A DNA stretch of 64,000 bases from Thermoflexus hugenholtzii. Lineage in GTDB: Bacteria; Chloroflexota; Anaerolineae; Thermoflexales; Thermoflexaceae. Where the stretch lies: assembly GCF_018771565.1 (NCBI RefSeq), contig NZ_CP076326.1:1054001-1118000 (forward strand), read 5' to 3'. The position numbers were made by a program, and so were the translations under genes. The notes beneath the pieces are model-generated. The model did no database searches, was not told the origin of the DNA, and saw nothing but the letters and a program-made list of their open reading frames with translations. Below are positions 1-64,000 of the stretch, piece by piece (position 1 is the first letter of the stretch; each line of letters starts with the position of its first letter).

Positions 1-42
1 GTGGTCACGCCGATCCGTGGCCCTCGCATCGGAGTTCCCCCC

Positions 43-1170
43 TCATCGATCCGGCAGCGCATAAAGGGTCTGCGCGTTGCGGCAAAGGATGGCTTCGGCC
101 GCTGCCTCTGCCTCCGCCGCCGTGAGATCTCCGTCCGCCACCGTTGCTTCCAGGACATCGCCCAGGATCCGCCGTCCCCAGCGTGCCCCCAGGTAGAACA
201 GCTCGGGGATCAGGTGGGCGTCCGTGGAGAAGAGGATCTTGCTGATCGGCGTCAGCTCCAGGAAGGCGCGGACGGCGAAGGCCATCCCCGCCCGGCTCAG
301 GAAGGGGATCGCCAGCCCCAGGTCCACGTAGACGTGGGGGTAGACCGCTGCCAGATATCCGGCCTCCCGGGTGTAGGGATAGGAGGCGTGGAGGAGCACA
401 AAGGGAACACGGCGAAAGTCTGGATGTTCGAGTAGCGGGCGCAGATGAAGCGGATTGGCCCACCGTAGATCCAGATCTGGATCTCCAAAGCCGGTATGGA
501 ATTGAATCGGGAGGCCCCGGCGGGCGGCGGCCTCCAGGGTTCGCCAGACCACCCAGTCGTTCAGGGGTTTGTGAGCCAGCCGCAGGCGCTCCCCCCGCTC
601 CGCCTGCTGTCGCAGAGCGCGGAAGGCAGCCTGGGCGGCCTCAGAGTCTGGGGGCTCCACCGCGAGTCCCGTCCGATAGGCGATGATGGTTTTGTAGCCG
701 ACCACCTCGGGATCGAGGACCTCAAGATCAGCCCGGAAGGCTTCCTCGAAGGCTGACCAGGTGGGGACCTCGGCGATCCGGCGCTCGGCCACGAACTCCA
801 CCCGAAGCAGCCGGTAGACGGGAGCGAAGCGGTTGTGCCAGGCCGTGGGCATCACCTGATCCGGCATGAACCCGTCGTCGAGCAGGATGGCCTGGAAGCC
901 CGCGGCCGCGAAGCAGCGCCGGGCTACCTCCTCGAACCCCAGCCGCTCCCGTGTCTCCAGGATGGACTCCAGCGTTGGCTCGCACCCCAAGAGCGCCGCG
1001 ATCTCCCGCATGCTCCGGCGGAAGAAGATCGTCTCCCGCACGTGGTGGGTGACGACCTCCGCTGCATAGCCCTCGGTGAAGGCCGAGGGATAGGCGAAGG
1101 TGCGTGCGTGCTCCGGACGCAGCAGATTATGGGCGTGCTGATCTACGATGGGGATGGCAGACAGGTCCAC
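43..1170 (-). CDS. Amidohydrolase-family metal-dependent hydrolase (FluG N-domain-like)
   Basis: Predicted cytosolic TIM-barrel amidohydrolase of about 375 residues. The N-terminus carries the metal-binding HxH motif (DQHAHN, His12 and His14). Later segments HTGFGDPDLD, LLHASYPYTREAG and FSTDAHLIPE fit the histidine and aspartate ligands of the amidohydrolase_2 family. It directly follows a glutamine-synthetase-like gene; the same two domains are fused in fungal FluG, so a shared substrate, perhaps a gamma-glutamyl amide, is inferred. I chose the GTG at 1170 because GAGGAG lies just upstream and the protein then begins right before the conserved strand. An ATG at 1218 is the alternative and would overlap the upstream gene by 38 bp. 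The exact substrate cannot be read from sequence. Confidence 0.85.
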   Translation of the reverse strand: MDLSAIPIVDQHAHNLLRPEHARTFAYPSAFTEGYAAEVVTHHVRETIFFRRSMREIAALLGCEPTLESILETRERLGFEEVARRCFAAAGFQAILLDDGFMPDQVMPTAWHNRFAPVYRLLRVEFVAERRIAEVPTWSAFEEAFRADLEVLDPEVVGYKTIIAYRTGLAVEPPDSEAAQAAFRALRQQAERGERLRLAHKPLNDWVVWRTLEAAARRGLPIQFHTGFGDPDLDLRWANPLHLRPLLEHPDFRRVPFVLLHASYPYTREAGYLAAVYPHVYVDLGLAIPFLSRAGMAFAVRAFLELTPISKILFSTDAHLIPELFYLGARWGRRILGDVLEATVADGDLTAAEAEAAAEAILCRNAQTLYALPDR

Positions 1171-1180
1171 CGTGCTCTCC

Positions 1181-2527
1181 TCAATAGCGCTCCAGAAGGA
1201 TACGCACCTCCTCCTCATGAGGCAGATCCTTCATCGCCTCCCACTCCGCCCGCCGCACCGCCAGGTACGAGCGGGCCAGCTCCGGCCCCAGGGCCTGGAG
1301 CAAGACCTTATCTTGCTCCAGGGCAGCGATGGCCTCCCCCAGGCTCGTCGGCAGAGGCTGGATTCCCCGGGCGGCCCGTTCCGCCTCCGGGAGATCCGCC
1401 GGATCCACCTGAACCGGCTCGCCTGGGTCGAGCCCTTTCTCCAAGCCGTCCAACCCAGCAGCGATCACCGCCCCCAGGGCCAGGTAAGGGTTGCAAGAGG
1501 GATCCACGGTCTTCAGCTCGATGTGGGTGATGGGCCGACCGGCAGGGGGCTGGGGGACCCTCACCGCGGCCTCGCGGTTGCCGTAGCCCCAACAGGTAAA
1601 GGCCCCGCTCCAGAACCGCGGACGGATCCGCTTAAAGGAGTTGGGGCTCGGAGTCGTGAAAGCCATCAGAGCAGGCAGATGCTGGAGAACGCCGGCGATG
1701 AATGCCCGGGCCTCGGCGGAGAGAGCATTGGGACGGCGAGGGTCCGCTGTGCGGTTGCGATCGCCCCGCCACAAGCTGAAGTGAAGATGGGCGCCGCTGC
1801 CGGCTTTGTCCGGGAAGATCTTGGGGACGAAGGAAGCGATGAGGCCATGACGACGGGCGACAGCCCGCACCGTCTCTCGGAAGATGATCTGGTTATCCGC
1901 CGCCCGCAGGGCCTCCGCGTAGCGGATCGGCATCTCGAACTGGCCCGGGCCGGACTCCGCGTAGATCATTTCCGGGAGGACGCCCTGAGCCTCCAGGGCC
2001 GCGGTGATCTCTTCCAGCACCGGAGCCATGGCGTCCAGTGCGGCGGTCTGGGCGAACACCGTGTTGTCTGCGGGAAGCAGCCGATCCCCGTCCCATCGGA
2101 GCAGGTAGAACTCGTTCTCGAAGGCCGCCATGATACGCCATCCCTGCCGCCCAGCCCGCTCGATCATCCGGCGAAGGAATGAGCGCGGACAGTGAGGCCA
2201 TGGCGCATCTCCCTCGTAGATATCCGTGAACACGCGGGCGTGACCGGGAGCATATGGTAAAGGGGTGAAAGTGGACCAGTCCGCCCGCATGTGGACCTCG
2301 CCGGCGGGGGTGAGCCCGGACCCCGAGGCGAGGGCATCCATCATCACCGGGAGAGCCTGCTGGGCGGCAGCAATGCCCACCCCGGCTCCCTCCAGATAGT
2401 CCTCCAGGAAAGCCGTATGAACGGCCTTGGCCCGGATCAGACCCGCGTTGTCGCACCAGATGAAGCGAACATACCGGATCTGATGGGTGCGAACGACGGC
2501 GAGAACTTCGCTCTTCCCGGGCGTCAT
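1181..2527 (-). CDS. Glutamine synthetase-like ligase (GSI-type, FluG C-domain / gamma-glutamyl-amine synthetase family)
   Basis: This 448-residue protein has the full glutamine synthetase catalytic core: ENEFYLL (137-143), ESGPGQFE (191-198), GSGAHLHFS (243-251), NSFKR (296-300) and NREAAVR (317-323). It should couple ATP hydrolysis to amide-bond formation on glutamate. It differs from a housekeeping GlnA in lacking a clear C-terminal adenylylation tyrosine segment and in its context, downstream of an amino-acid-type ABC transporter and upstream of an amidohydrolase. That context suggests a catabolic or detoxifying gamma-glutamyl-amine ligase (inference). ATG at 2527 has GGAGG nearby. A strong hairpin separates it from the binding-protein gene, so its expression may be lower than that of the transporter. 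Confidence 0.88.
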   Translation of the reverse strand: MTPGKSEVLAVVRTHQIRYVRFIWCDNAGLIRAKAVHTAFLEDYLEGAGVGIAAAQQALPVMMDALASGSGLTPAGEVHMRADWSTFTPLPYAPGHARVFTDIYEGDAPWPHCPRSFLRRMIERAGRQGWRIMAAFENEFYLLRWDGDRLLPADNTVFAQTAALDAMAPVLEEITAALEAQGVLPEMIYAESGPGQFEMPIRYAEALRAADNQIIFRETVRAVARRHGLIASFVPKIFPDKAGSGAHLHFSLWRGDRNRTADPRRPNALSAEARAFIAGVLQHLPALMAFTTPSPNSFKRIRPRFWSGAFTCWGYGNREAAVRVPQPPAGRPITHIELKTVDPSCNPYLALGAVIAAGLDGLEKGLDPGEPVQVDPADLPEAERAARGIQPLPTSLGEAIAALEQDKVLLQALGPELARSYLAVRRAEWEAMKDLPHEEEVRILLERY

Positions 2528-2581
2528 TTTCCGAGCCTCCGCGGCGCGAGATGGAAAACAACGCGATGAAGCACATATTCG

Positions 2582-2617
2582 GCCCGGCCCGGGTTAGGCT
2601 TCGGTCCCGGGCCGGGC
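2582..2617 (-). terminator. Intra-operon hairpin between binding protein and ligase genes
   Basis: A perfect 12-bp GC stem (2582-2593 with 2606-2617, GCCCGGCCCGGG) with a 12-nt loop lies right after the binding-protein stop. There is no long T run, so it may be a partial terminator or an mRNA-stabilising stem that keeps the binding-protein message in excess. Confidence 0.6.
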
Positions 2618-2633
2618 GTTGCGAGATCTTCTC

Positions 2634-3875
2634 TCAGGGCGCGGGGACCTTCTGCGGGACGCGCTCAGCAGCCAGGGTGAACTTCCCGCCTTTAACCTCG
2701 ATGACCGTCACGCCTTTCTGCGGGATATGGGATTGCGGGGAGTAATTGATCACCCCGGTAACGGCCGGGAAGTCCCGGATGCTCTCCAGGGCCTTCTTGA
2801 TCGCTTGGCCGTCCGTGGAGCCGGCGCGGCGGATGGCCTCGGCCAGCACATAGACCGTGTCATAGCCAAGGGCGGCGAAGACTGCCTCCGGCTCCGTGCC
2901 GTATTTCTGCTTATAAGCGGCGACGAACTTGCGCACCCGCTCATTCGGCGAGTCCGCCGTCAACAGCGAGTGGGTGGTGAAGAACACATTCTCCGCAGCC
3001 GGCCCGGCCACCTGGAGGAGGAGCGGGGTATCGTAACCGTCGCCGCCCACGATGGGGCCATTGATCCCCGCGTTGCGGAACTGCTTCACGATCGTCCCTA
3101 CGTCATCCGGTAGCGCCGAGATGTAGTAAAAGGCGGGCTGCTGAGGCAGCGCCTTCACCTTAGCGATCTGGGCCGAGAAATCCTTATCCCCGGATTGATA
3201 GGTATCTTCCAGCACGATGGTTCCACCCAGCTCGGTGAAGCGCTCCTTGAAGTATTTGGCCAGCACCGTCGTGTATTCGGCACCTTTGTCCCAGAGCAGG
3301 TAGGCGGTCTTGCCGAATTTCTCGAAGGCGAACTCGGCCCCCACGGCCGCTTGCACGTTGTCCCCGAAGGGGGCCAGGAAGAGCATGTCCCCCACCTGCC
3401 CGGGCAGGCGCGGAGAGGTCGCTCCCACGGTGATGAAGGGGACCCCGGCTCGCTGGCAGATGGGGCCGGCGGCCAGCACGTAGTCGGAATCGTTGAAACC
3501 GATGACCGCCACTACTTTATCCTGCTCGATCAGCTGGGTGACCACGGTGGCGGCCGTGGCCGGGTCGGTCTTGGTGTCGCGGATGAGCAATTCGATGGGC
3601 CGGCCGAGCACACCGCCGGCCGCGTTGATCTCTTCGGCGGCCAGGCGGGCGCCGTTGGCGGCAGGCACATCAATGGAAGCCATCCCTCCGGTGAGGTTGA
3701 AGGGGGCGCCGATTCGAATCGGGGCCCCGCCCGCGGGGGTCGCCGGTGCCGCGGTCGGGCTGGCCGGCGCAGCGGGCCCGGTCGGCGCGGCAGTGGGAGC
3801 CGCTCCGGGCGCACAGGCGGCTGCCGCAAGGATCAGAATCAGGAACAAAACACCGAACCAACGCAGCGGGCGCAT
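2634..3875 (-). CDS. ABC transporter substrate-binding lipoprotein, branched-chain amino acid (HAAT) type
   Basis: This 413-residue extracellular solute-binding lipoprotein begins with a signal peptide and lipobox (AAAC, Cys21), followed by an Ala/Pro/Thr-rich tether to about residue 50. The periplasmic-binding type I fold follows, with IRIGAPFNLTGGMA at its start and GVPFITVGATSPRLP in the middle, typical of LivK/amide-binding proteins. It lies in the same operon as LivH, M, G and F. The start at 3875 is set by AGGAGG seven bases upstream and by the signal peptide; the open frame extends further but without a plausible signal. The ligand may be a branched-chain amino acid, an amide or a related compound. 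The adjacent ligase and amidohydrolase favour a nitrogen compound, but this is inference. Confidence 0.9.
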   Translation of the reverse strand: MRPLRWFGVLFLILILAAAACAPGAAPTAAPTGPAAPASPTAAPATPAGGAPIRIGAPFNLTGGMASIDVPAANGARLAAEEINAAGGVLGRPIELLIRDTKTDPATAATVVTQLIEQDKVVAVIGFNDSDYVLAAGPICQRAGVPFITVGATSPRLPGQVGDMLFLAPFGDNVQAAVGAEFAFEKFGKTAYLLWDKGAEYTTVLAKYFKERFTELGGTIVLEDTYQSGDKDFSAQIAKVKALPQQPAFYYISALPDDVGTIVKQFRNAGINGPIVGGDGYDTPLLLQVAGPAAENVFFTTHSLLTADSPNERVRKFVAAYKQKYGTEPEAVFAALGYDTVYVLAEAIRRAGSTDGQAIKKALESIRDFPAVTGVINYSPQSHIPQKGVTVIEVKGGKFTLAAERVPQKVPAP

Positions 3876-3880
3876 GGTTC

Positions 3881-4987
3881 CTACCTCCTCATAAAAGGAT
3901 CTGCCTCTCGAACGGAGGAGGCTTTCCAGGGAACCCGGAATTCCCTGATCCAGTCCTCCGTCCGTTCGATCAGGGCCTCCAGCCGGAACTCGCGGTCCCC
4001 CAGCAGCCCCTGGCGGCGGAACGCGGTCAGGAAGATGAGCAACACCGCCAGACCGATCTGGCTTAAGCCGTAAAGGGGGCCGATGGAGAACGTCCCCACA
4101 GTCACCCCGGGTTCCAGGTTCCGTAGCAGCTCGGTCACGCTCATCACCAACAACGTCCCTACGATCGATCCGGTGATGCTGCCCATTCCTCCCACGATCA
4201 TCATCACGATGATCTCGAAAGTTTTCGAGAAATAAAACGCGTTGGGGGAGAAAGCAGTGAGGAAATGCGCCCACAACCCTCCAGCCACCCCGGTGAAAAA
4301 GGCGCTGATCCCGAAGGCGATCAAACGCACCCGCCCGATGGCCACGCCGACACCCTGGGCGCCCCACGGATCGTCCCGCGCCGCCAGAATCTGCAGGCCT
4401 AAAGTGGAGTGTTTGAGGCGCCAAGCGATGTAAACATTCAGAGCAGCCCATAGGGCCGCCCAGCTCAGCGTGGTGTAGGGTGGGACGCCAGCGAAGGTGC
4501 GCGTGCCACGGGTGAAGGCTTCCGCGTTGATCAAGACCACGCGGGTGATGATCAGGAAGCCCAGGGTGGCCACGGCCACGAAGTGCCCGCTTAACCGCAG
4601 GATGGGGATGCCGATCAGCCCTGCCACAAGCGCCGCAAACAGCCCTCCGAGGAGGAGGGCAGGCAGGAAGGGTAGGGCGACCGAGGCCAGCGGCGCCGGC
4701 AGGTCCGGGAGGTTCGCCGCCTTCGCTGTCACCGGCAGGGTGAGGATGGCGGAAGTATATGCGCCCAGGGCCATGAAGCCGATGTGGCCCAGGGAGAAGA
4801 CCCCGGTGAACCCGGTGAAGAGATTGAGGCTCACCACCAGCATAAGGTTGATCAAGAAAAGAACGCTCAGACGTTGCAGGTAAGCGTTCCCGCCCCGCTC
4901 GATCACCAGGTAAAGGCCCAGTAGCAATAGGCCTCCAAGGCCGCGCCCCAGCCAGAGCCAGCCTTGCCGAACAGAGATTGCCTTCAT
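3881..4987 (-). CDS. livM: Branched-chain amino acid ABC transporter permease LivM
   Basis: This 368-residue polytopic membrane protein has the LivM signature LNLFTGFTGVFSLGHIGFMALGAY in its first third (shown here as LNLFTGFTG and SLGHIGFMALGAY) and the ATP-binding-subunit contact loop near RLSGHFVAVATLGF. It forms the inner-membrane channel with LivH. The ATG at 4987 lies one base after the LivH stop, so translation is coupled. An upstream in-frame ATG at 5026 would add 13 residues and overlap livH. The C-terminus has a short cytosolic tail after the last membrane helix. Confidence 0.9.
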   Translation of the reverse strand: MKAISVRQGWLWLGRGLGGLLLLGLYLVIERGGNAYLQRLSVLFLINLMLVVSLNLFTGFTGVFSLGHIGFMALGAYTSAILTLPVTAKAANLPDLPAPLASVALPFLPALLLGGLFAALVAGLIGIPILRLSGHFVAVATLGFLIITRVVLINAEAFTRGTRTFAGVPPYTTLSWAALWAALNVYIAWRLKHSTLGLQILAARDDPWGAQGVGVAIGRVRLIAFGISAFFTGVAGGLWAHFLTAFSPNAFYFSKTFEIIVMMIVGGMGSITGSIVGTLLVMSVTELLRNLEPGVTVGTFSIGPLYGLSQIGLAVLLIFLTAFRRQGLLGDREFRLEALIERTEDWIREFRVPWKASSVREADPFMRR

Positions 4988-4988
4988 C

Positions 4989-5897
4989 TCAGATCCGCTC
5001 CGCTTCTCCATGGCCAAGCACTCCACCCGGGCGCACCAAGAGCAGGAAGATCAGAACAGCATAGACCAGTGCATCGCGATAGCCCACCACCGCGGAAGGC
5101 AAGAGCCCCTGCAAGAAGATCTCCAGGGCTCCCAGAAGATATCCCCCCAGCACTGCCCCCGGGATTGTCCCGAACCCGCCGATGACACAGGCCACGAAGG
5201 CTTTCAGCACGGGCTCAAAACCCATGCCGGGCTGGACAGTCCCGATGTGGGCCACCCAGAACAGGACGGCCAAGCCGGCCATCGCCGAGCCGATGGCGAA
5301 GGCCAGGAGGGTGACCTTCCCCACCTCGATGCCCATCAACTGGGCTGCGGTGGGGTTCTCCGCCGCTGCCCGCATCGCCAACCCTATCCGAGTGCGCGTG
5401 ACAAAGAAAGCCAGCCCGCCCAGGGCCAGCAGCGCCCCGCCGAAAGCCCACAGATGGATAGAGGGGATAAAAAGATCTCCCCACGGATGAAAGACCTGGG
5501 TGAGCAGCGCCGGCATCGGGAAGGGACGGGACCGTGGGGAGAAGAGCAGGACTGCTATGTTCTCCAGAAACACGGCCACCGCGAAGGAGTTGAGGAGCAG
5601 GGCCACATCCGGAGCACCTCGGATCGGCCGGTAGGCGATCCGCTCCATTAACACGCCCAGGGCCGCTGCCCCAAGGATGGTCCCCGCAGCGACGAGGGGG
5701 AAAGGCAAGCCCCGTTGGAGCAGGAGCAGGCCGATGTAGGCGCCACCCATCATCACTGTCCCGTGGGCGAAGTTGATCAGCCGCATCACAGCAAACACCA
5801 TCGCCAGGCCCACGGCCATCAGAGCATACTGGCTGCCCAGCCCCAGGGCGTTGATCAGCTGTTGGATCCAGAACTCCAGAGAACCGACGGCATGCAT
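4989..5897 (-). CDS. livH: Branched-chain amino acid ABC transporter permease LivH
   Basis: This 302-residue integral membrane protein shows the LivH hallmarks GLGSQYALMAVGLAMVF and MRLINFAHGTVMMGGAY near the N-terminus and FKAFVACVIGGFG-type sequence (LKAFVACVIGGFGTIPGA) in the last third, the loop that meets the ATPase. It partners with LivM, encoded immediately downstream. The gene begins 23 bases after the LivF stop. RBS-like AGGAGGA lies just upstream of the ATG. Confidence 0.92.
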   Translation of the reverse strand: MHAVGSLEFWIQQLINALGLGSQYALMAVGLAMVFAVMRLINFAHGTVMMGGAYIGLLLLQRGLPFPLVAAGTILGAAALGVLMERIAYRPIRGAPDVALLLNSFAVAVFLENIAVLLFSPRSRPFPMPALLTQVFHPWGDLFIPSIHLWAFGGALLALGGLAFFVTRTRIGLAMRAAAENPTAAQLMGIEVGKVTLLAFAIGSAMAGLAVLFWVAHIGTVQPGMGFEPVLKAFVACVIGGFGTIPGAVLGGYLLGALEIFLQGLLPSAVVGYRDALVYAVLIFLLLVRPGGVLGHGEAERI

Positions 5898-5920
5898 AAG
5901 AGGACGATCCTCCTTCCGTC

Positions 5921-6640
5921 TCAGCGTCCCAGATAGATCCGCACCAGATGAGGGTTCTCCCGCAGGCGGGCGGCCGAATCGGCCAGAACCAGGCGCCCGG
6001 CCTCCAGCACATAGGCCCGATCGGCTAAGCCCAGGGCCTTCTCGGCGTTCTGCTCGACGATGAGCATGGTCAACCCCTGGGCCTTCAGCCGGGCCAGGGC
6101 CTCAAACACCTCCTCGACCACCCGGGGTGCCAGCCCCAGGGAGGGTTCATCCAGAAGCAGAACCTCCGGCTCCGCCATCAGCGCCCGGGCGATGGCTAAC
6201 ATCTGCTGCTGTCCCCCGGAGAGCAGCCCTGCCCGCTGGTTCAGGCGCTCCTTCAAGACGGGGAAAAGCTGGAGCACCCATTCCAGGTTCCGACGCTCCC
6301 GTCCGGGATCCCGCAACCGGTAAGCGCCCAGCCACAGGTTCTCCTCTACCGTGAGGTTCTTGAACACCTGACGACCTTCCGGACACTGGATGATTCCCAT
6401 CCGGGCGATGGCCGCTGGTGGTCGCCCTGTGATTTCGCTGCCCTTATAGAAAACCTGACCCCGGGCAGGGCGCAGCAGTCCAGAGATCACCCGCAGGGTA
6501 GTGGTTTTGCCTGCCCCGTTGGGCCCCAGCAAGGCCACCACCTCCCCGGGCTTTACTTGCAACGAAAGGCCGTGTAAAGCTCGGATCGCTCCGTAGGCCG
6601 CATCGATCTCACGCAGCTCCAGGATGGCGGGCTCGCCCAA
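5921..6640 (-). CDS. livF: Branched-chain amino acid ABC transporter ATP-binding protein LivF
   Basis: This 239-residue ABC ATPase has Walker A GPNGAGKTTTLRV, signature LSGGQQQMLAIARAL and Walker B LLLDEPSLGLAP, followed by the H-loop region. The IIQCPEGRQVFKNLTVEENL stretch (read here as CPEGRQVF and LTVEENL) is specific to LivF. The likely start is a TTG at 6640 with GGAGG six bases upstream. It overlaps the end of livG by 32 bp, indicating translational coupling. Confidence 0.92.
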   Translation of the reverse strand: MGEPAILELREIDAAYGAIRALHGLSLQVKPGEVVALLGPNGAGKTTTLRVISGLLRPARGQVFYKGSEITGRPPAAIARMGIIQCPEGRQVFKNLTVEENLWLGAYRLRDPGRERRNLEWVLQLFPVLKERLNQRAGLLSGGQQQMLAIARALMAEPEVLLLDEPSLGLAPRVVEEVFEALARLKAQGLTMLIVEQNAEKALGLADRAYVLEAGRLVLADSAARLRENPHLVRIYLGR

Positions 6641-7472
6641 GGAAGGCCTCCAGCACCAGAGGGTTGTTGCGGATCTCCTCCGGCGTCCCCTCGGCCAGCA
6701 GTGTCCCGGAGCTCAGCACGTGAAGGCGCGGGCAGAAGCGCATCACCACCGGCATGTCATGGGCCACCATCACAATGGCCACGCTGCGCTCTTGATGAAG
6801 ACGGCGCAGCTGCTCCACCAGCGCCTCGCTCTCCTCCGGGTGAAGGCCGGCTGTGGGCTCGTCCAGAAGCAGGAGGGATGGCTCCAGAGCCAGGGCGCGG
6901 GCGATCTCCACCCGCCGCTGATCCCCATATGAGAGGGCCGCGGCAGGCCGATTGGCGAGGTGAGCGATCCCCAGCTGTGCCAGAAGATCCATCGCCCGCT
7001 CACGCAGCCTTTGAGCCCGCCGCTGCCCCGGCCCAAAGCCAAGCAAGAGCGAATCCAGGTCAGGCGGATGATGAACGGTCATGGCCACCATGACGTTCTC
7101 CAGGGCTGTCAGGGAGGGGAACAAGCGGATGTTCTGGAACGTGCGAGCGATCCCCAGCGCCGGGATCCGATGGACAGCCAATCGGGTGAGATCTCGACCG
7201 CGAAAGCGAATGGACCCCTCATCCGGCTTCAGGAAGCCGCTCAGGAGATTGATCAGCGTGGTCTTGCCCGCTCCGTTGGGCCCGATCACCCCCAGGATCT
7301 CACCCTCCCGGAGGGTCAGGCGATAGTCCTTTAAGGCGATCACGCCCTGAAAACGCTTGGTCAGCCCTTCTACTTCCAGCAGAGGAGCTGATCCTCTTTC
7401 CTGCTGGGCTGGCTTTTTATACTCGCCAGGTTGAATCGTCCGAGATCCATGGATGGAACCCGTCGACGCCAT
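6609..7472 (-). CDS. livG: Branched-chain amino acid ABC transporter ATP-binding protein LivG
   Basis: This 287-residue ABC ATPase is the first gene of the operon. It has Walker A GPNGAGKTTLINLLSG, the LivG-type signature LSYGDQRRVEIARAL (Tyr in place of the usual second Gly), and Walker B LLLDEPTAGLHPEE. ARTFQNIRLFPSLTALENV is the LivG Q-loop region. About 30 residues precede the ABC fold, so the real start could lie a little downstream of the ATG at 7472, whose ribosome site is weak. Confidence 0.92.
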   Translation of the reverse strand: MASTGSIHGSRTIQPGEYKKPAQQERGSAPLLEVEGLTKRFQGVIALKDYRLTLREGEILGVIGPNGAGKTTLINLLSGFLKPDEGSIRFRGRDLTRLAVHRIPALGIARTFQNIRLFPSLTALENVMVAMTVHHPPDLDSLLLGFGPGQRRAQRLRERAMDLLAQLGIAHLANRPAAALSYGDQRRVEIARALALEPSLLLLDEPTAGLHPEESEALVEQLRRLHQERSVAIVMVAHDMPVVMRFCPRLHVLSSGTLLAEGTPEEIRNNPLVLEAFLGRARHPGAA

Positions 7473-7513
7473 CGTCTTGCCCTGCCCCCAGGAGATTCAC
7501 AAATATGACAGAT

Positions 7514-7527
7514 GTGCAAGTTTGCAC
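7514..7527. promoter_or_regulatory. Palindromic operator at the start site of the liv operon
   Basis: GTGCAAGTTTGCAC is a perfect 6-bp inverted repeat with a 2-bp centre. It lies one base beyond the -10 box of the liv promoter, so it should cover the transcription start. A repressor bound here would block initiation. The regulator is not identified in the window. Confidence 0.6.
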
Positions 7528-7528
7528 T

Positions 7529-7557
7529 ATTGTAGTAAGCACGTTCGAGATTGTCAA
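7529..7557 (-). promoter_or_regulatory. Consensus sigma-70 promoter of the liv-ligase-amidohydrolase operon
   Basis: On the minus strand TTGACA (7552-7557) is followed by exactly 17 bp and TACAAT (7529-7534). It stands in a short AT-rich gap and points into livG. Confidence 0.8.
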
Positions 7558-7653
7558 GGATCAGTGCGAGGGGATCTCCAGAGCAGAGACCACGAGAGGA
7601 GCCGGCTCGGGGCGAGAGGGGATGGGGTTTCTCCGAAACCGGCCCCTTGAAGG

Positions 7654-7678
7654 GGAGGCCTCTCTCGTCGCGGCCTCC
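7654..7678 (-). terminator. Possible hairpin after the ParB-like gene
   Basis: GGAGGCC and GGCCTCC form a 7-bp stem with an 11-nt loop just after the stop of the ParB-like gene. No T tract follows, so termination is uncertain. Confidence 0.35.
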
Positions 7679-7682
7679 GGGT

Positions 7683-8561
7683 TCACTCCTCCGCTTCCGC
7701 CGCGATCTGGGCGAGCTCCTCCGCCGTCACCGCTTCCACGTTGTAGCGAGAGAGCCCCTCCCGGATGCGGGCCATGACCTCGTCGAAGGACATGGTCACG
7801 ATCCGCTTGCGACGGATGGGGTTGACCTGAGAGAGCACCGCCTGCTTCAGGAAGGGATAGCGGATGCCCCGCTCGTGCAGGGCTTCCAGGATGGGTTCCA
7901 GCATCGCGTCGATGGCTTCGATCACCTGGGCCCGGCGCTCCCGTTCTCCGAGCGCTTCCCGCAACGGCATGTCCAGGAAACCATCCACCTTGCGGAGGAT
8001 GGGGACGTAGCCCGCGCCGGCGAACCGCTCCTTGCGATCATACAGGATCCCCAGGGTGATGAGATGCGCTTCCTCAAACTGGAAAGCGAAGGCCCGCTCC
8101 GGGTCCTCCGGATGCTCCTCCCGCAGGGTTCGATACATCCGGAGAACCTCCAGCGCCTTCTCCCGAAGGTTGTGGGCTTTCTCTGTGTTCAGACCGAGGA
8201 TGTGATAAGCCACTGCGGGATCCGGGATCAGGATGGCTGTGATCCGGCGGGCGCCAAGCCGGAACATCGCCTCCCGCCGATGGTTGCCGTTAGGGGTCCA
8301 GTAGCGGCCGTCCGGGGTTCGGATCGCGACGATGGGGTCGATGAAACGACCGATCGCCCGGATCACCGCTTTCAAGCGCTCCACGTGATGGGGAGAGAGA
8401 TCCCGCTGATAGGGGGTGGGCTCCACGCGGTCCAACGGCAGCTCCACCAGGAGCTGCCAGCGGCCGCCATAGGGATCCGGATAAACCGCCCACACCACGC
8501 CCCCATCCGCCTCCACCTGCTGGGCCAGCTGCTGGATCTCCGCCGGGATCTCCCGGGACAT
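7683..8561 (-). CDS. Orphan ParB/Srx-fold domain protein
   Basis: This 292-residue protein contains a ParB N-terminal (sulfiredoxin-like) domain at about residues 45-130. LPLDRVEPTPYQRDLSPHHV leads into it and NGNHRREAMFRLGA is the ParB box II-like motif (GxRRxxA, with Asn-His in the first positions). The C-terminal half is helical (EKALEVLRMYRTLRE and further) and is not a standard ParB dimer domain that I recognise. No parA and no plausible parS cluster are nearby, so a role other than chromosome partition is likely, for example a nuclease or regulator of the ParB-like class. ATG at 8561 has GGGAGGAAG upstream. Confidence 0.8.
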   Translation of the reverse strand: MSREIPAEIQQLAQQVEADGGVVWAVYPDPYGGRWQLLVELPLDRVEPTPYQRDLSPHHVERLKAVIRAIGRFIDPIVAIRTPDGRYWTPNGNHRREAMFRLGARRITAILIPDPAVAYHILGLNTEKAHNLREKALEVLRMYRTLREEHPEDPERAFAFQFEEAHLITLGILYDRKERFAGAGYVPILRKVDGFLDMPLREALGERERRAQVIEAIDAMLEPILEALHERGIRYPFLKQAVLSQVNPIRRKRIVTMSFDEVMARIREGLSRYNVEAVTAEELAQIAAEAEE

Positions 8562-8604
8562 GGGCGCTTCCTCCCCTGTTTCGAATTCCACCCGATACAT
8601 CATC

Positions 8605-8610
8605 ATTATA
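8605..8610 (-). promoter_or_regulatory. -10 element of the ParB-like gene
   Basis: A perfect TATAAT on the minus strand sits about 45 bp before the ATG. No good -35 box is visible at 16-18 bp spacing, so this may be an activator-dependent or weak promoter. Confidence 0.4.
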
Positions 8611-8728
8611 ACCCTACCTTCAAACCCCAGAGGCCCCACCTTAGAATGTCCGATTTTGGGAAAATTACAGTGTCTTACACAAGAAATGATTTTGATTACA
8701 TCCATTATCAAAAATTTTGTTGTTGGTT

Positions 8729-8757
8729 TTGACAGCATGCGCGGGTTTGTGGATAAT
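8729..8757 (+). promoter_or_regulatory. Promoter of the oxidoreductase-MoaD operon
   Basis: TTGACA (8729-8734), a 17-bp spacer and GATAAT (8752-8757) form a near-consensus sigma-70 promoter. It leaves a leader of roughly 170 nt before the ATG. Confidence 0.7.
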
Positions 8758-8936
8758 GAGAGCAGAGTAAGTATTGTCTTTTGTCTTAGACTCCTCGACA
8801 GCGTGTCGGGTAGGGGGTCTCCGCCGGAGGCCATCGCGGCGATGAGGAGAAGAGGGAGCCCACGCCCTGTAGGGAAAGTTTCGACGGCCTGGGATCTGGC
8901 ATTCCCCTTCTCTGATTCATAATAAGGAGGTGCCCC

Positions 8937-10721
8937 ATGGCGAAGTTGCTCCGGGTGAACATGACGGATCTCTCCGTCCGCTTCGAGGAGGTGCCGGAGA
9001 AATACGCGTTGCTGGGCGGCCGCGGCCTGACCTCCAGCATCATCTACGATGAAGTCCCCCCGCTCTGCCACCCCCTGGGTCCGGATAACAAACTGATCAT
9101 CGCGCCGGGCATCGTCAGCGGGACCAAGGCCCCCACCTCCGGCCGGACCTCCTTCGGCGGCAAGTCCCCGCTCACCGGAGGCATCAAGGAGAGCAACGCC
9201 GGCGGCCTCTCCTCGCAGAAGATCGCCCGCCTGGGGATCAAGGCGATCATCGTGGAAGGCCAGCCACGGGAGAAGGATCGTTTCTACGTCCTCAAGGTGG
9301 ACAAGGACGGCGCCCGCCTGCTGCCGGCGGATCACCTGAAGGGCAAGGGGATGTATGAGACCTGCGATCTCCTCTGGAAGGAACACGGGGAGGGCGTGGC
9401 CATCATCGGCATCGGCCCCGCCGGGGAGATGCGCATGGCGGCCGCCGGGATCTGCGTCAACGATATGGAGAACACCGCGGGGCGATACGCCGGCCGCGGC
9501 GGCCTGGGAGCGGTGATGGGCTCCAAAGGGCTCAAGGCCATCGTCATCGACGATCGGGGCGGGCCGGGCGTCGAGATCAAGAACCCCGAGCTGTTCGAGC
9601 GGGGCATCAAGAAGCTCACCCAGGCCTCCCTGACCCACGACGTGACCAAAAAGGGCGGCGCCCTGAACACCTACGGCACCAACGTCCTGGTGAACATCAT
9701 GAACGAGGCCGGCGGCTACCCCACCCGCAACTTCTCCTCCGGCCGCTTCGAGCTGGCCTCCCAGATCAGCGGCGAGACCAAGGCCGAGATCATCCACAAG
9801 CGCAACGGCGAGGGGATGACCGGCCATCCCTGCCACCCCGGTTGTATCATCCAGTGCTCCGACCGCTGGGCCAACCCGGACGGGACCTTCAAGGTCTCGG
9901 TGATGGAGTATGAGTCGGTCTGGGCGCTGGGCGCCAACTGCGGGATCGGGGACCTGGATAAGATCGCCGACCTGATCTGGCTTTGCAACGACATCGGGGT
10001 GGACACCATCGAGATGGGCGACACGCTGGCCGTGGCCATGGAGGCCGGACTGCTGGCCTTCGGCGACGCGGACACCGCCATCCGCCTCCTGAACGAGGAG
10101 GTCCGGCATGGCACCCCGCTGGGCCGCATCCTGGGCAACGGCTGCGTCTTCACCGGCCGCGCCTTCGGCGTCACCCGCATCCCGGCCGTCAAAGGGCAGG
10201 GGATGCCCGCCTACGAGCCCCGGGCGGTCAAAGGGATCGGCGTGACCTACGCGACTTCCACGATGGGCGCCGATCACACCGCCGGCTACACCATCGCCCC
10301 GGAGATCCTGGGCGTGGGCGGCAAGGCGGATCCCTTCGCCGTCCAGAAGGCGGACCTCTCCCGAGCCTTCCAGGCCACCACCGCCTTCATCGACTCCACC
10401 GGCTATTGTCTCTTCGATGCCTTCTGTGTGCTGGACATCCCCGAGGGCTTCGAGGGGATGGTGGAGTCGTGCGCCGGCGTGCTGGGGGTGAACTGGACCA
10501 CCCAGGATGCCATCCGCCTGGGATATGAGATCATCCGCAAGGAGCGGCTGTTCAACGAGGCCGCCGGCTTCACCAAGGCCCATGACCGCCTCCCCGACTT
10601 CATGACCAAGGAGCCGCTCCCGCCCCACAACACCGTCTTCGACGTCCCGCCGGAGGAGCTGGACGCGGTCTATGACTTCAGCAAGTGGCCTAAGGAGGTC
10701 GTGGGGGAGGTCGCGGCCTGA
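8937..10721 (+). CDS. Tungsten/molybdenum aldehyde:ferredoxin oxidoreductase family protein
   Basis: This 594-residue cytosolic enzyme is of normal AOR length. The N-terminal domain has the bis-pterin-binding pattern LLGGRGLTSS and FGGKSPLTGGIKESNAGG. The [4Fe-4S] cluster cysteines are at about 299, 303 and 307 (HPCHPGCIIQC, a Cx3Cx3C spacing), with a later Cys in STGYCLFDAFC as the probable fourth ligand. ENTAGRYAGRGGLGAVMGSK is a further family block (read as NTAGRYAGRGGLGAVMG). The family oxidises aldehydes or carboxylate-related substrates with ferredoxin as acceptor. The substrate cannot be assigned here. AAGGAGG precedes the ATG. Three MoaD/ThiS-like genes follow and probably serve the pterin cofactor or the enzyme itself. 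Confidence 0.92.
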   Translation: MAKLLRVNMTDLSVRFEEVPEKYALLGGRGLTSSIIYDEVPPLCHPLGPDNKLIIAPGIVSGTKAPTSGRTSFGGKSPLTGGIKESNAGGLSSQKIARLGIKAIIVEGQPREKDRFYVLKVDKDGARLLPADHLKGKGMYETCDLLWKEHGEGVAIIGIGPAGEMRMAAAGICVNDMENTAGRYAGRGGLGAVMGSKGLKAIVIDDRGGPGVEIKNPELFERGIKKLTQASLTHDVTKKGGALNTYGTNVLVNIMNEAGGYPTRNFSSGRFELASQISGETKAEIIHKRNGEGMTGHPCHPGCIIQCSDRWANPDGTFKVSVMEYESVWALGANCGIGDLDKIADLIWLCNDIGVDTIEMGDTLAVAMEAGLLAFGDADTAIRLLNEEVRHGTPLGRILGNGCVFTGRAFGVTRIPAVKGQGMPAYEPRAVKGIGVTYATSTMGADHTAGYTIAPEILGVGGKADPFAVQKADLSRAFQATTAFIDSTGYCLFDAFCVLDIPEGFEGMVESCAGVLGVNWTTQDAIRLGYEIIRKERLFNEAAGFTKAHDRLPDFMTKEPLPPHNTVFDVPPEELDAVYDFSKWPKEVVGEVAA

Positions 10722-10754
10722 GCGGTTCTCTCCCGGAACGCGATGCCGAAATCG

Positions 10755-10791
10755 GGGGATGGGTGGGTGTTCCGGACACCTGCCCATCCCC
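10755..10791 (+). terminator. Hairpin between oxidoreductase and first MoaD-like gene
   Basis: GGGGATGGG pairs with CCCATCCCC and an inner GGTGT pairs with ACACC around a TCCGG loop, followed by CTTGTTAT. It is a likely terminator or attenuator that reduces read-through into the small genes. Confidence 0.6.
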
Positions 10792-10836
10792 TTGTTATCC
10801 CTCCAGGACCGGAAGGGTTGCGCTCCACGATCCGCG

Positions 10837-11127
10837 ATGATCGAGATCCATCTATATGGCGATCTCCGTCACTATATCGGCCAGGAGGATCCGCGGCAGG
10901 ATGCGGTCGCCCTCCTGCCCTATCGCCCCGGCATGACGGTGGCCGAGGCCCTGCGGGATCTGGGAGTTCCCCTCGAGGAAGCCCGGCATATCTTCATCAA
11001 TGGGCTCTACGACCCGGAAGGGATGCGGCGGGCCCTGCGGGAGGGCGATCGCATCGGCGTTTTCCCTCAAAACATGACCATGCCGCACATCCGCCTCTTC
11101 GCCCCCCGCGCGACCCGTGAAGGATGA
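10837..11127 (+). CDS. MoaD/ThiS-like beta-grasp protein, copy 1
   Basis: This 96-residue protein is ubiquitin-like: MIEIHLYGDLRHYIG opens the first strand, a GMTVAEALRDLGVP helix follows, then HIFINGLYD and EGDRIGVFPQNM. Family members normally end in GG for thiocarboxylation; this one instead continues 18 residues past the IGVFP strand and ends in REG. It may therefore be a structural or regulatory partner of the upstream oxidoreductase rather than a sulfur carrier (inference). The ATG at 10837 was chosen because it begins the conserved strand; the open frame extends upstream into the previous gene. No strong ribosome site is seen. Confidence 0.75.
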   Translation: MIEIHLYGDLRHYIGQEDPRQDAVALLPYRPGMTVAEALRDLGVPLEEARHIFINGLYDPEGMRRALREGDRIGVFPQNMTMPHIRLFAPRATREG

Positions 11128-11175
11128 ACGTTCGCGCCGGGGCCGTCCCATCGCCCGGAACAGGAGGGCCAGGAG

Positions 11176-11436
11176 ATGATCGAGGTGCATCTCTACGGGG
11201 AGCTGCGACGTTACGCCGGAAAGACGGATCCACGGGAGGAGGCAGTGCTCTGGATCCCCTATCGGGAGGGGCTGACGGTGGCGGATCTCCTGCGGGAGCT
11301 CGGCATCGATCCGGAGCGTGAGGTGAGCAACATTTTCATTAACGGGCGCTACGATTACCATGCGCGCTCCCGTCTGCTCCGAGACGGCGACCGCCTGGGA
11401 GTCTTCCCTCGCAATATGGGGATGTTGTATTGTTAG
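11176..11436 (+). CDS. MoaD/ThiS-like beta-grasp protein, copy 2
   Basis: This 86-residue paralogue of the preceding gene starts MIEVHLYGELRRYAGK and keeps the same blocks (GLTVADLLRELGI, NIFINGRYD, DGDRLGVFPRNMG). It ends in MLYC, again without a terminal GG. A C-terminal cysteine is unusual and might be a modification or metal site. GGAGG-like sequence lies upstream of the ATG. Copies 1 and 2 are clearly each other's closest relatives, which suggests a local duplication. Confidence 0.78.
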   Translation: MIEVHLYGELRRYAGKTDPREEAVLWIPYREGLTVADLLRELGIDPEREVSNIFINGRYDYHARSRLLRDGDRLGVFPRNMGMLYC

Positions 11437-11475
11437 GCGGATGAAAGACCCATCGCGCCGGAGGCGTGAGGAAGG

Positions 11476-11727
11476 ATGCAAGTTAAGGTTCAGGTTTATG
11501 CGATCCTCCGTCAGTATATCCCGGGTGCCTACCAGGGACCCCTGATCCTGGAAGTCCCGGAGGGGACGACGGTCGGGCAGCTGATTGAGCGCTTGCCCAT
11601 CCCCCGGGAGCTGGCCCGGGTGGTCTTCGTCAACGGGATCCGTCAGGAGCCGGATTGGGTGCTCCGGGAGGGAGACGAGGTGGGGATCTTCCCGCCGATC
11701 GCGGGAGGCCACCCGAACCCGGCGTGA
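11476..11727 (+). CDS. MoaD/ThiS-like beta-grasp protein, copy 3
   Basis: This 83-residue protein has the beta-grasp pattern ([50 protein letters not shown]). Here the GG pair is present but is followed by HPNPA, so it would need C-terminal trimming to become a functional sulfur carrier. It is more distant from copies 1 and 2. GTGAGGAAGG lies upstream of the ATG at 11476. Placement after an AOR-family gene fits a role in tungsto- or molybdopterin synthesis. Confidence 0.78.
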
Positions 11728-11754
11728 AGGATGCCGCGGCTCCCATCCCAATCC

Positions 11755-11784
11755 TCGACAGGGCGAAGGGTCTCGTTTTAGAAT
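11755..11784 (+). promoter_or_regulatory. Probable promoter of the superoxide dismutase gene
   Basis: TCGACA (11755-11760), an 18-bp spacer and TAGAAT (11779-11784) stand 35 bp before the ATG. Both boxes have one mismatch from consensus. Confidence 0.5.
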
Positions 11785-11818
11785 AAAGACGATGATCCAA
11801 AACTCGCGGAGGTGCACC

Positions 11819-12457
<639 letters not shown>

Positions 12458-12492
12458 ACTCTCCTGCGAGGAAGAGGCGCCGTCCGAAGATC

Positions 12493-12534
12493 CGCGAGCC
12501 CGGTCCGAGAAGGCCGGGCTCGCGCTGGTTTTCC
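12493..12534 (+). terminator. Intrinsic terminator after sodA
   Basis: A perfect 11-bp stem (12493-12503 with 12514-12524) with a 10-nt loop is followed by CTGGTTTTCC. Confidence 0.75.
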
Positions 12535-12602
12535 CCGGCGCGGTTGCCGGGAGGCCAAAAGCATGCCAGGATGAACGCGAGGACGTTCGGGAGGGGTTTC
12601 GA

Positions 12603-13004
12603 ATGGGCTACGCGCCGCTGACCCTCCAGGAGGTCGCACGGCGGATCCGGGAGGCTCTGACGGATCCCGAAGGGGGAGAAGCGGACGCCTGGCTGCCGAT
12701 CCGGGAGTTCCTGGATGATTTCCGCGCCGCTGCCCCGGAGGTCCGGCAGGCCATGATCGAGGCCCGCCCGGAGCCCACCGGGGACCCCCGTTTCGACGCC
12801 TACCTGGCGGCCCTGGCCGAACACCTGGCCGTTCGTCACGGCCTGAGGGTCCCCCGGTGGGTGGAGGAGCCCGGGCGCTTCCTGGACCGCTGGTGGTTTC
12901 CCACCCGCTTCCGCAGCCTGCATGCCATGGCCCTGGTGGAGAGCCCCGCGGCCTTCCGGCGGCGCGGGATCTTTGTGGATCATACGGAACTGGAACGGTG
13001 TTAA
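12603..13004 (+). CDS. Hypothetical protein, 133 residues
   Basis: I do not recognise the family. The protein is soluble and mostly helical, with a Trp/Arg/Phe-rich C-terminal section (RFLDRWWFPTRFRSLHAMALVE) read here as FLDRWWFPTRF and SLHAMALVE. The ATG is preceded by GGGAGGGG. It stands between sodA and the transaldolase gene on the same strand, 47 bp upstream of the latter, so it may be cotranscribed with tal. WFPTRFRSLHAMA could be a small-molecule-binding or nucleic-acid contact region, but nothing definite can be said. Confidence 0.65.
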   Translation: MGYAPLTLQEVARRIREALTDPEGGEADAWLPIREFLDDFRAAAPEVRQAMIEARPEPTGDPRFDAYLAALAEHLAVRHGLRVPRWVEEPGRFLDRWWFPTRFRSLHAMALVESPAAFRRRGIFVDHTELERC

Positions 13005-13051
13005 GGAGATGGATCGGGCGGAGATCCTCACGCTGAACGGAGGGGAGCCCG

Positions 13052-14176
13052 ATGGCGCCTTTGACGGAGCTGCGCGCTCGTGGTCAGTTGGTCTGGCTGG
13101 ATGAGATCCGCCGGGAGTGGCTGGAGGATGGAACTTTGAAGGAGCTGATCCGGCGAGGGGTGACCGGCCTCACCAGCAATCCGACCATCTTCGAGCGGGC
13201 CATCACGTCCAGTCCGGCCTACGACGCCGCCATCCGAACCCATCTCCTCCGGGATCCCGAGCTGGAAGTTGCCGCCCTTTATGAAGCCCTGGCGGTCGAG
13301 GACATCCGCATGGCCGCGGATCTGCTGCGGCCGGTCTATGAGGCGACGGAGGGCGGTGACGGCTATGTGAGCCTGGAGGTCTCGCCTCACCTGGCCCACG
13401 ACACGGAGGGGACCATCGCCGAGGCCCGGCGGCTGTGGCAGGCGGTCGATCGGCCCAACCTGATGATCAAGGTCCCCGCCACCCCGGCGGGGATCCCGGC
13501 CATCGAGGCCCTGATCGCCCAGGGGGTGAACGTCAACGTCACGCTCATTTTCTCTCCCACCCACTACGAGGCTGCAGCGGAAGCCTACTGGCGAGGCCTG
13601 CGGCGGCGGGCGGAGAGGGGCGGGGATCTTCGATCGGTGGCCTCCGTGGCCTCCTTCTTCATCAGCCGCATCGACACCGCGGTCGACCGCGCCCTGGAGG
13701 CCCTGGGGACGCCGGAGGCCCTTGCGCTGCGGGGACGGATCGCCGTGGCGGTGGCGAAGCAAGTCTACCGCCGCTTTCGGGAGCGTTTCCTCCCGGAGGC
13801 CTTTCCGGAGCTGGCCGCGCGGGGGGCGCGGGCACAGCGGGTCCTGTGGGCCAGCACCAGCACCAAGAACCCGGCTTATTCCGACGTGAAATACGTGGAG
13901 GAGCTGATCGGACCGGACACGGTCAACACGATGCCTCTGGCCACGCTTCAGGCCTTTGAGGATCACGGCCGGGTGAGCGGGGACACGGCCCTGGAGGGCT
14001 GGGAGGAGGCGAAGGCGGATCTGGCAACCCTCGCCCGGCTGGGGATCGACCTGGAGAGGATCCTGGAGCAGCTCCAGGTCGAGGGGGTGGCGGCCTTCGT
14101 TCGCTCCTACGATGCCCTCCTCGCCGCCCTGGAGGGGAAGCGCGCGCAGTTGCTCTCGATCCAAGAGGGGAGGTGA
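13052..14176 (+). CDS. tal: Transaldolase
   Basis: This 374-residue enzyme transfers a dihydroxyacetone unit in the non-oxidative pentose phosphate pathway. The N-terminal block GVTGLTSNPTIFERAI is diagnostic, the Schiff-base lysine lies in NLMIKVPATPAG, and NVNVTLIFSPTHYEA and WASTSTKNPAYSD are further transaldolase blocks. Length fits the long TalB-like/Tal-Pgi class without the isomerase part. GGAGGGGAG precedes the ATG. The cupin gene begins three bases after its stop. Confidence 0.95.
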   Translation: MAPLTELRARGQLVWLDEIRREWLEDGTLKELIRRGVTGLTSNPTIFERAITSSPAYDAAIRTHLLRDPELEVAALYEALAVEDIRMAADLLRPVYEATEGGDGYVSLEVSPHLAHDTEGTIAEARRLWQAVDRPNLMIKVPATPAGIPAIEALIAQGVNVNVTLIFSPTHYEAAAEAYWRGLRRRAERGGDLRSVASVASFFISRIDTAVDRALEALGTPEALALRGRIAVAVAKQVYRRFRERFLPEAFPELAARGARAQRVLWASTSTKNPAYSDVKYVEELIGPDTVNTMPLATLQAFEDHGRVSGDTALEGWEEAKADLATLARLGIDLERILEQLQVEGVAAFVRSYDALLAALEGKRAQLLSIQEGR

Positions 14177-14179
14177 GCG

Positions 14180-14527
14180 ATGCATCGCGCCCGCACCGAC
14201 GCGTTGCCCGGTTTTCGCGCCGGGGATCTGACCCTGCGGCCGTTCACAGGGGAGCGCACCATGGTGGTGCGCGTGGAGGCGCCGGCCGGCGCGGTGGTCC
14301 CGGCCCATGCCCATCCCCACGAACAGATCACCCTCGTCCTCCAGGGGCGCCTGCGGCTGCGGATGGCGGGGGAGGAGACGGAGCTCGGGCCAGGGGAGAT
14401 CGTGCACATCCCCTCGGGGGTGGAGCACGAGGTCACGTTCCTGGAGGACGCTCTGGTCTTCGATGTGTTCCAGCCCCCTCGGGAAGATTTCCTCGAGCGC
14501 CTGCAGATGACGGCGCTGATCGAATAG
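14180..14527 (+). CDS. Cupin-domain protein
   Basis: This 115-residue single-domain cupin has motif 1 around PAHAHPHEQITLVLQGRL, with two His and a Glu as metal ligands, and motif 2 around GPGEIVHIPSGVEHEV with the final His. It resembles small RmlC-like cupins that bind sugars or act as isomerases or sensors. It begins three bases after tal and is surely translated from the same message, so a sugar-phosphate role is plausible but unproven. Confidence 0.85.
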   Translation: MHRARTDALPGFRAGDLTLRPFTGERTMVVRVEAPAGAVVPAHAHPHEQITLVLQGRLRLRMAGEETELGPGEIVHIPSGVEHEVTFLEDALVFDVFQPPREDFLERLQMTALIE

Positions 14528-14551
14528 AACCCGAGCTCGGGGCGCTCCCTG

Positions 14552-14715
14552 CTGTAGGAGCGGCTTTAGCCGCGACCCTGGCTTCAGCTGAAGACGGAAG
14601 ACTCGGGATTGTGGGAAGCGGCTTCATCCGTGACCTTCTGAGATCTTGAAGGCAGGTTCGGGGCGAAAGCCCCTCCTGCAAAAATCAATCCTGTAGGGGT
14701 GGCTTCAACGCGACC
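14552..14715. repeat. Cluster of degenerate REP-like hairpin units
   Basis: The gap between the cupin and enoyl-CoA hydratase genes holds several related pieces: CTGTAGGAGCGGCTTTAGCC followed by GCGACC (14552-14577), AAGCGGCTTCATCCGTGACC (about 14616-14635), GGGGCGAAAGCCCCTCCTGC (about 14660-14679) and CTGTAGGGGTGGCTTCAACG (14691-14710). They share a GTAGG-GGCTT-CGCGACC design and can fold into short stems. They look like decayed dispersed extragenic palindromes. Confidence 0.6.
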
Positions 14716-14742
14716 GATCCGCCGAACACCTGGAGGGAAGCG

Positions 14743-15561
14743 ATGGCGGGATCCTGGACCTCCGCCTATCGGCGTCTGATCCTGCAGGAGACCGAGCCGG
14801 GCATTCTGGAGATCATCCTGCATCAACCGGAGACCCTCAACGCGCTGGACGCGGTGGCCCATCGGGAGCTGACGTATGTCTGGCGGGAGATCGACGCGGA
14901 TCCCTCCGTGCGAGTGGCGCTGGTGCGGGGGGCGGGGCAGGCGTTCTCCGCCGGGGGCGATTTCTCCCTCATCGAGGAGATCATGACGGATCCCCGGGCG
15001 TGCCTTCGGGTCTGGAAGGAGGCGCGGGATCTGGTTTACAACGTAATCCACTGCGAGAAGCCCATCGTCTCCGCCATCGAGGGTCCGGCAGTGGGGGCGG
15101 GCCTGGCGGTGGCCCTGCTGGCGGACATCTCGGTGGCGGCCCGCGGGGCGCGCCTTCTGGACGGCCATGTGCGCCTGGGGGTGGCGGCGGGGGACCACGC
15201 CGTGCTGGTCTGGCCGTTGCTGATCGGCATGGCCAAGGCGAAATATTACCTGCTCCTCAACGAGCCCCTCACCGGCGAGGAGGCGGAGCGGCTGGGGCTG
15301 GTTTCGTTGTGCGTGGAAGATGGGAAGACCTACGAGGTGGCCCTGGAGATCGCCCGGCGCCTGGCCCGGGGAAGCGCCTCTGCCATCCGCTGGACCAAAT
15401 ACGCCCTCAACAACTGGTTCCGACTGGCAGGCCCCCTCTTCGACGTCTCCACCGCCCTGGAGTTCCTGGGCTTCCGCCTCCCCGATGCCCGGGAGGGCCT
15501 TCAAGCCCTCCGGGAGAAACGGCCACCCCGCTGGCCGCTGGAGGATCTCGCCTCGGATTGA
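14743..15561 (+). CDS. Enoyl-CoA hydratase/isomerase family protein
   Basis: This 272-residue crotonase-fold protein has the oxyanion-hole segments [16 protein letters not shown] and [20 protein letters not shown]. The usual second catalytic glutamate region reads [17 protein letters not shown], where Asp/His replace the common ExxxGL(x)P pattern, so the reaction (hydratase, isomerase or hydrolase) is uncertain. It has a good ribosome site (GGAGGGAAGCG). No other beta-oxidation genes are adjacent. Confidence 0.85.
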
Positions 15562-15635
15562 AAGGGAAAGGAGGGTAAGCCGAAATTCGTTTCGTCTTAC
15601 CCTATGTCCGCAAACCCTTGTTGAGGAGGTGACCC

Positions 15636-16322
15636 ATGCGCTGGGAAATTGCCCCGGAGCGGACTTATCCGGTGTTGCGCATCTTCCTGGAGCAGGGAGA
15701 AGAGGTGATCGCCGAGCCCAGCGCGCTTCTCCTCATGCAAGGACCCGTGCGGGTGGATACGGGCATCCGAGGCGGGCTCCTTCAGGGGCTGATGCGCTCC
15801 TTGCTGGGAGGAGAATCCATTTTCCTCAATACTTTCCGAGCGGAAGGCCCGGCCCAGGTATGGCTCGCGCCGGCGGGCATCGGCGACATCCACTACGTCC
15901 CCTTAAACGGGGAGTCCTTTGTTCTGCAGGATTTCGCTTACCTGGCGCACCATGGTTCGGTGGAAGTTTCGGTGGCCTGGAGAGGTTTCCGGGGCTTCCT
16001 GACCGAGGGAGAGCTGGTGTGGCTGAAAGTCCATGGCACCGGAGGCGTGTGGGTCAGCGCGTTTGGGGCCATCGAGGAGATCGAAGTGCCGGCCGGGGAG
16101 ACCGTCACGGTGGACAACTTCCACTTTGTAGGGATGGTGAAGGGAGCTCAACCGCAGATCCGCATGGTTGGGGGCTTGAAGACCATCCTCTTCGGCGGCG
16201 AGGGCCTGGTGGTGGATGTGAAGGGGCCTGCCCGCCTCCTGATCCAAAGCCGGCATATGGTCTCCCTGGCGCAGATCCTCCTTCCGATTATCCGTCGACA
16301 TGTCCGTTCGGGCGGGAAATAA
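15636..16322 (+). CDS. AIM24/TIGR00266-type protein
   Basis: This 228-residue beta-rich protein fits the AIM24 family: repeated beta-hairpin blocks such as EEVIAEPSALLLMQGPVRVD, ESIFLNTFRAEGPAQVWLAP and AGETVTVDNFHFVGM are typical. Glycine-rich strands and no signal peptide suggest a cytosolic or membrane-associated scaffold-like barrel. Molecular function is unknown in bacteria. GAGGAGGTGACCC precedes the ATG. The gene stands alone between the hydratase and lacI-type genes. Confidence 0.82.
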   Translation: MRWEIAPERTYPVLRIFLEQGEEVIAEPSALLLMQGPVRVDTGIRGGLLQGLMRSLLGGESIFLNTFRAEGPAQVWLAPAGIGDIHYVPLNGESFVLQDFAYLAHHGSVEVSVAWRGFRGFLTEGELVWLKVHGTGGVWVSAFGAIEEIEVPAGETVTVDNFHFVGMVKGAQPQIRMVGGLKTILFGGEGLVVDVKGPARLLIQSRHMVSLAQILLPIIRRHVRSGGK

Positions 16323-16413
16323 GGCCTCAGACGGTTAGGGGCCTTCGCGAGTTGGGCGGGAGGCTCCCAGCCTTTTTGAAACAGCAGCATAACTCTGTCT
16401 CCAGCCGACCCTC

Positions 16414-16442
16414 TTGACAATTCCCTTCTTTCCCATTACACT
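16414..16442 (+). promoter_or_regulatory. Promoter of the LacI-type regulator gene
   Basis: TTGACA (16414-16419), 17 bp, TACACT (16437-16442). The operator at 16446-16461 begins four bases downstream. Confidence 0.75.
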
Positions 16443-16445
16443 GGA

Positions 16446-16461
16446 ATTGAATCGTTTCAAT
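16446..16461. promoter_or_regulatory. LacI-type operator 1 (autoregulatory)
   Basis: ATTGAATCGTTTCAAT is a near-perfect palindrome centred on CG, the typical LacI/GalR operator layout. It overlaps the expected start site of the regulator's own promoter, and a close match lies before the glycosidase gene. Confidence 0.7.
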
Positions 16462-16473
16462 CCCGGGGGTGGG

Positions 16474-17469
16474 ATGGCGACGATCCGGGATGTGGCGCGA
16501 CGAGCGGGGGTTTCCCCGGCCACGGTCTCCTATGTGCTGAACAACTCGGGGCCGGTGCGCCCGGAGACCCGGGAGCGGGTGTTGCGGGCCATCGCCGAGC
16601 TGGGTTACCACCCCCACGCCGGCGCCCGTCAGCTGAAACGCCGCCGCACGGACACCATCGGCCTGATCCTCCCCACCGGCGAGCGCCGCCTCAGCGACCC
16701 CTTCTTCCTTGAACTGATCCATGCCCTCGGCGATGCCTGCGCCACCCATCAGCTGGACCTCCTGATCGCCACCTGCCGGGACCCCGCCGCCGACCTGCGC
16801 CTGATCGATCGCCTCTTCAAGGGACGCCGGGTGGACGGCTTCATCCTGATCGACCTGCAGCGCCACGACCCCCGCATCCCCCACCTCCAGGCTGCGGACA
16901 TCCCCTTCGTGGCCTTCGGGCGGATCGAGGGCGATGGGGAATTCCCCTGGGTGGATGTGGATGGGGCGGCCGGGATGCGGGAGGCAGTCGCCTACCTGGT
17001 TGGGAAAGGGCATCGCCGCATCGCCTACCTGAGCCCCCCGCTCTCCTTCACCTTCGCCCACCATCGCTTCCAGGGCTACCGGCAGGGCCTGCTGGAAGCC
17101 GGCCTCCCCTTCGATGAAGATCTCGTCCGGATCACCCGCCTGACGATCGAAGGGGGCTACGAGGCCGCCCGAGCGCTCCTGGAGGCCGGGATCCCCTTCA
17201 CCGCCCTGATCGCCGCCACCGACCTGATGGCCCTCGGGGCGATGCGCGCGCTGCATGAGGCCGGGCGGACCCCCGGACAGGATGTGGCCGTGATCGGCTT
17301 CGACGACATCCCGATGGCCGCCCAGGCCCACCCACCCCTCACCACCCTGCGCCAGCCCATGGACCAAATCGGCGAAGGCCTGGTCCGCACCTGGCTGGCC
17401 GCCGTCAACGGAGAATCCCCACCCCCGATCCTGATCTCACCGACCCTGATCCGCCGGGAGTCGGCCTGA
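16474..17469 (+). CDS. LacI-family transcriptional regulator
   Basis: This 331-residue repressor has an N-terminal helix-turn-helix and hinge (ATIRDVARRAGVSPATVSYV at residues 2-21) and a sugar-binding periplasmic-type core beginning TIGLILPTGE. The C-terminal core has DVAVIGFDDIPMA, the usual ligand-proximal block. ATG 16474 starts exactly at the HTH. It probably represses itself and the downstream glycosidase-transporter operon, since related palindromes occur at 16446-16461 and 17515-17531. The inducer is presumably an oligosaccharide or its breakdown product. Confidence 0.93.
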   Translation: MATIRDVARRAGVSPATVSYVLNNSGPVRPETRERVLRAIAELGYHPHAGARQLKRRRTDTIGLILPTGERRLSDPFFLELIHALGDACATHQLDLLIATCRDPAADLRLIDRLFKGRRVDGFILIDLQRHDPRIPHLQAADIPFVAFGRIEGDGEFPWVDVDGAAGMREAVAYLVGKGHRRIAYLSPPLSFTFAHHRFQGYRQGLLEAGLPFDEDLVRITRLTIEGGYEAARALLEAGIPFTALIAATDLMALGAMRALHEAGRTPGQDVAVIGFDDIPMAAQAHPPLTTLRQPMDQIGEGLVRTWLAAVNGESPPPILISPTLIRRESA

Positions 17470-17514
17470 GCCCACTCCGTAACCACGAACCCGGCTCTTT
17501 GAATTTCAATGCGG

Positions 17515-17531
17515 ATTGAAACGTTTCGAAT
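17515..17531. promoter_or_regulatory. LacI-type operator 2, before the glycosidase-transporter operon
   Basis: ATTGAAACGTTTCGAAT contains the perfect palindrome GAAACGTTTC centred on CG at 17518-17527 and matches operator 1 in its TTGAA and TTTC half-sites. It ends one base before the GGAGG of the first gene. Confidence 0.7.
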
Positions 17532-17540
17532 GGAGGACCG

Positions 17541-19667
17541 ATGCGGTTGCCGCGGGATTATTACCACGTGTTTCTGGGGAACGGACACGACGCGGTGCTG
17601 ATCGGCTACACCGGGGCGATGGTGCCGGACCGCCCGCCGAACGGCTGGCATCCCTATCTGGATCGCTGCCAGTGGTATAAGTCCGACCGCTACTACCCCG
17701 AGGACCGCCTGGTGGATGTGGTTCCCCCGCGCCGTCCGCCTTTCGCCGCGGCGCTGCCGAAATCCGGGAAGCCCTGGGCCGAGCTCGCCCCCCTGGGCTA
17801 CACCGCCTACGAAGTAGAAGTCGAGGGACAGCCGGGCCATGTCCGGGGCTTCACCCAGACCTTCGTCCCCGAGGAAGGGACGGTCTATACCACGGTGGAC
17901 TGGGGGGTGGCTCGGGCGGAGGTGGTTACTTTCCTGTGCCCCGACCGCCCGCTTCTGGTGATCCGTTACCGCTTCAACCGGCCGGTCCGCCTCCGGGCCT
18001 TCGCCGCCCCTGGCGTATGGCATGAAGAGGGCTATGAGACGGATCCCTTCGACGCCCTCACGTTCCTGGAGGACCGTGCGGCGGCCTTCTACCGGCTGGG
18101 GCCTTATCAGGGTTTCATCGAGGTCGCCCTCTCGGGAGCGCAGCGGTGGGGGCGAGAGGGGAAGGTCTGGTGGCTGGAGGGGGAGGGGACGCACTTCACC
18201 CACTACTTCGCCATCGCCGACGACTACGCAGGCCCCCTGGACACCGAGGTCATCCCCCGGGCGATGGAAGAGGGACCGGAGGCGCTGCACGCCCGCGCCC
18301 GTTCCTTCTGGCAGGCCTACTTCTCCGTCTCCCGTTTCGAGATCCCCGCGCCCGACTTCCAGCGGGTCTACCGGACCAGCCGGTATCTCTTCAAGGCCAT
18401 CCAGAACCCGGCCTCCGGAGGGCTCCCGGTGGGCAACCTGCGGCTGACCTGGTCCTCCCACCTCTTCTGGGACGCTTACTTCATCCATCGGGCGCTCCTG
18501 GAGGCCAACCACGTGGCGGAGGGAGAGGCCGCTGTTGGGTTTTTCCTGCGCACCCGGGAGGCCGCCGCGCGCCACGCGCGGGAGGATTTCGGCGCCCCCG
18601 GTCTGAAATGGGACTGGGAGCTGACCCACCGCGGGGAGCCCGCTTACGGCATCTGGGTGCACCAGAAGGAGCAGGTCCACAACAACGCGGCCTACGCCAA
18701 CATGCTGCTCCAGCACTACCTCTTCACCCGGGACCGCCGGATCCTGGAGGCGGTGTTCCCTCTGCTGGAGGGCCTGGCGACCTTCTTCCTCCACGCGGTG
18801 GTGGAGGAGACGCCCCGGGGCCTGGAGATCCGCCCCATGGTCGGGGTGGACGAGCGGCCGGTGCGGGTGCGCAACGAGGGGATCACCCTGGCCGGCACCA
18901 TCCGTCTGCTGGAGGGCTATGTCGAGGCGGCCCGCTGGCTGGGTCGGGAGAACGGCCTGGCCCGTCGCAGCGCCGAGGCTGCCGCGCGCCTGCGCCGGAC
19001 GCTGGACGGCCTCTACAACGGCCGCTACTTTCAGGCCTCAGAGGACGAGGATCGCCTCAACGTGAGCAGCCTGGCCCCCATCTATCCGATGGAGGTGATC
19101 CCTCCGGAGGACCCGCGGGCCCTCCGGACGGTGCGGGCGTATCGGGCCCGTTACGCCGGACGGATGGTCGGGCACGGGAACAACGAGTGGGGCTTCCCCT
19201 GGGCCGCGGCGATGCTGGCCACCCTTCAGGCCTGGCAGGGCGACGGGGAAGGAGCCTGGCAAACGTTGCAGGAGCTCCGCCCCGCTTTCTCGCTGCACGG
19301 GGGGATCGCGGAGACGGTGGATGAAGAGGGCCGGTGGAACATGCAATATTTCGCCACCGCCCACGGGGCGCTGTGCACCGCCTTGCATCACTTGGTGGTT
19401 CAGACGCGGGCGGACCGCCTGGTCATCGGGCGTTCGATCCCTCCGGAGTGGGAGTCCGGATCCTGGGAGAACCTGCGGGCCCACGGCCTGCTCGTTTCCG
19501 GCCGCTGGGATCTCCGGCAAGGCTTCCTGGAAGCGGTCCTTCGCAACCCCACGGCGGAGCCGCTTTCCATCCGGCTTCAGATCGGAGAGATGGACAGGGT
19601 TGTCTCCGTTGCGCCGGGGACGGCACAGCGGTTCCAGATCCCATTACCTGAAAGGAGGCTGCCATGA
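17541..19667 (+). CDS. Six-hairpin glycosidase (GH65/GH95-like glycoside hydrolase or phosphorylase)
   Basis: This 708-residue protein has an N-terminal beta-sandwich to about residue 270 and an (alpha/alpha)6 barrel beyond it. SSHLFWDAYFIHRALLEANH resembles the FWD motif of GH65-type enzymes, and WDWELTHRGEPAYG and QKEQVHNNAAYANM contain candidate catalytic acids. It ends with a small beta domain. No signal peptide is seen, so it acts in the cytosol on sugar imported by the transporter encoded next. Hydrolase and phosphorylase activity cannot be separated by eye. Its stop overlaps the next start by four bases. Confidence 0.82.
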   Translation: MRLPRDYYHVFLGNGHDAVLIGYTGAMVPDRPPNGWHPYLDRCQWYKSDRYYPEDRLVDVVPPRRPPFAAALPKSGKPWAELAPLGYTAYEVEVEGQPGHVRGFTQTFVPEEGTVYTTVDWGVARAEVVTFLCPDRPLLVIRYRFNRPVRLRAFAAPGVWHEEGYETDPFDALTFLEDRAAAFYRLGPYQGFIEVALSGAQRWGREGKVWWLEGEGTHFTHYFAIADDYAGPLDTEVIPRAMEEGPEALHARARSFWQAYFSVSRFEIPAPDFQRVYRTSRYLFKAIQNPASGGLPVGNLRLTWSSHLFWDAYFIHRALLEANHVAEGEAAVGFFLRTREAAARHAREDFGAPGLKWDWELTHRGEPAYGIWVHQKEQVHNNAAYANMLLQHYLFTRDRRILEAVFPLLEGLATFFLHAVVEETPRGLEIRPMVGVDERPVRVRNEGITLAGTIRLLEGYVEAARWLGRENGLARRSAEAAARLRRTLDGLYNGRYFQASEDEDRLNVSSLAPIYPMEVIPPEDPRALRTVRAYRARYAGRMVGHGNNEWGFPWAAAMLATLQAWQGDGEGAWQTLQELRPAFSLHGGIAETVDEEGRWNMQYFATAHGALCTALHHLVVQTRADRLVIGRSIPPEWESGSWENLRAHGLLVSGRWDLRQGFLEAVLRNPTAEPLSIRLQIGEMDRVVSVAPGTAQRFQIPLPERRLP

Positions 19668-20968
19668 AAAGGTTCCTGCTCCTGCTCGCGGTCCTGGCCC
19701 TGGCCGTGACGGCCTGCGCGCCGGCGGCCACCCCCACCCCCGCCGTCACCCGGGAGGTGGTGGTCACCCGGGTGGAGGTCACCAAGGAGGTGGAGAAACC
19801 GAAGGTCACCGTGCGGCTCTCCGGTTGGGCGGCCAACCCTCAGGAAACGGCCCTGCTGGAGTCCCTGCTGTATCGTTGCTCCCTCAAGAACCCCGACGTC
19901 GTGGTGAAATACGAGCCGATCACCGGGGACTACTGGGCCAAGATCAAGACCCTGGTCGCCTCTAAGGAGGAACCGGACATCTACTACATGGACATCTTCC
20001 AGTTCCCCTTCTTCGCCGCCAAGGGCGTTCTGGTCCCCCTCGACGACTATATGGCGAAGTCCGGCGTGAAGAAGGAGGATTTCATCAAGACACTGATCGA
20101 TGCCTTCACCGGGCCGGACGGCAAGGTCTACGGCATCCCCAAGGACTTCAACACCCTGGCCCTGTTCTACAACAAGGACCTCTTCGCCAAGGCCGGGATC
20201 CCGGAGCCCAATGAGAACTGGACATGGGACGACCTCAAGGAGGCCGCCCGCAAGCTCTCGGATCCGGCCAAGGGCATCTACGGCCTGGGCGTCCCGCCTG
20301 ACCCCGGCCGCTTCCCGATCTTCGTCTTCCAGAACGGGGGTCGCATCATGAAGGAGGACTTCAGCGACACCCTGCTGGACAGCCCGGAGGCCGTTGAGGC
20401 GGCGCGGTTCTATACCTCCTTCCGGGCGGAGAAGATCGGGGCCATCCCCTCGGACGTGGGGGTGGACTGGCAGGGGACGGCCTTTGGGCAGGGGAAGCTG
20501 GCGATGGTCTTCGAGGGCGGCTGGCTGATCCCCTACCTGCGGGAGCAGTTCCCCACCTTAAAGTGGGGCGCGACCTTCCCGCCGAAGGGCCCCAAAGGGC
20601 GAGGGAACCTGATCTTCACTGTGGCCTACGTGATCTCCAAGAACAGCAAGAACCCGGAGGCCGCCTGGAAGACCATCGAGTGCCTCACCAGCGAGGAGAG
20701 CCAGACCGTGGTGCTCTCCACCGGGTTCGCCCTGCCGTCCCGCGCCAAACTCACCGAACACGAATACTTTAAGACCCATCCGGAGTCCCTGGTGATCTTC
20801 AAAGGCGCGGAGTTCGGCACGCCCTTCATGTGGGGCCTGCGGGGGGATGTGGTGAACGAGCAGATGGGCAAGGCCCTCGAGCGGATCTACCTGGAAGGCC
20901 AGGACGTGGCCGCCAGCCTCAAGCAGGCCGCTGAGGAGATCCGCAAGGCCCTCAAGGAACAGCAATAA
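19664..20968 (+). CDS. Sugar ABC transporter substrate-binding lipoprotein
   Basis: This 434-residue extracellular binding protein has a signal peptide and lipobox VTAC (Cys18), then a Thr/Val-rich tether with VTREVVVTRVEVTKEVEK, a form common in Chloroflexota lipoproteins. The family 1 solute-binding fold follows; DGKVYGIPKDFNTLALFYNK and FEGGWLIPYLR are typical sugar-binding blocks (here given as GIPKDFNTLALFYNKDL). It delivers oligosaccharide to the two permeases downstream. Its ATG overlaps the glycosidase stop. Confidence 0.93.
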   Translation: MKRFLLLLAVLALAVTACAPAATPTPAVTREVVVTRVEVTKEVEKPKVTVRLSGWAANPQETALLESLLYRCSLKNPDVVVKYEPITGDYWAKIKTLVASKEEPDIYYMDIFQFPFFAAKGVLVPLDDYMAKSGVKKEDFIKTLIDAFTGPDGKVYGIPKDFNTLALFYNKDLFAKAGIPEPNENWTWDDLKEAARKLSDPAKGIYGLGVPPDPGRFPIFVFQNGGRIMKEDFSDTLLDSPEAVEAARFYTSFRAEKIGAIPSDVGVDWQGTAFGQGKLAMVFEGGWLIPYLREQFPTLKWGATFPPKGPKGRGNLIFTVAYVISKNSKNPEAAWKTIECLTSEESQTVVLSTGFALPSRAKLTEHEYFKTHPESLVIFKGAEFGTPFMWGLRGDVVNEQMGKALERIYLEGQDVAASLKQAAEEIRKALKEQQ

Positions 20969-20977
20969 CCACGGAGC

Positions 20978-21006
20978 GGGGGGCGGGCCTCCTGGGCCCG
21001 CCCCCC
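20978..21006 (+). terminator. Intra-operon GC hairpin after the sugar-binding protein gene
   Basis: A perfect 12-bp stem (GGGGGGCGGGCC at 20978-20989 with 20995-21006) has a 5-nt loop. With no T tract it is more likely an mRNA 3'-end stabiliser, raising binding-protein message over permease message, than a full terminator. Confidence 0.6.
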
Positions 21007-21018
21007 AAGGGGGAAGCG

Positions 21019-21897
21019 ATGGCCCGGAAGTGGCGCCGGCGGCTGGGGGAGTGGATCGCCGCTTATGTCCTGCTCGCGCCCTATCTCTTCGTCTTTCTGG
21101 TCTTCAACGTCTTCGCCATCGCCTACGCCCTCTATCTCTCCTTCACCTACTTCGATCTCTTCAGCCCACCCCGCTGGATCGGGCTGGGAAACTACCTTTA
21201 CCTGCTCCAGGACCGTCTCTTTCTGCAGAAGGCCGTCCCCAACACCCTCAAATATGTGGCCGTGGTGGTTCCCACCCAGACGATTATCAGCCTGCTGCTG
21301 GCCTTCGCCTTAGATCAGGAGATCAAGTTTCGCCGCTTCTTTCGCACGCTCTTTTATGTGCCTTCGGTGACCTCCTCAGTGGTGATCAGTCTGATCTTCC
21401 TCTGGTTGTTCAAGAAGACCGGGGTGATCAATCAGATCCTGGGTCTCTCCATCGACTGGCTCAACAGCCCCGTCTTCGCCCTGCCGACCATCATGATGGT
21501 CAACATCTGGTCCACCACCGGGACCATGATGGTGATCTTCCTCGCCGGCCTCCAGGACATCCCGGTGACCTACTATGAGGCGGCGATGATCGACGGGGCG
21601 AACCGCTGGCAGATGCTCCGCCACATCACGATCCCGCTGCTGCGCCCGGTGATCTTCTTCGTCGTGACCATGGGGGTTATCGGCTGCTTTCAGGTGTTCG
21701 ATCAAATTTACGTGATGACCGCCGGGGGGCCGCTGGACTCCACCACCACCATCGCCTACCTGATCTACAAGTGGGCCTTCCAGAGCACCACGCCCTTCAT
21801 GGGGCGGGCCTCGGCGGTGGCCTTCGTGCTGGCGGCGATGATTCTCATCGTGACCGTGATCCAGCGCCGCCTGATCGAGCGTCCGACGGAGGTGTGA
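21019..21897 (+). CDS. Sugar ABC transporter permease (MalF/UgpA-type)
   Basis: This 292-residue inner-membrane protein has six predicted helices and the EAA loop (YYEAAMIDGANRWQMLRHI, ending in IPLLRPV) that docks on the ATPase. AYVLLAPYLFVFLVFNVFAI is the first helix. It pairs with the permease encoded next. No ATP-binding subunit is encoded in the operon, so a shared MsmK/UgpC-like ATPase elsewhere is needed. Confidence 0.93.
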   Translation: MARKWRRRLGEWIAAYVLLAPYLFVFLVFNVFAIAYALYLSFTYFDLFSPPRWIGLGNYLYLLQDRLFLQKAVPNTLKYVAVVVPTQTIISLLLAFALDQEIKFRRFFRTLFYVPSVTSSVVISLIFLWLFKKTGVINQILGLSIDWLNSPVFALPTIMMVNIWSTTGTMMVIFLAGLQDIPVTYYEAAMIDGANRWQMLRHITIPLLRPVIFFVVTMGVIGCFQVFDQIYVMTAGGPLDSTTTIAYLIYKWAFQSTTPFMGRASAVAFVLAAMILIVTVIQRRLIERPTEV

Positions 21898-21898
21898 G

Positions 21899-22786
21899 AT
21901 GGCGGCTGAGGCGATGGCGCCGGCCAAACCGGCGGTGCGCTACCGGGACGAGTTCGCATGGTGGGATCGCATCAAGAAGCCGCTTTTTTACGGGGTGCTC
22001 ATCGGCTGGTCGATCATCGCCGTGACGCCTTTCTACCTCACGGTGGTCTTCTCCCTCAAGCCCCTTACCCATCTTTACGAGGCGCCCTTCTTCTGGCCGA
22101 CCCCCTTCACCCTGGAGAACTATCTCAAGGTCGTCACTGAGTTCCGACACCTCTTCCCCCGCTGGATGCTCAACAGCGCCCTGGTCGCGGGGCTGCTCGC
22201 CGTGGTCCGCACCCTCTTCTGCGCCATGGGGGGTTACGCCTTCGCCCGGCTGCGCTTCCCGGGGCGGGATCTCCTCTTCTGGGCCATGCTGATCACGATG
22301 ATGATCCCCGGCCAGGTCACCCTGATCCCCAACTTCTTGATCGTTCGCCAGATGAAGCTCCTGGACAGCCTGCTGGCCCTGATCGTGCCGGGGATCGCGG
22401 GGGCCTTCGGGGTCTTCATGATGACCCAGTTCTACAAGAACCTCCCCCGGGAGCTGGAGGAGGCGGCGATGATCGACGGGGCCGGGTGGTTCACCATCTT
22501 CTTTCGCATCGTCCTGCCCATCAGCCGGCCGGCCCTGCTCACCCTGGCCCTCTTCACCTTCCAGGGGGAATGGAACGCCTTTATGTGGCCCCTGATCGTG
22601 CTCAACTCGCCGGAGAAGTTCACCCTGCCCCTGGGCCTGAGCTGGTTCAAAGGGGAATACTACACGGTTTACTCTGTGGTCCTGGCCGGATCGATGTTTA
22701 ATAGCGTCCCCATCCTCCTGCTCTTCTTCCTGTTCCAGGGGTATTTCACCCGGGGCATCGCCATCACAGGGCTGCGGGAGGGATAA
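21899..22786 (+). CDS. Sugar ABC transporter permease (MalG/UgpE-type)
   Basis: This 295-residue membrane protein is the second half of the sugar channel. TPFYLTVVFSLKP, the helices around ARLRFPGRDLLFWAMLITMM and the EAA loop (ELEEAAMIDGAGWFTIFFRI) are typical of the MalG class. It begins one base after the previous stop. The long N-terminal cytosolic tail of about 30 residues is common in this class. Confidence 0.93.
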   Translation: MAAEAMAPAKPAVRYRDEFAWWDRIKKPLFYGVLIGWSIIAVTPFYLTVVFSLKPLTHLYEAPFFWPTPFTLENYLKVVTEFRHLFPRWMLNSALVAGLLAVVRTLFCAMGGYAFARLRFPGRDLLFWAMLITMMIPGQVTLIPNFLIVRQMKLLDSLLALIVPGIAGAFGVFMMTQFYKNLPRELEEAAMIDGAGWFTIFFRIVLPISRPALLTLALFTFQGEWNAFMWPLIVLNSPEKFTLPLGLSWFKGEYYTVYSVVLAGSMFNSVPILLLFFLFQGYFTRGIAITGLREG

Positions 22787-22853
22787 GCGGGAGCCCAGCA
22801 CTCCTGTTGACCACCTGGATCTGGAGGTGCCAGGACAAGGCGAGGCGGGCTGC

Positions 22854-23384
22854 TCAGGGGATCATCGCCCGTTCATCGGGAAGTTGCTTCTCTCCGGAAG
22901 GAGCTTCAGACTCAGCCATTCGACGCAGGAAGTCCGCGAACCGTTCCAGATCCTGTCGCAGACGCTCCAGACAGGGCCCCACGCTCTCCGCCAGCTCCCG
23001 CAACCGCTCCGGCTTCAGACGGAAGGCATAGATATGGCGCACGAGATGGCGGAATCCCCGATATTCGTCCAAGCATTCTCGCGTCTCCCGGGAGAGGACC
23101 GGCGGGCGGATCCCCGGGATCTCCGCGGACATCTGCACCAGCAGGTCCCGATGCCAGTCCGGCCCTCCGGGCCGATGTCCGTCGATCTCACGGGCGATCT
23201 CCTCGAAGATCCGTTCCGCTCCCGTGTAGAACCCGTGGAGGTTTAGCGCAACGCCATCCCAGTAGCCGTCATCCCCGGTTCGCAGGGCCTTCTCGCAGAG
23301 CTCCTGGGCCCGCTGAGCGAAGCGGGCGATCTCCATCAGCTCCTCGCGTATCCACCCGATGAGCGCAAGAAAGCGGGCCTTCAC
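22854..23384 (-). CDS. HEPN-domain ribonuclease-type toxin (HepT-like)
   Basis: This 176-residue helical protein carries the HEPN catalytic motif Rx4HxY (Arg112, His117, Tyr119, in FRHLVRHIYAF). HepT toxins of type VII systems cut RNA with this motif and are silenced when the partner nucleotidyltransferase AMPylates the tyrosine. It starts at a GTG (23384) that overlaps the stop of the nucleotidyltransferase gene by four bases, so the two are translationally coupled. It is longer than the usual HepT (about 130-150 residues), with an acidic C-terminal tail. The frame extends upstream without homology. Confidence 0.82.
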   Translation of the reverse strand: MKARFLALIGWIREELMEIARFAQRAQELCEKALRTGDDGYWDGVALNLHGFYTGAERIFEEIAREIDGHRPGGPDWHRDLLVQMSAEIPGIRPPVLSRETRECLDEYRGFRHLVRHIYAFRLKPERLRELAESVGPCLERLRQDLERFADFLRRMAESEAPSGEKQLPDERAMIP

Positions 23385-23746
23385 AGCAGCACCCCCTCCC
23401 GTTCGATCCGGCGGCGGAGGGAAGGCGGAGCGTCCTCGAGCCGCACCACATCGATGGGGAACTCGGGATCCAGCGCCTGGAGCCGGCCGACCGCCCGGCA
23501 CAGATCCCGCTCCGCGAGGCCGACGACCGCCAGATCGATGTCGGAGCGCTCGTCCAGCTGGTCGCGGACCAGGGAGCCGAAGGCCCAGACCTGCCGGACG
23601 CCGAAGGTTTCCTTGAGGAACCAAGCCGCGCAGGCCGCCACGCGCCAGGCTCGCTCCCGCCGCTTCGCCCGTTCAAGCCGGCGGACCTGCTCCCGGCGCC
23701 GCCATCCCGTCCGATAGCCTTCCAGATCATCCAGGCGCTCGCTCAT
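23381..23746 (-). CDS. Minimal nucleotidyltransferase antitoxin (MntA-like)
   Basis: This 121-residue protein has the polymerase-beta-type motif GSx10DxD (Gly57-Ser58, Asp69-x-Asp71) and an Arg-rich N-terminal extension of about 40 residues. In HEPN/MNT pairs this enzyme AMPylates the HEPN toxin. I use the ATG at 23746 with GGGGGAGAG upstream; another ATG at 23761 would add five residues. The unusual N-terminal basic extension may bind the toxin or its RNA target. Confidence 0.82.
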   Translation of the reverse strand: MSERLDDLEGYRTGWRRREQVRRLERAKRRERAWRVAACAAWFLKETFGVRQVWAFGSLVRDQLDERSDIDLAVVGLAERDLCRAVGRLQALDPEFPIDVVRLEDAPPSLRRRIEREGVLL

Positions 23747-23851
23747 CTCTCCCCCGCACAATCCGCATCTCTCCTAGAACTCATCTCAAAACCCGGCGTC
23801 CGGTTGGAGTATACTCGGTCTCTGGACAACCTGCCTGGGAGGGGAAGACCG

Positions 23852-24187
23852 ATGGGGTTTCAGGAGCTGACGGATGAGCAGTGGGCTTTCATTGCGCCCT
23901 TGCTGCCGCCCAGGGCCAAAACCGGGAGACCTCGGGTGGATGACCGCAAGGTCCTCAACGGGATCCTGTATGTGCTGGTTACAGGCTGCCGGTGGTGCGA
24001 TATGCCCCGCCCATATGGCGCCTATCAGACTGCCTGGCGGCGGTTTCGGGAACTTCAGGAAAAGGGGGTCTGGCACCAGATCCTGCAAGCCCTTCTGGAC
24101 TGGGGGTATACGCTGGGGAAGGTGAAGGTGGAGGCGGTGGCGGTTGATTCCACGCTGGTGGAGGCGAAAAAAGGGGGGAAGGTGTAG
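23852..24187 (+). CDS. IS5-type transposase, first frame (OrfA)
   Basis: This frame holds the N-terminal DUF4096-type domain (FQELTDEQWAFIAPLLPP, then GRPRVDDRKVLNGILYVL) and the first catalytic Asp in VEAVAVDSTLVEAKK of the DDE site. It ends at a TAG (24185-24187) just after an A6G6 tract at 24167-24178, where a -1 slip joins it to the second frame. ATG 23852 has GGGAGGGG upstream. Confidence 0.85.
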   Translation: MGFQELTDEQWAFIAPLLPPRAKTGRPRVDDRKVLNGILYVLVTGCRWCDMPRPYGAYQTAWRRFRELQEKGVWHQILQALLDWGYTLGKVKVEAVAVDSTLVEAKKGGKV

Positions 24188-24630
24188 GAGTAGATGGGCA
24201 TAAGAAGCGAAAAGGGACGAAAGTGCACGTTTTGGTGAATGAAGATGGGCTTCCCTTGAGTGTGGTGGTGGGGCCTGGGAATGAGCACGATCGTCGTCGG
24301 TTGGAGGAGGTGCTGGGGGGCTTGCGGGTGAAGAAGAGCGGGAGGGGGCGGGCGCGGACGCGGCCGAAGGTGATATATGCGGATGCGGCCTATGATGCGA
24401 AGGCGATTCGGGAGGGGTTGCGGCGGCGGGGGAAGGGAACCCGAGGGGGAAAGCGGGCGTTCCGGCGTCGGAAGGCCGATCGGAAGGCTCGAAGCAGCGT
24501 GGAGCGGTTCTTCGGATGGCTGAAAGGAGGGTTCCGAAGGTTGACGGTTCGGCACGAAAGGCGGCTTGCCACCTTCCTGGCCTTCGTCCTCCTCGCCTGC
24601 TTCCTCATCGCCTGGAGAATTTTGAGATGA
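24178..24630 (+). CDS. IS5-type transposase, second frame (OrfB, made by -1 frameshift)
   Basis: The -1 frame from 24178 reads GVGVDGHKKRKGTKVHVLVN, the normal continuation of an IS5 transposase, then the second catalytic Asp in VIYADAAYD and the Glu region RSSVERFFGWLKGGFRRL. The first ATG in this frame is only at 24223, inside the conserved core, so independent translation would be inactive. I infer a programmed frameshift on A6G6 and a functional full-length transposase. Confidence 0.82.
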   Translation, partial: EGVGVDGHKKRKGTKVHVLVNEDGLPLSVVVGPGNEHDRRRLEEVLGGLRVKKSGRGRARTRPKVIYADAAYDAKAIREGLRRRGKGTRGGKRAFRRRKADRKARSSVERFFGWLKGGFRRLTVRHERRLATFLAFVLLACFLIAWRILR

Positions 24631-24762
24631 GTTCCTACAATAATGAGGCGCTTCGCTTGGATGCGCCAGTTCCCCCACTCGAAAAGAACGAGCGACGGTC
24701 GGCCCTTTTGTCCGGTATCATGAAAGCAGTCCGATCAGGAAATCCGAACGGAGCGCCCATCG

Positions 24763-27168
24763 ATGGATCTTCGGAAAGCCCTCCTCGCCATCCGTTTTGT
24801 GGGTCTGCGCACGGCGCTGCGGGCGGTGCGGGCCGCCCGGGAGCGAGACCGCTGGGAGGGCAGGGGGGTATCTGAGCCTGCGGCGTGGTCGCCGGTGAAG
24901 CCTTTGCAGCGGATGATCCCTCTCCCGGACGGCGCCCGCTTCACCGGTCCGGACGCCGAGCTGGAGATCCGCTTTCTGGCCCCGGATGTCGTCCGCCTCA
25001 CCTGGACCCCGGGCGTTCTCCCGTTGCCTTACGCGATCGTTCGGGAGCGTCTGGAGGAGGTTCGCGTGGCGCGTGGTGAGCAAGCGGACGGATGGACGCT
25101 GGAGAGCGAGGCCCTGGGCCTGGAGGTCCGAGCCGATGGGGGGATCCGTTTCCGCGATGGCGCGGGGAGGATCTGGCGGGTGGAGGACCCGCCGGAGCGC
25201 CGCGGGGAGGCGTGGCGGCATCGCGTTCGGCTCCGCCCGGAGGAGCGGCTCTACGGCCTGGGGGAGCGGGCCGCGCCCCTCAACCGTCGCGGCCGGATTT
25301 ACCGCATGTGGAATCGAGACCCCGGCGGAAGCTACGGCCCCGGGGCCGATCCCCTCTACCTGGGCATCCCTCTCTGGCTCAGCCTCCACGCCGAGGGCGC
25401 GTATCTGGTCTTCTACGAAAACCCCTTCGAGGCTTCGTTCGATTTGGGAGCCTCCGAGCCCGATGCGGCATGGGTGACCTTCACGGGGGGCGCGCTGCGC
25501 GAATACGTGTTCTACGGGCCGCCCTCGCGGCTGCTGGAGCGTTACACCGCCCTCACCGGCCGGCCCCCGCTGCCGCCCCGCTGGGCCCTGGGCTTCCACC
25601 AATCCCGCTGGAGCTACGAAAGCGCGGAAGAAGTCCGCGCCGTGGCCCGGGGGTTCCAGGACCACGGCCTTCCGCTCCACGCCATCCACCTGGACATCGA
25701 CTACATGGACGGCTATCGGGTGTTCACGGTGGACCGTCGACGGTTCCCCGATCTGTCGGAGCTGATCCGCGAGCTGGAAGGGCAGGGGATCCGGACGGTG
25801 GTGATCGTGGACCCCGGGGTGAAGGCCGATCCGGGCTACGCCGTGTATCGGGAAGGGGTGGCGCGGGGGATGTTCTGTCGGTTGCCGGACGGCCGGCTCT
25901 ACCGCGGGCTGGTGTGGCCGGGCTGGTGCGTCTTCCCCGACTTCACGGATCCGGAGGTCCGGGCGTGGTGGGGGGAACACTACCGCGCCTTCCTGGAGGC
26001 TGGCGTGGCGGGCTTCTGGCACGACATGAACGAACCCACGGCCTTCGTCGCCTGGGGCGAGCCCACCTTCCCGCGTCGCGTGCGCCACGCGATGGAGGGA
26101 CGAGGAGGGGATCATCGGGAGGCGCACAACCTCTACGGCCTGCTGATGAACCGGGCGGCCTGGGAGGCGCTGCGGCGGCTGCAACCGGATCGCCGCCCCT
26201 TCCTGCTCACCCGCTCGGGATGGGCCGGGATCCAGCGTTATGCATGGACCTGGACCGGGGACGTGGAGAGCTCGTGGGCGGCGCTGCGCCAGACCCTCGC
26301 CACCGTCCTGGGCCTGGGGCTCTCCGGGGTCCCGTATAGCGGGCCGGACATCGGGGGGTTCAGCGGGGCGCCCTCGGCGGAGCTGTTCATCCGGTGGTTC
26401 CAGGCCGCGGCGTTCATGCCCTTTTTCCGGAACCATGCGGCGAAGGGCACGCCCCGGCGCGAGCCCTGGGTCTTCGGCGAGCCCGTCCTCTCCATCGCCC
26501 GCGCCTTCCTGCGCCTGCGGGTCCGCCTGCTGCCGTATCTTTACACCCTGGCCTGGGAGGCCGCTCAGACCGGGGCGCCGCTGGTCCGCCCGCTGTTCTG
26601 GCTGAGCGAGCAAGACCCCGCGCTGTGGGAGATCGAAGATGCGTTTCTCCTGGGATCCGCCCTCCTGGTGGCCCCGGTGCTCGAGGCGGGGGCGCGGGCC
26701 CGGGAGGTCTTCCTCCCCACGGGAGAGTGGTATGACTTCTGGAGCGATGCGCAGCGGGCGGGTCCCGCTCGGGTCCTCGTGGAGGCCCCGCTGGATCGGC
26801 TCCCGCTCTTCGTCCGGGCGGGGAGCCTCCTGCCGCTGGCGGAGCCGGAGGGCGTGACGCTTCATCTTTACGTGTCGTCGGAGGGAGAAGGGGAGGGGAT
26901 GTTCTACGAGGACGCCGGCGACGGCTTCGGACCCTGTCGGGTGGATCGATTCGAGTGGCGGTGGGAAGGGGAGAGCCTGCGCATCCGTCGGATTCGCGAG
27001 GGAGAGCTCTCCGAGCCGGAAGGAGGGTTCCGGCTTGAGTTTCACGGGTTCGTGCCGGCCCGGGCATGGGCGGACGGCCATCCCGTGCCGGTGGAAGGGT
27101 CAACCCTTGTCGCCCCTCCGTTTACGGAGCTGATCCTGGAAGGACGTCCGGTTCGATCACCGGCGTGA
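24763..27168 (+). CDS. Glycoside hydrolase family 31 (alpha-glucosidase/alpha-xylosidase-type)
   Basis: This 801-residue enzyme shows the GH31 layout: N-terminal beta-sandwich (EERLYGLGERAAPLNRRG), catalytic barrel with LHAIHLDIDYMDGYRVFTVD, nucleophile Asp421 in FWHDMNEPTAF, then FLLTRSGWAGIQRYAWTWTGD and PYSGPDIGGFSG carrying the acid/base Asp. No signal peptide is seen, so it is cytosolic. Substrate is alpha-linked glucose or xylose; the family motif around the nucleophile (WHDMNEP) favours alpha-glucosidase. Its 3' end overlaps the convergent TPR gene by 47 bp. Confidence 0.92.
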   Translation: MDLRKALLAIRFVGLRTALRAVRAARERDRWEGRGVSEPAAWSPVKPLQRMIPLPDGARFTGPDAELEIRFLAPDVVRLTWTPGVLPLPYAIVRERLEEVRVARGEQADGWTLESEALGLEVRADGGIRFRDGAGRIWRVEDPPERRGEAWRHRVRLRPEERLYGLGERAAPLNRRGRIYRMWNRDPGGSYGPGADPLYLGIPLWLSLHAEGAYLVFYENPFEASFDLGASEPDAAWVTFTGGALREYVFYGPPSRLLERYTALTGRPPLPPRWALGFHQSRWSYESAEEVRAVARGFQDHGLPLHAIHLDIDYMDGYRVFTVDRRRFPDLSELIRELEGQGIRTVVIVDPGVKADPGYAVYREGVARGMFCRLPDGRLYRGLVWPGWCVFPDFTDPEVRAWWGEHYRAFLEAGVAGFWHDMNEPTAFVAWGEPTFPRRVRHAMEGRGGDHREAHNLYGLLMNRAAWEALRRLQPDRRPFLLTRSGWAGIQRYAWTWTGDVESSWAALRQTLATVLGLGLSGVPYSGPDIGGFSGAPSAELFIRWFQAAAFMPFFRNHAAKGTPRREPWVFGEPVLSIARAFLRLRVRLLPYLYTLAWEAAQTGAPLVRPLFWLSEQDPALWEIEDAFLLGSALLVAPVLEAGARAREVFLPTGEWYDFWSDAQRAGPARVLVEAPLDRLPLFVRAGSLLPLAEPEGVTLHLYVSSEGEGEGMFYEDAGDGFGPCRVDRFEWRWEGESLRIRRIREGELSEPEGGFRLEFHGFVPARAWADGHPVPVEGSTLVAPPFTELILEGRPVRSPA

Positions 27169-28312
27169 CGAGGTTTTGGAAGATCTCCCGGATGAGCGGC
27201 GCATCGGGGGTTTCCCCCAGCGCTTCGCAGGCCCTCCGGTAACCCTGGAGCAGGGCGGAGGCCAGCTCCCGGAAGGCGGCGGGCTCCGCGCGGAGGAAAG
27301 GGAGCAGGATCCGCAACCCCTCCGCGAAGGCCTCACGGGCTTCCGATGCGCGCCCCAGGTCCAGAAGGACGCTTCCGTAGGCCCCCAGGCTCCTGGCCAG
27401 GTCGGGGAGGAAGGTCTGGGGACGCTGTGGGGCCAGCCGGCGGAAGAGGTCCACGGCTTCCCGGGCGGCCTGCAGGGCCTCCTCCCGCTGACCCAGCTCG
27501 GAGAGCCACACGCTCAAATCGTTCAGGCTCCTCGCCAGGCCGGGCAAGAAAACCTCCGGGTGCTGTTGGGCCAGCTCCCGATAAACGTTTTGCCCCTCGC
27601 GTTGATGCCTCAGGGCCGAGTGGAGGTCCCCGCGACGGGCATAGAGGCGCGCCAGCTCCTCGTGGAGGGATGCGATGCGGGGAAGGTGCGGACGGCGCTT
27701 CCGGGCTTCCGCCTCCAGCGCCCCCTCGTAGAGCCGGATCCGCCCTTCCACTTCAGCGGGAGGCAGCGCGCCGCGCAGGCGGTCTGCTGTGAGAAACGTC
27801 TCGATCCGGAGCGTTTTCTCTGCCGTCGGACGAAGACGCTCCAGGTCGATGATCGCCGTGCGGGCCGCGAACAGGTCCGCTGCCCATACGCTGAAAGCGC
27901 GCAGCTCCAGAGGGGTCACCCAAAAGAGGATCGGCGCATCGAGCCTTTCCAGGGCTTCGCGTTTGAGGTTGAGATCCTGCAGGACCCGTCGGGCCTGCTC
28001 TGCAACGGCCGACCGGGCCGGTTCCGCTTCCGCAACGCCCAGCCCTTCCACCTCCACCCAGATCATCGGCCGGCGATCTCCCTGCAGCGCGCGGAGCTGT
28101 CCCCTCAACGCCTCCGGATCCAGCGGCTGTTCGGGGGAGAGCCGCACCGCAAGGATATGCCATCCGGACAGGAGGCGAGACAGGCGCTCCATCTCCCGTT
28201 TTTTCCCCTCTCCCGGAGGGGTTACGATGAAGAAAACGGAAGCGCCTGTGGACATCGAGAGGGCTTCCTGCAACTGCTCCTCCTCGCGGGCAGCGCTTTC
28301 GAGGGGATCCAT
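27122..28312 (-). CDS. TPR protein with N-terminal degenerate NTPase-like domain
   Basis: This 396-residue protein has two parts. Residues 20-165 alternate strands and helices (SVFFIVTPPGEGKKREMERL, MIWVEVEGLG, APILFWVTPLELRAF) like a P-loop domain, but no complete GxxxxGK[ST] is present. Residues 175-385 hold helical TPR-type repeats, for example RIASLHEELARLYARRGDLH and GLARSLNDLSVWLSELGQRE. It starts two bases after the stop of the ATPase gene and is surely its partner. Its 3' end runs 47 bp into the GH31 gene on the other strand. The role is unknown; a sensor or assembly factor for the ATPase is plausible. Confidence 0.75.
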   Translation of the reverse strand: MDPLESAAREEEQLQEALSMSTGASVFFIVTPPGEGKKREMERLSRLLSGWHILAVRLSPEQPLDPEALRGQLRALQGDRRPMIWVEVEGLGVAEAEPARSAVAEQARRVLQDLNLKREALERLDAPILFWVTPLELRAFSVWAADLFAARTAIIDLERLRPTAEKTLRIETFLTADRLRGALPPAEVEGRIRLYEGALEAEARKRRPHLPRIASLHEELARLYARRGDLHSALRHQREGQNVYRELAQQHPEVFLPGLARSLNDLSVWLSELGQREEALQAAREAVDLFRRLAPQRPQTFLPDLARSLGAYGSVLLDLGRASEAREAFAEGLRILLPFLRAEPAAFRELASALLQGYRRACEALGETPDAPLIREIFQNLVTPVIEPDVLPGSAP

Positions 28313-28314
28313 GG

Positions 28315-29574
28315 CTATTTGCCCCCTTCGTTTTCCTCGAGGAGCTCCCGCACAGCCGGATGCACATCCCACCAAGTCTCGCCGTCGTATTCCAGGATGC
28401 TCAGGTTATGCAATAAGCGGTTGGCCACTTCCTCGGGCAGGTCATCCAGGCTCTTCCGCTCCTGCACCTTCCGAAGATGTCGGTAATCTTCGAGCTTCAA
28501 GATGCGGCGGAATGTGTTCTGCGCCTCCCGCATGGCGCCGGCGACGTCCCCGGGAAGGATCCGGGCATCCCGACGGCGCCGGGCGAGGATCACGCTGAGA
28601 CGGGCCAGGCGGATGAGCTCCCGCAACAACCCCCCCGAGGCTTCCACCAGGGCCTCCATCGCCTCAGGATCGAGGAGGGTCTCCGCGACGCGGCGGCGGA
28701 GGACTTGCCGCAGCATCTCCCTCCCGGTCTCCCACGGGGCGCCATCCCGATGACGGATCTTGATGTTGGGGAGAAGAAAGACGCGGTGGAAGGTGGAGCG
28801 AACGAGCTGGAAATCATTGCTGTAGAACAGCGGGTAGGGCACCGTGTAAATGATGCGGCAGGCGGGTGCCATCAGCGCGTTGCCGCCATGGAGGAACAGA
28901 TCGGCCGCCCTCCGCAAATTGTAGATCTTATCTAGACCGTCCACGATCATCAGGATCCGCTTTCCGGATCGACGGCGCAACTCTAAGAGCAGCCGGTTCA
29001 GCCGCTCCAATAGGTCCGAGAGGTTTGGCTCCACGACCGCGCGGATGCGTTCGCGACGCGGGGATTCTTGAGAAAGGCGGCTGCCGAAGCGAAGGACTCC
29101 CAGGTTGACCTCAGCGCTGGTCTCGCTCTGGAGCGGAAGGGCCTCATCCTGCTCCAGGATCCGCTCTCGATACCAAAAGAGAAGATCCCGGGCATGTTGC
29201 TCATCTGCCCGAATCCCACAAGCGCGGGCTTCCTGATAGGCCCGCAAGCCCAGCATCACCAGCAAATCCGTATAGTGGACATCGCCCAGGTTCAGGGTTT
29301 CCTCAACATTCAGCAGGATAGGGATATGGGTGCTCTGCAGTTCGCGGTAGAGGCGATACAACTCTGTGCTCTCCCCCGCTCCCTGCTGCCCGGAGAAAAG
29401 GGTTTTGTCATTCTCCGAATCGTCCAAGTTCAGCTCATCCAAAAGCTTTTCGATCCCGCCGTCCTCCGGGCGCGGGACGTAGAAGGCTTCGAACCACTCC
29501 TCCCGAAGCGGGCGAATCGGATCCAGGTTCCGATAAGCTTCCTCGAGAGTAAGGGCTGGCCGCAATGCGCACAT
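28315..29574 (-). CDS. P-loop ATPase with Glu in place of the Walker A lysine
   Basis: This 419-residue protein has a P-loop fold: Walker A-like SGQQGAGESTELYRL (61-75) and Walker B RILMIVDGLDKI (206-217), then a helical region with GGLLRELIRLARLSV. The position normally held by Lys is Glu68 (codon GAG), while the rest of the motif, including Ser69-Thr70, is kept. ATP binding may be lost or altered. A C-terminal winged-helix-like segment (EVANRLLHNLSILEY) could bind DNA or protein. It forms an operon with the TPR gene. I do not know a named system of this type; it resembles uncharacterised STAND-like pairs. Confidence 0.78.
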   Translation of the reverse strand: MCALRPALTLEEAYRNLDPIRPLREEWFEAFYVPRPEDGGIEKLLDELNLDDSENDKTLFSGQQGAGESTELYRLYRELQSTHIPILLNVEETLNLGDVHYTDLLVMLGLRAYQEARACGIRADEQHARDLLFWYRERILEQDEALPLQSETSAEVNLGVLRFGSRLSQESPRRERIRAVVEPNLSDLLERLNRLLLELRRRSGKRILMIVDGLDKIYNLRRAADLFLHGGNALMAPACRIIYTVPYPLFYSNDFQLVRSTFHRVFLLPNIKIRHRDGAPWETGREMLRQVLRRRVAETLLDPEAMEALVEASGGLLRELIRLARLSVILARRRRDARILPGDVAGAMREAQNTFRRILKLEDYRHLRKVQERKSLDDLPEEVANRLLHNLSILEYDGETWWDVHPAVRELLEENEGGK

Positions 29575-29880
29575 GTCCAGGGCCTCCGTTCCGGCGCATA
29601 TGGAGCGAGGACGGCAGATCTGCGCCCTTCTTTCTCATTTTACCCTACGGACTACAGAGGCGGAGCGATGAGGCTCCCGGGGGCCTTCCAGTTTTCCGGG
29701 CAGGTGATTGCTTCCGGTCGCAGGATATGTACGACAGCTGCGAGCGGTTGCCCTACATGCAAAATCGGAAAGCCCTGTGAGGCTCCCGGGTTATCATGGG
29801 TGGCGGAACGCGCTCGGGGGAGCGCCGATCCGTATCCCGAGGGCGTTCGATTCGTTTATCCCGAGCGAGGAGGCAGCGGG
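29575..29880. other. Divergent intergenic region with a REP-like unit
   Basis: This 306-bp gap between the ATPase gene and the aldolase gene has no credible gene. It holds a decayed REP-like palindrome at 29729-29756. No strong promoter box pair was found by eye on either strand. Confidence 0.5.
29729..29756. repeat. REP-like hairpin, decayed copy
   Basis: This 28-nt unit matches the perfect palindrome at 42907-42934 in 24 of 28 positions (GTACGACAGCTGC here, GTAGGACAACTGC there). Confidence 0.6.
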
Positions 29881-30525
29881 ATGCGGTGGGGGGTGCGGGA
29901 ACAGCGATTGCGGGAGGCGCTGGTGGAGATCGGGGCGCGGCTTTACGCCCGGGGCCTGGTCTCCGCCAACGACGGGAACCTCTCGGTCCGCGTGGATGCG
30001 GAGCGTTTTCTGATCACCCCGCGGGGGCGGAGCAAGGGACACCTGCGCCCGGAGGACCTGGTGGTGATCGACCCGGAGGGGCGGGTGGTGCGGCCGGGCC
30101 GGGGCGGGGCGATGCCCTCCTCGGAATGGCCGATGCACCTGGAAGCCTACCGGCAGCGCCCCGACATCGGGGCCGTCCTTCACGCCCATCCCCCCTTCAC
30201 CGTCGCCCTCACCGTGGCCGGGGTGACGTTCCCCTCCGAGATCCTGCCGGAGGTGGTCATGACCGTGGGAAAGGTCCCGACCGCCCGGCTGGCCGTCCCC
30301 AGCTCGGAGGACGACGCCCTGGCCATCCGAGAATGGATCCGGGAGCACGATGCGGTGCTGCTGCCCCATCATGGGGTGGTGACCGTGGGGCGCACGCTGG
30401 AGGAGGCCTGGGTGCGGCTGGAGCGGATCGAGTATGCGGCGAAGGTGTATCTGCTGAGCCGGGCGCTGGGGGAAGCCCGACCGCTGCCGCCGGAGTTCCT
30501 GAAGGCGCTGGCCAGCGCAGGGTGA
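29881..30525 (+). CDS. Class II aldolase/adducin-family protein (fuculose-phosphate aldolase-like)
   Basis: This 214-residue zinc-dependent aldolase has GLVSANDGNLSVRV near the N-terminus (phosphate-binding loop), the catalytic Glu region SSEWPMHLEAYRQRPD, zinc ligands in AVLHAHPPFTVAL and the third His in DAVLLPHHGVVTVG. Substrate could be L-fuculose-1-phosphate, ribulose-phosphate or a methylthioribulose-type compound. The ATG at 29881 has GAGGAGG upstream, although the frame is open much further back. A strong bidirectional terminator follows. Confidence 0.88.
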   Translation: MRWGVREQRLREALVEIGARLYARGLVSANDGNLSVRVDAERFLITPRGRSKGHLRPEDLVVIDPEGRVVRPGRGGAMPSSEWPMHLEAYRQRPDIGAVLHAHPPFTVALTVAGVTFPSEILPEVVMTVGKVPTARLAVPSSEDDALAIREWIREHDAVLLPHHGVVTVGRTLEEAWVRLERIEYAAKVYLLSRALGEARPLPPEFLKALASAG

Positions 30526-30530
30526 AAAAA

Positions 30531-30563
30531 CCGGGGGGCGGACGGCATCCGTCCGCCCCCCGG
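30531..30563. terminator. Bidirectional terminator between the aldolase and ppdK
   Basis: A perfect 15-bp stem (30531-30545 with 30549-30563, CCGGGGGGCGGACGG) has a CAT loop. It is flanked by six A on the left and a CTTTC run on the right, so it can stop both convergent genes. Confidence 0.85.
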
Positions 30564-30585
30564 GCTTTCATGTTCATCCCGGGGC

Positions 30586-33534
30586 TCAACGGGTCTCGAT
30601 GCGAGCGGCCCGCTCCTTCAGAGCGGCCTGGGCCGCGGCCAGGCGGGCCACCGGCACCCGGTAGGGCGAGGCGCTCACATAGTTGAGCCCGATCTCGTGG
30701 CAGAACTCGATGGAAGAAGGATCCCCGCCGTGCTCCCCGCAGATGCCGACCTCCAGGTCCGGCCGGGTGCGCCGTCCTTCCTCCACCGCCATCCGCATCA
30801 GCCGGCCCACACCCTTGCGGTCCAGCACCTGGAAGGGGTTCTCGGGGACGATCTTCTCCTCGAGGTAGCGCAGGAGGAACTTGCCCTCGGCGTCGTCGCG
30901 ACTGATGGCCCAGACAGTCTGGGTGAGGTCGTTGGTGCCGAAGGAGAAGAACTCGGCGACCTGCGCGATCTCGCCCGCCAGCAGGGCCGCCCGCGGGACC
31001 TCGATCATGGTCCCGAACTTGTATTCGATCTCCACCCCTTCCCGGGCCATGACCTCCCGGGCCACCTCATCGACGATCTCCCGGACGATCTGGAGCTCCT
31101 TCACGTCAGCGCTGAGGGGGATCATGATCTCCGGCCTGGGGGTGATGCCCCGCTGTTTCACGTTGCAGGCGGCCTCGAGGATGGCCCGCACCTGGAGGCG
31201 GATGATGTCCGGGTAGAGGATGCCGAGGCGGATGCCCCGCAGGCCCAGCATGGGGTTCATCTCCCGCAGGGCGTTGACCGCCCGCAGGAGCGCTTCCTTC
31301 TCGGCCAGCTCCTCCTCCATCTGCCGGATGGACTTCTCGCCCTTGCGCGGCCGGTAGCCCTTGATCTTGCGGCGCTCCTCGATGCGGGTCCGCAGCTCCA
31401 CCACTTCGGCCAGGAGCTCCTCGTAGCGCGGCAGGAACTCGTGCATCGGCGGGTCGATGAGCCGGATGATCACCGGCAGCCCATCCATGGCCTCGAAGAG
31501 GCCCTCGAAGTCCTTCCGCTGGACGGGCAGGAGGCGATCCAGAGTCTTGCGGTAGGCCTTGACGGCCTTCGAGGCCCGGACGGCGCGTTCGGCCTCCCGC
31601 AGGGCCTTCTGGGCCTTCGGGTCGTCGGGGCGGGCCTGGGCGGCCTGCTGCGCCGCCCGCAACTGATCCATCAGGCGCTGGGCCTCGGGGGCGTTGAGGA
31701 TCATCTGGCGGACGTAGGGCAGGCGGTCGGTCTCGAAGAACATGTGCTCCGTGCGGGCCAGGCCGATGCCCTCCGCTCCGAACTCCCGGGCCTTGCGGGC
31801 ATCCCGCGGGTAATCCGCGTTGGCCCAGACCTGCAGGCGCCGGAACTCATCGGCCCAGGAGAGCAGCTCCGCCAGCTCCCGCTCCTCCGCCAGGTTGGGG
31901 TCGATGGTGGGGATCTGGCCGGCGAAGACCTCGCCGGTGGAGCCGTCGATGGAGATGAAGTCGCCCTCGCGGATCACCCGGCCGTTGACGGAGAACTGCT
32001 TGCGCTCCAGGTCGATCTGCAGGGCCTCGCAGCCGACCACCGCCGGCTTGCCCAGGCCCCGGGCCACCACCGCCGCGTGGGAGGTCGCCCCGCCGCGCTG
32101 GGTGAGGATGCCCCGGGCCGCGATCATCCCGTGGACGTCGTCCGGCGTGGTCTCCGGCCGCACCAGGATGACCGGCCGGCCGTCCCGGCCCCAGGCCTCG
32201 GCCGTGTCGGCGTCGAAGACGGCATGGCCGGTGGCCGCGCCCGGGGAGGCGTTGAGGCCTCGGGCCAGCAGATCCCCCTTCTCCCGGGCCCGCTCCTTGG
32301 CCTTCTCATCGAAGCGGGGCAGCAGGAGCTGATTGATCTGCTCGGGCTCGACCCGCATCACCGCCTCTTCTTTGGTGATGAGGCCTTCGTGGACCATGTC
32401 CACGGCGATCTTGACGGCGGCCTTGGCGGTGCGCTTGCCCGTGCGGGTCTGGAGCATCCAGAGCCGCCCGCGCTCGATGGTGAACTCCAGGTCCTGGACG
32501 TCCCGGTAGTGACGCTCCAGGAGCGCGGCCACCTCCAGGAACTGCCGGTAGGTCTCCGGCATCAGCTCCTCGAGGCTGGGATAGCGCAAGCGCCGCTCCT
32601 CTTCGGAGATCCCGTGCTCCCGGGCCCACTCCTGCGAGGCCTTCTTCGTGATCTTGAGGGGCGTCCGGATGCCGGCCACCACGTCCTCACCCTGGGCGTT
32701 CGGGAGGTATTCCCCATAGAGCTCCTTCTCGCCGGTGGCCGGGTTGCGGGTGAAGGCCACGCCGGTGGCCGAGTCGAAGCCCATGTTGCCGAAGACCATG
32801 GTCTGGACATTGCAGGCGGTGCCCAGGTCGTGGGGGATCTTGTAGAAGTTGCGGTAATCGACCGCCCGCTTGCCGAACCAGGAGTCGAACACCGCCCGGA
32901 TGGCCTGGCGCAGCTGCTCCAGGGGATCCTGAGGGAACTCCTCCTCGAGCTCCTTGCGGTAGAGGGCCTTGAACTCCTCCACAATGTCCTGGAGCATCTC
33001 CGCGGTGAGATCGGTATCCTGCTTGCCCTTCGTCTTCGCCTTGTAGCGGTCCAGGATGTGTTCGAACCGCTCGCCGGGGATGCCCTTGACGATGCGGCCG
33101 AACATCTGGATGAGGCGGCGGTAGGCGTCGTAGGCGAAACGCTCGTCGCCGGTCTGGGCGATCAGGCCTTTCACCGTCTCATCCGTGAGGCCGACGTTGA
33201 GGACGGTGTCCATCATCCCGGGCATGGAGAATTTGGCACCCGAGCGGACGGAGACCAGGAGGGGGTTTTGGGGATCGCCGAAGCGGCGGCCAACCTTCTC
33301 CTCAACGCGATGAAGGGCCTCCAGGACCTGCTCCCACAGCCCTTCGGGGAACTGGCGGCCGGCGGCGAAGTAAGCGTTGCAGGCCTCCGTGGTGATGGTG
33401 AACCCGGGAGGGACCGGAAGGCCCGCCCCGGCCATCTCCGCCAACCCGGCGCCCTTCCCGCCCAGCAGATCCCGACGGCGCTCCGCCGGAATCTCGCGGT
33501 AGCCTTCCTCGAAAAGGTAGACCCACTTCTTCAT
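30586..33534 (-). CDS. ppdK: Pyruvate, phosphate dikinase
   Basis: This 982-residue enzyme interconverts pyruvate, ATP and phosphate with PEP, AMP and pyrophosphate. The N-terminal ATP-grasp domain begins LLGGKGAGLAEMAGAGLPVP, the phosphohistidine lies in GGATSHAAVVARGLGKP, and the C-terminal PEP barrel contains GTMIEVPRAALLAGEIA and FFSFGTNDLTQTVW, with EVGICGEHGGDPSS at the end. A roughly 60-residue charged helical insert (EAQRLMDQLRAAQQAAQ and on) lies between residues 610 and 680 and is longer than usual. ATG 33534 has GGGAGG nearby. It supports gluconeogenic or pyrophosphate-linked glycolysis. Confidence 0.97.
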   Translation of the reverse strand: MKKWVYLFEEGYREIPAERRRDLLGGKGAGLAEMAGAGLPVPPGFTITTEACNAYFAAGRQFPEGLWEQVLEALHRVEEKVGRRFGDPQNPLLVSVRSGAKFSMPGMMDTVLNVGLTDETVKGLIAQTGDERFAYDAYRRLIQMFGRIVKGIPGERFEHILDRYKAKTKGKQDTDLTAEMLQDIVEEFKALYRKELEEEFPQDPLEQLRQAIRAVFDSWFGKRAVDYRNFYKIPHDLGTACNVQTMVFGNMGFDSATGVAFTRNPATGEKELYGEYLPNAQGEDVVAGIRTPLKITKKASQEWAREHGISEEERRLRYPSLEELMPETYRQFLEVAALLERHYRDVQDLEFTIERGRLWMLQTRTGKRTAKAAVKIAVDMVHEGLITKEEAVMRVEPEQINQLLLPRFDEKAKERAREKGDLLARGLNASPGAATGHAVFDADTAEAWGRDGRPVILVRPETTPDDVHGMIAARGILTQRGGATSHAAVVARGLGKPAVVGCEALQIDLERKQFSVNGRVIREGDFISIDGSTGEVFAGQIPTIDPNLAEERELAELLSWADEFRRLQVWANADYPRDARKAREFGAEGIGLARTEHMFFETDRLPYVRQMILNAPEAQRLMDQLRAAQQAAQARPDDPKAQKALREAERAVRASKAVKAYRKTLDRLLPVQRKDFEGLFEAMDGLPVIIRLIDPPMHEFLPRYEELLAEVVELRTRIEERRKIKGYRPRKGEKSIRQMEEELAEKEALLRAVNALREMNPMLGLRGIRLGILYPDIIRLQVRAILEAACNVKQRGITPRPEIMIPLSADVKELQIVREIVDEVAREVMAREGVEIEYKFGTMIEVPRAALLAGEIAQVAEFFSFGTNDLTQTVWAISRDDAEGKFLLRYLEEKIVPENPFQVLDRKGVGRLMRMAVEEGRRTRPDLEVGICGEHGGDPSSIEFCHEIGLNYVSASPYRVPVARLAAAQAALKERAARIETR

Positions 33535-33590
33535 CCTCCCACCTCCCGTGGAAAAGTGAGGGAGCCGCCATCAACAGGTTTCAAAGGAAA

Positions 33591-33619
33591 ATGATAGGAC
33601 AGCCCCCCGATTTCGGCAA
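33591..33619 (-). promoter_or_regulatory. Probable ppdK promoter
   Basis: On the minus strand TTGCCG (33614-33619), 17 bp, TATCAT (33591-33596), about 55 bp before the ATG. Confidence 0.5.
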
Positions 33620-33999
33620 CTCCCCTCATCCGATTTTCGCTGAGCCCGGGTAGTGAAATGAATCACAAATTCGGGCGCCGCCTCTTCTACAGGAAGCCTC
33701 GGGCAGGGCCCGGTTCCATCGGGATGCCCCGGAGCGTCGTGGGATCACCCATTGGGATCCGTGTGGCGGAGGCCGGAAAGAAGGGGCGTTCCTTGGGCGC
33801 TGAAACGGAGAGCCGGTGGAGAACGGATGGACGCGGTGAGCGCGTCGCGTCTGCGACAGGCCGCCGAATGCGAGTTCGCCCGGGATCGCGCCCGCCCCAT
33901 GATCGAATCCGGTTGCCGGATCCCTCCATCTGAATCATTGAATCATGATGGGGAAAGGTTCCAATCCGTCCTCCACAACCGGGGAGATGGCATCCGGCG
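33620..33999. other. Intergenic region without a recognisable gene
   Basis: Short open frames exist on both strands here, but none has a ribosome site with a plausible protein. Codon use looks random for this genome. No hairpin or promoter stands out except the ppdK promoter at its left edge. Confidence 0.5.
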
Positions 34000-35163
34000 A
34001 TGAAGACCCTGGAGGCCCTCAGCCGGATCCTGGTGGTTTGCGTCTATCTCCTCGCCGCGGCGGCCGTGATCCTTCTCCGCACGCCCATCGATTATCCGGT
34101 CTATGTGATGGCCGCGTATGGGTTCTCCCGGGGCGAGGATGTCTACTCCTGGACGGAAGCCGACTACGCCCGGGCGGCGGAAGCGCTGGGCTTCTCCCGC
34201 TACGCACCTCCTTATCGTTACCCACCCCTCGCGGCGCTCCTGGTCCTCCCCGGGCTGTCGTTCCCGGACCGGGGGATGGGGATCTGGGTCGCGGCCCAGG
34301 CCCTCAGCGCCCTGCTGACCGCAGAGGCGCTCGCCCGGATGGCCCGGGATCCGGCCCGGCGGATCCTCATCCGGTTGGGGGTCGGCCTTCTTCCCCCATT
34401 TTTCGTGAGCCTCTACGCCGGACAGATCAACCCCCTGGTCACCCTGGGGATGATCCTGGCGGTCCGGTGGATCGGCCGGGGCCGGGAAGGGTGGGGCGGG
34501 CTCCTGCTGGGGCTCAGCCTCATGCTCAAGCCCCTGGCCCTCGGCCCGGCAGCCCTCTGCCTCTACGAGGGGCGGCGCAAGGCGCTGGCCGGGATGGCCC
34601 TGGGGATCGCGCTCTCCCTGGCGGCGGGCCTTCTGGCGTTCGGCCCACCCGCCCTGGGATTTCTCCGCCTCTCGCTGCCGACCTCTGGCGGCGTCTACCC
34701 CCCGGCGCAGAACCTGCCCGGGCTGGCCGCCCGCTGGCTCACCCGTCATCCCTACGGATTCTCCCTGGCCGACGATGCCGGGATCGCGCGAGGGGTTGGA
34801 TGGGGGCTGGCCGGGATGCTGTTGCTGCTCACCGGGATCGCCCTGGGTCGGCCCGGGAAGGCTCATCCTGACTTTGTGCGTCGGGCTGGCCTGGCGGCCA
34901 TCGCTTTCCTCCTGGCGAACCCGGGGACGTGGTATCATCACGGCACGATCATGAGCATGCCCCTCGCGGCGTGGCTCGCCCAACCCGGACGCTCCCCGAC
35001 CGAATGGGGAGCGCTTGGGGCGAGCGTCGGGGCGATCGCCATCTGGGGGGTGGCCTGGCACGCCTTCGTCGGCTGGACGCCGTTGCTGGATCTGGCGACG
35101 CTGGGGAGCCTGGGGCTGTGGGCCTTGCTTGCCTGGGAGATCCGAAAGGAGAGCCCTCGATGA
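34000..35163 (+). CDS. Polytopic membrane glycosyltransferase, GT87/DUF2029-like
   Basis: This 387-residue membrane protein has about ten hydrophobic segments. PIDYPVYVMAAYGFSRGEDVY, split here as DYPVYVMAAYGF and RGEDVYSW, and APPYRYPPLAALLVLP match the first extracytoplasmic loop of polyprenyl-phosphate-mannose-type glycosyltransferases (GT-C fold), where an Asp is catalytic (DYPVY). A later SLMLKPLALGPAAL block is typical of DUF2029. It probably transfers a sugar from a lipid carrier outside the membrane. The next gene overlaps it by four bases. Confidence 0.8.
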   Translation: MKTLEALSRILVVCVYLLAAAAVILLRTPIDYPVYVMAAYGFSRGEDVYSWTEADYARAAEALGFSRYAPPYRYPPLAALLVLPGLSFPDRGMGIWVAAQALSALLTAEALARMARDPARRILIRLGVGLLPPFFVSLYAGQINPLVTLGMILAVRWIGRGREGWGGLLLGLSLMLKPLALGPAALCLYEGRRKALAGMALGIALSLAAGLLAFGPPALGFLRLSLPTSGGVYPPAQNLPGLAARWLTRHPYGFSLADDAGIARGVGWGLAGMLLLLTGIALGRPGKAHPDFVRRAGLAAIAFLLANPGTWYHHGTIMSMPLAAWLAQPGRSPTEWGALGASVGAIAIWGVAWHAFVGWTPLLDLATLGSLGLWALLAWEIRKESPR

Positions 35164-36479
35164 AGGGAAACCGCCATCCCGTGATCCTCATCGGGGTCTG
35201 GGTTGCGGTGTTGCTTCTTCTTTTCCGCCCGCAGTTGCACGGGATGGACACCGTGGCCTATTACGCCTGGCTGCGGGCAGCGGTCATCCGGGGCAGCCTG
35301 GATGTGAGCGAGGAGTTCATCCGCTTCGGGTATGGCGGGGAGCGAGGGCTGTCGCCCACCGGATATCGGATCAACGAATGGTCCGTGGGGCCCGCCCTGT
35401 TGTGGTCCCCCTTCTTCCTGATGGCCCACGGCCTCGTCCGTCTGGGGAAGGCCCTGGGGATCCCCTGGGAGGCCGACGGCTACAGCGCGCCCTATCAGAC
35501 CCTGACGGCCCTGGGATCCGCCCTCTACGCGCTCATCGGCCTGGAGCTGCTCCGACGCCTGGCCCTCCGGATCGCTTCCCCGGCTGCCGCCCTGTGGGGG
35601 GTCCTCACCGCGTGGCTGGCCTCGCCGCTGGTGTTCTACATGTCCGCTCACCCTTTCATGTCCCATGCGGTGGACTTCTTCGTCAACGCCGGGTTTCTCC
35701 GGGCATGGACCTGTTGGGAGAAGCCCACGCCGTGGGCCCGGCTCGCGCTGGGATGGATCGGCGGGTTGGCCGCCGCGGTGCGCTATCCGAACGCCACCCT
35801 GCTGCTATGGCCGGCCCTGGAGGATCTCCGTCAGGCCCTGCGGGTGCCCCGCGAAGGGATCCTTCGTTTGCTCTCCCTGGGAGTTGGGGCCTGGATCGGG
35901 TTCCTCCCCCAGATGATCGTCTGGCGCGTGGTCTTCGGCGCGTGGATCGTCGGGAACCCCTACGGGATCGCCGGGGCGGGGACGTTCGATCTCCGCGCGC
36001 CCCATTTGCTCGAGGTGCTGTTCTCCACCAACCGCGGGCTGTTTCCCTGGACGCCGATCGCCGCTTTCGCCCTCGCCGGCCTGGTCGGGCCGCTGCGGCG
36101 CGCCCGCCCGGCGTGGGCCCGTCTGCTGCTGGCACAGACCGGCGCCCAACTCTATATTGTGGGCTCGTGGAGCGTCTGGTCCGGGGCGGCGGCGTTCGGG
36201 CCCCGTCTGCTCACCGGTCTGTTCGCCGGGTTCGCCCTCGGGCTGGCGGCCCTCTATGAGGCCGGGCGGAGGCGATGGGGGATGAAGCCGGCCCTTGCCC
36301 TCAGCCTGGGCGCCGTTGCCTGGAACCTGATCCTGCTGGCCCGTTACGGCCTGGAGGATGTGCCGCGCATGGGCCCGGTTCCCCTCTCGACGCTCTGGCT
36401 CGGCCAGCTGACGTTCATCGGGCGGGCGCTGGGGGAGCTGGACCGCATCGGGCAGGCGCTCCTCCGTCGATTTCCCTGA
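35160..36479 (+). CDS. Polytopic membrane protein, probable GT-C-type glycosyltransferase
   Basis: This 439-residue protein has about ten membrane segments. After the first helix comes HGMDTVAYYAWLRAAVIRGS, with an Asp followed by a Tyr-rich stretch as in GT-C first loops, then EFIRFGYGG and GYRINEWSVGPALLWSPFFL. It lacks any soluble catalytic domain. Its ATG overlaps the stop of the preceding GT87-like gene, so the two likely act in one glycan or lipoglycan pathway. The family is not firmly recognised. Confidence 0.72.
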   Translation: MKGNRHPVILIGVWVAVLLLLFRPQLHGMDTVAYYAWLRAAVIRGSLDVSEEFIRFGYGGERGLSPTGYRINEWSVGPALLWSPFFLMAHGLVRLGKALGIPWEADGYSAPYQTLTALGSALYALIGLELLRRLALRIASPAAALWGVLTAWLASPLVFYMSAHPFMSHAVDFFVNAGFLRAWTCWEKPTPWARLALGWIGGLAAAVRYPNATLLLWPALEDLRQALRVPREGILRLLSLGVGAWIGFLPQMIVWRVVFGAWIVGNPYGIAGAGTFDLRAPHLLEVLFSTNRGLFPWTPIAAFALAGLVGPLRRARPAWARLLLAQTGAQLYIVGSWSVWSGAAAFGPRLLTGLFAGFALGLAALYEAGRRRWGMKPALALSLGAVAWNLILLARYGLEDVPRMGPVPLSTLWLGQLTFIGRALGELDRIGQALLRRFP

Positions 36480-36528
36480 AAGGACACGGATCGAACCTCC
36501 GGGATCCTTTGCGGGAGGGAGGTGTTGC

Positions 36529-37788
36529 ATGCACACGCCGGAATGGGTGGCGCAGGTTCGCTCGGAGTTCCCGGCCCTGGGGCAGGTCATCGAAGGCCGG
36601 ATCCCGGCTTTCCTGGACGGCCCGGGGGGCTCTCAGGTTCCGCGCCGGGTGATCGAGGCGATGGCCCGCGCCATGGTGGAAGCGAACGCCAACACCCATG
36701 GCGCCTTTCCCACCAGCCGGCGGGTGGACGCGGAGATTATGGAGGCCCGTCAGGCTGCGGCCGACCTGGTCGGCGCCTCGCCGGAGGAGATCGTCTTCGG
36801 GCCGAACATGACCACCCTGACCTTCCAGATCAGCCGGGCCATCGGCCGTCGGCTCCGGCCGGGGGACGAGATCGTGGTCACCCGCCTGGATCACGACGCC
36901 AACGTGGCGCCGTGGCTGGCCCTGGAGGAACAGGGGGCGGTCATCCGCTGGGTCGACTTCCATGTGGAAGATGGCACCCTGGATCTGGAGGGGCTGGCCC
37001 GGGTCCTCTCGGAGCGGACCCGGGTGGTGGCCGTGGGCTACGCCTCCAACGCCCTGGGGACGGTGAACCCGGTGCGCCGCATCGTCGAGATGGCCCATGC
37101 CGTCGGCGCCTGGGTCTACGTGGATGCGGTGCACGCCGCCCCGCATCTCTTCATCGATGTGCGGGAGCTGGGATGCGACTTCCTGGTCTGCTCTGCCTAC
37201 AAGTTCTTCGGTCCCCACGTGGGCTTCCTTTACGGGCGCATGGAGCGGCTGCGGGCCCTCCAGCCCTATAAGGTGCGCCCGGCGCCGGATCATCCCCCGG
37301 AGGCCTTCGAGACCGGGACGCAAAACCATGAGGGGTTGGCCGGGCTGATCGCAGCGGTGGAGTATCTGGCGGACATTGGGCGGCGCTTCGGAACCCCAGC
37401 GGATCCCTCCCGGCGCGCGGCGATCCGCGCCGCCATGGAGAAGATCCGGGAGCACGAGCGGGATCTGTGCGCGCGGTTGCTGGAGGGGCTGGAGGAGCTT
37501 CCCGGGGTCATGGTTTACGGCATCCGGAGCATGGCGCGCTGGGCGGAGCGGGTGCCCACGGTCTCGTTCCGGATCTCCGGACGTCATCCCCGGGAGGTGG
37601 CGGAGGCCCTGGGGCGGGAAGGCATCTATGTCTGGGATGGCAACTTCTACGCCCAGGGGGTCACGGAGCGGCTGGGCCTGGAAGGGCAGGGCGGTCTGGT
37701 CCGGGTGGGCGCGCTCCACTACAACACCCTGGAGGAGATCGATCGGCTGCTGGAAGCCTTAAGGCGTCTGGTTCGGGAAAGGATATAG
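36529..37788 (+). CDS. Cysteine desulfurase-like class V aminotransferase
   Basis: This 419-residue PLP enzyme matches the cysteine desulfurase-like family (TIGR01976 type). FLDGPGGSQVPRRVIEAMA opens it, VYVDAVHAAPHLFIDV has the cofactor Asp, and the PLP lysine lies in LVCSAYKFFGPHVGFLYG. ETGTQNHEGLAG is the family's TP-like loop. The flexible Cys loop of true NifS/IscS enzymes is not seen, so desulfurase activity is uncertain; amino-sugar or selenocysteine lyase activity is possible. GGGAGGGAGGTG precedes the ATG. It stands alone. Confidence 0.87.
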   Translation: MHTPEWVAQVRSEFPALGQVIEGRIPAFLDGPGGSQVPRRVIEAMARAMVEANANTHGAFPTSRRVDAEIMEARQAAADLVGASPEEIVFGPNMTTLTFQISRAIGRRLRPGDEIVVTRLDHDANVAPWLALEEQGAVIRWVDFHVEDGTLDLEGLARVLSERTRVVAVGYASNALGTVNPVRRIVEMAHAVGAWVYVDAVHAAPHLFIDVRELGCDFLVCSAYKFFGPHVGFLYGRMERLRALQPYKVRPAPDHPPEAFETGTQNHEGLAGLIAAVEYLADIGRRFGTPADPSRRAAIRAAMEKIREHERDLCARLLEGLEELPGVMVYGIRSMARWAERVPTVSFRISGRHPREVAEALGREGIYVWDGNFYAQGVTERLGLEGQGGLVRVGALHYNTLEEIDRLLEALRRLVRERI

Positions 37789-37790
37789 GC

Positions 37791-38351
37791 CTATCCCAGG
37801 ATCTCATCCACAGAGAGGATGAGATCGGGGAAGGCAAGGGGAGTGAGGGTTTCCCCCCGCCGGGCCACCTGAAGGGTGCGATAGCCCTCCGGGGAGGGAT
37901 CCCGGCCCACCACAACCTCCTCCCGGGCCAGGTCCACCACCCAAGCCTCCGGGATGCCGGCCCGGCCGTAAAGGGGGAGCTTGTGGGTTCGGTCGTAGTC
38001 CGCGGAGGATTCGGCCACCTCGATGACCAGCAACACGTCCGCGGGCCCGGGATGGGAAGCGGCATAGAAATCCTCCCGCGGCCGTAGCAACGCCAGGTCC
38101 GGCTGGGGCTCTGAATAAGGGCCCAGGCGGATGGGGCTTTGCACACGAACAATGCACCGCCCTCGGAGGGCAGGCGCCAGCCACATGGTTAAGCGGTCAA
38201 CCCCTCCGGCGTGCGCGCTGCGGATGGGAGGCATCTGAATCAGAACCCCCTCGATGAGCTCCACTCGATCGTCCTCAGAGAGGATGCCCGTTTCAGCCAG
38301 CCGATGGTATTCGTCCACCGTGAACTTGCGAAGAGCGGCCTGCGCGGCCAT
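37791..38351 (-). CDS. Uma2-family (DUF820) putative restriction-type endonuclease
   Basis: This 186-residue protein has the Uma2 PD-(D/E)xK core: EDDRVELIEGVLIQMPP at the N-terminus, then EPQPDLALLRPRED with the first catalytic Asp, ADVLLVIEVAESSADYDRT with the E-x-(E/S) pair and HKLPLYGRAGIPEAWVVD with the lysine. The family is abundant in Chloroflexota and cyanobacteria, often linked to mobile elements; function is not settled. GGGGAGG precedes the ATG. Its end is two bases from the convergent aminotransferase. Confidence 0.9.
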   Translation of the reverse strand: MAAQAALRKFTVDEYHRLAETGILSEDDRVELIEGVLIQMPPIRSAHAGGVDRLTMWLAPALRGRCIVRVQSPIRLGPYSEPQPDLALLRPREDFYAASHPGPADVLLVIEVAESSADYDRTHKLPLYGRAGIPEAWVVDLAREEVVVGRDPSPEGYRTLQVARRGETLTPLAFPDLILSVDEILG

Positions 38352-38415
38352 CCCGGCCTCCCCTTCTCAATCGCTCTCCACCATTGTATCCGAAACGCCG
38401 CATCCGCTCGGGATC

Positions 38416-39624
38416 TCACCAGACCCGGCAGATCAGGCCTTTGAGGTATTCGGACTCGGGGAACGAGAGGCGGATGGGATGATCGGGTCCCTGGGAGAGC
38501 TTCTCGAGGATCTGGACCTCGCGCCCGGCGTCCTCCGCGGCGGCGAAGACGATCTTCTGGAAGAGCTCCGGGGAGACCAGGCCGGAGCATGAGAAGGTGA
38601 TCAGGAGCCCACCCGGGCGGATCAGGCGCAGGGCCTGCAGGTTGATGTCCTTGTAGCCGCGGGCGGCGCGGTTCAGATGCGCCTGGGAGTAGGCGAACTT
38701 GGGGGGATCCAGGATGACGGCGTCGAACCGCCGCCCCTCGGTGACGAAGCGCCGCAGCACCTGAAAAGCGTCCCCCTCCACGTTCTCGAAGCGGTCCTCC
38801 CCAAAGCCGTTGAGGCGCAGGTTCTCCGCCGCCAGGCGCAGGGCCTCCGCCGAGGTGTCCACGTTCACCACGCGGCGGGTCCCGGCGGCCAGGGCGTAGA
38901 CGGCGAAGGCCCCGGTGTAAGAGAAGGCGTTGAGGGCCTCCTCCGCGCCGCTCAGGTAAGCGGCCGCCCGTCGGCGGTTCTCCCGCTGATCCAGATAGAA
39001 GCCGGTCTTGTGCCCCCGCGCCAGGTCCACGTAGAAGCGATGCCCATGCTCGGTGATGATCAGCCGCTCGGGCGGGGCTTCGCCGGCCAGGAGCCCGCAA
39101 CGCGGCGGCAACCCCTCTTTCTCCCGCACGTCCACATCGCTGCGCTCGTAGATGCCCCGCGGCCGGAACATCTCCCGAAGCAGCTCGACGATGAGGGGCT
39201 TCCAGCGTTCGATGCCCAGGGTGAGGGACTGGAGGACCAGGAACTCGTTGTAGCGGTCCACGATCAGGCCGGGCAGCCCATCGCTCTCGGCGAAGACCAG
39301 GCGGTAGGCGGTGGTGTGGGCTTGCAAGCCGAGGGCCTCGCGGGCCTGGGCCGCCCGCGCCAGGCGCCGGCGCCAGAAGGCCTCCTCCACCGCCTCCTGG
39401 GGGTCCCAGGTGAGCAGGCGGGCCAGGATCTGGGAGCGGCGGTTGAGGTAGCCCCGGGCCAGCCATTCCCCCTCGAAGGAGAAGATCTCCACCAGGCCCC
39501 CGTCCTCCACCGGGCCCTCCAGACGCCCCATGGCGCCGGAGAAGATCCAGGGGTGATGGCGGCGGACCGGCCGGTCGTGCCCCGGCTTCAGATACAGGCG
39601 CGCGGATCCCCGGGGAAGCGCCAT
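38416..39624 (-). CDS. rlmI: Class I rRNA (cytosine-C5) methyltransferase, RlmI-like
   Basis: This 402-residue protein has an N-terminal PUA domain (RRHHPWIFSGAMGRLEG, then DGGLVEIFSFEGEWLARGYL), an EEHAD-like middle and a Rossmann methyltransferase domain. FSYTGAFAVYALAAG binds SAM, DAVILDPPKFAYSQ is motif IV, and FSCSGLVSPELFQ contains the catalytic Cys. RlmI methylates C1962 of 23S rRNA. The partner gene on the other strand starts 57 bp away, so the short gap must hold both promoters. Confidence 0.9.
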   Translation of the reverse strand: MALPRGSARLYLKPGHDRPVRRHHPWIFSGAMGRLEGPVEDGGLVEIFSFEGEWLARGYLNRRSQILARLLTWDPQEAVEEAFWRRRLARAAQAREALGLQAHTTAYRLVFAESDGLPGLIVDRYNEFLVLQSLTLGIERWKPLIVELLREMFRPRGIYERSDVDVREKEGLPPRCGLLAGEAPPERLIITEHGHRFYVDLARGHKTGFYLDQRENRRRAAAYLSGAEEALNAFSYTGAFAVYALAAGTRRVVNVDTSAEALRLAAENLRLNGFGEDRFENVEGDAFQVLRRFVTEGRRFDAVILDPPKFAYSQAHLNRAARGYKDINLQALRLIRPGGLLITFSCSGLVSPELFQKIVFAAAEDAGREVQILEKLSQGPDHPIRLSFPESEYLKGLICRVW

Positions 39625-39681
39625 GCCTGGCTCCAGAAGACAGGGTTCAATCCCCTATATTTTCTATTCCTTCAAGGAGTT

Positions 39682-41433
39682 ATGGCACGAGCAGGCCTGC
39701 AGTCCCGCTTCTACAATGGGATGGAAGGCGCGCCGCGAGCGATTTGTGGGGCGCCTCGTCTGGGGAGGTTCGGGATGGTCTACGCGCGGTTCTTCCGGGT
39801 GCTGGGGTTCGCTCTCCGGCTGCTGGCGCATGGGGTGTGGTGGGAGCTTCTTCTACGGCGGTTGCGCCCGGCCTGGGTCCGGGAGACGGCGCCGGCGCGC
39901 TACCGGCGCTGGGCGGCCGCGTTCGGGGATTTGGCGGTGGAGCTGGGCGGTGCGCTGATCAAGCTGGGTCAGTTCCTGAGCGCACGGGTGGATCTCCTGC
40001 CGGACTTCGTGACCGAGGAGCTGGCCCGGCTCCAGGATGAGGTGCCGGCTGAGCCCTTCGAGCGGATCCGTCCGTTGCTGGAGGCCGAGCTGGGGGAGCC
40101 GCTGGAAGCGGCCTTCCGGGCTTTCGAGGCCGTCGCCATCGCGGGAGCCTCCCTGGGTCAGGTCCACCGGGCGTGGCTCCCGGATGGGACGCCGGTGATG
40201 GTGAAGGTGCAGCGGCCGGGCATCGAGCGGCTGCTGGCGGCGGATCTCGCCGCGTTGCAGGTGGTGGTCCGCGCCCTTTCCCTTTACCCTCCGTTGCGCC
40301 GGCGGGTGGATCTGGATCGCCTGCTTCAGGAATTCAGCCGCACGCTGTGGATGGAGCTGGATTATCTGGCGGAGGCGCGGAACGCGGAGCGGTTCGCCCG
40401 CAACTTCGCCGGGGATCCCGGGGTTCGCATCCCACGGCCTTTCTGGTCCCACACCCGTCGGCGCGTCCTGGTGCTGGAGGATGTGACGGCCATCAAGATC
40501 ACGGATCTGGAGGCTATCGAGGCGGCCGGCATCTCCCGCTCGGAGGTGGCGCGGCGGCTTTATCAGGTCTATTTGAAGCAGGTCTTCGAGGATGGCTTCT
40601 TCCACGCCGATCCGCATCCGGGCAATCTCTTCGTGGCGCCGCTGGAGGGGGAGGGATCTGGGGGAAGCGGACGCCCGTTCCGTCTGCACTTTGTGGACTT
40701 CGGCATGGTGGGGTGGATCTCCCCGGAGGCCCGCCGGTGGCTGCGGGAGGCGGCCATCGGTCTGGGGACCCGGGACGCGGGGCGGATCGTGCGCGCGATG
40801 GACGCGCTGGGGTTTCTGCTGCCGGAAGCGGATCGGACGCTCGTGCGCCGGGCGGTGGAACGGCTGCTGGATCGGATCTGGGGTCTTTCGATGAGAGCGC
40901 TGCGGGAATGGTCACTCACGGAGGTGGAGACGCTCTTTCTGGAGTTCCGCGAGCTGCTCCTGCGCTTCCCCTTTCAGATCCCCCAGGATTTTCTGTTGCT
41001 CGGGCGCACCCTGGGGTTGCTGGCGGGGCTGGTCACCCGGCTGGATCCGGAGTTCAACGTGTTTGAAGAGGCGGAGCCCTTCGCGCGGCGCCTGCTGGAA
41101 GAGGAGCCGTGGGGATGGGTGGAGCAGATCCTTGAGGCGGCGTGGGGGATCCTGCGGACCCCCCTGGATCTCCAGCGGTTCCTGGAGCGCTCGCTGCGCG
41201 GGGAGCTGCAGTGGCGGGTGACGTTCCCGGAAGCGCGGGAGACCCTTTCTCTGATCGCGGAGGGGTTCCAGCGGCTGATCTGGCAGCTCACCGGATTGGT
41301 CTGGGTGATGATGGGCCTGTTCGCCGGGTTGAACCATCAACCCGCCCTGGCTGGGGTGCTGCTCGGGATCGGTGGGCTATGGTTGTTATGGGGGCTGCGC
41401 CCGTTGCGCTGGCGTCGTGGAGGGGGAGGGTAG
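39682..41433 (+). CDS. ABC1/AarF/UbiB-family atypical kinase
   Basis: This 583-residue protein has the family-specific N-terminal KxGQ motif (GGALIKLGQFLSARVDLLPD), the Ala-rich loop IAGASLGQVHRAWLPDG, catalytic Lys in VMVKVQRPGIE, and FFHADPHPGNLFV and VDFGMVGWI for the metal and catalytic Asp. Two hydrophobic segments at the C-terminus anchor it to the membrane. UbiB homologues support quinone or lipid metabolism. The ATG at 39682 has AAGGAG upstream; an internal ATG at 39775 is an alternative start closer to the conserved region. Confidence 0.9.
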   Translation: MARAGLQSRFYNGMEGAPRAICGAPRLGRFGMVYARFFRVLGFALRLLAHGVWWELLLRRLRPAWVRETAPARYRRWAAAFGDLAVELGGALIKLGQFLSARVDLLPDFVTEELARLQDEVPAEPFERIRPLLEAELGEPLEAAFRAFEAVAIAGASLGQVHRAWLPDGTPVMVKVQRPGIERLLAADLAALQVVVRALSLYPPLRRRVDLDRLLQEFSRTLWMELDYLAEARNAERFARNFAGDPGVRIPRPFWSHTRRRVLVLEDVTAIKITDLEAIEAAGISRSEVARRLYQVYLKQVFEDGFFHADPHPGNLFVAPLEGEGSGGSGRPFRLHFVDFGMVGWISPEARRWLREAAIGLGTRDAGRIVRAMDALGFLLPEADRTLVRRAVERLLDRIWGLSMRALREWSLTEVETLFLEFRELLLRFPFQIPQDFLLLGRTLGLLAGLVTRLDPEFNVFEEAEPFARRLLEEEPWGWVEQILEAAWGILRTPLDLQRFLERSLRGELQWRVTFPEARETLSLIAEGFQRLIWQLTGLVWVMMGLFAGLNHQPALAGVLLGIGGLWLLWGLRPLRWRRGGGG

Positions 41434-41461
41434 AGGAAGCGCTCCGGGCGAGCCCCCGGGT

Positions 41462-41677
41462 TCAGGAGGGGTGGGAGCCTGTTGGCGTTTTCTCCCCCTC
41501 TTCCAGCCATGCGTCGATGGCGGTGCGCAGGGCCAGCAGGGTCTCCCGGCGGGCCGCCCGCAGGTGCTGCCAGAACCCCTCCGGGAGCATCGCCTTCATC
41601 GCCTCCCGGAGCTCCCGGGAAGCGGACCGCAGGTGAGTCCGGGCCTCTTCCGACCATCGAGATCGGGTCTCGGCCAT
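41462..41677 (-). CDS. Small helical protein, 71 residues, unknown function
   Basis: The product is a single charged amphipathic helical protein (SRWSEEARTHLRSASRELRE, GFWQHLRAARRETLLALRTA). A clear AAGGAGG eight bases before the ATG argues that it is real. It resembles short helical proteins often annotated in Chloroflexota as hypothetical. It lies between the convergent kinase and the recombinase gene. Confidence 0.65.
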   Translation of the reverse strand: MAETRSRWSEEARTHLRSASRELREAMKAMLPEGFWQHLRAARRETLLALRTAIDAWLEEGEKTPTGSHPS

Positions 41678-41767
41678 GGAGATCCCTCCTTCCTCCAGCC
41701 CGGGCAGGGCCCTGGTGTTCTCAATTTCATGATACCTCGAGCGGCGTCCAGCAGGAGCCGGTTGGGG

Positions 41768-42790
41768 TCAGCCCTCGGAGGGCTCGGGGCCCTCGAAGGC
41801 CTGGCGGTGGACGGCGCGCAGGCGTCGGGGGGAGACCCGGGCGTAGCGGCGGGTGGTGGTGGGAGAGGCGTGGCCCAGGAGGTCCTGCACCGCGGCCAGG
41901 TCTCCGGTGGCCTCCAGGACGCGCGTGGCGAAGTAGTGGCGGAACTGATGGGGCGTGAGGGGTTCCTCCAGCCCCGCCTCCCGGGCCAGAGCCGCCAGGG
42001 CGCGGCGGACTCCTTCGGGGGTCAGGGGGCGGACGACGGCGCCGGCCCCTTTGTCATGGCGTGCGAAGAGGGGGAGGTGATCGCGGCCCTTCCCGCGGAC
42101 TCCCGCGTCGCGCGCCTGCAGGTAAGCCTGGAGGGCGCGGACGGCGGCCTCGTCCAGGAAGGCGAGGCGCTCTTTGCCTCCCTTGCCGTGGCGGATCCAG
42201 AGGATCCCCTGGGCGGGGTCGAAATCGCCTCGTCGCAGCGCCACCAGCTCGCCGACCCGGATCCCGCTGCTGCGCAGGACCAGCACCAGGGCCAGGTCCC
42301 GGAGGCGGCGGAGTTCGTGGCGGGGGGAAGGGGAGGAAGGGCGGGCGCGAGCGGCCTGGAGCAAGGCCTTCAGGAGCTCCTCGCGGGGCAGACGGGGCAG
42401 GGGAGGGGTGGATCGCCCGCGCTGGGCGTGCAGCTCTCGGATCAGGCGTCGCGCCTCCTCGGCGGGCAGCGTCCACAGTCCCTCATCGAGGAGGAAGTGG
42501 ACCCAGCTGACCAGTGCGGCCAGGTAAGTCTGGCGGGTGGCCGACGGCAGCGTCCGGCCTTCCCGGCGGTAGCGATCTTCCAGGTAAGGGATGAAATCCC
42601 GCACGTGGGCGGGGTCCAGCGCCTCGGGCGTCTGGTGTTCGGGATCCAGATCGATGTCGGTGAGGTATTCCAGGAAGCGCTGAAGGGCGCTTCGGTAAGT
42701 CTGGATGGTTCGGGGACGCCGGCCGTAGCGGGCGGCCAGGGCTTCCAGGAAAACCGAAACGATCCGGCGCAGGCTCGGCCCCTCGGTCAT
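41768..42790 (-). CDS. Tyrosine recombinase (XerC/XerD-type)
   Basis: This 340-residue protein has an N-terminal SAM-like core-binding domain (residues 8-105) and a catalytic domain with all active-site residues: Arg178 (SGIRVGEL), Lys203 (HGKGGKER), His281 and Arg284 (HQFRHYFATR), His307 (LLGHASPTTT) and nucleophile Tyr316 (RRYARV). It can be the housekeeping dimer-resolution enzyme or an element integrase. No dif-like site was identified by eye. AAGGAG lies before the ATG. It is about 30 residues longer than E. coli XerC. Confidence 0.9.
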   Translation of the reverse strand: MTEGPSLRRIVSVFLEALAARYGRRPRTIQTYRSALQRFLEYLTDIDLDPEHQTPEALDPAHVRDFIPYLEDRYRREGRTLPSATRQTYLAALVSWVHFLLDEGLWTLPAEEARRLIRELHAQRGRSTPPLPRLPREELLKALLQAARARPSSPSPRHELRRLRDLALVLVLRSSGIRVGELVALRRGDFDPAQGILWIRHGKGGKERLAFLDEAAVRALQAYLQARDAGVRGKGRDHLPLFARHDKGAGAVVRPLTPEGVRRALAALAREAGLEEPLTPHQFRHYFATRVLEATGDLAAVQDLLGHASPTTTRRYARVSPRRLRAVHRQAFEGPEPSEG

Positions 42791-42906
42791 CGGCAGCTCC
42801 TTTCCCTTCGGCGGACGTTCTCGAAAGAAGCGCCTTCGAGCTCTTCATTTTACCAGCAGGAGCGGCCAAGGGTGACCCCCTCATGGATCGGGTGTATCCC
42901 AAAATC

Positions 42907-42934
42907 GTAGGACAACTGCGAGCAGTTGTCCTAC
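42907..42934. repeat. REP-like perfect palindrome
   Basis: GTAGGACAACTGC and GCAGTTGTCCTAC form a perfect 13-bp stem around GA. A diverged copy is at 29729-29756. It may also terminate transcripts, but no T run follows. Confidence 0.7.
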
Positions 42935-42964
42935 AAAGCGGAAGCCGGAAGGGCACCAGGAGGC

Positions 42965-42993
42965 TTGACGGGAGCAGTGGATTGTGGTATAAA
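42965..42993 (+). promoter_or_regulatory. Promoter of the serine-recombinase-like HTH gene
   Basis: TTGACG (42965-42970), 17 bp, TATAAA (42988-42993). It is immediately followed by the palindrome GGTTATAACC. Confidence 0.7.
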
Positions 42994-43003
42994 GGTTATA
43001 ACC
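42994..43003. promoter_or_regulatory. Palindrome GGTTATAACC at the start site, possible operator
   Basis: A perfect 10-bp palindrome abuts the -10 box and covers the expected start site of the downstream HTH gene. MerR-like HTH proteins often bind such sites in their own promoters, so autoregulation is plausible. Confidence 0.5.
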
Positions 43004-43051
43004 ATCGATCCGAATCCTGCATCGATCCCGTCGTCCGAGGTGGAGCAGGTT

Positions 43052-43726
43052 ATGGACTGGCGGCCTGGCCTGGAGGAGCACCCCGAGCTTCTTCTGAAGC
43101 CTCAGGAAGCGGCCCGGCTTTTGGGGGTGACGGAGCGTTGCCTGAGGAGATGGGCGCAGGAGGGTCGGATCCGGGCGGTTCGGACTGCGGGCGGGCATTA
43201 TCGTTATCCGCTCGATTCGGTGTTGCAAATCATTGGTTCCTCCCCTCAATCGTCTCCTGAGCGCACGGCCGCGCTGTATGCCCGCGCTGCCTGCCGCCGC
43301 GAGATCGAGCGTCAGCTGGGTGTTTTGCGGAAGGCGGCCGATGTGATGGGTTATGCGGTCCTCTATGAGGACTATGATCTTCGGGGTGGGGATCGGATCG
43401 GAGAGGGTTTGCAGCGTTTGATCCTTCTGGGGCGTCGGGGGCTTTTCCGGGCGTTGATGGTGACCTCTTACAGCCGCGTGAGCTGGCTGGGGGTGGTGGA
43501 TCCTCGCTTCCTTCATCTGGTGTTCATGCTGATGGGCGTGCCGCTGGTGGTGGTGAATCCCTCCAGGGAGTTCGGATCCCCGGCGGAGTTGCTGCTGGAC
43601 TTCATTGAGATCCACGAGCGGATGGCGGAGTCGCTTCCGTCGGAAGCTCGGAAGATGAACCGGGAGATCCTCCAGGCGCTGCGGATCCTCCAGCGTCGGC
43701 ATCGGATCCGGTGGGAGGAGGAGTGA
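43052..43726 (+). CDS. MerR-like HTH protein with inactive serine-recombinase domain (IS607 TnpA-like)
   Basis: This 224-residue protein has a MerR/excisionase HTH (LKPQEAARLLGVTERCLRRW at 15-34, then GGHYRYP) followed by a resolvase-like domain. In active IS607-type enzymes the next motif is YARVSS with the nucleophile Ser; here it is YARAAC (76-81). The later DRLTRFG-type Arg motif reads SYSRVSWLG (139-147). The overall fold markers (ERQLGVLRKAADVMGY, GVPLVVVNP) are kept. I infer a DNA-binding regulator derived from a transposase. No tnpB or element ends are adjacent. GGAGCAGG precedes the ATG. Confidence 0.75.
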   Translation: MDWRPGLEEHPELLLKPQEAARLLGVTERCLRRWAQEGRIRAVRTAGGHYRYPLDSVLQIIGSSPQSSPERTAALYARAACRREIERQLGVLRKAADVMGYAVLYEDYDLRGGDRIGEGLQRLILLGRRGLFRALMVTSYSRVSWLGVVDPRFLHLVFMLMGVPLVVVNPSREFGSPAELLLDFIEIHERMAESLPSEARKMNREILQALRILQRRHRIRWEEE

Positions 43727-44299
43727 GGGGGCCTTGCAGGGTGCCCTCCAGATGATTTGCTTAATGTATCTTAAACAAATCAAAGCCTCGGAAGACAAAA
43801 GGCGACCCCCAGCGGATGCCCTCCCCTTCAGGAGCCTGGCCTCGGGCGGATCCCCGATGGGATCCTGGCTGTTGGGAAGGTACCACACGAATCATTTGTC
43901 TTGAAAGGTCGTTTCACGCATTCCCGGCCTCTGATCCGCCTCTGGGACCTCCAGGAGTTTCGAGGGGCGCGATGCCCGGAGGCCGGCGGGGTGCGATGCG
44001 CAGGCCGGGTGTCCCCGCCATACAGGCGCTGGGGCTCCTCTCCCGCGCGGGAGTGAAGGGGTCCCAACCGGGCGGATCGGAGGACAGCGGCGCCCTCCGG
44101 ACGGCGCGTCCGCTCCATGCCCGTCGGATCGATTTTCCCCTCTCCTGCCCCTCTCGATCCCCCCTTAGCCGGTTTCCATCCTGCGCGGGCTCGATGGCGC
44201 CCTGCGTCCGGAGAAGGTCTGCGAGGGCTGGAGTGGCCGGATCCGCGGCGAGGAGGCGCGCCGCATCGCTCGCAGGGGAAGCGCGATTCGCCCTCGCCG
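43727..44299. other. Intergenic region without a recognisable gene
   Basis: This 573-bp stretch has no convincing gene on either strand. Its first 180 bp is AT-richer and contains GATTTG and CAAATC as a loose inverted repeat at 43754-43781, possibly a terminator for the HTH gene. The rest is GC-rich; frames open across it lack ribosome sites and recognisable products. Confidence 0.5.
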
Positions 44300-44950
44300 T
44301 CAGCGTTCCGGAGCCGGAGGCGGTGGGGGGACCTCGACCCGCGCGATGGGATCCGAGAGCGTGATCGGGATGGGGAGCAGCAGCCCGCCGGCTCCACGGC
44401 TGGCCTGGATCACCAGCCACCGGGGATCCCACTCCGGGCGCGCGTGGACGAGACAGCGGCATCGATACCCCTCCCCTGCCTCCCCTTTCCGTTCGGGATC
44501 GGGATCCCAGGCCTCTGATTCCGCCGCGACGTCCGGCCCGCGGAAGTGACCGATACCCAGATAGAGCCGGATCTCCAGCGTCGCGGGTCCGGTCCCCGTC
44601 AGGAACAGCGGATGGACGGAGCCCTCGTCGGCAGTCTTCCTTCGGGCTTCCCATTCGAACGAAAGCCACGGGCATTCGCTGCGGGCGGGCTTGCCGGTGT
44701 AGGGATCGAAATACTCATAGGTCCATCGGAGGTTGCCCACCCGGACGATGAAATTCCCGATCTCCACCGGGGTGTTCGTTGGGATGACCGGGAGCTTCTC
44801 GAGGGTTTCCGCCGGGGTGGGCGGAGGGGTTTCGGGGGGGAGGTTGGGGCATGGCACCGTCCAGAAAGCCGGCTCGGGCGTGGGCCGGGCGCAAGCCGCC
44901 GTTAGAGCGGCCATCAGAACCAGACCGATCCCGCAACCTTTTTCCCTCAT
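44300..44950 (-). CDS. Putative lipoprotein, unknown function
   Basis: This 216-residue protein has a signal peptide with lipobox TAAC (Cys20) and a Pro/Thr-rich tether with PPETPPPTPAETLEKLP. The mature part looks like a beta-sandwich (EIGNFIVRVGNLRWTYEYFD, ATLEIRLYLGIGHFRG, RWLVIQASRG), a form seen in cell-surface proteins. No family was recognised. GGAGGGCAG lies before the ATG. It is 21 bp downstream of the zinc-ribbon gene on the same strand and may share its message. Confidence 0.75.
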   Translation of the reverse strand: MREKGCGIGLVLMAALTAACARPTPEPAFWTVPCPNLPPETPPPTPAETLEKLPVIPTNTPVEIGNFIVRVGNLRWTYEYFDPYTGKPARSECPWLSFEWEARRKTADEGSVHPLFLTGTGPATLEIRLYLGIGHFRGPDVAAESEAWDPDPERKGEAGEGYRCRCLVHARPEWDPRWLVIQASRGAGGLLLPIPITLSDPIARVEVPPPPPAPER

Positions 44951-44971
44951 CGCTGCCCTCCTGAACCACCG

Positions 44972-45193
44972 CTATGCCTGCCTCTTAATTGAGCCGATCC
45001 ATTCAGCCTCACTACCACAACGTGGGCAACGACGACGTGGAGGTCGGCCCATACCTGTCAGTCCCCACCAAATATCATGCGGAGTGTATTCCCCCCCACA
45101 CGCGTCACAACATAGTTTCCGACACTTATAACAACGGTAGATCCCACTTTCATCCATGTTCCCGCAATTTGGACACCGTGTATAACGTGCCAT
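44972..45193 (-). CDS. Small zinc-ribbon protein, 73 residues
   Basis: This small protein has four Cys pairs or near-pairs: CPNCG, CYKC, CCDAC and CPRCG. They fit two zinc-binding knuckles. TPHDIWWGLTGMG separates the third and fourth. It is probably a soluble nucleic-acid or protein-binding adaptor. GAGGAG lies before the ATG. Its start is only 38 bp from the leader-distal end of the CRISPR array, so leftward transcription of the array could read straight into this gene. Confidence 0.8.
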   Translation of the reverse strand: MARYTRCPNCGNMDESGIYRCYKCRKLCCDACGGEYTPHDIWWGLTGMGRPPRRRCPRCGSEAEWIGSIKRQA

Positions 45194-48100
45194 CTCTCAG
45201 CTCCTCTGACAGAAATGAGCACCCGCATTGTGTTTCAATCCCACGCTGGTTCGATTGAGGCAAGGGGTTTTCGGTTGAGGTTTCGTGGAGAATTCGTGAA
45301 GTTTCAATCCCACGCTGGTTCGATTGAGGCGGCCCGGCTCGAGCGTTAGGATTTCGTGAGCGTTATCGTTTCAATCCCACGCTGGTTCGATTGAGGCTCG
45401 GGTGGATGCGATGACCAGCAAGGAGAAAGAGAAGGTTTCAATCCCACGCTGGTTCGATTGAGGCCTCAATCAGATCCGCGACTTCCTCGCGGCGGAGATA
45501 GTTTCAATCCCACGCTGGTTCGATTGAGGCCGAGGGCCGCCCCAAGCGGGCGATCTACGTCAGGAGGAGTTTCAATCCCACGCTGGTTCGATTGAGGCAT
45601 GAGATCGAGAAGCCCCAGGCCCTCCGGAAGGTGCGTTTCAATCCCACGCTGGTTCGATTGAGGCTGGGTGGGCCCCAACTGCGCGCATCTCGAGACAGAG
45701 TTTCAATCCCACGCTGGTTCGATTGAGGCCGTTTATGATCGCAGTGATCTATGCGACCCGGTCGCGGTTTCAATCCCACGCTGGTTCGATTGAGGCGTCT
45801 ATCGGAGCATCCCCCCACCACTCCTGGGAGTTGTGTTTCAATCCCACGCTGGTTCGATTGAGGCAAGTATCATCTCCATCGTTTCATTGTGGGTTTCCTG
45901 AGTTTCAATCCCACGCTGGTTCGATTGAGGCGTGTCGTATGGCGATATATCGCACGGCGAAGATCTTCAGTTTCAATCCCACGCTGGTTCGATTGAGGCG
46001 GGGAACCGTTCCTTCCTTGTTATACCCCCAGTTGAGCGTTTCAATCCCACGCTGGTTCGATTGAGGCTCAGCGCCCGTGACGCCGCGGTCGCTTGGGTGA
46101 AGTGCCGTTTCAATCCCACGCTGGTTCGATTGAGGCTGGAACAACAATAGCTTCTCGCATAGCCTTCATCACAGTTTCAATCCCACGCTGGTTCGATTGA
46201 GGCATTTTGTAGTCACCCGGGTATGGGGTCGGCGTTGGCGTGTTTCAATCCCACGCTGGTTCGATTGAGGCGATTACCAGGTCCACAAAGTAGTTACAAG
46301 CTGGGCACGTTTCAATCCCACGCTGGTTCGATTGAGGCCCGAGATGGCCAGTCTGGAAACCGTGAGTGCCGGACTGGGTTTCAATCCCACGCTGGTTCGA
46401 TTGAGGCGGAATTTTTTAACGTTTGGCCGGAGCGCTTTAACGTTGTTTCAATCCCACGCTGGTTCGATTGAGGCTTGTGAAATCTATCACAAGTGGCCAT
46501 ACCTATTGACAAGTTTCAATCCCACGCTGGTTCGATTGAGGCCCATTCCCGCCCGGAACGCTCCTGTGGTGGAGCGTAGTTTCAATCCCACGCTGGTTCG
46601 ATTGAGGCTGCGGCGAATAGCGCAACAATGCGATCAGCGATTTTGGTTTCAATCCCACGCTGGTTCGATTGAGGCCCACGCAGCGCGCGGCGCGGCTGGG
46701 GCTCAAGAAGGCGTTTCAATCCCACGCTGGTTCGATTGAGGCCCAGGACAGGTGCACATTCGCCAGCTGTGGGCAAAAGAGTTTCAATCCCACGCTGGTT
46801 CGATTGAGGCCAGGTGCCGCGGTCGGTCTCCTCCGCGAATGTGATTTCCGGTTTCAATCCCACGCTGGTTCGATTGAGGCCAATGCAGATATGAAAATCG
46901 AAATCGCATTGAACAACCGTTTCAATCCCACGCTGGTTCGATTGAGGCCTCAGATGAACGATGCGTCCCTCCCCTCCCCGCAGGAGTTTCAATCCCACGC
47001 TGGTTCGATTGAGGCCGTCCTCGGCTGCGCCCCCGATCCCGCCCGGCGCCGGGGTTTCAATCCCACGCTGGTTCGATTGAGGCCGAGGACCGGGCGGGGA
47101 CGGGAGAGCACCACAGCCTGCGTTTCAATCCCACGCTGGTTCGATTGAGGCCTGTGTTCCTCAACCCATCTCCGCGCTTCCTCTACGTGGTTTCAATCCC
47201 ACGCTGGTTCGATTGAGGCCCCTCCATTGCCGCTGCGGTGCGAGCGGCACCGAAGCGTTTCAATCCCACGCTGGTTCGATTGAGGCCACTGCGCGATCTC
47301 GCTGATCGCGATCGCCTCCTCCACTGGTTTCAATCCCACGCTGGTTCGATTGAGGCCAGGTTACGGGTCAGGCTACCCTCGGTAGCGCTCGCGCGTTTCA
47401 ATCCCACGCTGGTTCGATTGAGGCCGACCACCAAGACCACGGCCTCCGGCCGCCAGGTCTCCAGTTTCAATCCCACGCTGGTTCGATTGAGGCCCACAGT
47501 GGTATGCAAACGGCCTTCGGCCGTTTGCTTCGTTTCAATCCCACGCTGGTTCGATTGAGGCAAGACCTGAAACATCAAGCTGCTGCAAGACAACATCGGT
47601 TTCAATCCCACGCTGGTTCGATTGAGGCACCTTCCGGAGGAACGTTGAAGCACTACGAGATGCCCAGTTTCAATCCCACGCTGGTTCGATTGAGGCTTTC
47701 TTCAAGTATCTCTTCCGCTGATGTTCTTGTTTCGTTTCAATCCCACGCTGGTTCGATTGAGGCACTTCGAGGTCCCTTGCGACCAGGTCGCGAGGAGAAC
47801 ATCGTTTCAATCCCACGCTGGTTCGATTGAGGCCGGTCATCGAGGCCAAGCGGCGCCTGTATGGGCATGCCCGTTTCAATCCCACGCTGGTTCGATTGAG
47901 GCCAGGGGAGGCCGCTTCGGGATCGCTCAACAGGAATGGTCTCGTTTCAATCCCACGCTGGTTCGATTGAGGCGCAGATCGTGATCCACAACCCCACCAC
48001 CCGCCAGATCCGTTTCAATCCCACGCTGGTTCGATTGAGGCGTGGTGCTGATGCCGGTCGTCGGCGTTAGCCCGATGTTCAGTTTCAATCCCACGCTGGT

Positions 48101-50703
48101 TCGATTGAGGCCTTCGCCATCTCGCGCCTCCCGCGCATAGGATTTTCCGTTTCAATCCCACGCTGGTTCGATTGAGGCGCCGGCGGGGGGCGTGATGCCG
48201 ACGTTTGTGCTGCTGCGTTTCAATCCCACGCTGGTTCGATTGAGGCAGTTGTATGGGTTCCCATAAGTCGCGTTGAAAAGATCAAGTTTCAATCCCACGC
48301 TGGTTCGATTGAGGCCCGGACGGCCACCTGCTCGTTGAGGTTGAGGCTTCTTGGTTTCAATCCCACGCTGGTTCGATTGAGGCTCGGTGGACGGCCGGGA
48401 GCCGGCCCCAAAACCTGTGCGGTTTCAATCCCACGCTGGTTCGATTGAGGCTTGTCTCATCGTAGCCAAGATCCTTTAGCAGCTCGAGTTTCAATCCCAC
48501 GCTGGTTCGATTGAGGCGAGACGGGTTCCCAGCCGGAACAGGAATCCGAGCAGATGTTTCAATCCCACGCTGGTTCGATTGAGGCGAGCTATCTCGGATC
48601 GCCATGATCGACAGGTTGTTCTCGTTTCAATCCCACGCTGGTTCGATTGAGGCACGGAACACCTGGACGTTTCGGGAGGCTTGCAGAGTTGTTTCAATCC
48701 CACGCTGGTTCGATTGAGGCCAACGTGACGCACGTCCCCCGGGGGTTGATGCGAACCGTTTCAATCCCACACTGGTTCGATTGAGGCGGGACAAGATCGC
48801 GGAGTTGGCCGGATCCGTGATCCAGTTTCAATCCCACGCTGGTTCGATTGAGGCGCTGATGCAGATCCCTGATGTGGGATCCATCATCGGTTTCAATCCC
48901 ACGCTGGTTCGATTGAGGCTGGCGGCTGGTTGTCAAGACGGACCAGGATGAGATCGGTTTCAATCCCACGCTGGTTCGATTGAGGCGAGTCATCTTGCTT
49001 GCGGAGCGCACCTGGAACAGGTTGTGTTTCAATCCCACGCTGGTTCGATTGAGGCGCCCAATACAGCTGCTCCCCGAAGAAGCTCTGCTCCCGTTTCAAT
49101 CCCACGCTGGTTCGATTGAGGCGATACGCGCGGCTGTGGATCGAGAACCCGTTCCGCGGTTTCAATCCCACGCTGGTTCGATTGAGGCGTTCCCGTCGCG
49201 ATCCTGGCGGGGATCGCCATCTACGTTTCAATCCCACGCTGGTTCGATTGAGGCCGATGCGCTCCGACTGCGGAAGGCGGGCATTGAATTCGGTTTCAAT
49301 CCCACGCTGGTTCGATTGAGGCCCTTCGCGTTCTCGTTCGTCAGCACCAGCATTTCGTCGTTTCAATCCCACGCTGGTTCGATTGAGGCCCGTATCCCGC
49401 TGGCGCCCCAATCGGTATTACAAACGTTTCAATCCCACGCTGGTTCGATTGAGGCAGGAGATCGCGGTGTGATCACGAAAGCAACGCGTCCGGTTTCAAT
49501 CCCACGCTGGTTCGATTGAGGCCACGCCGCATGGGTATGTGGCGGTGGATATCAGCACAGTTTCAATCCCACGCTGGTTCGATTGAGGCCGCGGATGCAG
49601 CGCCCGGGAGTATGAAGTCCACATACGTTTCAATCCCACGCTGGTTCGATTGAGGCATACTTCCCTCCTTGTTTCCTTGTTTTCCCGCCAGCCGTTTCAA
49701 TCCCACGCTGGTTCGATTGAGGCCGGGACCTTCCGCGCCGTCCGCCTGGAGGGGGAGGAGGTTTCAATCCCACGCTGGTTCGATTGAGGCTGCAACACGT
49801 ATGGACGCCACAGGTGACGGAGATCGGTTTCAATCCCACGCTGGTTCGATTGAGGCCGTGTATTGCTTCGTGTGCGGCAAGCCGTTCAAGCGCGTTTCAA
49901 TCCCACGCTGGTTCGATTGAGGCCGGGCGTCCCCCGCAGCCTCCTCCACTCGCGCCACATCGGTTTCAATCCCACGCTGGTTCGATTGAGGCCCTGCCAA
50001 GCCCGAGAGCACCGGTCCCAGAACCGCCGTTTCAATCCCACGCTGGTTCGATTGAGGCCAAGGGCTATAAACTTGTCGAGGTCGAGGCCGCGTGGTTTCA
50101 ATCCCACGCTGGTTCGATTGAGGCCATGCTCCATCATCGTTTGCCTCCTCTATCGGATGGAGTTTCAATCCCACGCTGGTTCGATTGAGGCCCACGGACT
50201 TGACGGCCCCCACCTGCGTCGAGTGCGCGGTTTCAATCCCACGCTGGTTCGATTGAGGCCGCCTCCCTCAGCGCCCGCGAAGCTCTTTGAGAAGCTGGTT
50301 TCAATCCCACGCTGGTTCGATTGAGGCCACCTCCTCCCGGGCCTGGCCCAATCCCTTGCGCAGCCGTTTCAATCCCACGCTGGTTCGATTGAGGCCGCTC
50401 ATTGGGCTCCCAAATTGCTCATTAGACCCCCATGTTTCAATCCCACGCTGGTTCGATTGAGGCCCCTGGGTTCCGGTTCCGCTGGTGCACGGATCGGCTC
50501 AGTTTCAATCCCACGCTGGTTCGATTGAGGCCTGGGGACGCCGTGCTCGACCAGGGCCGGGTCAACCTGTTTCAATCCCACGCTGGTTCGATTGAGGCCA
50601 CCAGGAGAACAACCCAAACCAGCGAAGCCCATTCGGGTTTCAATCCCACGCTGGTTCGATTGAGGCGTCCCCCGTCCCCGCGCTGCCGCACCGCCACGCT
50701 GCC

Positions 50704-51111
50704 GTTTCAATCCCACGCTGGTTCGATTGAGGCCTTGAGCTCTTCAACGAGCCCTCCACGCTCCCGGACGCCCGTTTCAATCCCACGCTGGTTCGATTGA
50801 GGCCTGGTCTTCGAGGGGCCGATCCGCCTGCGGGATCTCCGGTTTCAATCCCACGCTGGTTCGATTGAGGCCTCTGGCCGGGATGCGGCTCCCACTCCAA
50901 GAAGGCCGTTTCAATCCCACGCTGGTTCGATTGAGGCCTTGAGCTCTTCAACGAGCCCTCCACGCTCCCGGACGCCCGTTTCAATCCCACGCTGGTTCGA
51001 TTGAGGCCTGGTCTTCGAGGGGCCGATCCGCCTGCGGGATCTCCGGTTTCAATCCCACGCTGGTTCGATTGAGGCCTCTGGCCGGGATGCGGCTCCCACT
51101 CCAAGAAGGCC
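50704..51111 (-). repeat. 204-bp tandem duplication of three spacer-repeat units in the array
   Basis: The block 50704-50907 (three repeats, three spacers) is repeated exactly at 50908-51111. The three spacers start CTTGAGCTCTTCAACGAGCC, CTGGTCTTCGAGGGGCCGAT and CTCTGGCCGGGATGCGGCTC on the plus strand. Confidence 0.93.
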
Positions 51112-51383
51112 GTTTCAATCCCACGCTGGTTCGATTGAGGCCCTGCTCCCGGAGCCGGCCCGGGCCAGGCCGTCCAGAAGTTTCAATCCCACGCTGGTTC
51201 GATTGAGGCCCCCGGGGCGGGCAATACGTGCGGGGGCGCAAATATCACGTTTCAATCCCACGCTGGTTCGATTGAGGCCCCTTCACGTGCAGGCGGAGGC
51301 CGTCTCGCGGGAGCTGGTTTCAATCCCACGCTGGTTCGATTGAGGCCACCGTCCTGCGCTCGCAGTCCGGTTTTTTCTGCCTC

Positions 51384-51958
51384 ATTTCAATCCCACGCTG
51401 GTTCGATTGAGGCCCCCGTCTTCTTGACGAACATCACGCACCTCCGTAAGCATTTCAATCCCACGCTGGTTCGATTGAGGCCGTAATTGTTTGCGCCGCT
51501 CACCAGCCGCATCCGCACCATTTCAATCCCACGCTGGTTCGATTGAGGCCCGGCATCGCTGCGGGTCGGCATCCATCCGAGATCGCGATTTCAATCCCAC
51601 GCTGGTTCGATTGAGGCCTCGAACATCCCATATGCTCCAGGGATCGGAAAGGTCACATTTCAATCCCACGCTGGTTCGATTGAGGCCGCGCGCCGTCCTG
51701 GGGGTGCACGAGTATGTGCGCTACGATTTCAATCCCACGCTGGTTCGATTGAGGCCGCCGTTTCGGGCGAACTTGCGGATCGTGAAGTAGGAATTTCAAT
51801 CCCACGCTGGTTCGATTGAGGCCTCTGAAGGTGACCGCGAATGTTTCCACCACGTGGGTGAATTTCAATCCCACGCTGGTTCGATTGAGGCCGCGGCAGC
51901 CGAGGGGCTGAGGGTGGCGGCTTATGTGATTTCAATCCCACGCTGGTTCGATTGAGGC
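51384..51958 (-). repeat. Nine leader-proximal repeats with a changed terminal base
   Basis: The last nine repeats on the right begin ATTTCAATC instead of GTTTCAATC on the plus strand. In the transcript this is the final base C to U, giving a predicted handle AUUGAAAU. Confidence 0.93.
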
Positions 51959-51975
51959 CCCTGCGATTTCAGGGG
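51958..51975. promoter_or_regulatory. Inverted repeat at the leader-repeat junction
   Basis: CCCCTG and CAGGGG form a perfect 6-bp inverted repeat with a 6-nt centre that begins on the last base of the first repeat. It may be an anchoring site for spacer integration. Confidence 0.4.
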
Positions 51976-52026
51976 GTGAATGGGGGAAGGGAGAGAGAAC
52001 CCCCTTCGGAAATCCAGTTCGCCTTA

Positions 52027-52055
52027 AATATAGCATCGATCGTGCGGTTTGTCAA
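52027..52055 (-). promoter_or_regulatory. CRISPR array promoter
   Basis: On the minus strand TTGACA (52050-52055), 17 bp, TATATT (52027-52032). Transcription would begin about 60 bp before the first repeat and run into the array. Confidence 0.8.
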
Positions 52056-52090
52056 GGGGTGCGGGCTTCTCCACGGATGTGGGGACGACG

Positions 52091-52269
52091 GGGGTCCGCG
52101 GAAGCCTTTTCCGAAACATGGGATCAGATCCCTATGGGGGGATCTTTTCGGATCGAAAGGGAAGCGGATGGTTGGGGATGGGGGGAGAAGAGAAGGGTTC
52201 GAAGGGATCATTTTATAAGCCTTCCGCGGACCCCTGGTGGCCGGATTTTCCATGGAGGTCCGCGGAAGG
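52091..52269. repeat. Inverted repeat pair plus third copy beside the CRISPR leader
   Basis: GGGGTCCGCGGAAGCC (52091-52106) faces GCCTTCCGCGGACCCC (52219-52234) with one mismatch, enclosing 112 bp. A third direct copy AGGTCCGCGGAAGG is at 52256-52269. The pair may be the ends of a small non-coding element or protein-binding sites. Confidence 0.6.
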
Positions 52270-52300
52270 TTTCTGCGCCCACTGAACGCAAGGTGAGCGC

Positions 52301-53035
52301 TCAGGTTCCTGAACCGGGATGAGGAGAGGATGGAGCGTTGAAGGATAGGCCTCGCTCCCTCAGGCTGATATATCGGCCGCGCCCAATGATCAGGTGATCC
52401 AGCACCCGGATCCCCAGCAGCTGCCCTGCCGCGATGAGATCCCGCGTGAGCGCGATGTCCTCTGGAGAGGGCGTGGGATCCCCCGAGGGATGGTTGTGGG
52501 CCAGGATCAGGGAGACCGCGTTGCGCCGGATGGCCTCCCGAAACACCTCCGCCGGCCGCACGAGGGTGGTGTTCACGTTCCCTACATAGATCGTCGGGAT
52601 CGCCACCACCCGCCCCCGGGTGTCCAGCAAGATGGTCCGCAGGGTTTCCTGCTCCAGGTCCGCCATGTCCGCCAGCAACATATAAGCCTCATGCGCGGAG
52701 CGAACGAAGGGGCGCTCCTCCGGAGCGGCGGCGGCGACGCGCCGGCCCAGCTCCAGGGCGGCCTGGATCTGGGCCGCCTTCGCGAGGCCAACCCCCGGGA
52801 TCCGGGCCAGCTCATGGGCCGGGATCCGCCCCAGCCCGCTCAATCCCTCGCAGTGCTGCAGGATACGATGCGCCAGTTGCAGGGCGTTCTCCCCACGGCG
52901 CCCGGTGCGCAGCAGGATCGCCAGCAGTTCCGCTGCGGACAGCGCGGCCGGACCGTGTTGCAACAGTCGCTCCCGGGGTCGCTCCTCGACCGGGAGATCC
53001 TTGATGGTGAGCCACAGGATGCCGGTCTCTTCCAT
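52301..53035 (-). CDS. radC: RadC-family JAB-domain DNA repair-like protein
   Basis: This 244-residue protein has an N-terminal helix-hairpin-helix domain (ELARIPGVGLAKAAQIQAAL) and a C-terminal JAB/MPN+ metalloprotease-like domain with the metal motif HNHPSGDPTPSPED (His, His, Asp). Its true activity is unknown despite the name. It is next to the CRISPR leader but transcribed in the same leftward direction, so its message could read into the array. ATG 53035 begins after GGGAGGG. Confidence 0.92.
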   Translation of the reverse strand: MEETGILWLTIKDLPVEERPRERLLQHGPAALSAAELLAILLRTGRRGENALQLAHRILQHCEGLSGLGRIPAHELARIPGVGLAKAAQIQAALELGRRVAAAAPEERPFVRSAHEAYMLLADMADLEQETLRTILLDTRGRVVAIPTIYVGNVNTTLVRPAEVFREAIRRNAVSLILAHNHPSGDPTPSPEDIALTRDLIAAGQLLGIRVLDHLIIGRGRYISLRERGLSFNAPSSPHPGSGT

Positions 53036-53141
53036 CCCGGTGTTCCCTCCCCTGTAAACATGATAGCCATGGAACCGGAGGGCACCGGCGATGCGATGCG
53101 GGACGGGGCGTCGCAATGAAGGGCGTCGCAGCCCTATCTCT

Positions 53142-54224
53142 CTACTGTTGCGTTTTCAGGCCGCTTCCGGTCAGCATCAGGACCACGGCTCGATCGGTGT
53201 CCTGGACGGCGCGGGGCCATGCGGCCATGCTGAGGGCGCCGGTGGGTTCCACGAACAACCCCTGGCCCGCCAGCGCGGCCTGGGCGGCTCGGATCTCTTC
53301 CTCCGTCACCGTCAGGATGGCTCCTCCGGTGATCCGAGCGGCTTGCAGGATCTCCCGGCCTCGAGGCGGCGAGGCGATCCGCACGCCTTCCGCGATGGTT
53401 TCTCCTTCCACCACGGGGACCGGATCTTCGGCTCCGGCGGCGAAGGCGCGGGCCAGCGGAGCGCAGGCCTCGGCCTGGACGCCGTAGAGCCGGGGGAGGC
53501 GCTCGATGTAGCCGGCGGCCTGGAGGGCCTCGAACCCGAGGAAGAGCCCCAGGAAGAGCATCCCGTGCCCGAGGGGAGCGATCACCGCGTCGGGGCTGCG
53601 CCCGAGCTGTTCCCAGATCTCCCACGCCGCCGCGGCCAATCCCAGGAGGATGAAGGGGTTGTAAACGTGGCTGGCGTAGATGCCGCCTTCCTTCAGCGTT
53701 TCCATCAACGCGGCGGTGGCCTGGGCCCGGGGGCCGGGGACTTCCACCAATCGGGCGCCCATGCGTTGCATCTGGGCCTTCTTGGCCGGCGCGGCGTGGG
53801 CCGGGACGAAGAGGGTGGCCCGGATCCCGGCCCGGGCGGCGTAGGCAGCCAGGGAGGCCCCGGCGTTGCCGGAGGAATCATCCATCACTTCGTCCACGCC
53901 TCGCGTGAGCAGAGCGCTCAGGCCGGTGGCGGTCCCCCGATCCTTATACGATCCGGTAGGCATCAGGTAATCCAGCTTGGCCCACAGTCGGGGATCCACC
54001 CGGTGCAGCGGGATCAACGGGGTCCACCCTTCCCCCAGGCTGAGGGGGCGTAGTGCGGAGGGCCACAGGTCCGCGTAGCGCCAGATCCCGGGCCGATGAG
54101 GCTGGATGGCCCGGTGGTCGAAGGGGAGCGGGCGGATGGGCTCCCATGGACCTCCGCACGGGCAGCGCCAGACGGATGGATCATACGAAGCGGTGCGGTG
54201 ACAGCGAGCGCATCGGATGTCCAT
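53142..54224 (-). CDS. thrC: Threonine synthase
   Basis: This 360-residue PLP enzyme converts O-phosphohomoserine to threonine. It has an N-terminal zinc-ribbon-like segment (CARCH and CPCGG), then LGEGWTPLIPL, and the PLP lysine in MPTGSYKDRGTATGL. DDSSGNAGASLAAYAARAGI binds the cofactor phosphate; the glycine-rich and Ser motif is at LTGSGLKTQQ at the very end. It matches the longer zinc-ribbon group of bacterial and archaeal threonine synthases. It starts nine bases after the PIG-L gene stop, in one operon. Confidence 0.92.
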   Translation of the reverse strand: MDIRCARCHRTASYDPSVWRCPCGGPWEPIRPLPFDHRAIQPHRPGIWRYADLWPSALRPLSLGEGWTPLIPLHRVDPRLWAKLDYLMPTGSYKDRGTATGLSALLTRGVDEVMDDSSGNAGASLAAYAARAGIRATLFVPAHAAPAKKAQMQRMGARLVEVPGPRAQATAALMETLKEGGIYASHVYNPFILLGLAAAAWEIWEQLGRSPDAVIAPLGHGMLFLGLFLGFEALQAAGYIERLPRLYGVQAEACAPLARAFAAGAEDPVPVVEGETIAEGVRIASPPRGREILQAARITGGAILTVTEEEIRAAQAALAGQGLFVEPTGALSMAAWPRAVQDTDRAVVLMLTGSGLKTQQ

Positions 54225-54233
54225 GGGATCCCC

Positions 54234-54923
54234 CTACCCTTCCAGCACGATGCGGCGGAATCCTTCGGCCAGGATCTCTTTGCCGTCCACCTCGCGGCGC
54301 AGCCGTTCCCGCAGGCGCCGCTCCAGCGCGGCGGGATCCGGGATCTGGCTGGCGTGGCAGCGCAGGGCGGCGAGCTTCCGATCGAAGACGTCCGTGATGT
54401 CCACCCAGTGGTTGGCGCGTTCGGTGGTGGAGAGATACACCTCTCGCACCCGGTGGGGCTCCAGGCCTTCTCGGAGCAGCTCCGGGAAATACATCGGGTT
54501 CCCGGCCGCGGGGAAGATGGCGTCCAGGGTGGCCAGCCCGATGGCCCGGTGATCGTTGTGGTTGATGTAGCGATCCCCCCGGATGAGGGTCTCCGGGTCC
54601 ATGGTCACCACGATCTCCGGCCGGTAGCGGCGGATCACCCGCACGATGTCGCGGCGCAGGGAGAGGTTCGGCTCCAGCATGCCGTCCATGTAGTCCAGGA
54701 AGAGGACCTCGCGCACGCCGAGGAGGGCGGCGGCCTGTCGTTGCTCGGCCTCCCGGATGGCGGCCAGGCGCTCCGGGGTCATCGTGGGATCCTGACTGCC
54801 TTTGTCGCCCCGGGTGGCCAGACAGTAGATCACCTCGTGTCCTTCCTGGGTCCAGCGGGCGATGGTCCCGCCGGCGGCGAATTCGGGATCATCGGGATGC
54901 GCCATCACCACCAGGATGCGCAT
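54234..54923 (-). CDS. PIG-L/LmbE-family N-deacetylase
   Basis: This 229-residue zinc enzyme has the family motif MAHPDDPEFAAGGT near the N-terminus (His-Pro-Asp-Asp) and the second zinc His in YINHNDHRAIG. Members remove acetyl groups from N-acetylglucosamine-like sugars in thiol, lipid or antibiotic pathways. GGAGGAGGGAC precedes the ATG. It is followed directly by threonine synthase. The substrate is unknown. Confidence 0.92.
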   Translation of the reverse strand: MRILVVMAHPDDPEFAAGGTIARWTQEGHEVIYCLATRGDKGSQDPTMTPERLAAIREAEQRQAAALLGVREVLFLDYMDGMLEPNLSLRRDIVRVIRRYRPEIVVTMDPETLIRGDRYINHNDHRAIGLATLDAIFPAAGNPMYFPELLREGLEPHRVREVYLSTTERANHWVDITDVFDRKLAALRCHASQIPDPAALERRLRERLRREVDGKEILAEGFRRIVLEG

Positions 54924-54953
54924 AGGGGTCCCTCCTCCGAAGTGAATCCCGGC

Positions 54954-55358
54954 TTACGGTTTGGCGTAAAGCACGCCCTCGGTGCGCACCGTGTAATCCG
55001 GCGGGCACTGATAGATCTCCCGGAAGATGCGCTCGATCTCCTGGGCGATGGCCTCCGGGTTGCCCGGGCTGAAGTGTTTGAAGGGGTTTTGCTCGCGCAG
55101 GCGGGGCGGAAGGGTCCAGCCCATCCCGCGCAATCGCTCCTGGGCGGCCCGGGGGAGTGGACGGGCCCGCCGTCGGGGCCCCCAGTCCCCGCTGCAGACT
55201 TCCCCACGGAGGCCTTCGGGCGTTCGCTCGAGCTGCACATAGGCCAGCGGGCGGCCGGGGATCTCGAACACCACCGCGCTGCCTGGCGGGGCCTCCATCA
55301 GTGCCCGGAGCTGTTCCTGGAACATTTGGATTCGCGTTTCCAGCGTTGAGGCTTTCAT
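54954..55358 (-). CDS. Hypothetical protein, 134 residues
   Basis: The protein is acidic-basic mixed and probably folds as a small alpha/beta domain: an N-terminal helix (TLETRIQMFQEQLRALME), strands PGSAVVFEIPGRPLAYVQLE and GLRGEVCSGDWGP, and a C-terminal helix-strand EIERIFREIYQCPPDYTVRT. The order helix-strands-helix resembles YbjN/TY-Chap-like domains, but the match is weak. It lies between PIG-L and redoxin genes on the same strand. Confidence 0.7.
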   Translation of the reverse strand: MKASTLETRIQMFQEQLRALMEAPPGSAVVFEIPGRPLAYVQLERTPEGLRGEVCSGDWGPRRRARPLPRAAQERLRGMGWTLPPRLREQNPFKHFSPGNPEAIAQEIERIFREIYQCPPDYTVRTEGVLYAKP

Positions 55359-55418
55359 CGCGGGCAGGTATCTCCGATGGGATGGGGAGCCTCACCGAGG
55401 CTCCAGGTGGGCGGAGAC

Positions 55419-55904
55419 TCAGGCGGGCTGGAGGGGTGGATCCTCCGCCCGGGTGATGGGTTGGGGCTCCTGGCTCAGCGAGCGCGCCAGGGCGCGGGAG
55501 AGGTCTTCCAGCTCCTCCCGATGGAAGCCGATCAGGATCCGCTGGATCCGACCGCCGGGCGAGATCAGGAAGAGGGTCGGCACGTGGGTGAGCCGGTAGG
55601 ACCGGGAGGTCTGGAAATCCCGGTCTGCGATGAGGGGAAAGGAGATCTGGAATTTCCGCGCCATCTCCTGAAGGGTTTCAGGCGGATCCTGTCCGATCCC
55701 CAGCAGCCGCCAGTGATTGGTGCGGTATGCCTGGTGGAGGCGTTCCAGAGCGGGCAGGATCCGTCGGGAGGCGGCGCACGATTCTTTGAAGAAGGCGAGA
55801 AGCAGGATGTGGCGAACCCCCTGGGGGTCCTCCAGGTAGGGCTCGCCGTTTAGGGTGGTTCCGAAGATCAGCGGCGCAGGATCTCCGATTTGCAGCGCGG
55901 TCAT
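55419..55904 (-). CDS. Redoxin (AhpC/TlpA-type thioredoxin-fold protein) with a single active Cys
   Basis: This 161-residue protein has the thioredoxin fold of peroxiredoxin/TlpA proteins. The active site reads FFKESCAASRRI, so the first Cys is kept and the usual second Cys is Ser. VPTLFLISPGGRIQRIL has the conserved cis-Pro. No signal peptide is present, so it acts in the cytosol, probably as a 1-Cys peroxidase or a thiol reductase that needs another thiol. GGAGGAACC precedes the ATG. Confidence 0.85.
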   Translation of the reverse strand: MTALQIGDPAPLIFGTTLNGEPYLEDPQGVRHILLLAFFKESCAASRRILPALERLHQAYRTNHWRLLGIGQDPPETLQEMARKFQISFPLIADRDFQTSRSYRLTHVPTLFLISPGGRIQRILIGFHREELEDLSRALARSLSQEPQPITRAEDPPLQPA

Positions 55905-55988
55905 GGTTCCTCCGATGGGCAGGTCGGTAAGGAGGCGGAAGGTTCTTCCGCCCCTCCTGTTAGGAAATTATGCACCCGGAGGGCGGGA

Positions 55989-56069
55989 TCAGGTCCAGTT
56001 TCGGGGCATGGGCAATTTCTTGCCCGGGTTCATGATGCCGTGGGGGTCGAACAGGGCTTTGAGGGCCTA
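55989..56069 (-). pseudogene. Conserved C-terminal coding remnant after in-frame TAG of the FAD oxidase
   Basis: Reading through the TAG at 56067-56069 in the same frame gives 25 codons, ALKALFDPHGIMNPGKKLP and six more, before TGA at 55989-55991. DPxGIxNPGK is the normal C-terminus of GlcD-type oxidases, so this sequence was, or still is, part of the gene upstream. Confidence 0.85.
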
Positions 56070-57389
56070 GAATTTCTCGAGGATAGCGGGGGGAAAGGCG
56101 CGGGGGACGAAATCCAGTTTGAGCATGCCGATCCCGTGCTCGCCGGAGAGCACGCCGCCCAGGGCGAGGGCGGCCTCGAAGATCGCGGCGGCTGCCTGGG
56201 CGACGCGGGCCATCTCATCCGGGTTGCGCCGATCGCACAGGAGCGTGGGATGAAGGTTGCCGTCGCCGATGTGGCCGTAGAGGGCGATGGGGATCCCGGT
56301 CTCCCGGGAGATCTCCCGGATGCGGCGGGCCATGGCGGGGATCCGGCTGCGGGGAACGGTGATGTCCTCGCTGAGCTTGTGGGGGGCCAGTCGGGCCAGG
56401 GCGGGCGATACATTGCGGCGGATCTCCCAGAGCGCTTCCGTGTGGAGGGTGTTTCCGGCGTCGAAGGCGGCGCGGAGCACCTGTCCGCCGTGGTCGCGCA
56501 TCAGGGAGCTCATTCGCTGGAGGTCGGCCTCCACGGCGGCGGGCTCTCCGTCCGCAGCGAGCAGCAGGAGGGCTTCTGCGTGGGTGGGGAGCCCTGAGGG
56601 GCGGAAGGATTCCACGGCCCGCATGGTGATCTGGTCCATGAATTCCACCATCAGGGGAAGGATCCCGCTGGAGAGGAGTGCGACGGTGGCCTCGCATGCG
56701 GCTTCGAGGCGTTCGAAGGCGATGGCCAGGGCTCCGCGGGCGGGCGGCCTGGGGAGGAGGCGCAGGGTGATCTCGGTGATCACACCCAGCGTGCCCTCGG
56801 AGCCGATGAAGAGCTGCTTGAGATCGTAGCCGGAGACATCTTTCATCACCCGTCCGCCCAGGCGGAGCACTTCCCCGCCCGGGAGGACCACCTCCAGGCC
56901 CAGGACGTAATCCCGCGTGACGCCGTATTTCAGGCAGCGGGGCCCCCCGGCGTTGGTGGCCACGTTGCCGCCGATGGTGCACATCTCCAGGGAGGCAGGA
57001 TCCGGGGGGTAAAACAGGCCGTGGGCTTCGGCGGCCTGCTGGAGGGCTCGCGTGATCACCCCGGGCTGGACGACGGCAAGGCCGTCGGCGGGGTCGAGAG
57101 CCAGGATGCGGTTCATCCGGGCGAGGTTGAGGCAGATGCCCCCTTGCGGCACCGCTCCGCCAGCCAGCCCCGTTCCCCCACCCCGGGGAACTACGGGGAT
57201 TCGTAGCTCGTTGGCTATGCGAAGGACATGGGCGACGTCGGCCGTCGATTCCGCGTGAACCACCAGGTCCGGCATCCCCTCGGCCCACGTCGCATCATAC
57301 CCATACACCAGCCGCCCCACCGCATCCGTCTCCACCTGATCCGGCCGCAACCGCTCCCGCAACCGCCTCACCACCCCTTCCCCATCCAT
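56067..57389 (-). CDS. FAD-linked oxidase (GlcD/D-lactate dehydrogenase type), truncated by in-frame TAG
   Basis: This 440-residue open frame encodes a VAO-type flavoprotein: PVVPRGGGTGLAGGAVPQGG is the FAD-binding loop, NVATNAGGPRCLKYGVTRDY follows, and IALYGHIGDGNLHPTLL is the conserved substrate/metal region in the C-terminal half. The family oxidises glycolate, D-lactate or similar hydroxy acids. The frame stops at TAG (56067-56069) about 26 residues short of the usual end, which continues in frame beyond. The protein may be slightly truncated and still folded, or read through, or the TAG may be a sequencing error. GGGGGGAGAG precedes the ATG. Confidence 0.88.
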   Translation of the reverse strand: MDGEGVVRRLRERLRPDQVETDAVGRLVYGYDATWAEGMPDLVVHAESTADVAHVLRIANELRIPVVPRGGGTGLAGGAVPQGGICLNLARMNRILALDPADGLAVVQPGVITRALQQAAEAHGLFYPPDPASLEMCTIGGNVATNAGGPRCLKYGVTRDYVLGLEVVLPGGEVLRLGGRVMKDVSGYDLKQLFIGSEGTLGVITEITLRLLPRPPARGALAIAFERLEAACEATVALLSSGILPLMVEFMDQITMRAVESFRPSGLPTHAEALLLLAADGEPAAVEADLQRMSSLMRDHGGQVLRAAFDAGNTLHTEALWEIRRNVSPALARLAPHKLSEDITVPRSRIPAMARRIREISRETGIPIALYGHIGDGNLHPTLLCDRRNPDEMARVAQAAAAIFEAALALGGVLSGEHGIGMLKLDFVPRAFPPAILEKF

Positions 57390-57454
57390 CTCTCCCCCCT
57401 CACTCCGCCCTTCCGGGCATATGTCTATGCGAAATCACGGCGTCGACCGCGCTC

Positions 57455-57483
57455 TTCCACTCTATCTCCGCATCCCCTACAAT
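57455..57483 (+). promoter_or_regulatory. Promoter of the SCP2-E1 fusion gene
   Basis: TTCCAC (57455-57460), 17 bp, TACAAT (57478-57483), ending 33 bp before the ATG at 57517. The -35 box is weak, the -10 strong. Confidence 0.5.
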
Positions 57484-57516
57484 ACAACCTCGACCATCCT
57501 CTTCCGGAGGAAACCC

Positions 57517-60075
57517 ATGGGCCGCTTCCGCTCGGCGGAAGAACTTTACACCCTCCTCGACGCCCTCTTCCACCGCCTGCGCGCCATCCCCGAAATCCGT
57601 CAGGCCCTCACCGCCAGCCCCATGATCGTCCGCTTCCGCTTCCACGACCCCACCGGCGAGGTCACCATCGACCTGCGCCAGGATCCCCCCCAATGGACCT
57701 TCGGCCCCAGCGATCTCCCCGCCGACGTGGAGATGATCCAGTCCGCCGACACCGCCCACCGCTTCTGGATGGGCCAGCTGAACGTCCCCCAGGCCATCGC
57801 CACCCGCCAGATCATCGCCCGGGGCAACATCCCCAAGGCCCTCCGCCTCCTCCCCGCCCTGCGACCCGCCTTCCAGGTCTACCCCCAGGTGCTGCGAGAA
57901 CTCGGGATGACCCACCTGCTGGAAGAGCCCTCCCCGACCCCTCGAAGGCGCTTCCCACGCCTTCGGCTGTCCCTTCCATGGCGCGCCCGTCCGGAGGTCG
58001 CCCTTCCCCCACCGTTGCTCTGGTCCATCCCTCTGGTCGACGCGGAAGCCGTGGAGCCGATGCCGCCGCCTCCCCGCCCCCACCCCCTGCCGGAGGACCC
58101 CATCGCCCTCCGTCGGGAGATGCTCCGGCGCATGTTGCTCATCCGCGCCTTCGAGGAGACCCTGGCCGCGGAGTTCGCCCGCGGGGCCATCCCCGCGGAA
58201 ACCATCCACCTCTCCACCGGCCAGGAAGCCGTCGCCGTGGGCGTGGCCTTCGCCCTCCGGCCGACGGACTGGATGACCACCACCCATCGCGGCCACGGTC
58301 ATATGCTCGCCAAGGGCGCTGACCTGGATGGGATGATGGCGGAGATCTTCGGCAAGGCCGAGGGGCTGTGCAAGGGGAAGGGCGGCTCCATGCACGTCAC
58401 CGACGCGGGGATCGGCGCCCTGGGCGCCAACGGCATCGTCGGCGCCTCCCTGGTCATCGGCGCCGGCGCCGCCCTGGCCGCGAAGCTGCGCGGCGAGGAC
58501 CGGGTGGTCGTCGCCTTCTGCGGGGATGGAGCCACGAACCAGGGGATGTTCCACGAGGCCCTGAACTTCGCCGCCGTCTTCCAGCTCCCCCTCATCGTGG
58601 TGATCGAGAACAACCAGTATGCGGAGTTCACCCCCCTGGCCCGGCACACCCGGGTGACCCGCCTCGCGGATCGCGCTGCCGCCTATGGGATCCCCGGGGT
58701 GCACGTGGACGGCAACGATGTCTGGGCGGTGTATGAGGCCACCCGGGAGGCCGTGGCCCGAGCCCGCCAGGGAGAAGGACCCACCCTGATCGAGGCCCTC
58801 ACCTACCGCTGGCGTGGCCACAGCGAAGGGGAAGGCGCCGTCTATCGCTCGGCCGCGGAGGTCGAGGCCTGGAAAGCCCGGGATCCCATCCGCCGCTGGC
58901 GGGAGCGCCTGGAGGCGGAAGGGCTGCTGACCCCATCGGAAGCCCAGGCCATCGAAGCCGAGGCCTGGCAACGGGTTCAGGAGGCGGCGGAGCGGGCCCG
59001 ACGCGGGACGGAACCCCCTCCCGAGGCCCTTACGGAGGATCTTTACGCCCCGGAGCCCGCGTGGCTTTACGGGCAGGGCCCGATGATCCTCCGGCCCAGC
59101 GGGAGGACCCGGGAACGCTCCACCGCCGAGGCGTTGCGCGAAGCGCTGGCGGAGGAGATGGCCCGGGATCCCCGCGTGTTCCTGCTCGGGGAAGACGTCA
59201 CCACCGGAGGCTACTTCGGCGTCACTACCGGGCTGGGCGAGGAGTTCCCCGGTCGGGTGCTGGACACGCCCATCAGCGAGAGCGCCATCATCGGGGCCGC
59301 CGTCGGGGCGGCCATGGCCGGCATGCGCCCGGTGGCCGAGATCGAGTTCGCCGATTTCCTCACCTGCGCCATGGACGGGCTGGTCAACCAGGCCGCCAAG
59401 ATCCGATACATGTCCGGTGGACAATACGCCCTCCCCCTGGTGGTTCGCACCCCGGCCGGGGGAGGCATCGGCATGGCCGCCCAGCACTCCCAAAGCCTGG
59501 AACCACTGCTCACCGGCGTGCCGGGATTGATCGTCGTCGCCCCCGGAACCCCGGCGGACGCCAAGGGCTTGCTCAAGGCGGCGATCCGCAGCAACAACCC
59601 CGTGGTGTTCTTCGAGAACAAGCTCCTCTACGCCGAGGTGGGCCCGGTGCCGGAGGGGGAGTGGATCGTGCCCCTGGGGGTGGCCGAGGTCAAGCGGCCG
59701 GGACGCGACGTCACCGTGGTGAGCATCGGGGCCGTCCTCTCCCGCGTCCTGGAGGCCGCGGCGGAGCTGGCCCGGGAGGGGATCGAGGCGGAGATCGTGG
59801 ATGTGCGCACGCTCGTCCCCCTGGATCTCCGGACGATCCTGGCCGCAGTGGCGCGGACGCGACGGCTGGTGGTGGTGGAGGACGCGCCCCTCACCCACGG
59901 CTTCGGGGCCGAGGTGATCGCCCGGGTCAGCGAGGCCGCCTGGGGCCTCCTGCGGGCGGCGCCGCGCCGGGTGGCCGGGCAGGACGTCCCCATCCCCTAC
60001 AACCGGACCCTGGAACGCCTCGCCCTCCCCGATGCCCCGCGCATCGCCGAGGCCGTCCGGGAGGTCCTGCGCTGA
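57517..60075 (+). CDS. Fused SCP2-like domain + TPP-dependent dehydrogenase E1 alpha + E1 beta
   Basis: This 852-residue protein has three parts. Residues 1-140 look like an SCP2 sterol-carrier domain (MIVRFRFHDPTGEVTIDLRQ, then ADVEMIQSADTAHRFWMGQL), followed by a Pro-rich linker. Residues 192-506 are E1 alpha, with the TPP motif FCGDGATNQGMFHEALNFAA and ENNQYAE, and the phosphorylation-loop-like YRWRGHSEGEG. Residues 529-852 are E1 beta (LLGEDVTTGGYFGVT, EIEFADFLTCAMDGLVNQAA). It should decarboxylate a 2-oxo acid or acetoin. No E2 or E3 is adjacent. The ATG at 57517 has CGGAGG upstream; an earlier in-frame ATG at 57421 lies before the promoter. Confidence 0.88.
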   Translation: MGRFRSAEELYTLLDALFHRLRAIPEIRQALTASPMIVRFRFHDPTGEVTIDLRQDPPQWTFGPSDLPADVEMIQSADTAHRFWMGQLNVPQAIATRQIIARGNIPKALRLLPALRPAFQVYPQVLRELGMTHLLEEPSPTPRRRFPRLRLSLPWRARPEVALPPPLLWSIPLVDAEAVEPMPPPPRPHPLPEDPIALRREMLRRMLLIRAFEETLAAEFARGAIPAETIHLSTGQEAVAVGVAFALRPTDWMTTTHRGHGHMLAKGADLDGMMAEIFGKAEGLCKGKGGSMHVTDAGIGALGANGIVGASLVIGAGAALAAKLRGEDRVVVAFCGDGATNQGMFHEALNFAAVFQLPLIVVIENNQYAEFTPLARHTRVTRLADRAAAYGIPGVHVDGNDVWAVYEATREAVARARQGEGPTLIEALTYRWRGHSEGEGAVYRSAAEVEAWKARDPIRRWRERLEAEGLLTPSEAQAIEAEAWQRVQEAAERARRGTEPPPEALTEDLYAPEPAWLYGQGPMILRPSGRTRERSTAEALREALAEEMARDPRVFLLGEDVTTGGYFGVTTGLGEEFPGRVLDTPISESAIIGAAVGAAMAGMRPVAEIEFADFLTCAMDGLVNQAAKIRYMSGGQYALPLVVRTPAGGGIGMAAQHSQSLEPLLTGVPGLIVVAPGTPADAKGLLKAAIRSNNPVVFFENKLLYAEVGPVPEGEWIVPLGVAEVKRPGRDVTVVSIGAVLSRVLEAAAELAREGIEAEIVDVRTLVPLDLRTILAAVARTRRLVVVEDAPLTHGFGAEVIARVSEAAWGLLRAAPRRVAGQDVPIPYNRTLERLALPDAPRIAEAVREVLR

Positions 60076-60156
60076 GGAAACCCCGGGCGCGTGGGGATTT
60101 GCCTTCAAGGGGGAAGCGAAGCGAAGGCGGCCTCCGCCTTCCGCATCGGCCGGCGC

Positions 60157-60185
60157 TTGACAGATCCTTTCGGGCGGATTACAGT
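60157..60185 (+). promoter_or_regulatory. Promoter of the thiE-thiD operon
   Basis: TTGACA (60157-60162), 17 bp, TACAGT (60180-60185), 30 bp before the riboswitch aptamer. Confidence 0.75.
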
Positions 60186-60214
60186 CAGGTTCGATGGAAC
60201 GAAACCACCGGGCG

Positions 60215-60322
<108 letters not shown>

Positions 60323-60435
60323 GTCGTCCCTGTTCCCCCTGATCTCACCCGGGCTCGTTCCCTCCTATCGGTGGCTTCCCCGGATCCGGCCCGCCTTGCG
60401 CGAGAAGCGGGATCCCCCACGGAAGAGGAGGTGCG

Positions 60436-61083
60436 GTGTCTCTGGATCTGCGGGTTTATCTGGTCCTGGATCCCGCGCACACCGGTGGGCGCTCCCCCCT
60501 GGAGGTGGCCGAGGCCGCCCTGCGGGGAGGCGTCACGGTGGTGCAGCTGCGGTGGAAGGCCGGGCCGCTGCGGGAGATGCTGCGCTGGGGAGCCGCCCTG
60601 CGGGAGCTCTGCCGGCGCCATCACGTCCCCTTTTTGATCAACGATCGGGCCGATGTGGCCCTGGCCCTGGAGGCGGATGGCGTGCATGTGGGACAGGAGG
60701 ATCTTCCGCCGGAGGTGGCGCGGCGTCTGCTGGGCCCTCGTGCCCTCATCGGCGTCTCCGCCCGCACCCCGGAGCAGGCGCAGGCGGCGGAGGCCGCGGG
60801 CGCGGATTACCTGGGGACGGGCTCGGTCTTCCCCACGGGTTCGAAGGAAGGCGCCCGGCTCATCGGCCTGGAGGGGCTGCGGGCGGTGGTCCGCGCCACC
60901 CGGCTCCCCGTAGTCGCCATCGGCGGGGTGAACGCGGAGAACGCCGCGGCGTGCATTCAGGCGGGGGCGGCGGGCGTGGCCGTGATCTCGGCCATCACCC
61001 AGGCCCCGGATCCGGAGGCGGCGGCCCGAGCGCTGCGCCGGGCGGTCGACGAAGCCCTCGCCGCCCGGCGCCTGGAGGGATGA
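60436..61083 (+). CDS. thiE: Thiamine-phosphate synthase
   Basis: This 215-residue TIM-barrel enzyme joins HMP-pyrophosphate and thiazole phosphate into thiamine phosphate. [36 protein letters not shown] (shown as [20 protein letters not shown] in part), [20 protein letters not shown] and [12 protein letters not shown] are the family blocks. The start is a GTG at 60436 with GAGGAGGTG upstream. TPP riboswitch control is expected. thiD follows 75 bp later. Confidence 0.95.
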
Positions 61084-61158
61084 TCGCGAATCTCCATCTT
61101 TGGGCCTCGAGAAGGCATCGCGTCCATCATGCGTGGAACACCTTTCAGGAGGTGGACG

Positions 61159-61995
61159 ATGAAGCCCTTGCCGCGCGCGCTGACCATCGCCGGCTCGGAC
61201 TCCGGCGGCGGAGCGGGGATCCAGGCGGATCTGAAGACCTTCGGGGCGCTGGGGGTTTATGGCATGAGCGTCCTCACCGCCCTCACCGCCCAGAACACCC
61301 GGGGGGTTCAGGCCGTCTTCGAGCTCCCGCCGGACTTCGTGGCCGCCCAGATCGATTCGGTGCTGGGGGACATCGGAGCCGACGCGGTGAAGACGGGGAT
61401 GCTGGCCAACGCCGCCATCATCGAGGTGGTGGCGGAGAAGATGCGGGAATACCGCGTGGAGCGCCTGGTGGTGGATCCGGTGATGCGGGCCAAGAGCGGG
61501 GATCCCCTCCTGCGCCCGGAAGCCCAGGAGGCGTTGATCCGCCGGCTGTTCCCGCTGGCCATGGTGGTCACGCCCAACCTCCACGAGGCGCGGGCCCTGG
61601 TGGGGCGGGAGTTGCGGAGCCGGGAGGACATGCGGGAGGCGGCGCGGATCATCCACGGGATGGGGCCGCGCTGGGTGGTGGTGAAAGGCGGTCATCTCGA
61701 GGGGGATGATCGCAGCGTGGACGTTGTGTTCGACGGGCGGGATTTCTACGAGCTGGACGCCCCGCGGGTGGACACGGTGAACACCCATGGGACGGGGTGC
61801 ACCTTCGCCTCCGCCATCGCCGCGGGGCTGGCGAAGGGCCTTGCGCCCCTGGAGGCCATCCGTCAGGCCAAGGAGTATCTCACCGCCGTGCTTCAGGCCT
61901 CGCGGGCCTTCAAGCTGGGTGGGGGCGCCTACGGCCCGATGGATCACTTCGCGCTGTGGAAGGCGGAGGCCCCGACGCGAGCGGCATCCGGGTAG
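61159..61995 (+). CDS. thiD: Hydroxymethylpyrimidine/phosphomethylpyrimidine kinase
   Basis: This 278-residue ribokinase-fold enzyme phosphorylates HMP and [24 protein letters not shown] is the substrate-binding N-terminus, [15 protein letters not shown] the middle block, and [20 protein letters not shown] the anion hole with catalytic Asp region (NTHGTGCT). AGGAGGTGGACG precedes the ATG at 61159. Together with thiE it covers the last common steps of thiamine synthesis; ring-forming genes are elsewhere or absent. Confidence 0.95.
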
Positions 61996-61999
61996 GCCG

Positions 62000-62028
62000 G
62001 TAGGGGCGACCCGACGGGTCGCCCCTAC
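62000..62028. terminator. Perfect hairpin between convergent thiD and the membrane-protein gene
   Basis: GTAGGGGCGACCC pairs perfectly over 13 bp with GGGTCGCCCCTAC around GAC. It can serve as a bidirectional terminator; its GTAGG...CCTAC ends also match the REP-like units at 42907-42934 and 14552-14715. Confidence 0.7.
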
Positions 62029-62044
62029 CTTCAATCCGACGCGC

Positions 62045-63292
62045 TCAGCGGAGCATGCGCTCGGCGGCCAGGCCGAGGAGGCCGACGAGGGCGGTGAGGG
62101 CGGAGAGGCGGGCCAGGGTCCGCAGCCCCTGCCCGCGCAGGCCGCCCAGCCAGGCCATGGGGACGTGGAACAGCAGGCTGGCCATCGAGGCCAGCACCAC
62201 CCCCATCCCGGCCATCTCGATCCCGATCCTTCCCTGCCCGGCCAGCGTGGCCACCGCCGCCGTCGTCGAGGCGCTGCTCACCAGCCCGCCCAGGAAGGCC
62301 ACCACCAGGAAGCCGCCCGTCCCCAACCATCGCTCCGCCAGCACCACCGCGCCCCGCAGCACCAGATACAGGGCTCCGAACAGCAGGGCTTGTCGCAGCG
62401 AAAAGGGGAAGGCGAGCCGGATCTCCGGCGCCGCCGTCCCGCGGCCCCGTCGCATCGCCCGGAACACCAGCCACCCGGTCACCGCGACCATCCCCCCCAC
62501 CGCCAGCCATCCGTGCCCCAGCGCCGCCGGGGCGAAGATGGCCAGGATCAACCCGTTTCGGGCCATCATCGCCACGTTCGCCAGCAGCATCCCTTCCAGG
62601 GCCACTGCCTCCGCGCCCCCTCCCTGTCCTCCGCACCGCCGCGCCAGCTCCCCCACCGCCGCCGTGCTGTTCACCAGGCCGCCGAGCAGCCCGGTGAAAT
62701 GGATCCCTCGTGCCCCATACAGCCGCAACAGGGCATAGTTCACCAGCCCGATCCCGGAGAGGACCACCACCACCAGCCACGCGCCCCGCAGGTTCACCAC
62801 TCCCAGGGGGTCCCAGTTCCCCGGCAGCCCCTCGGGCAGCAACGGATAGATCACCACCGTCAGCAACCCGAACAGCACGATGGAGCGCAGCTCCTCCAGC
62901 GACAGCCCCACCGTGAACCGCACCAGCTCCGCTTTCCAGGCCAGCAGCATCGTCACCAGCACTGCTGTCGCCGCCGCCACCAATCCCTGTCCCTGGGCCA
63001 CCACCATCCCCAGCAACAGCGTCACCAGCAACGCCACCGACGTCGTCATCTCCAGCGTCCGATCCACCAGCAGGCTCCGGATGTTCAGCAGGCTCACCAG
63101 CGCGATGGCTCCCCCCAGCAACAGAAACGCTGCCACCGGATGGATCAGCCACCCGAGGCATCCGGCCAGGGCCACCAGCGCGAAGGTCCGCAGCCCCACG
63201 TCTTTGTGGGCCCATTCCCGTTCCAGTCCGATCAACAACCCGATCCCCAGGGCGATCCCCACCGGCTCCAGCCACATTCGATACCCTTCCAT
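62045..63292 (-). CDS. MgtC/SapB- and DUF4010-domain membrane protein
   Basis: This 415-residue polytopic membrane protein has an N-terminal MgtC/SapB-like domain: GIALGIGLLIGLEREW with the conserved Arg-Glu, VGLRTFALVALAGCLGWLI, then the DUF4010 part with FTGLLGGLVNSTAAVGELAR and GFLVVAFLGGLVSSASTTAA, two related glycine/serine-rich hairpins. Function in free-living bacteria is not known; a role in ion or membrane-potential homeostasis is proposed for MgtC. GGAGGGGAGGAGG precedes the ATG. It is convergent with thiD. Confidence 0.88.
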   Translation of the reverse strand: MEGYRMWLEPVGIALGIGLLIGLEREWAHKDVGLRTFALVALAGCLGWLIHPVAAFLLLGGAIALVSLLNIRSLLVDRTLEMTTSVALLVTLLLGMVVAQGQGLVAAATAVLVTMLLAWKAELVRFTVGLSLEELRSIVLFGLLTVVIYPLLPEGLPGNWDPLGVVNLRGAWLVVVVLSGIGLVNYALLRLYGARGIHFTGLLGGLVNSTAAVGELARRCGGQGGGAEAVALEGMLLANVAMMARNGLILAIFAPAALGHGWLAVGGMVAVTGWLVFRAMRRGRGTAAPEIRLAFPFSLRQALLFGALYLVLRGAVVLAERWLGTGGFLVVAFLGGLVSSASTTAAVATLAGQGRIGIEMAGMGVVLASMASLLFHVPMAWLGGLRGQGLRTLARLSALTALVGLLGLAAERMLR

Positions 63293-63439
63293 TCCTCCTC
63301 CCCTCCACCTCTTCGCGATCGGTTCGAAGGGAAACGGACAGAGCCTCCGGGTGTGTGGAACACAGGCTGGGCGGCCCCCCTGGCAACCGCCCAGCCTGCA
63401 AGACCATTCAGAGAGCAGACGTTAACCGGGATGCCGGGA

Positions 63440-64000
63440 TCAGGTCAGGTGAGCGCCACCGGTCACGTCCAGCACGGCCCCGGTGATGAAGTCGGCCTCC
63501 GGCAGGCACAAGAGCAGCACCGCATTGGCCACGTCCTGAGGTTCCTCGATGCGCCCCAGCGGGGTTTTGCTGACATATTCCGCCCGCACGGCCTCCGGAT
63601 CCATCCCCCGCAGCTTTCCCTCCCAGACGATCTCCCGCTCCTGCATGGAAGTGCGCACAAAGCCCGGGCAGATCAGGTTGACCTTGATATTATACTTGCC
63701 GACTTCCACCGCCAGGCTGAGGCCGAAACCGATCACCGCCCATTTGGAAGCGGCATAGTGGGCCAGCAGGGGGACGGCCCGATGGCCGGCCATGGAGGCG
63801 GTGATGATGATCCGTCCGCCGCCCTGGCGGATCATATGGGGGATAGCGGCCTGGCAGGTCAAGAACACGCCCTTCGTGTTCACATTGAAGTTGTAGTCCC
63901 ACTCCTCCTCGGTGAGATCCTTAGCCCAGTTCATAGTGGAGACCCCGGCGTTGGGGCAGACGATGTCGAGGCGGCCCCACTTGGCCACCACGGCATCCAT
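63440..64000 (-). CDS. Short-chain dehydrogenase/reductase, 5' end beyond the window
   Basis: The visible 186 residues are the C-terminal three quarters of an SDR. They contain the NAG motif (CPNAGVST), the catalytic Ser in IIITASMAGH, the YxxxK pair in HYAASKWAVIGF, and the usual tail PQDVANAVLLLCLPEADFIT with GGAHLT at the end. The NAD(P)-binding TGxxxGxG motif lies outside the window, so cofactor preference is unknown. The true start is upstream of the edge. Confidence 0.92.
   Translation of the reverse strand: MDAVVAKWGRLDIVCPNAGVSTMNWAKDLTEEEWDYNFNVNTKGVFLTCQAAIPHMIRQGGGRIIITASMAGHRAVPLLAHYAASKWAVIGFGLSLAVEVGKYNIKVNLICPGFVRTSMQEREIVWEGKLRGMDPEAVRAEYVSKTPLGRIEEPQDVANAVLLLCLPEADFITGAVLDVTGGAHLT

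Follow-up and report, generated by a model that had tools for sequence, protein, structure and literature searches.

Nine leader-proximal repeats of a Thermoflexus hugenholtzii CRISPR array very probably inherited a single end-base change by copying

In the window analysed here (64,000 nucleotides of Thermoflexus hugenholtzii, contig NZ_CP076326.1, positions 1,054,001 to 1,118,000), nine consecutive repeats at one end of a CRISPR array differ from the others by the same single base. Did this base change once and then spread by copying, and does it matter to the Cas proteins that use the resulting crRNAs? The array, referred to as A1 (Table 1), shows the regularly placed, near-identical repeats and unique spacers of a CRISPR array, with 28 inner nucleotides invariant in 99 of the 100 repeats. 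On the crRNA (minus) strand the repeat reads GCCTCAATCGAACCAGCGTGGGATTGAAAC, with T as the final base in the nine rightmost units. The original prediction that these nine carry A in place of G at the first plus-strand base proved exact, coordinates included. Within 51384-51958 all nine repeats (9/9) read ATTTCAATCCCACGCTGGTTCGATTGAGGC on the plus strand and GCCTCAATCGAACCAGCGTGGGATTGAAAT on the crRNA strand, whereas the remaining 91 start with G on the plus strand and hence end in C on the crRNA strand. Two crRNA forms, AUUGAAAU and AUUGAAAC, are expected from these repeat variants.

Table 1. Features of the A1 locus (positions in the window)
Feature	Position	Strand	Description
CRISPR array A1	45232-51958	minus	100 repeats, 30 nt each; spacers 35-41 nt; crRNA strand minus; leader at right end
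Tandem duplication	50701-50904 and 50905-51108		exact, 204 nt; three repeat-spacer units; spacers 13-15 identical to spacers 16-18
First older-type (C-ended) repeat counted from the leader	51317-51346	minus	unit 10
Spacer 9	51347-51383		37 nt
T-ended block	51384-51958	minus	nine leader-side repeats with spacers 1-8
T-ended repeats, starts	51384, 51452, 51520, 51588, 51657, 51726, 51793, 51862, 51929		variant base is the first plus-strand base of each
Leader	51959-52280	minus	~97% identical to second-array leader; homologous to other Thermoflexus leaders; repeat-proximal end CTGAAATCGCAGG
Extra G at leader-repeat junction	51959-51959	minus	missing from five other aligned leaders
Sigma-70-type promoter in leader (predicted)	52027-52055	minus	TTGACA-17-TATATT; reads into the array
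RadC-like gene	52301-53116	minus	adjoins the leader; identifies the orthologous T. hugenholtzii JAD2 array together with the next two genes

Under random placement of nine variants in an array of 100 repeats, a block of all nine at the leader end would have a probability of 1/C(100,9), or about 5e-13. An exact search of the whole genome found the T-ended repeat exactly nine times, always within the A1 block, so that of the genome's 371 repeats of this sequence 9 end in T, all of them next to the leader. In the second array of the genome (G000:C1:2179361-2197456), 271 of 271 repeats end in C. The nine spacers of the T-ended block are mutually different, and the block is therefore not a segmental duplication. 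That the changed base was supplied by the spacer of each unit is ruled out by its constancy across the nine repeats.

Whether the block is new or old depends on the position of the leader. The right flank of A1 and the left flank of the 271-repeat second array share ~97% identity, while the opposite flanks of the two arrays differ. It also aligns with other Thermoflexus leaders, all of which end in CCTGAAATCGCAGG beside the repeat, and in the leaders read, the newest repeats open with the same bases that follow GCAGG. Judged by sequence match, the A1 leader holds a near-perfect predicted sigma-70 promoter, giving the arrangement typical of a CRISPR array, with the leader at one end and an inward promoter. 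Leader homology and the inward promoter place the leader on the right, and the T-ended repeats are therefore the newest. A leader on the left, named beforehand as a point against copying, was checked for and is ruled out by the same homology and promoter direction.

The ancestral state can be read from relatives. The A1 repeat sequence is also present in named Thermoflexus records and in genomes of the same genus. In a genome that appears to be that of T. hugenholtzii JAD2, an array lies between the same genes as A1, with deacetylase-like, threonine-synthase-like and RadC-like genes on the leader side and, on the other side, the same three genes. All 68 repeats of this orthologous array (68/68) end in C, which makes T in A1 the derived base. 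The variant thus forms one block touching the leader, and the older base is found elsewhere in A1 and in the ortholog.

In the general model of polarised acquisition, the leader-end repeat is duplicated each time a spacer is taken up, so that its changes pass to all later repeats (PMC4466440). The contiguous leader-side block and the derived T bear out the proposal that the leader-proximal repeat underwent a single heritable change and that at least eight spacers were acquired after it. Very probably, the leader-proximal repeat of A1, taken as a type I-B array, once went from C to T, the new base was copied in each later acquisition, and it was tolerated as a base that is not read. The mechanism is no different from the polarised model, but the A1 block is long, exact and located at the very last base. 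Polymorphism of trailer-end repeats (PMC8047081) resembles it in that variants are confined to one array end; there, however, degeneracy lies at the trailer and is not copied, whereas the A1 block lies at the leader end and is copied. The block had also been expected to date the last spacers; it does mark the newest ones by relative order, but gives no absolute date.

Changes at the same base recur in the genus. An array of Ca. T. tengchongensis (L029) has G there in its 17 leader-side repeats, followed by C in 62. An array fragment of Thermoflexus sp. SKYB22 (L033), whose contig does not reach the leader and which was oriented by the strand of its repeats, has T in 64 repeats and then C in 14. 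As no spacers are common to the A1 block and either of these arrays, the three end-base changes look like independent events. Among 1058 repeats in 11 arrays, changes propagated through at least five units affect position 1 twice, position 30 three times and positions 2-29 never; isolated inner changes are few, all of them at positions 17 and 18. Variants scattered in related arrays would have spoken against copying, but those found there form contiguous blocks. One array, from SKYB3, has a single isolated T at the same base that was not propagated, so the base can also change after acquisition. Two other features of these arrays deserve mention. A 63-repeat fragment of Thermoflexus sp. SKYB22 (L034) has a fixed inner change, GGGATAG for GGGATTG. 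In units 14-25 of the T. tengchongensis array, three spacers occur twice within 12 units, in a different order and with the 3′ ends of two pairs one base apart, a pattern suggesting that the same DNA was captured again and not that the units were duplicated.

Propagated changes restricted to end bases fit a Cas1-Cas2 integrase positioned by the leader and by mid-repeat motifs. In the type II-A system of S. thermophilus, the leader-repeat junction determines the first cut, and an internal repeat motif places the second a fixed distance away (PMC6895254); on that scheme the ruler does not include the end bases. The same paper refers to comparable rulers for types I-B and I-E, and the same rulers may well operate in Thermoflexus. 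The likeness would extend to a junction-set first cut, an inner-motif second cut and a repeat length free to drift at the ends. For S. thermophilus the evidence comes from engineered repeats, in vitro and in vivo, whereas for Thermoflexus we infer such rulers from naturally occurring blocks with repeats of 29, 30 and perhaps 31 bases. The proposed sequence of events would then run as follows. The last base of the A1 leader-proximal repeat would have changed once from C to T, and later acquisitions, at least eight since the change, would have duplicated the T-ended leader repeat with that base included. The integrase would set its leader-side cut by the leader end and its second cut by mid-repeat motifs, leaving the last base outside both, and the effector would read only the CC of a CCN PAM, so that the changed base would lie outside what is read. 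In S. thermophilus an altered last repeat base lowers the efficiency of second-site integration (PMC6895254), and strict neutrality of the A1 end base is therefore not proven.

In the second array (L009-L010) the first repeat base is G in the 27 oldest units, mixed in 15 units and T in the 229 newest, the T era having five isolated exceptions. The units with mixed first bases, 230-244, are one base shorter (36.00 vs 36.97, p 7e-6), i.e. they represent an era of 29-base repeats with the second cut unmoved. On the minus strand of A1, a spacer-end G stands before 36 of 40 repeats in the run from 2 to 41 and before 13 of 13 in the run from 67 to 79, and the base is mixed before repeats 42-66 and 80-100; the same G-before-repeat pattern occurs in 29 leader-side units of the SKYB22 fragment L034. 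The second array has no such block despite a nearly identical leader and the same cas genes, so the cause of the G runs seems to act in cis. The runs represent either 31-base repeats or a spacer-end bias. For 31-base repeats a length difference of +1 is expected, and the differences found were about +0.2 in A1 (37.74 vs 37.54, block means) and +0.45 in SKYB2 (p 0.003); overlaps at spacer 3′ ends are few. Tentatively, the Thermoflexus leader-repeat junction might set, in cis, the first base and the length (29, 30 or 31) of later repeats while the last base drifts freely. If so, blocks in the arrays would record when, across hundreds of acquisitions, the junction changed or integration slipped.

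Such slips bear on the origin of the T itself, since the same block would result from a replication error or from a cut that slipped by one base as spacer 9 entered. In a slip, the spacer-side cut would have fallen one base inside the repeat, giving a 29-nt duplication with a T taken from spacer 9 (which begins GAGGCAGAAAAAACCGG) and copied later. Boundary bases do change far more often than inner ones, and the 29-base era of the second array points to one-base cut shifts at the leader side. However, spacer 9 is 37 nt long, within the local range, spacers of the T-ended block average 38.0 nt as against 38.1 in the nine preceding units, and a search of viral contigs for the spacer-9 protospacer did not find it. 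We consider the slip unlikely, and a simple mutation would be the first step of the copied change.

Would the changed base matter to the effector? Protospacer 5′ flanks deduced from overlapping spacers of the genus have C at -3 in 19 of 23 cases and C at -2 in 20 of 23, with G 11, A 6, T 5 and C 1 at -1. Of the overlapping spacer pairs behind these flanks, some are weak and some not independent; together these overlaps give a 5′-CCN PAM, with the 5′ location at -3 and -2 that is characteristic of type I-B. Exact-pattern scans of viral contigs with five spacer cores gave no match, and comparing the whole A1 array with phage records in a distant-similarity search gave none either. By gene content, the cas set at G000:C1:1266636-1280367 (cas3, cas5, cas7, cas4, cas1b and cas2, with Cas7 Cst2/DevR and Cas1b above the cut-off) is type I-B. 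In the stretch read, no array adjoins this locus. It likely serves A1 and the second array, because the array of the type III-A locus uses a different repeat and no other array lies near the I-B set. The type III-A set, at ~781-791 kb, has its own Cas1 and Cas2, and beside it lies a separate array of 15 repeats of 36-37 nt (L041:14810-15957; G000:C1:779810-780957).

With a CCN PAM the changed repeat base lies opposite the N, which is free. Whichever base ends it, the repeat presents AA at -3/-2, and a switch from C to T should therefore leave self-discrimination unaffected. The predicted repeat fold is the same for a C, T or G ending, with the last base unpaired. Acquisition continued after each end-base change, at least 8 times in A1, at least 16 in the T. 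tengchongensis array (G) and at least 63 in L033 (T). The suggestion that the change affects Cas recognition is not supported by these results. An effect on type III self/non-self pairing finds no more favour, given the separate repeat of the type III-A locus: when a repeat changes, the crRNA and the array DNA encoding it change alike and remain complementary, and if type III complexes took A1 crRNAs, array antisense would still pair fully with the changed handle. Selection of the base for altered recognition by Cas6, Cascade or type III complexes might be suspected from its presence in all nine newest repeats and from other arrays of the genus having changed the same base, to T or G. Against this, in addition to the free facing base and the unchanged fold, the second array with its near-identical leader retains C throughout and the relatives changed to differing bases, G and T; we regard selection as highly improbable. 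The changed end base is probably nearly neutral and without function, weak effects being possible. Import of the T-ended block from another array by recombination or conversion is the least credible explanation, for although arrays do rearrange, as in the exact 204-nt duplication at 50701-51108, the absence of T-ended repeats elsewhere in the genome rules out a donor array there, and spacers 1-9 never occur whole in the other arrays read.

Copying of the leader-end repeat is a known, ordinary process, of which A1 is an unusually clear fossil record. Less ordinary are the genus-wide end-base blocks around an invariant repeat core. For A1 itself, the T-ended block is a built-in order mark for the newest spacers. 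It also cautions that one-letter handle differences among repeats need not imply function. More broadly, Thermoflexus arrays amount to a natural experiment on integrase cut sites, in which end bases drift and inner ones stay fixed, a pattern that fits the rulers known from engineered repeats.
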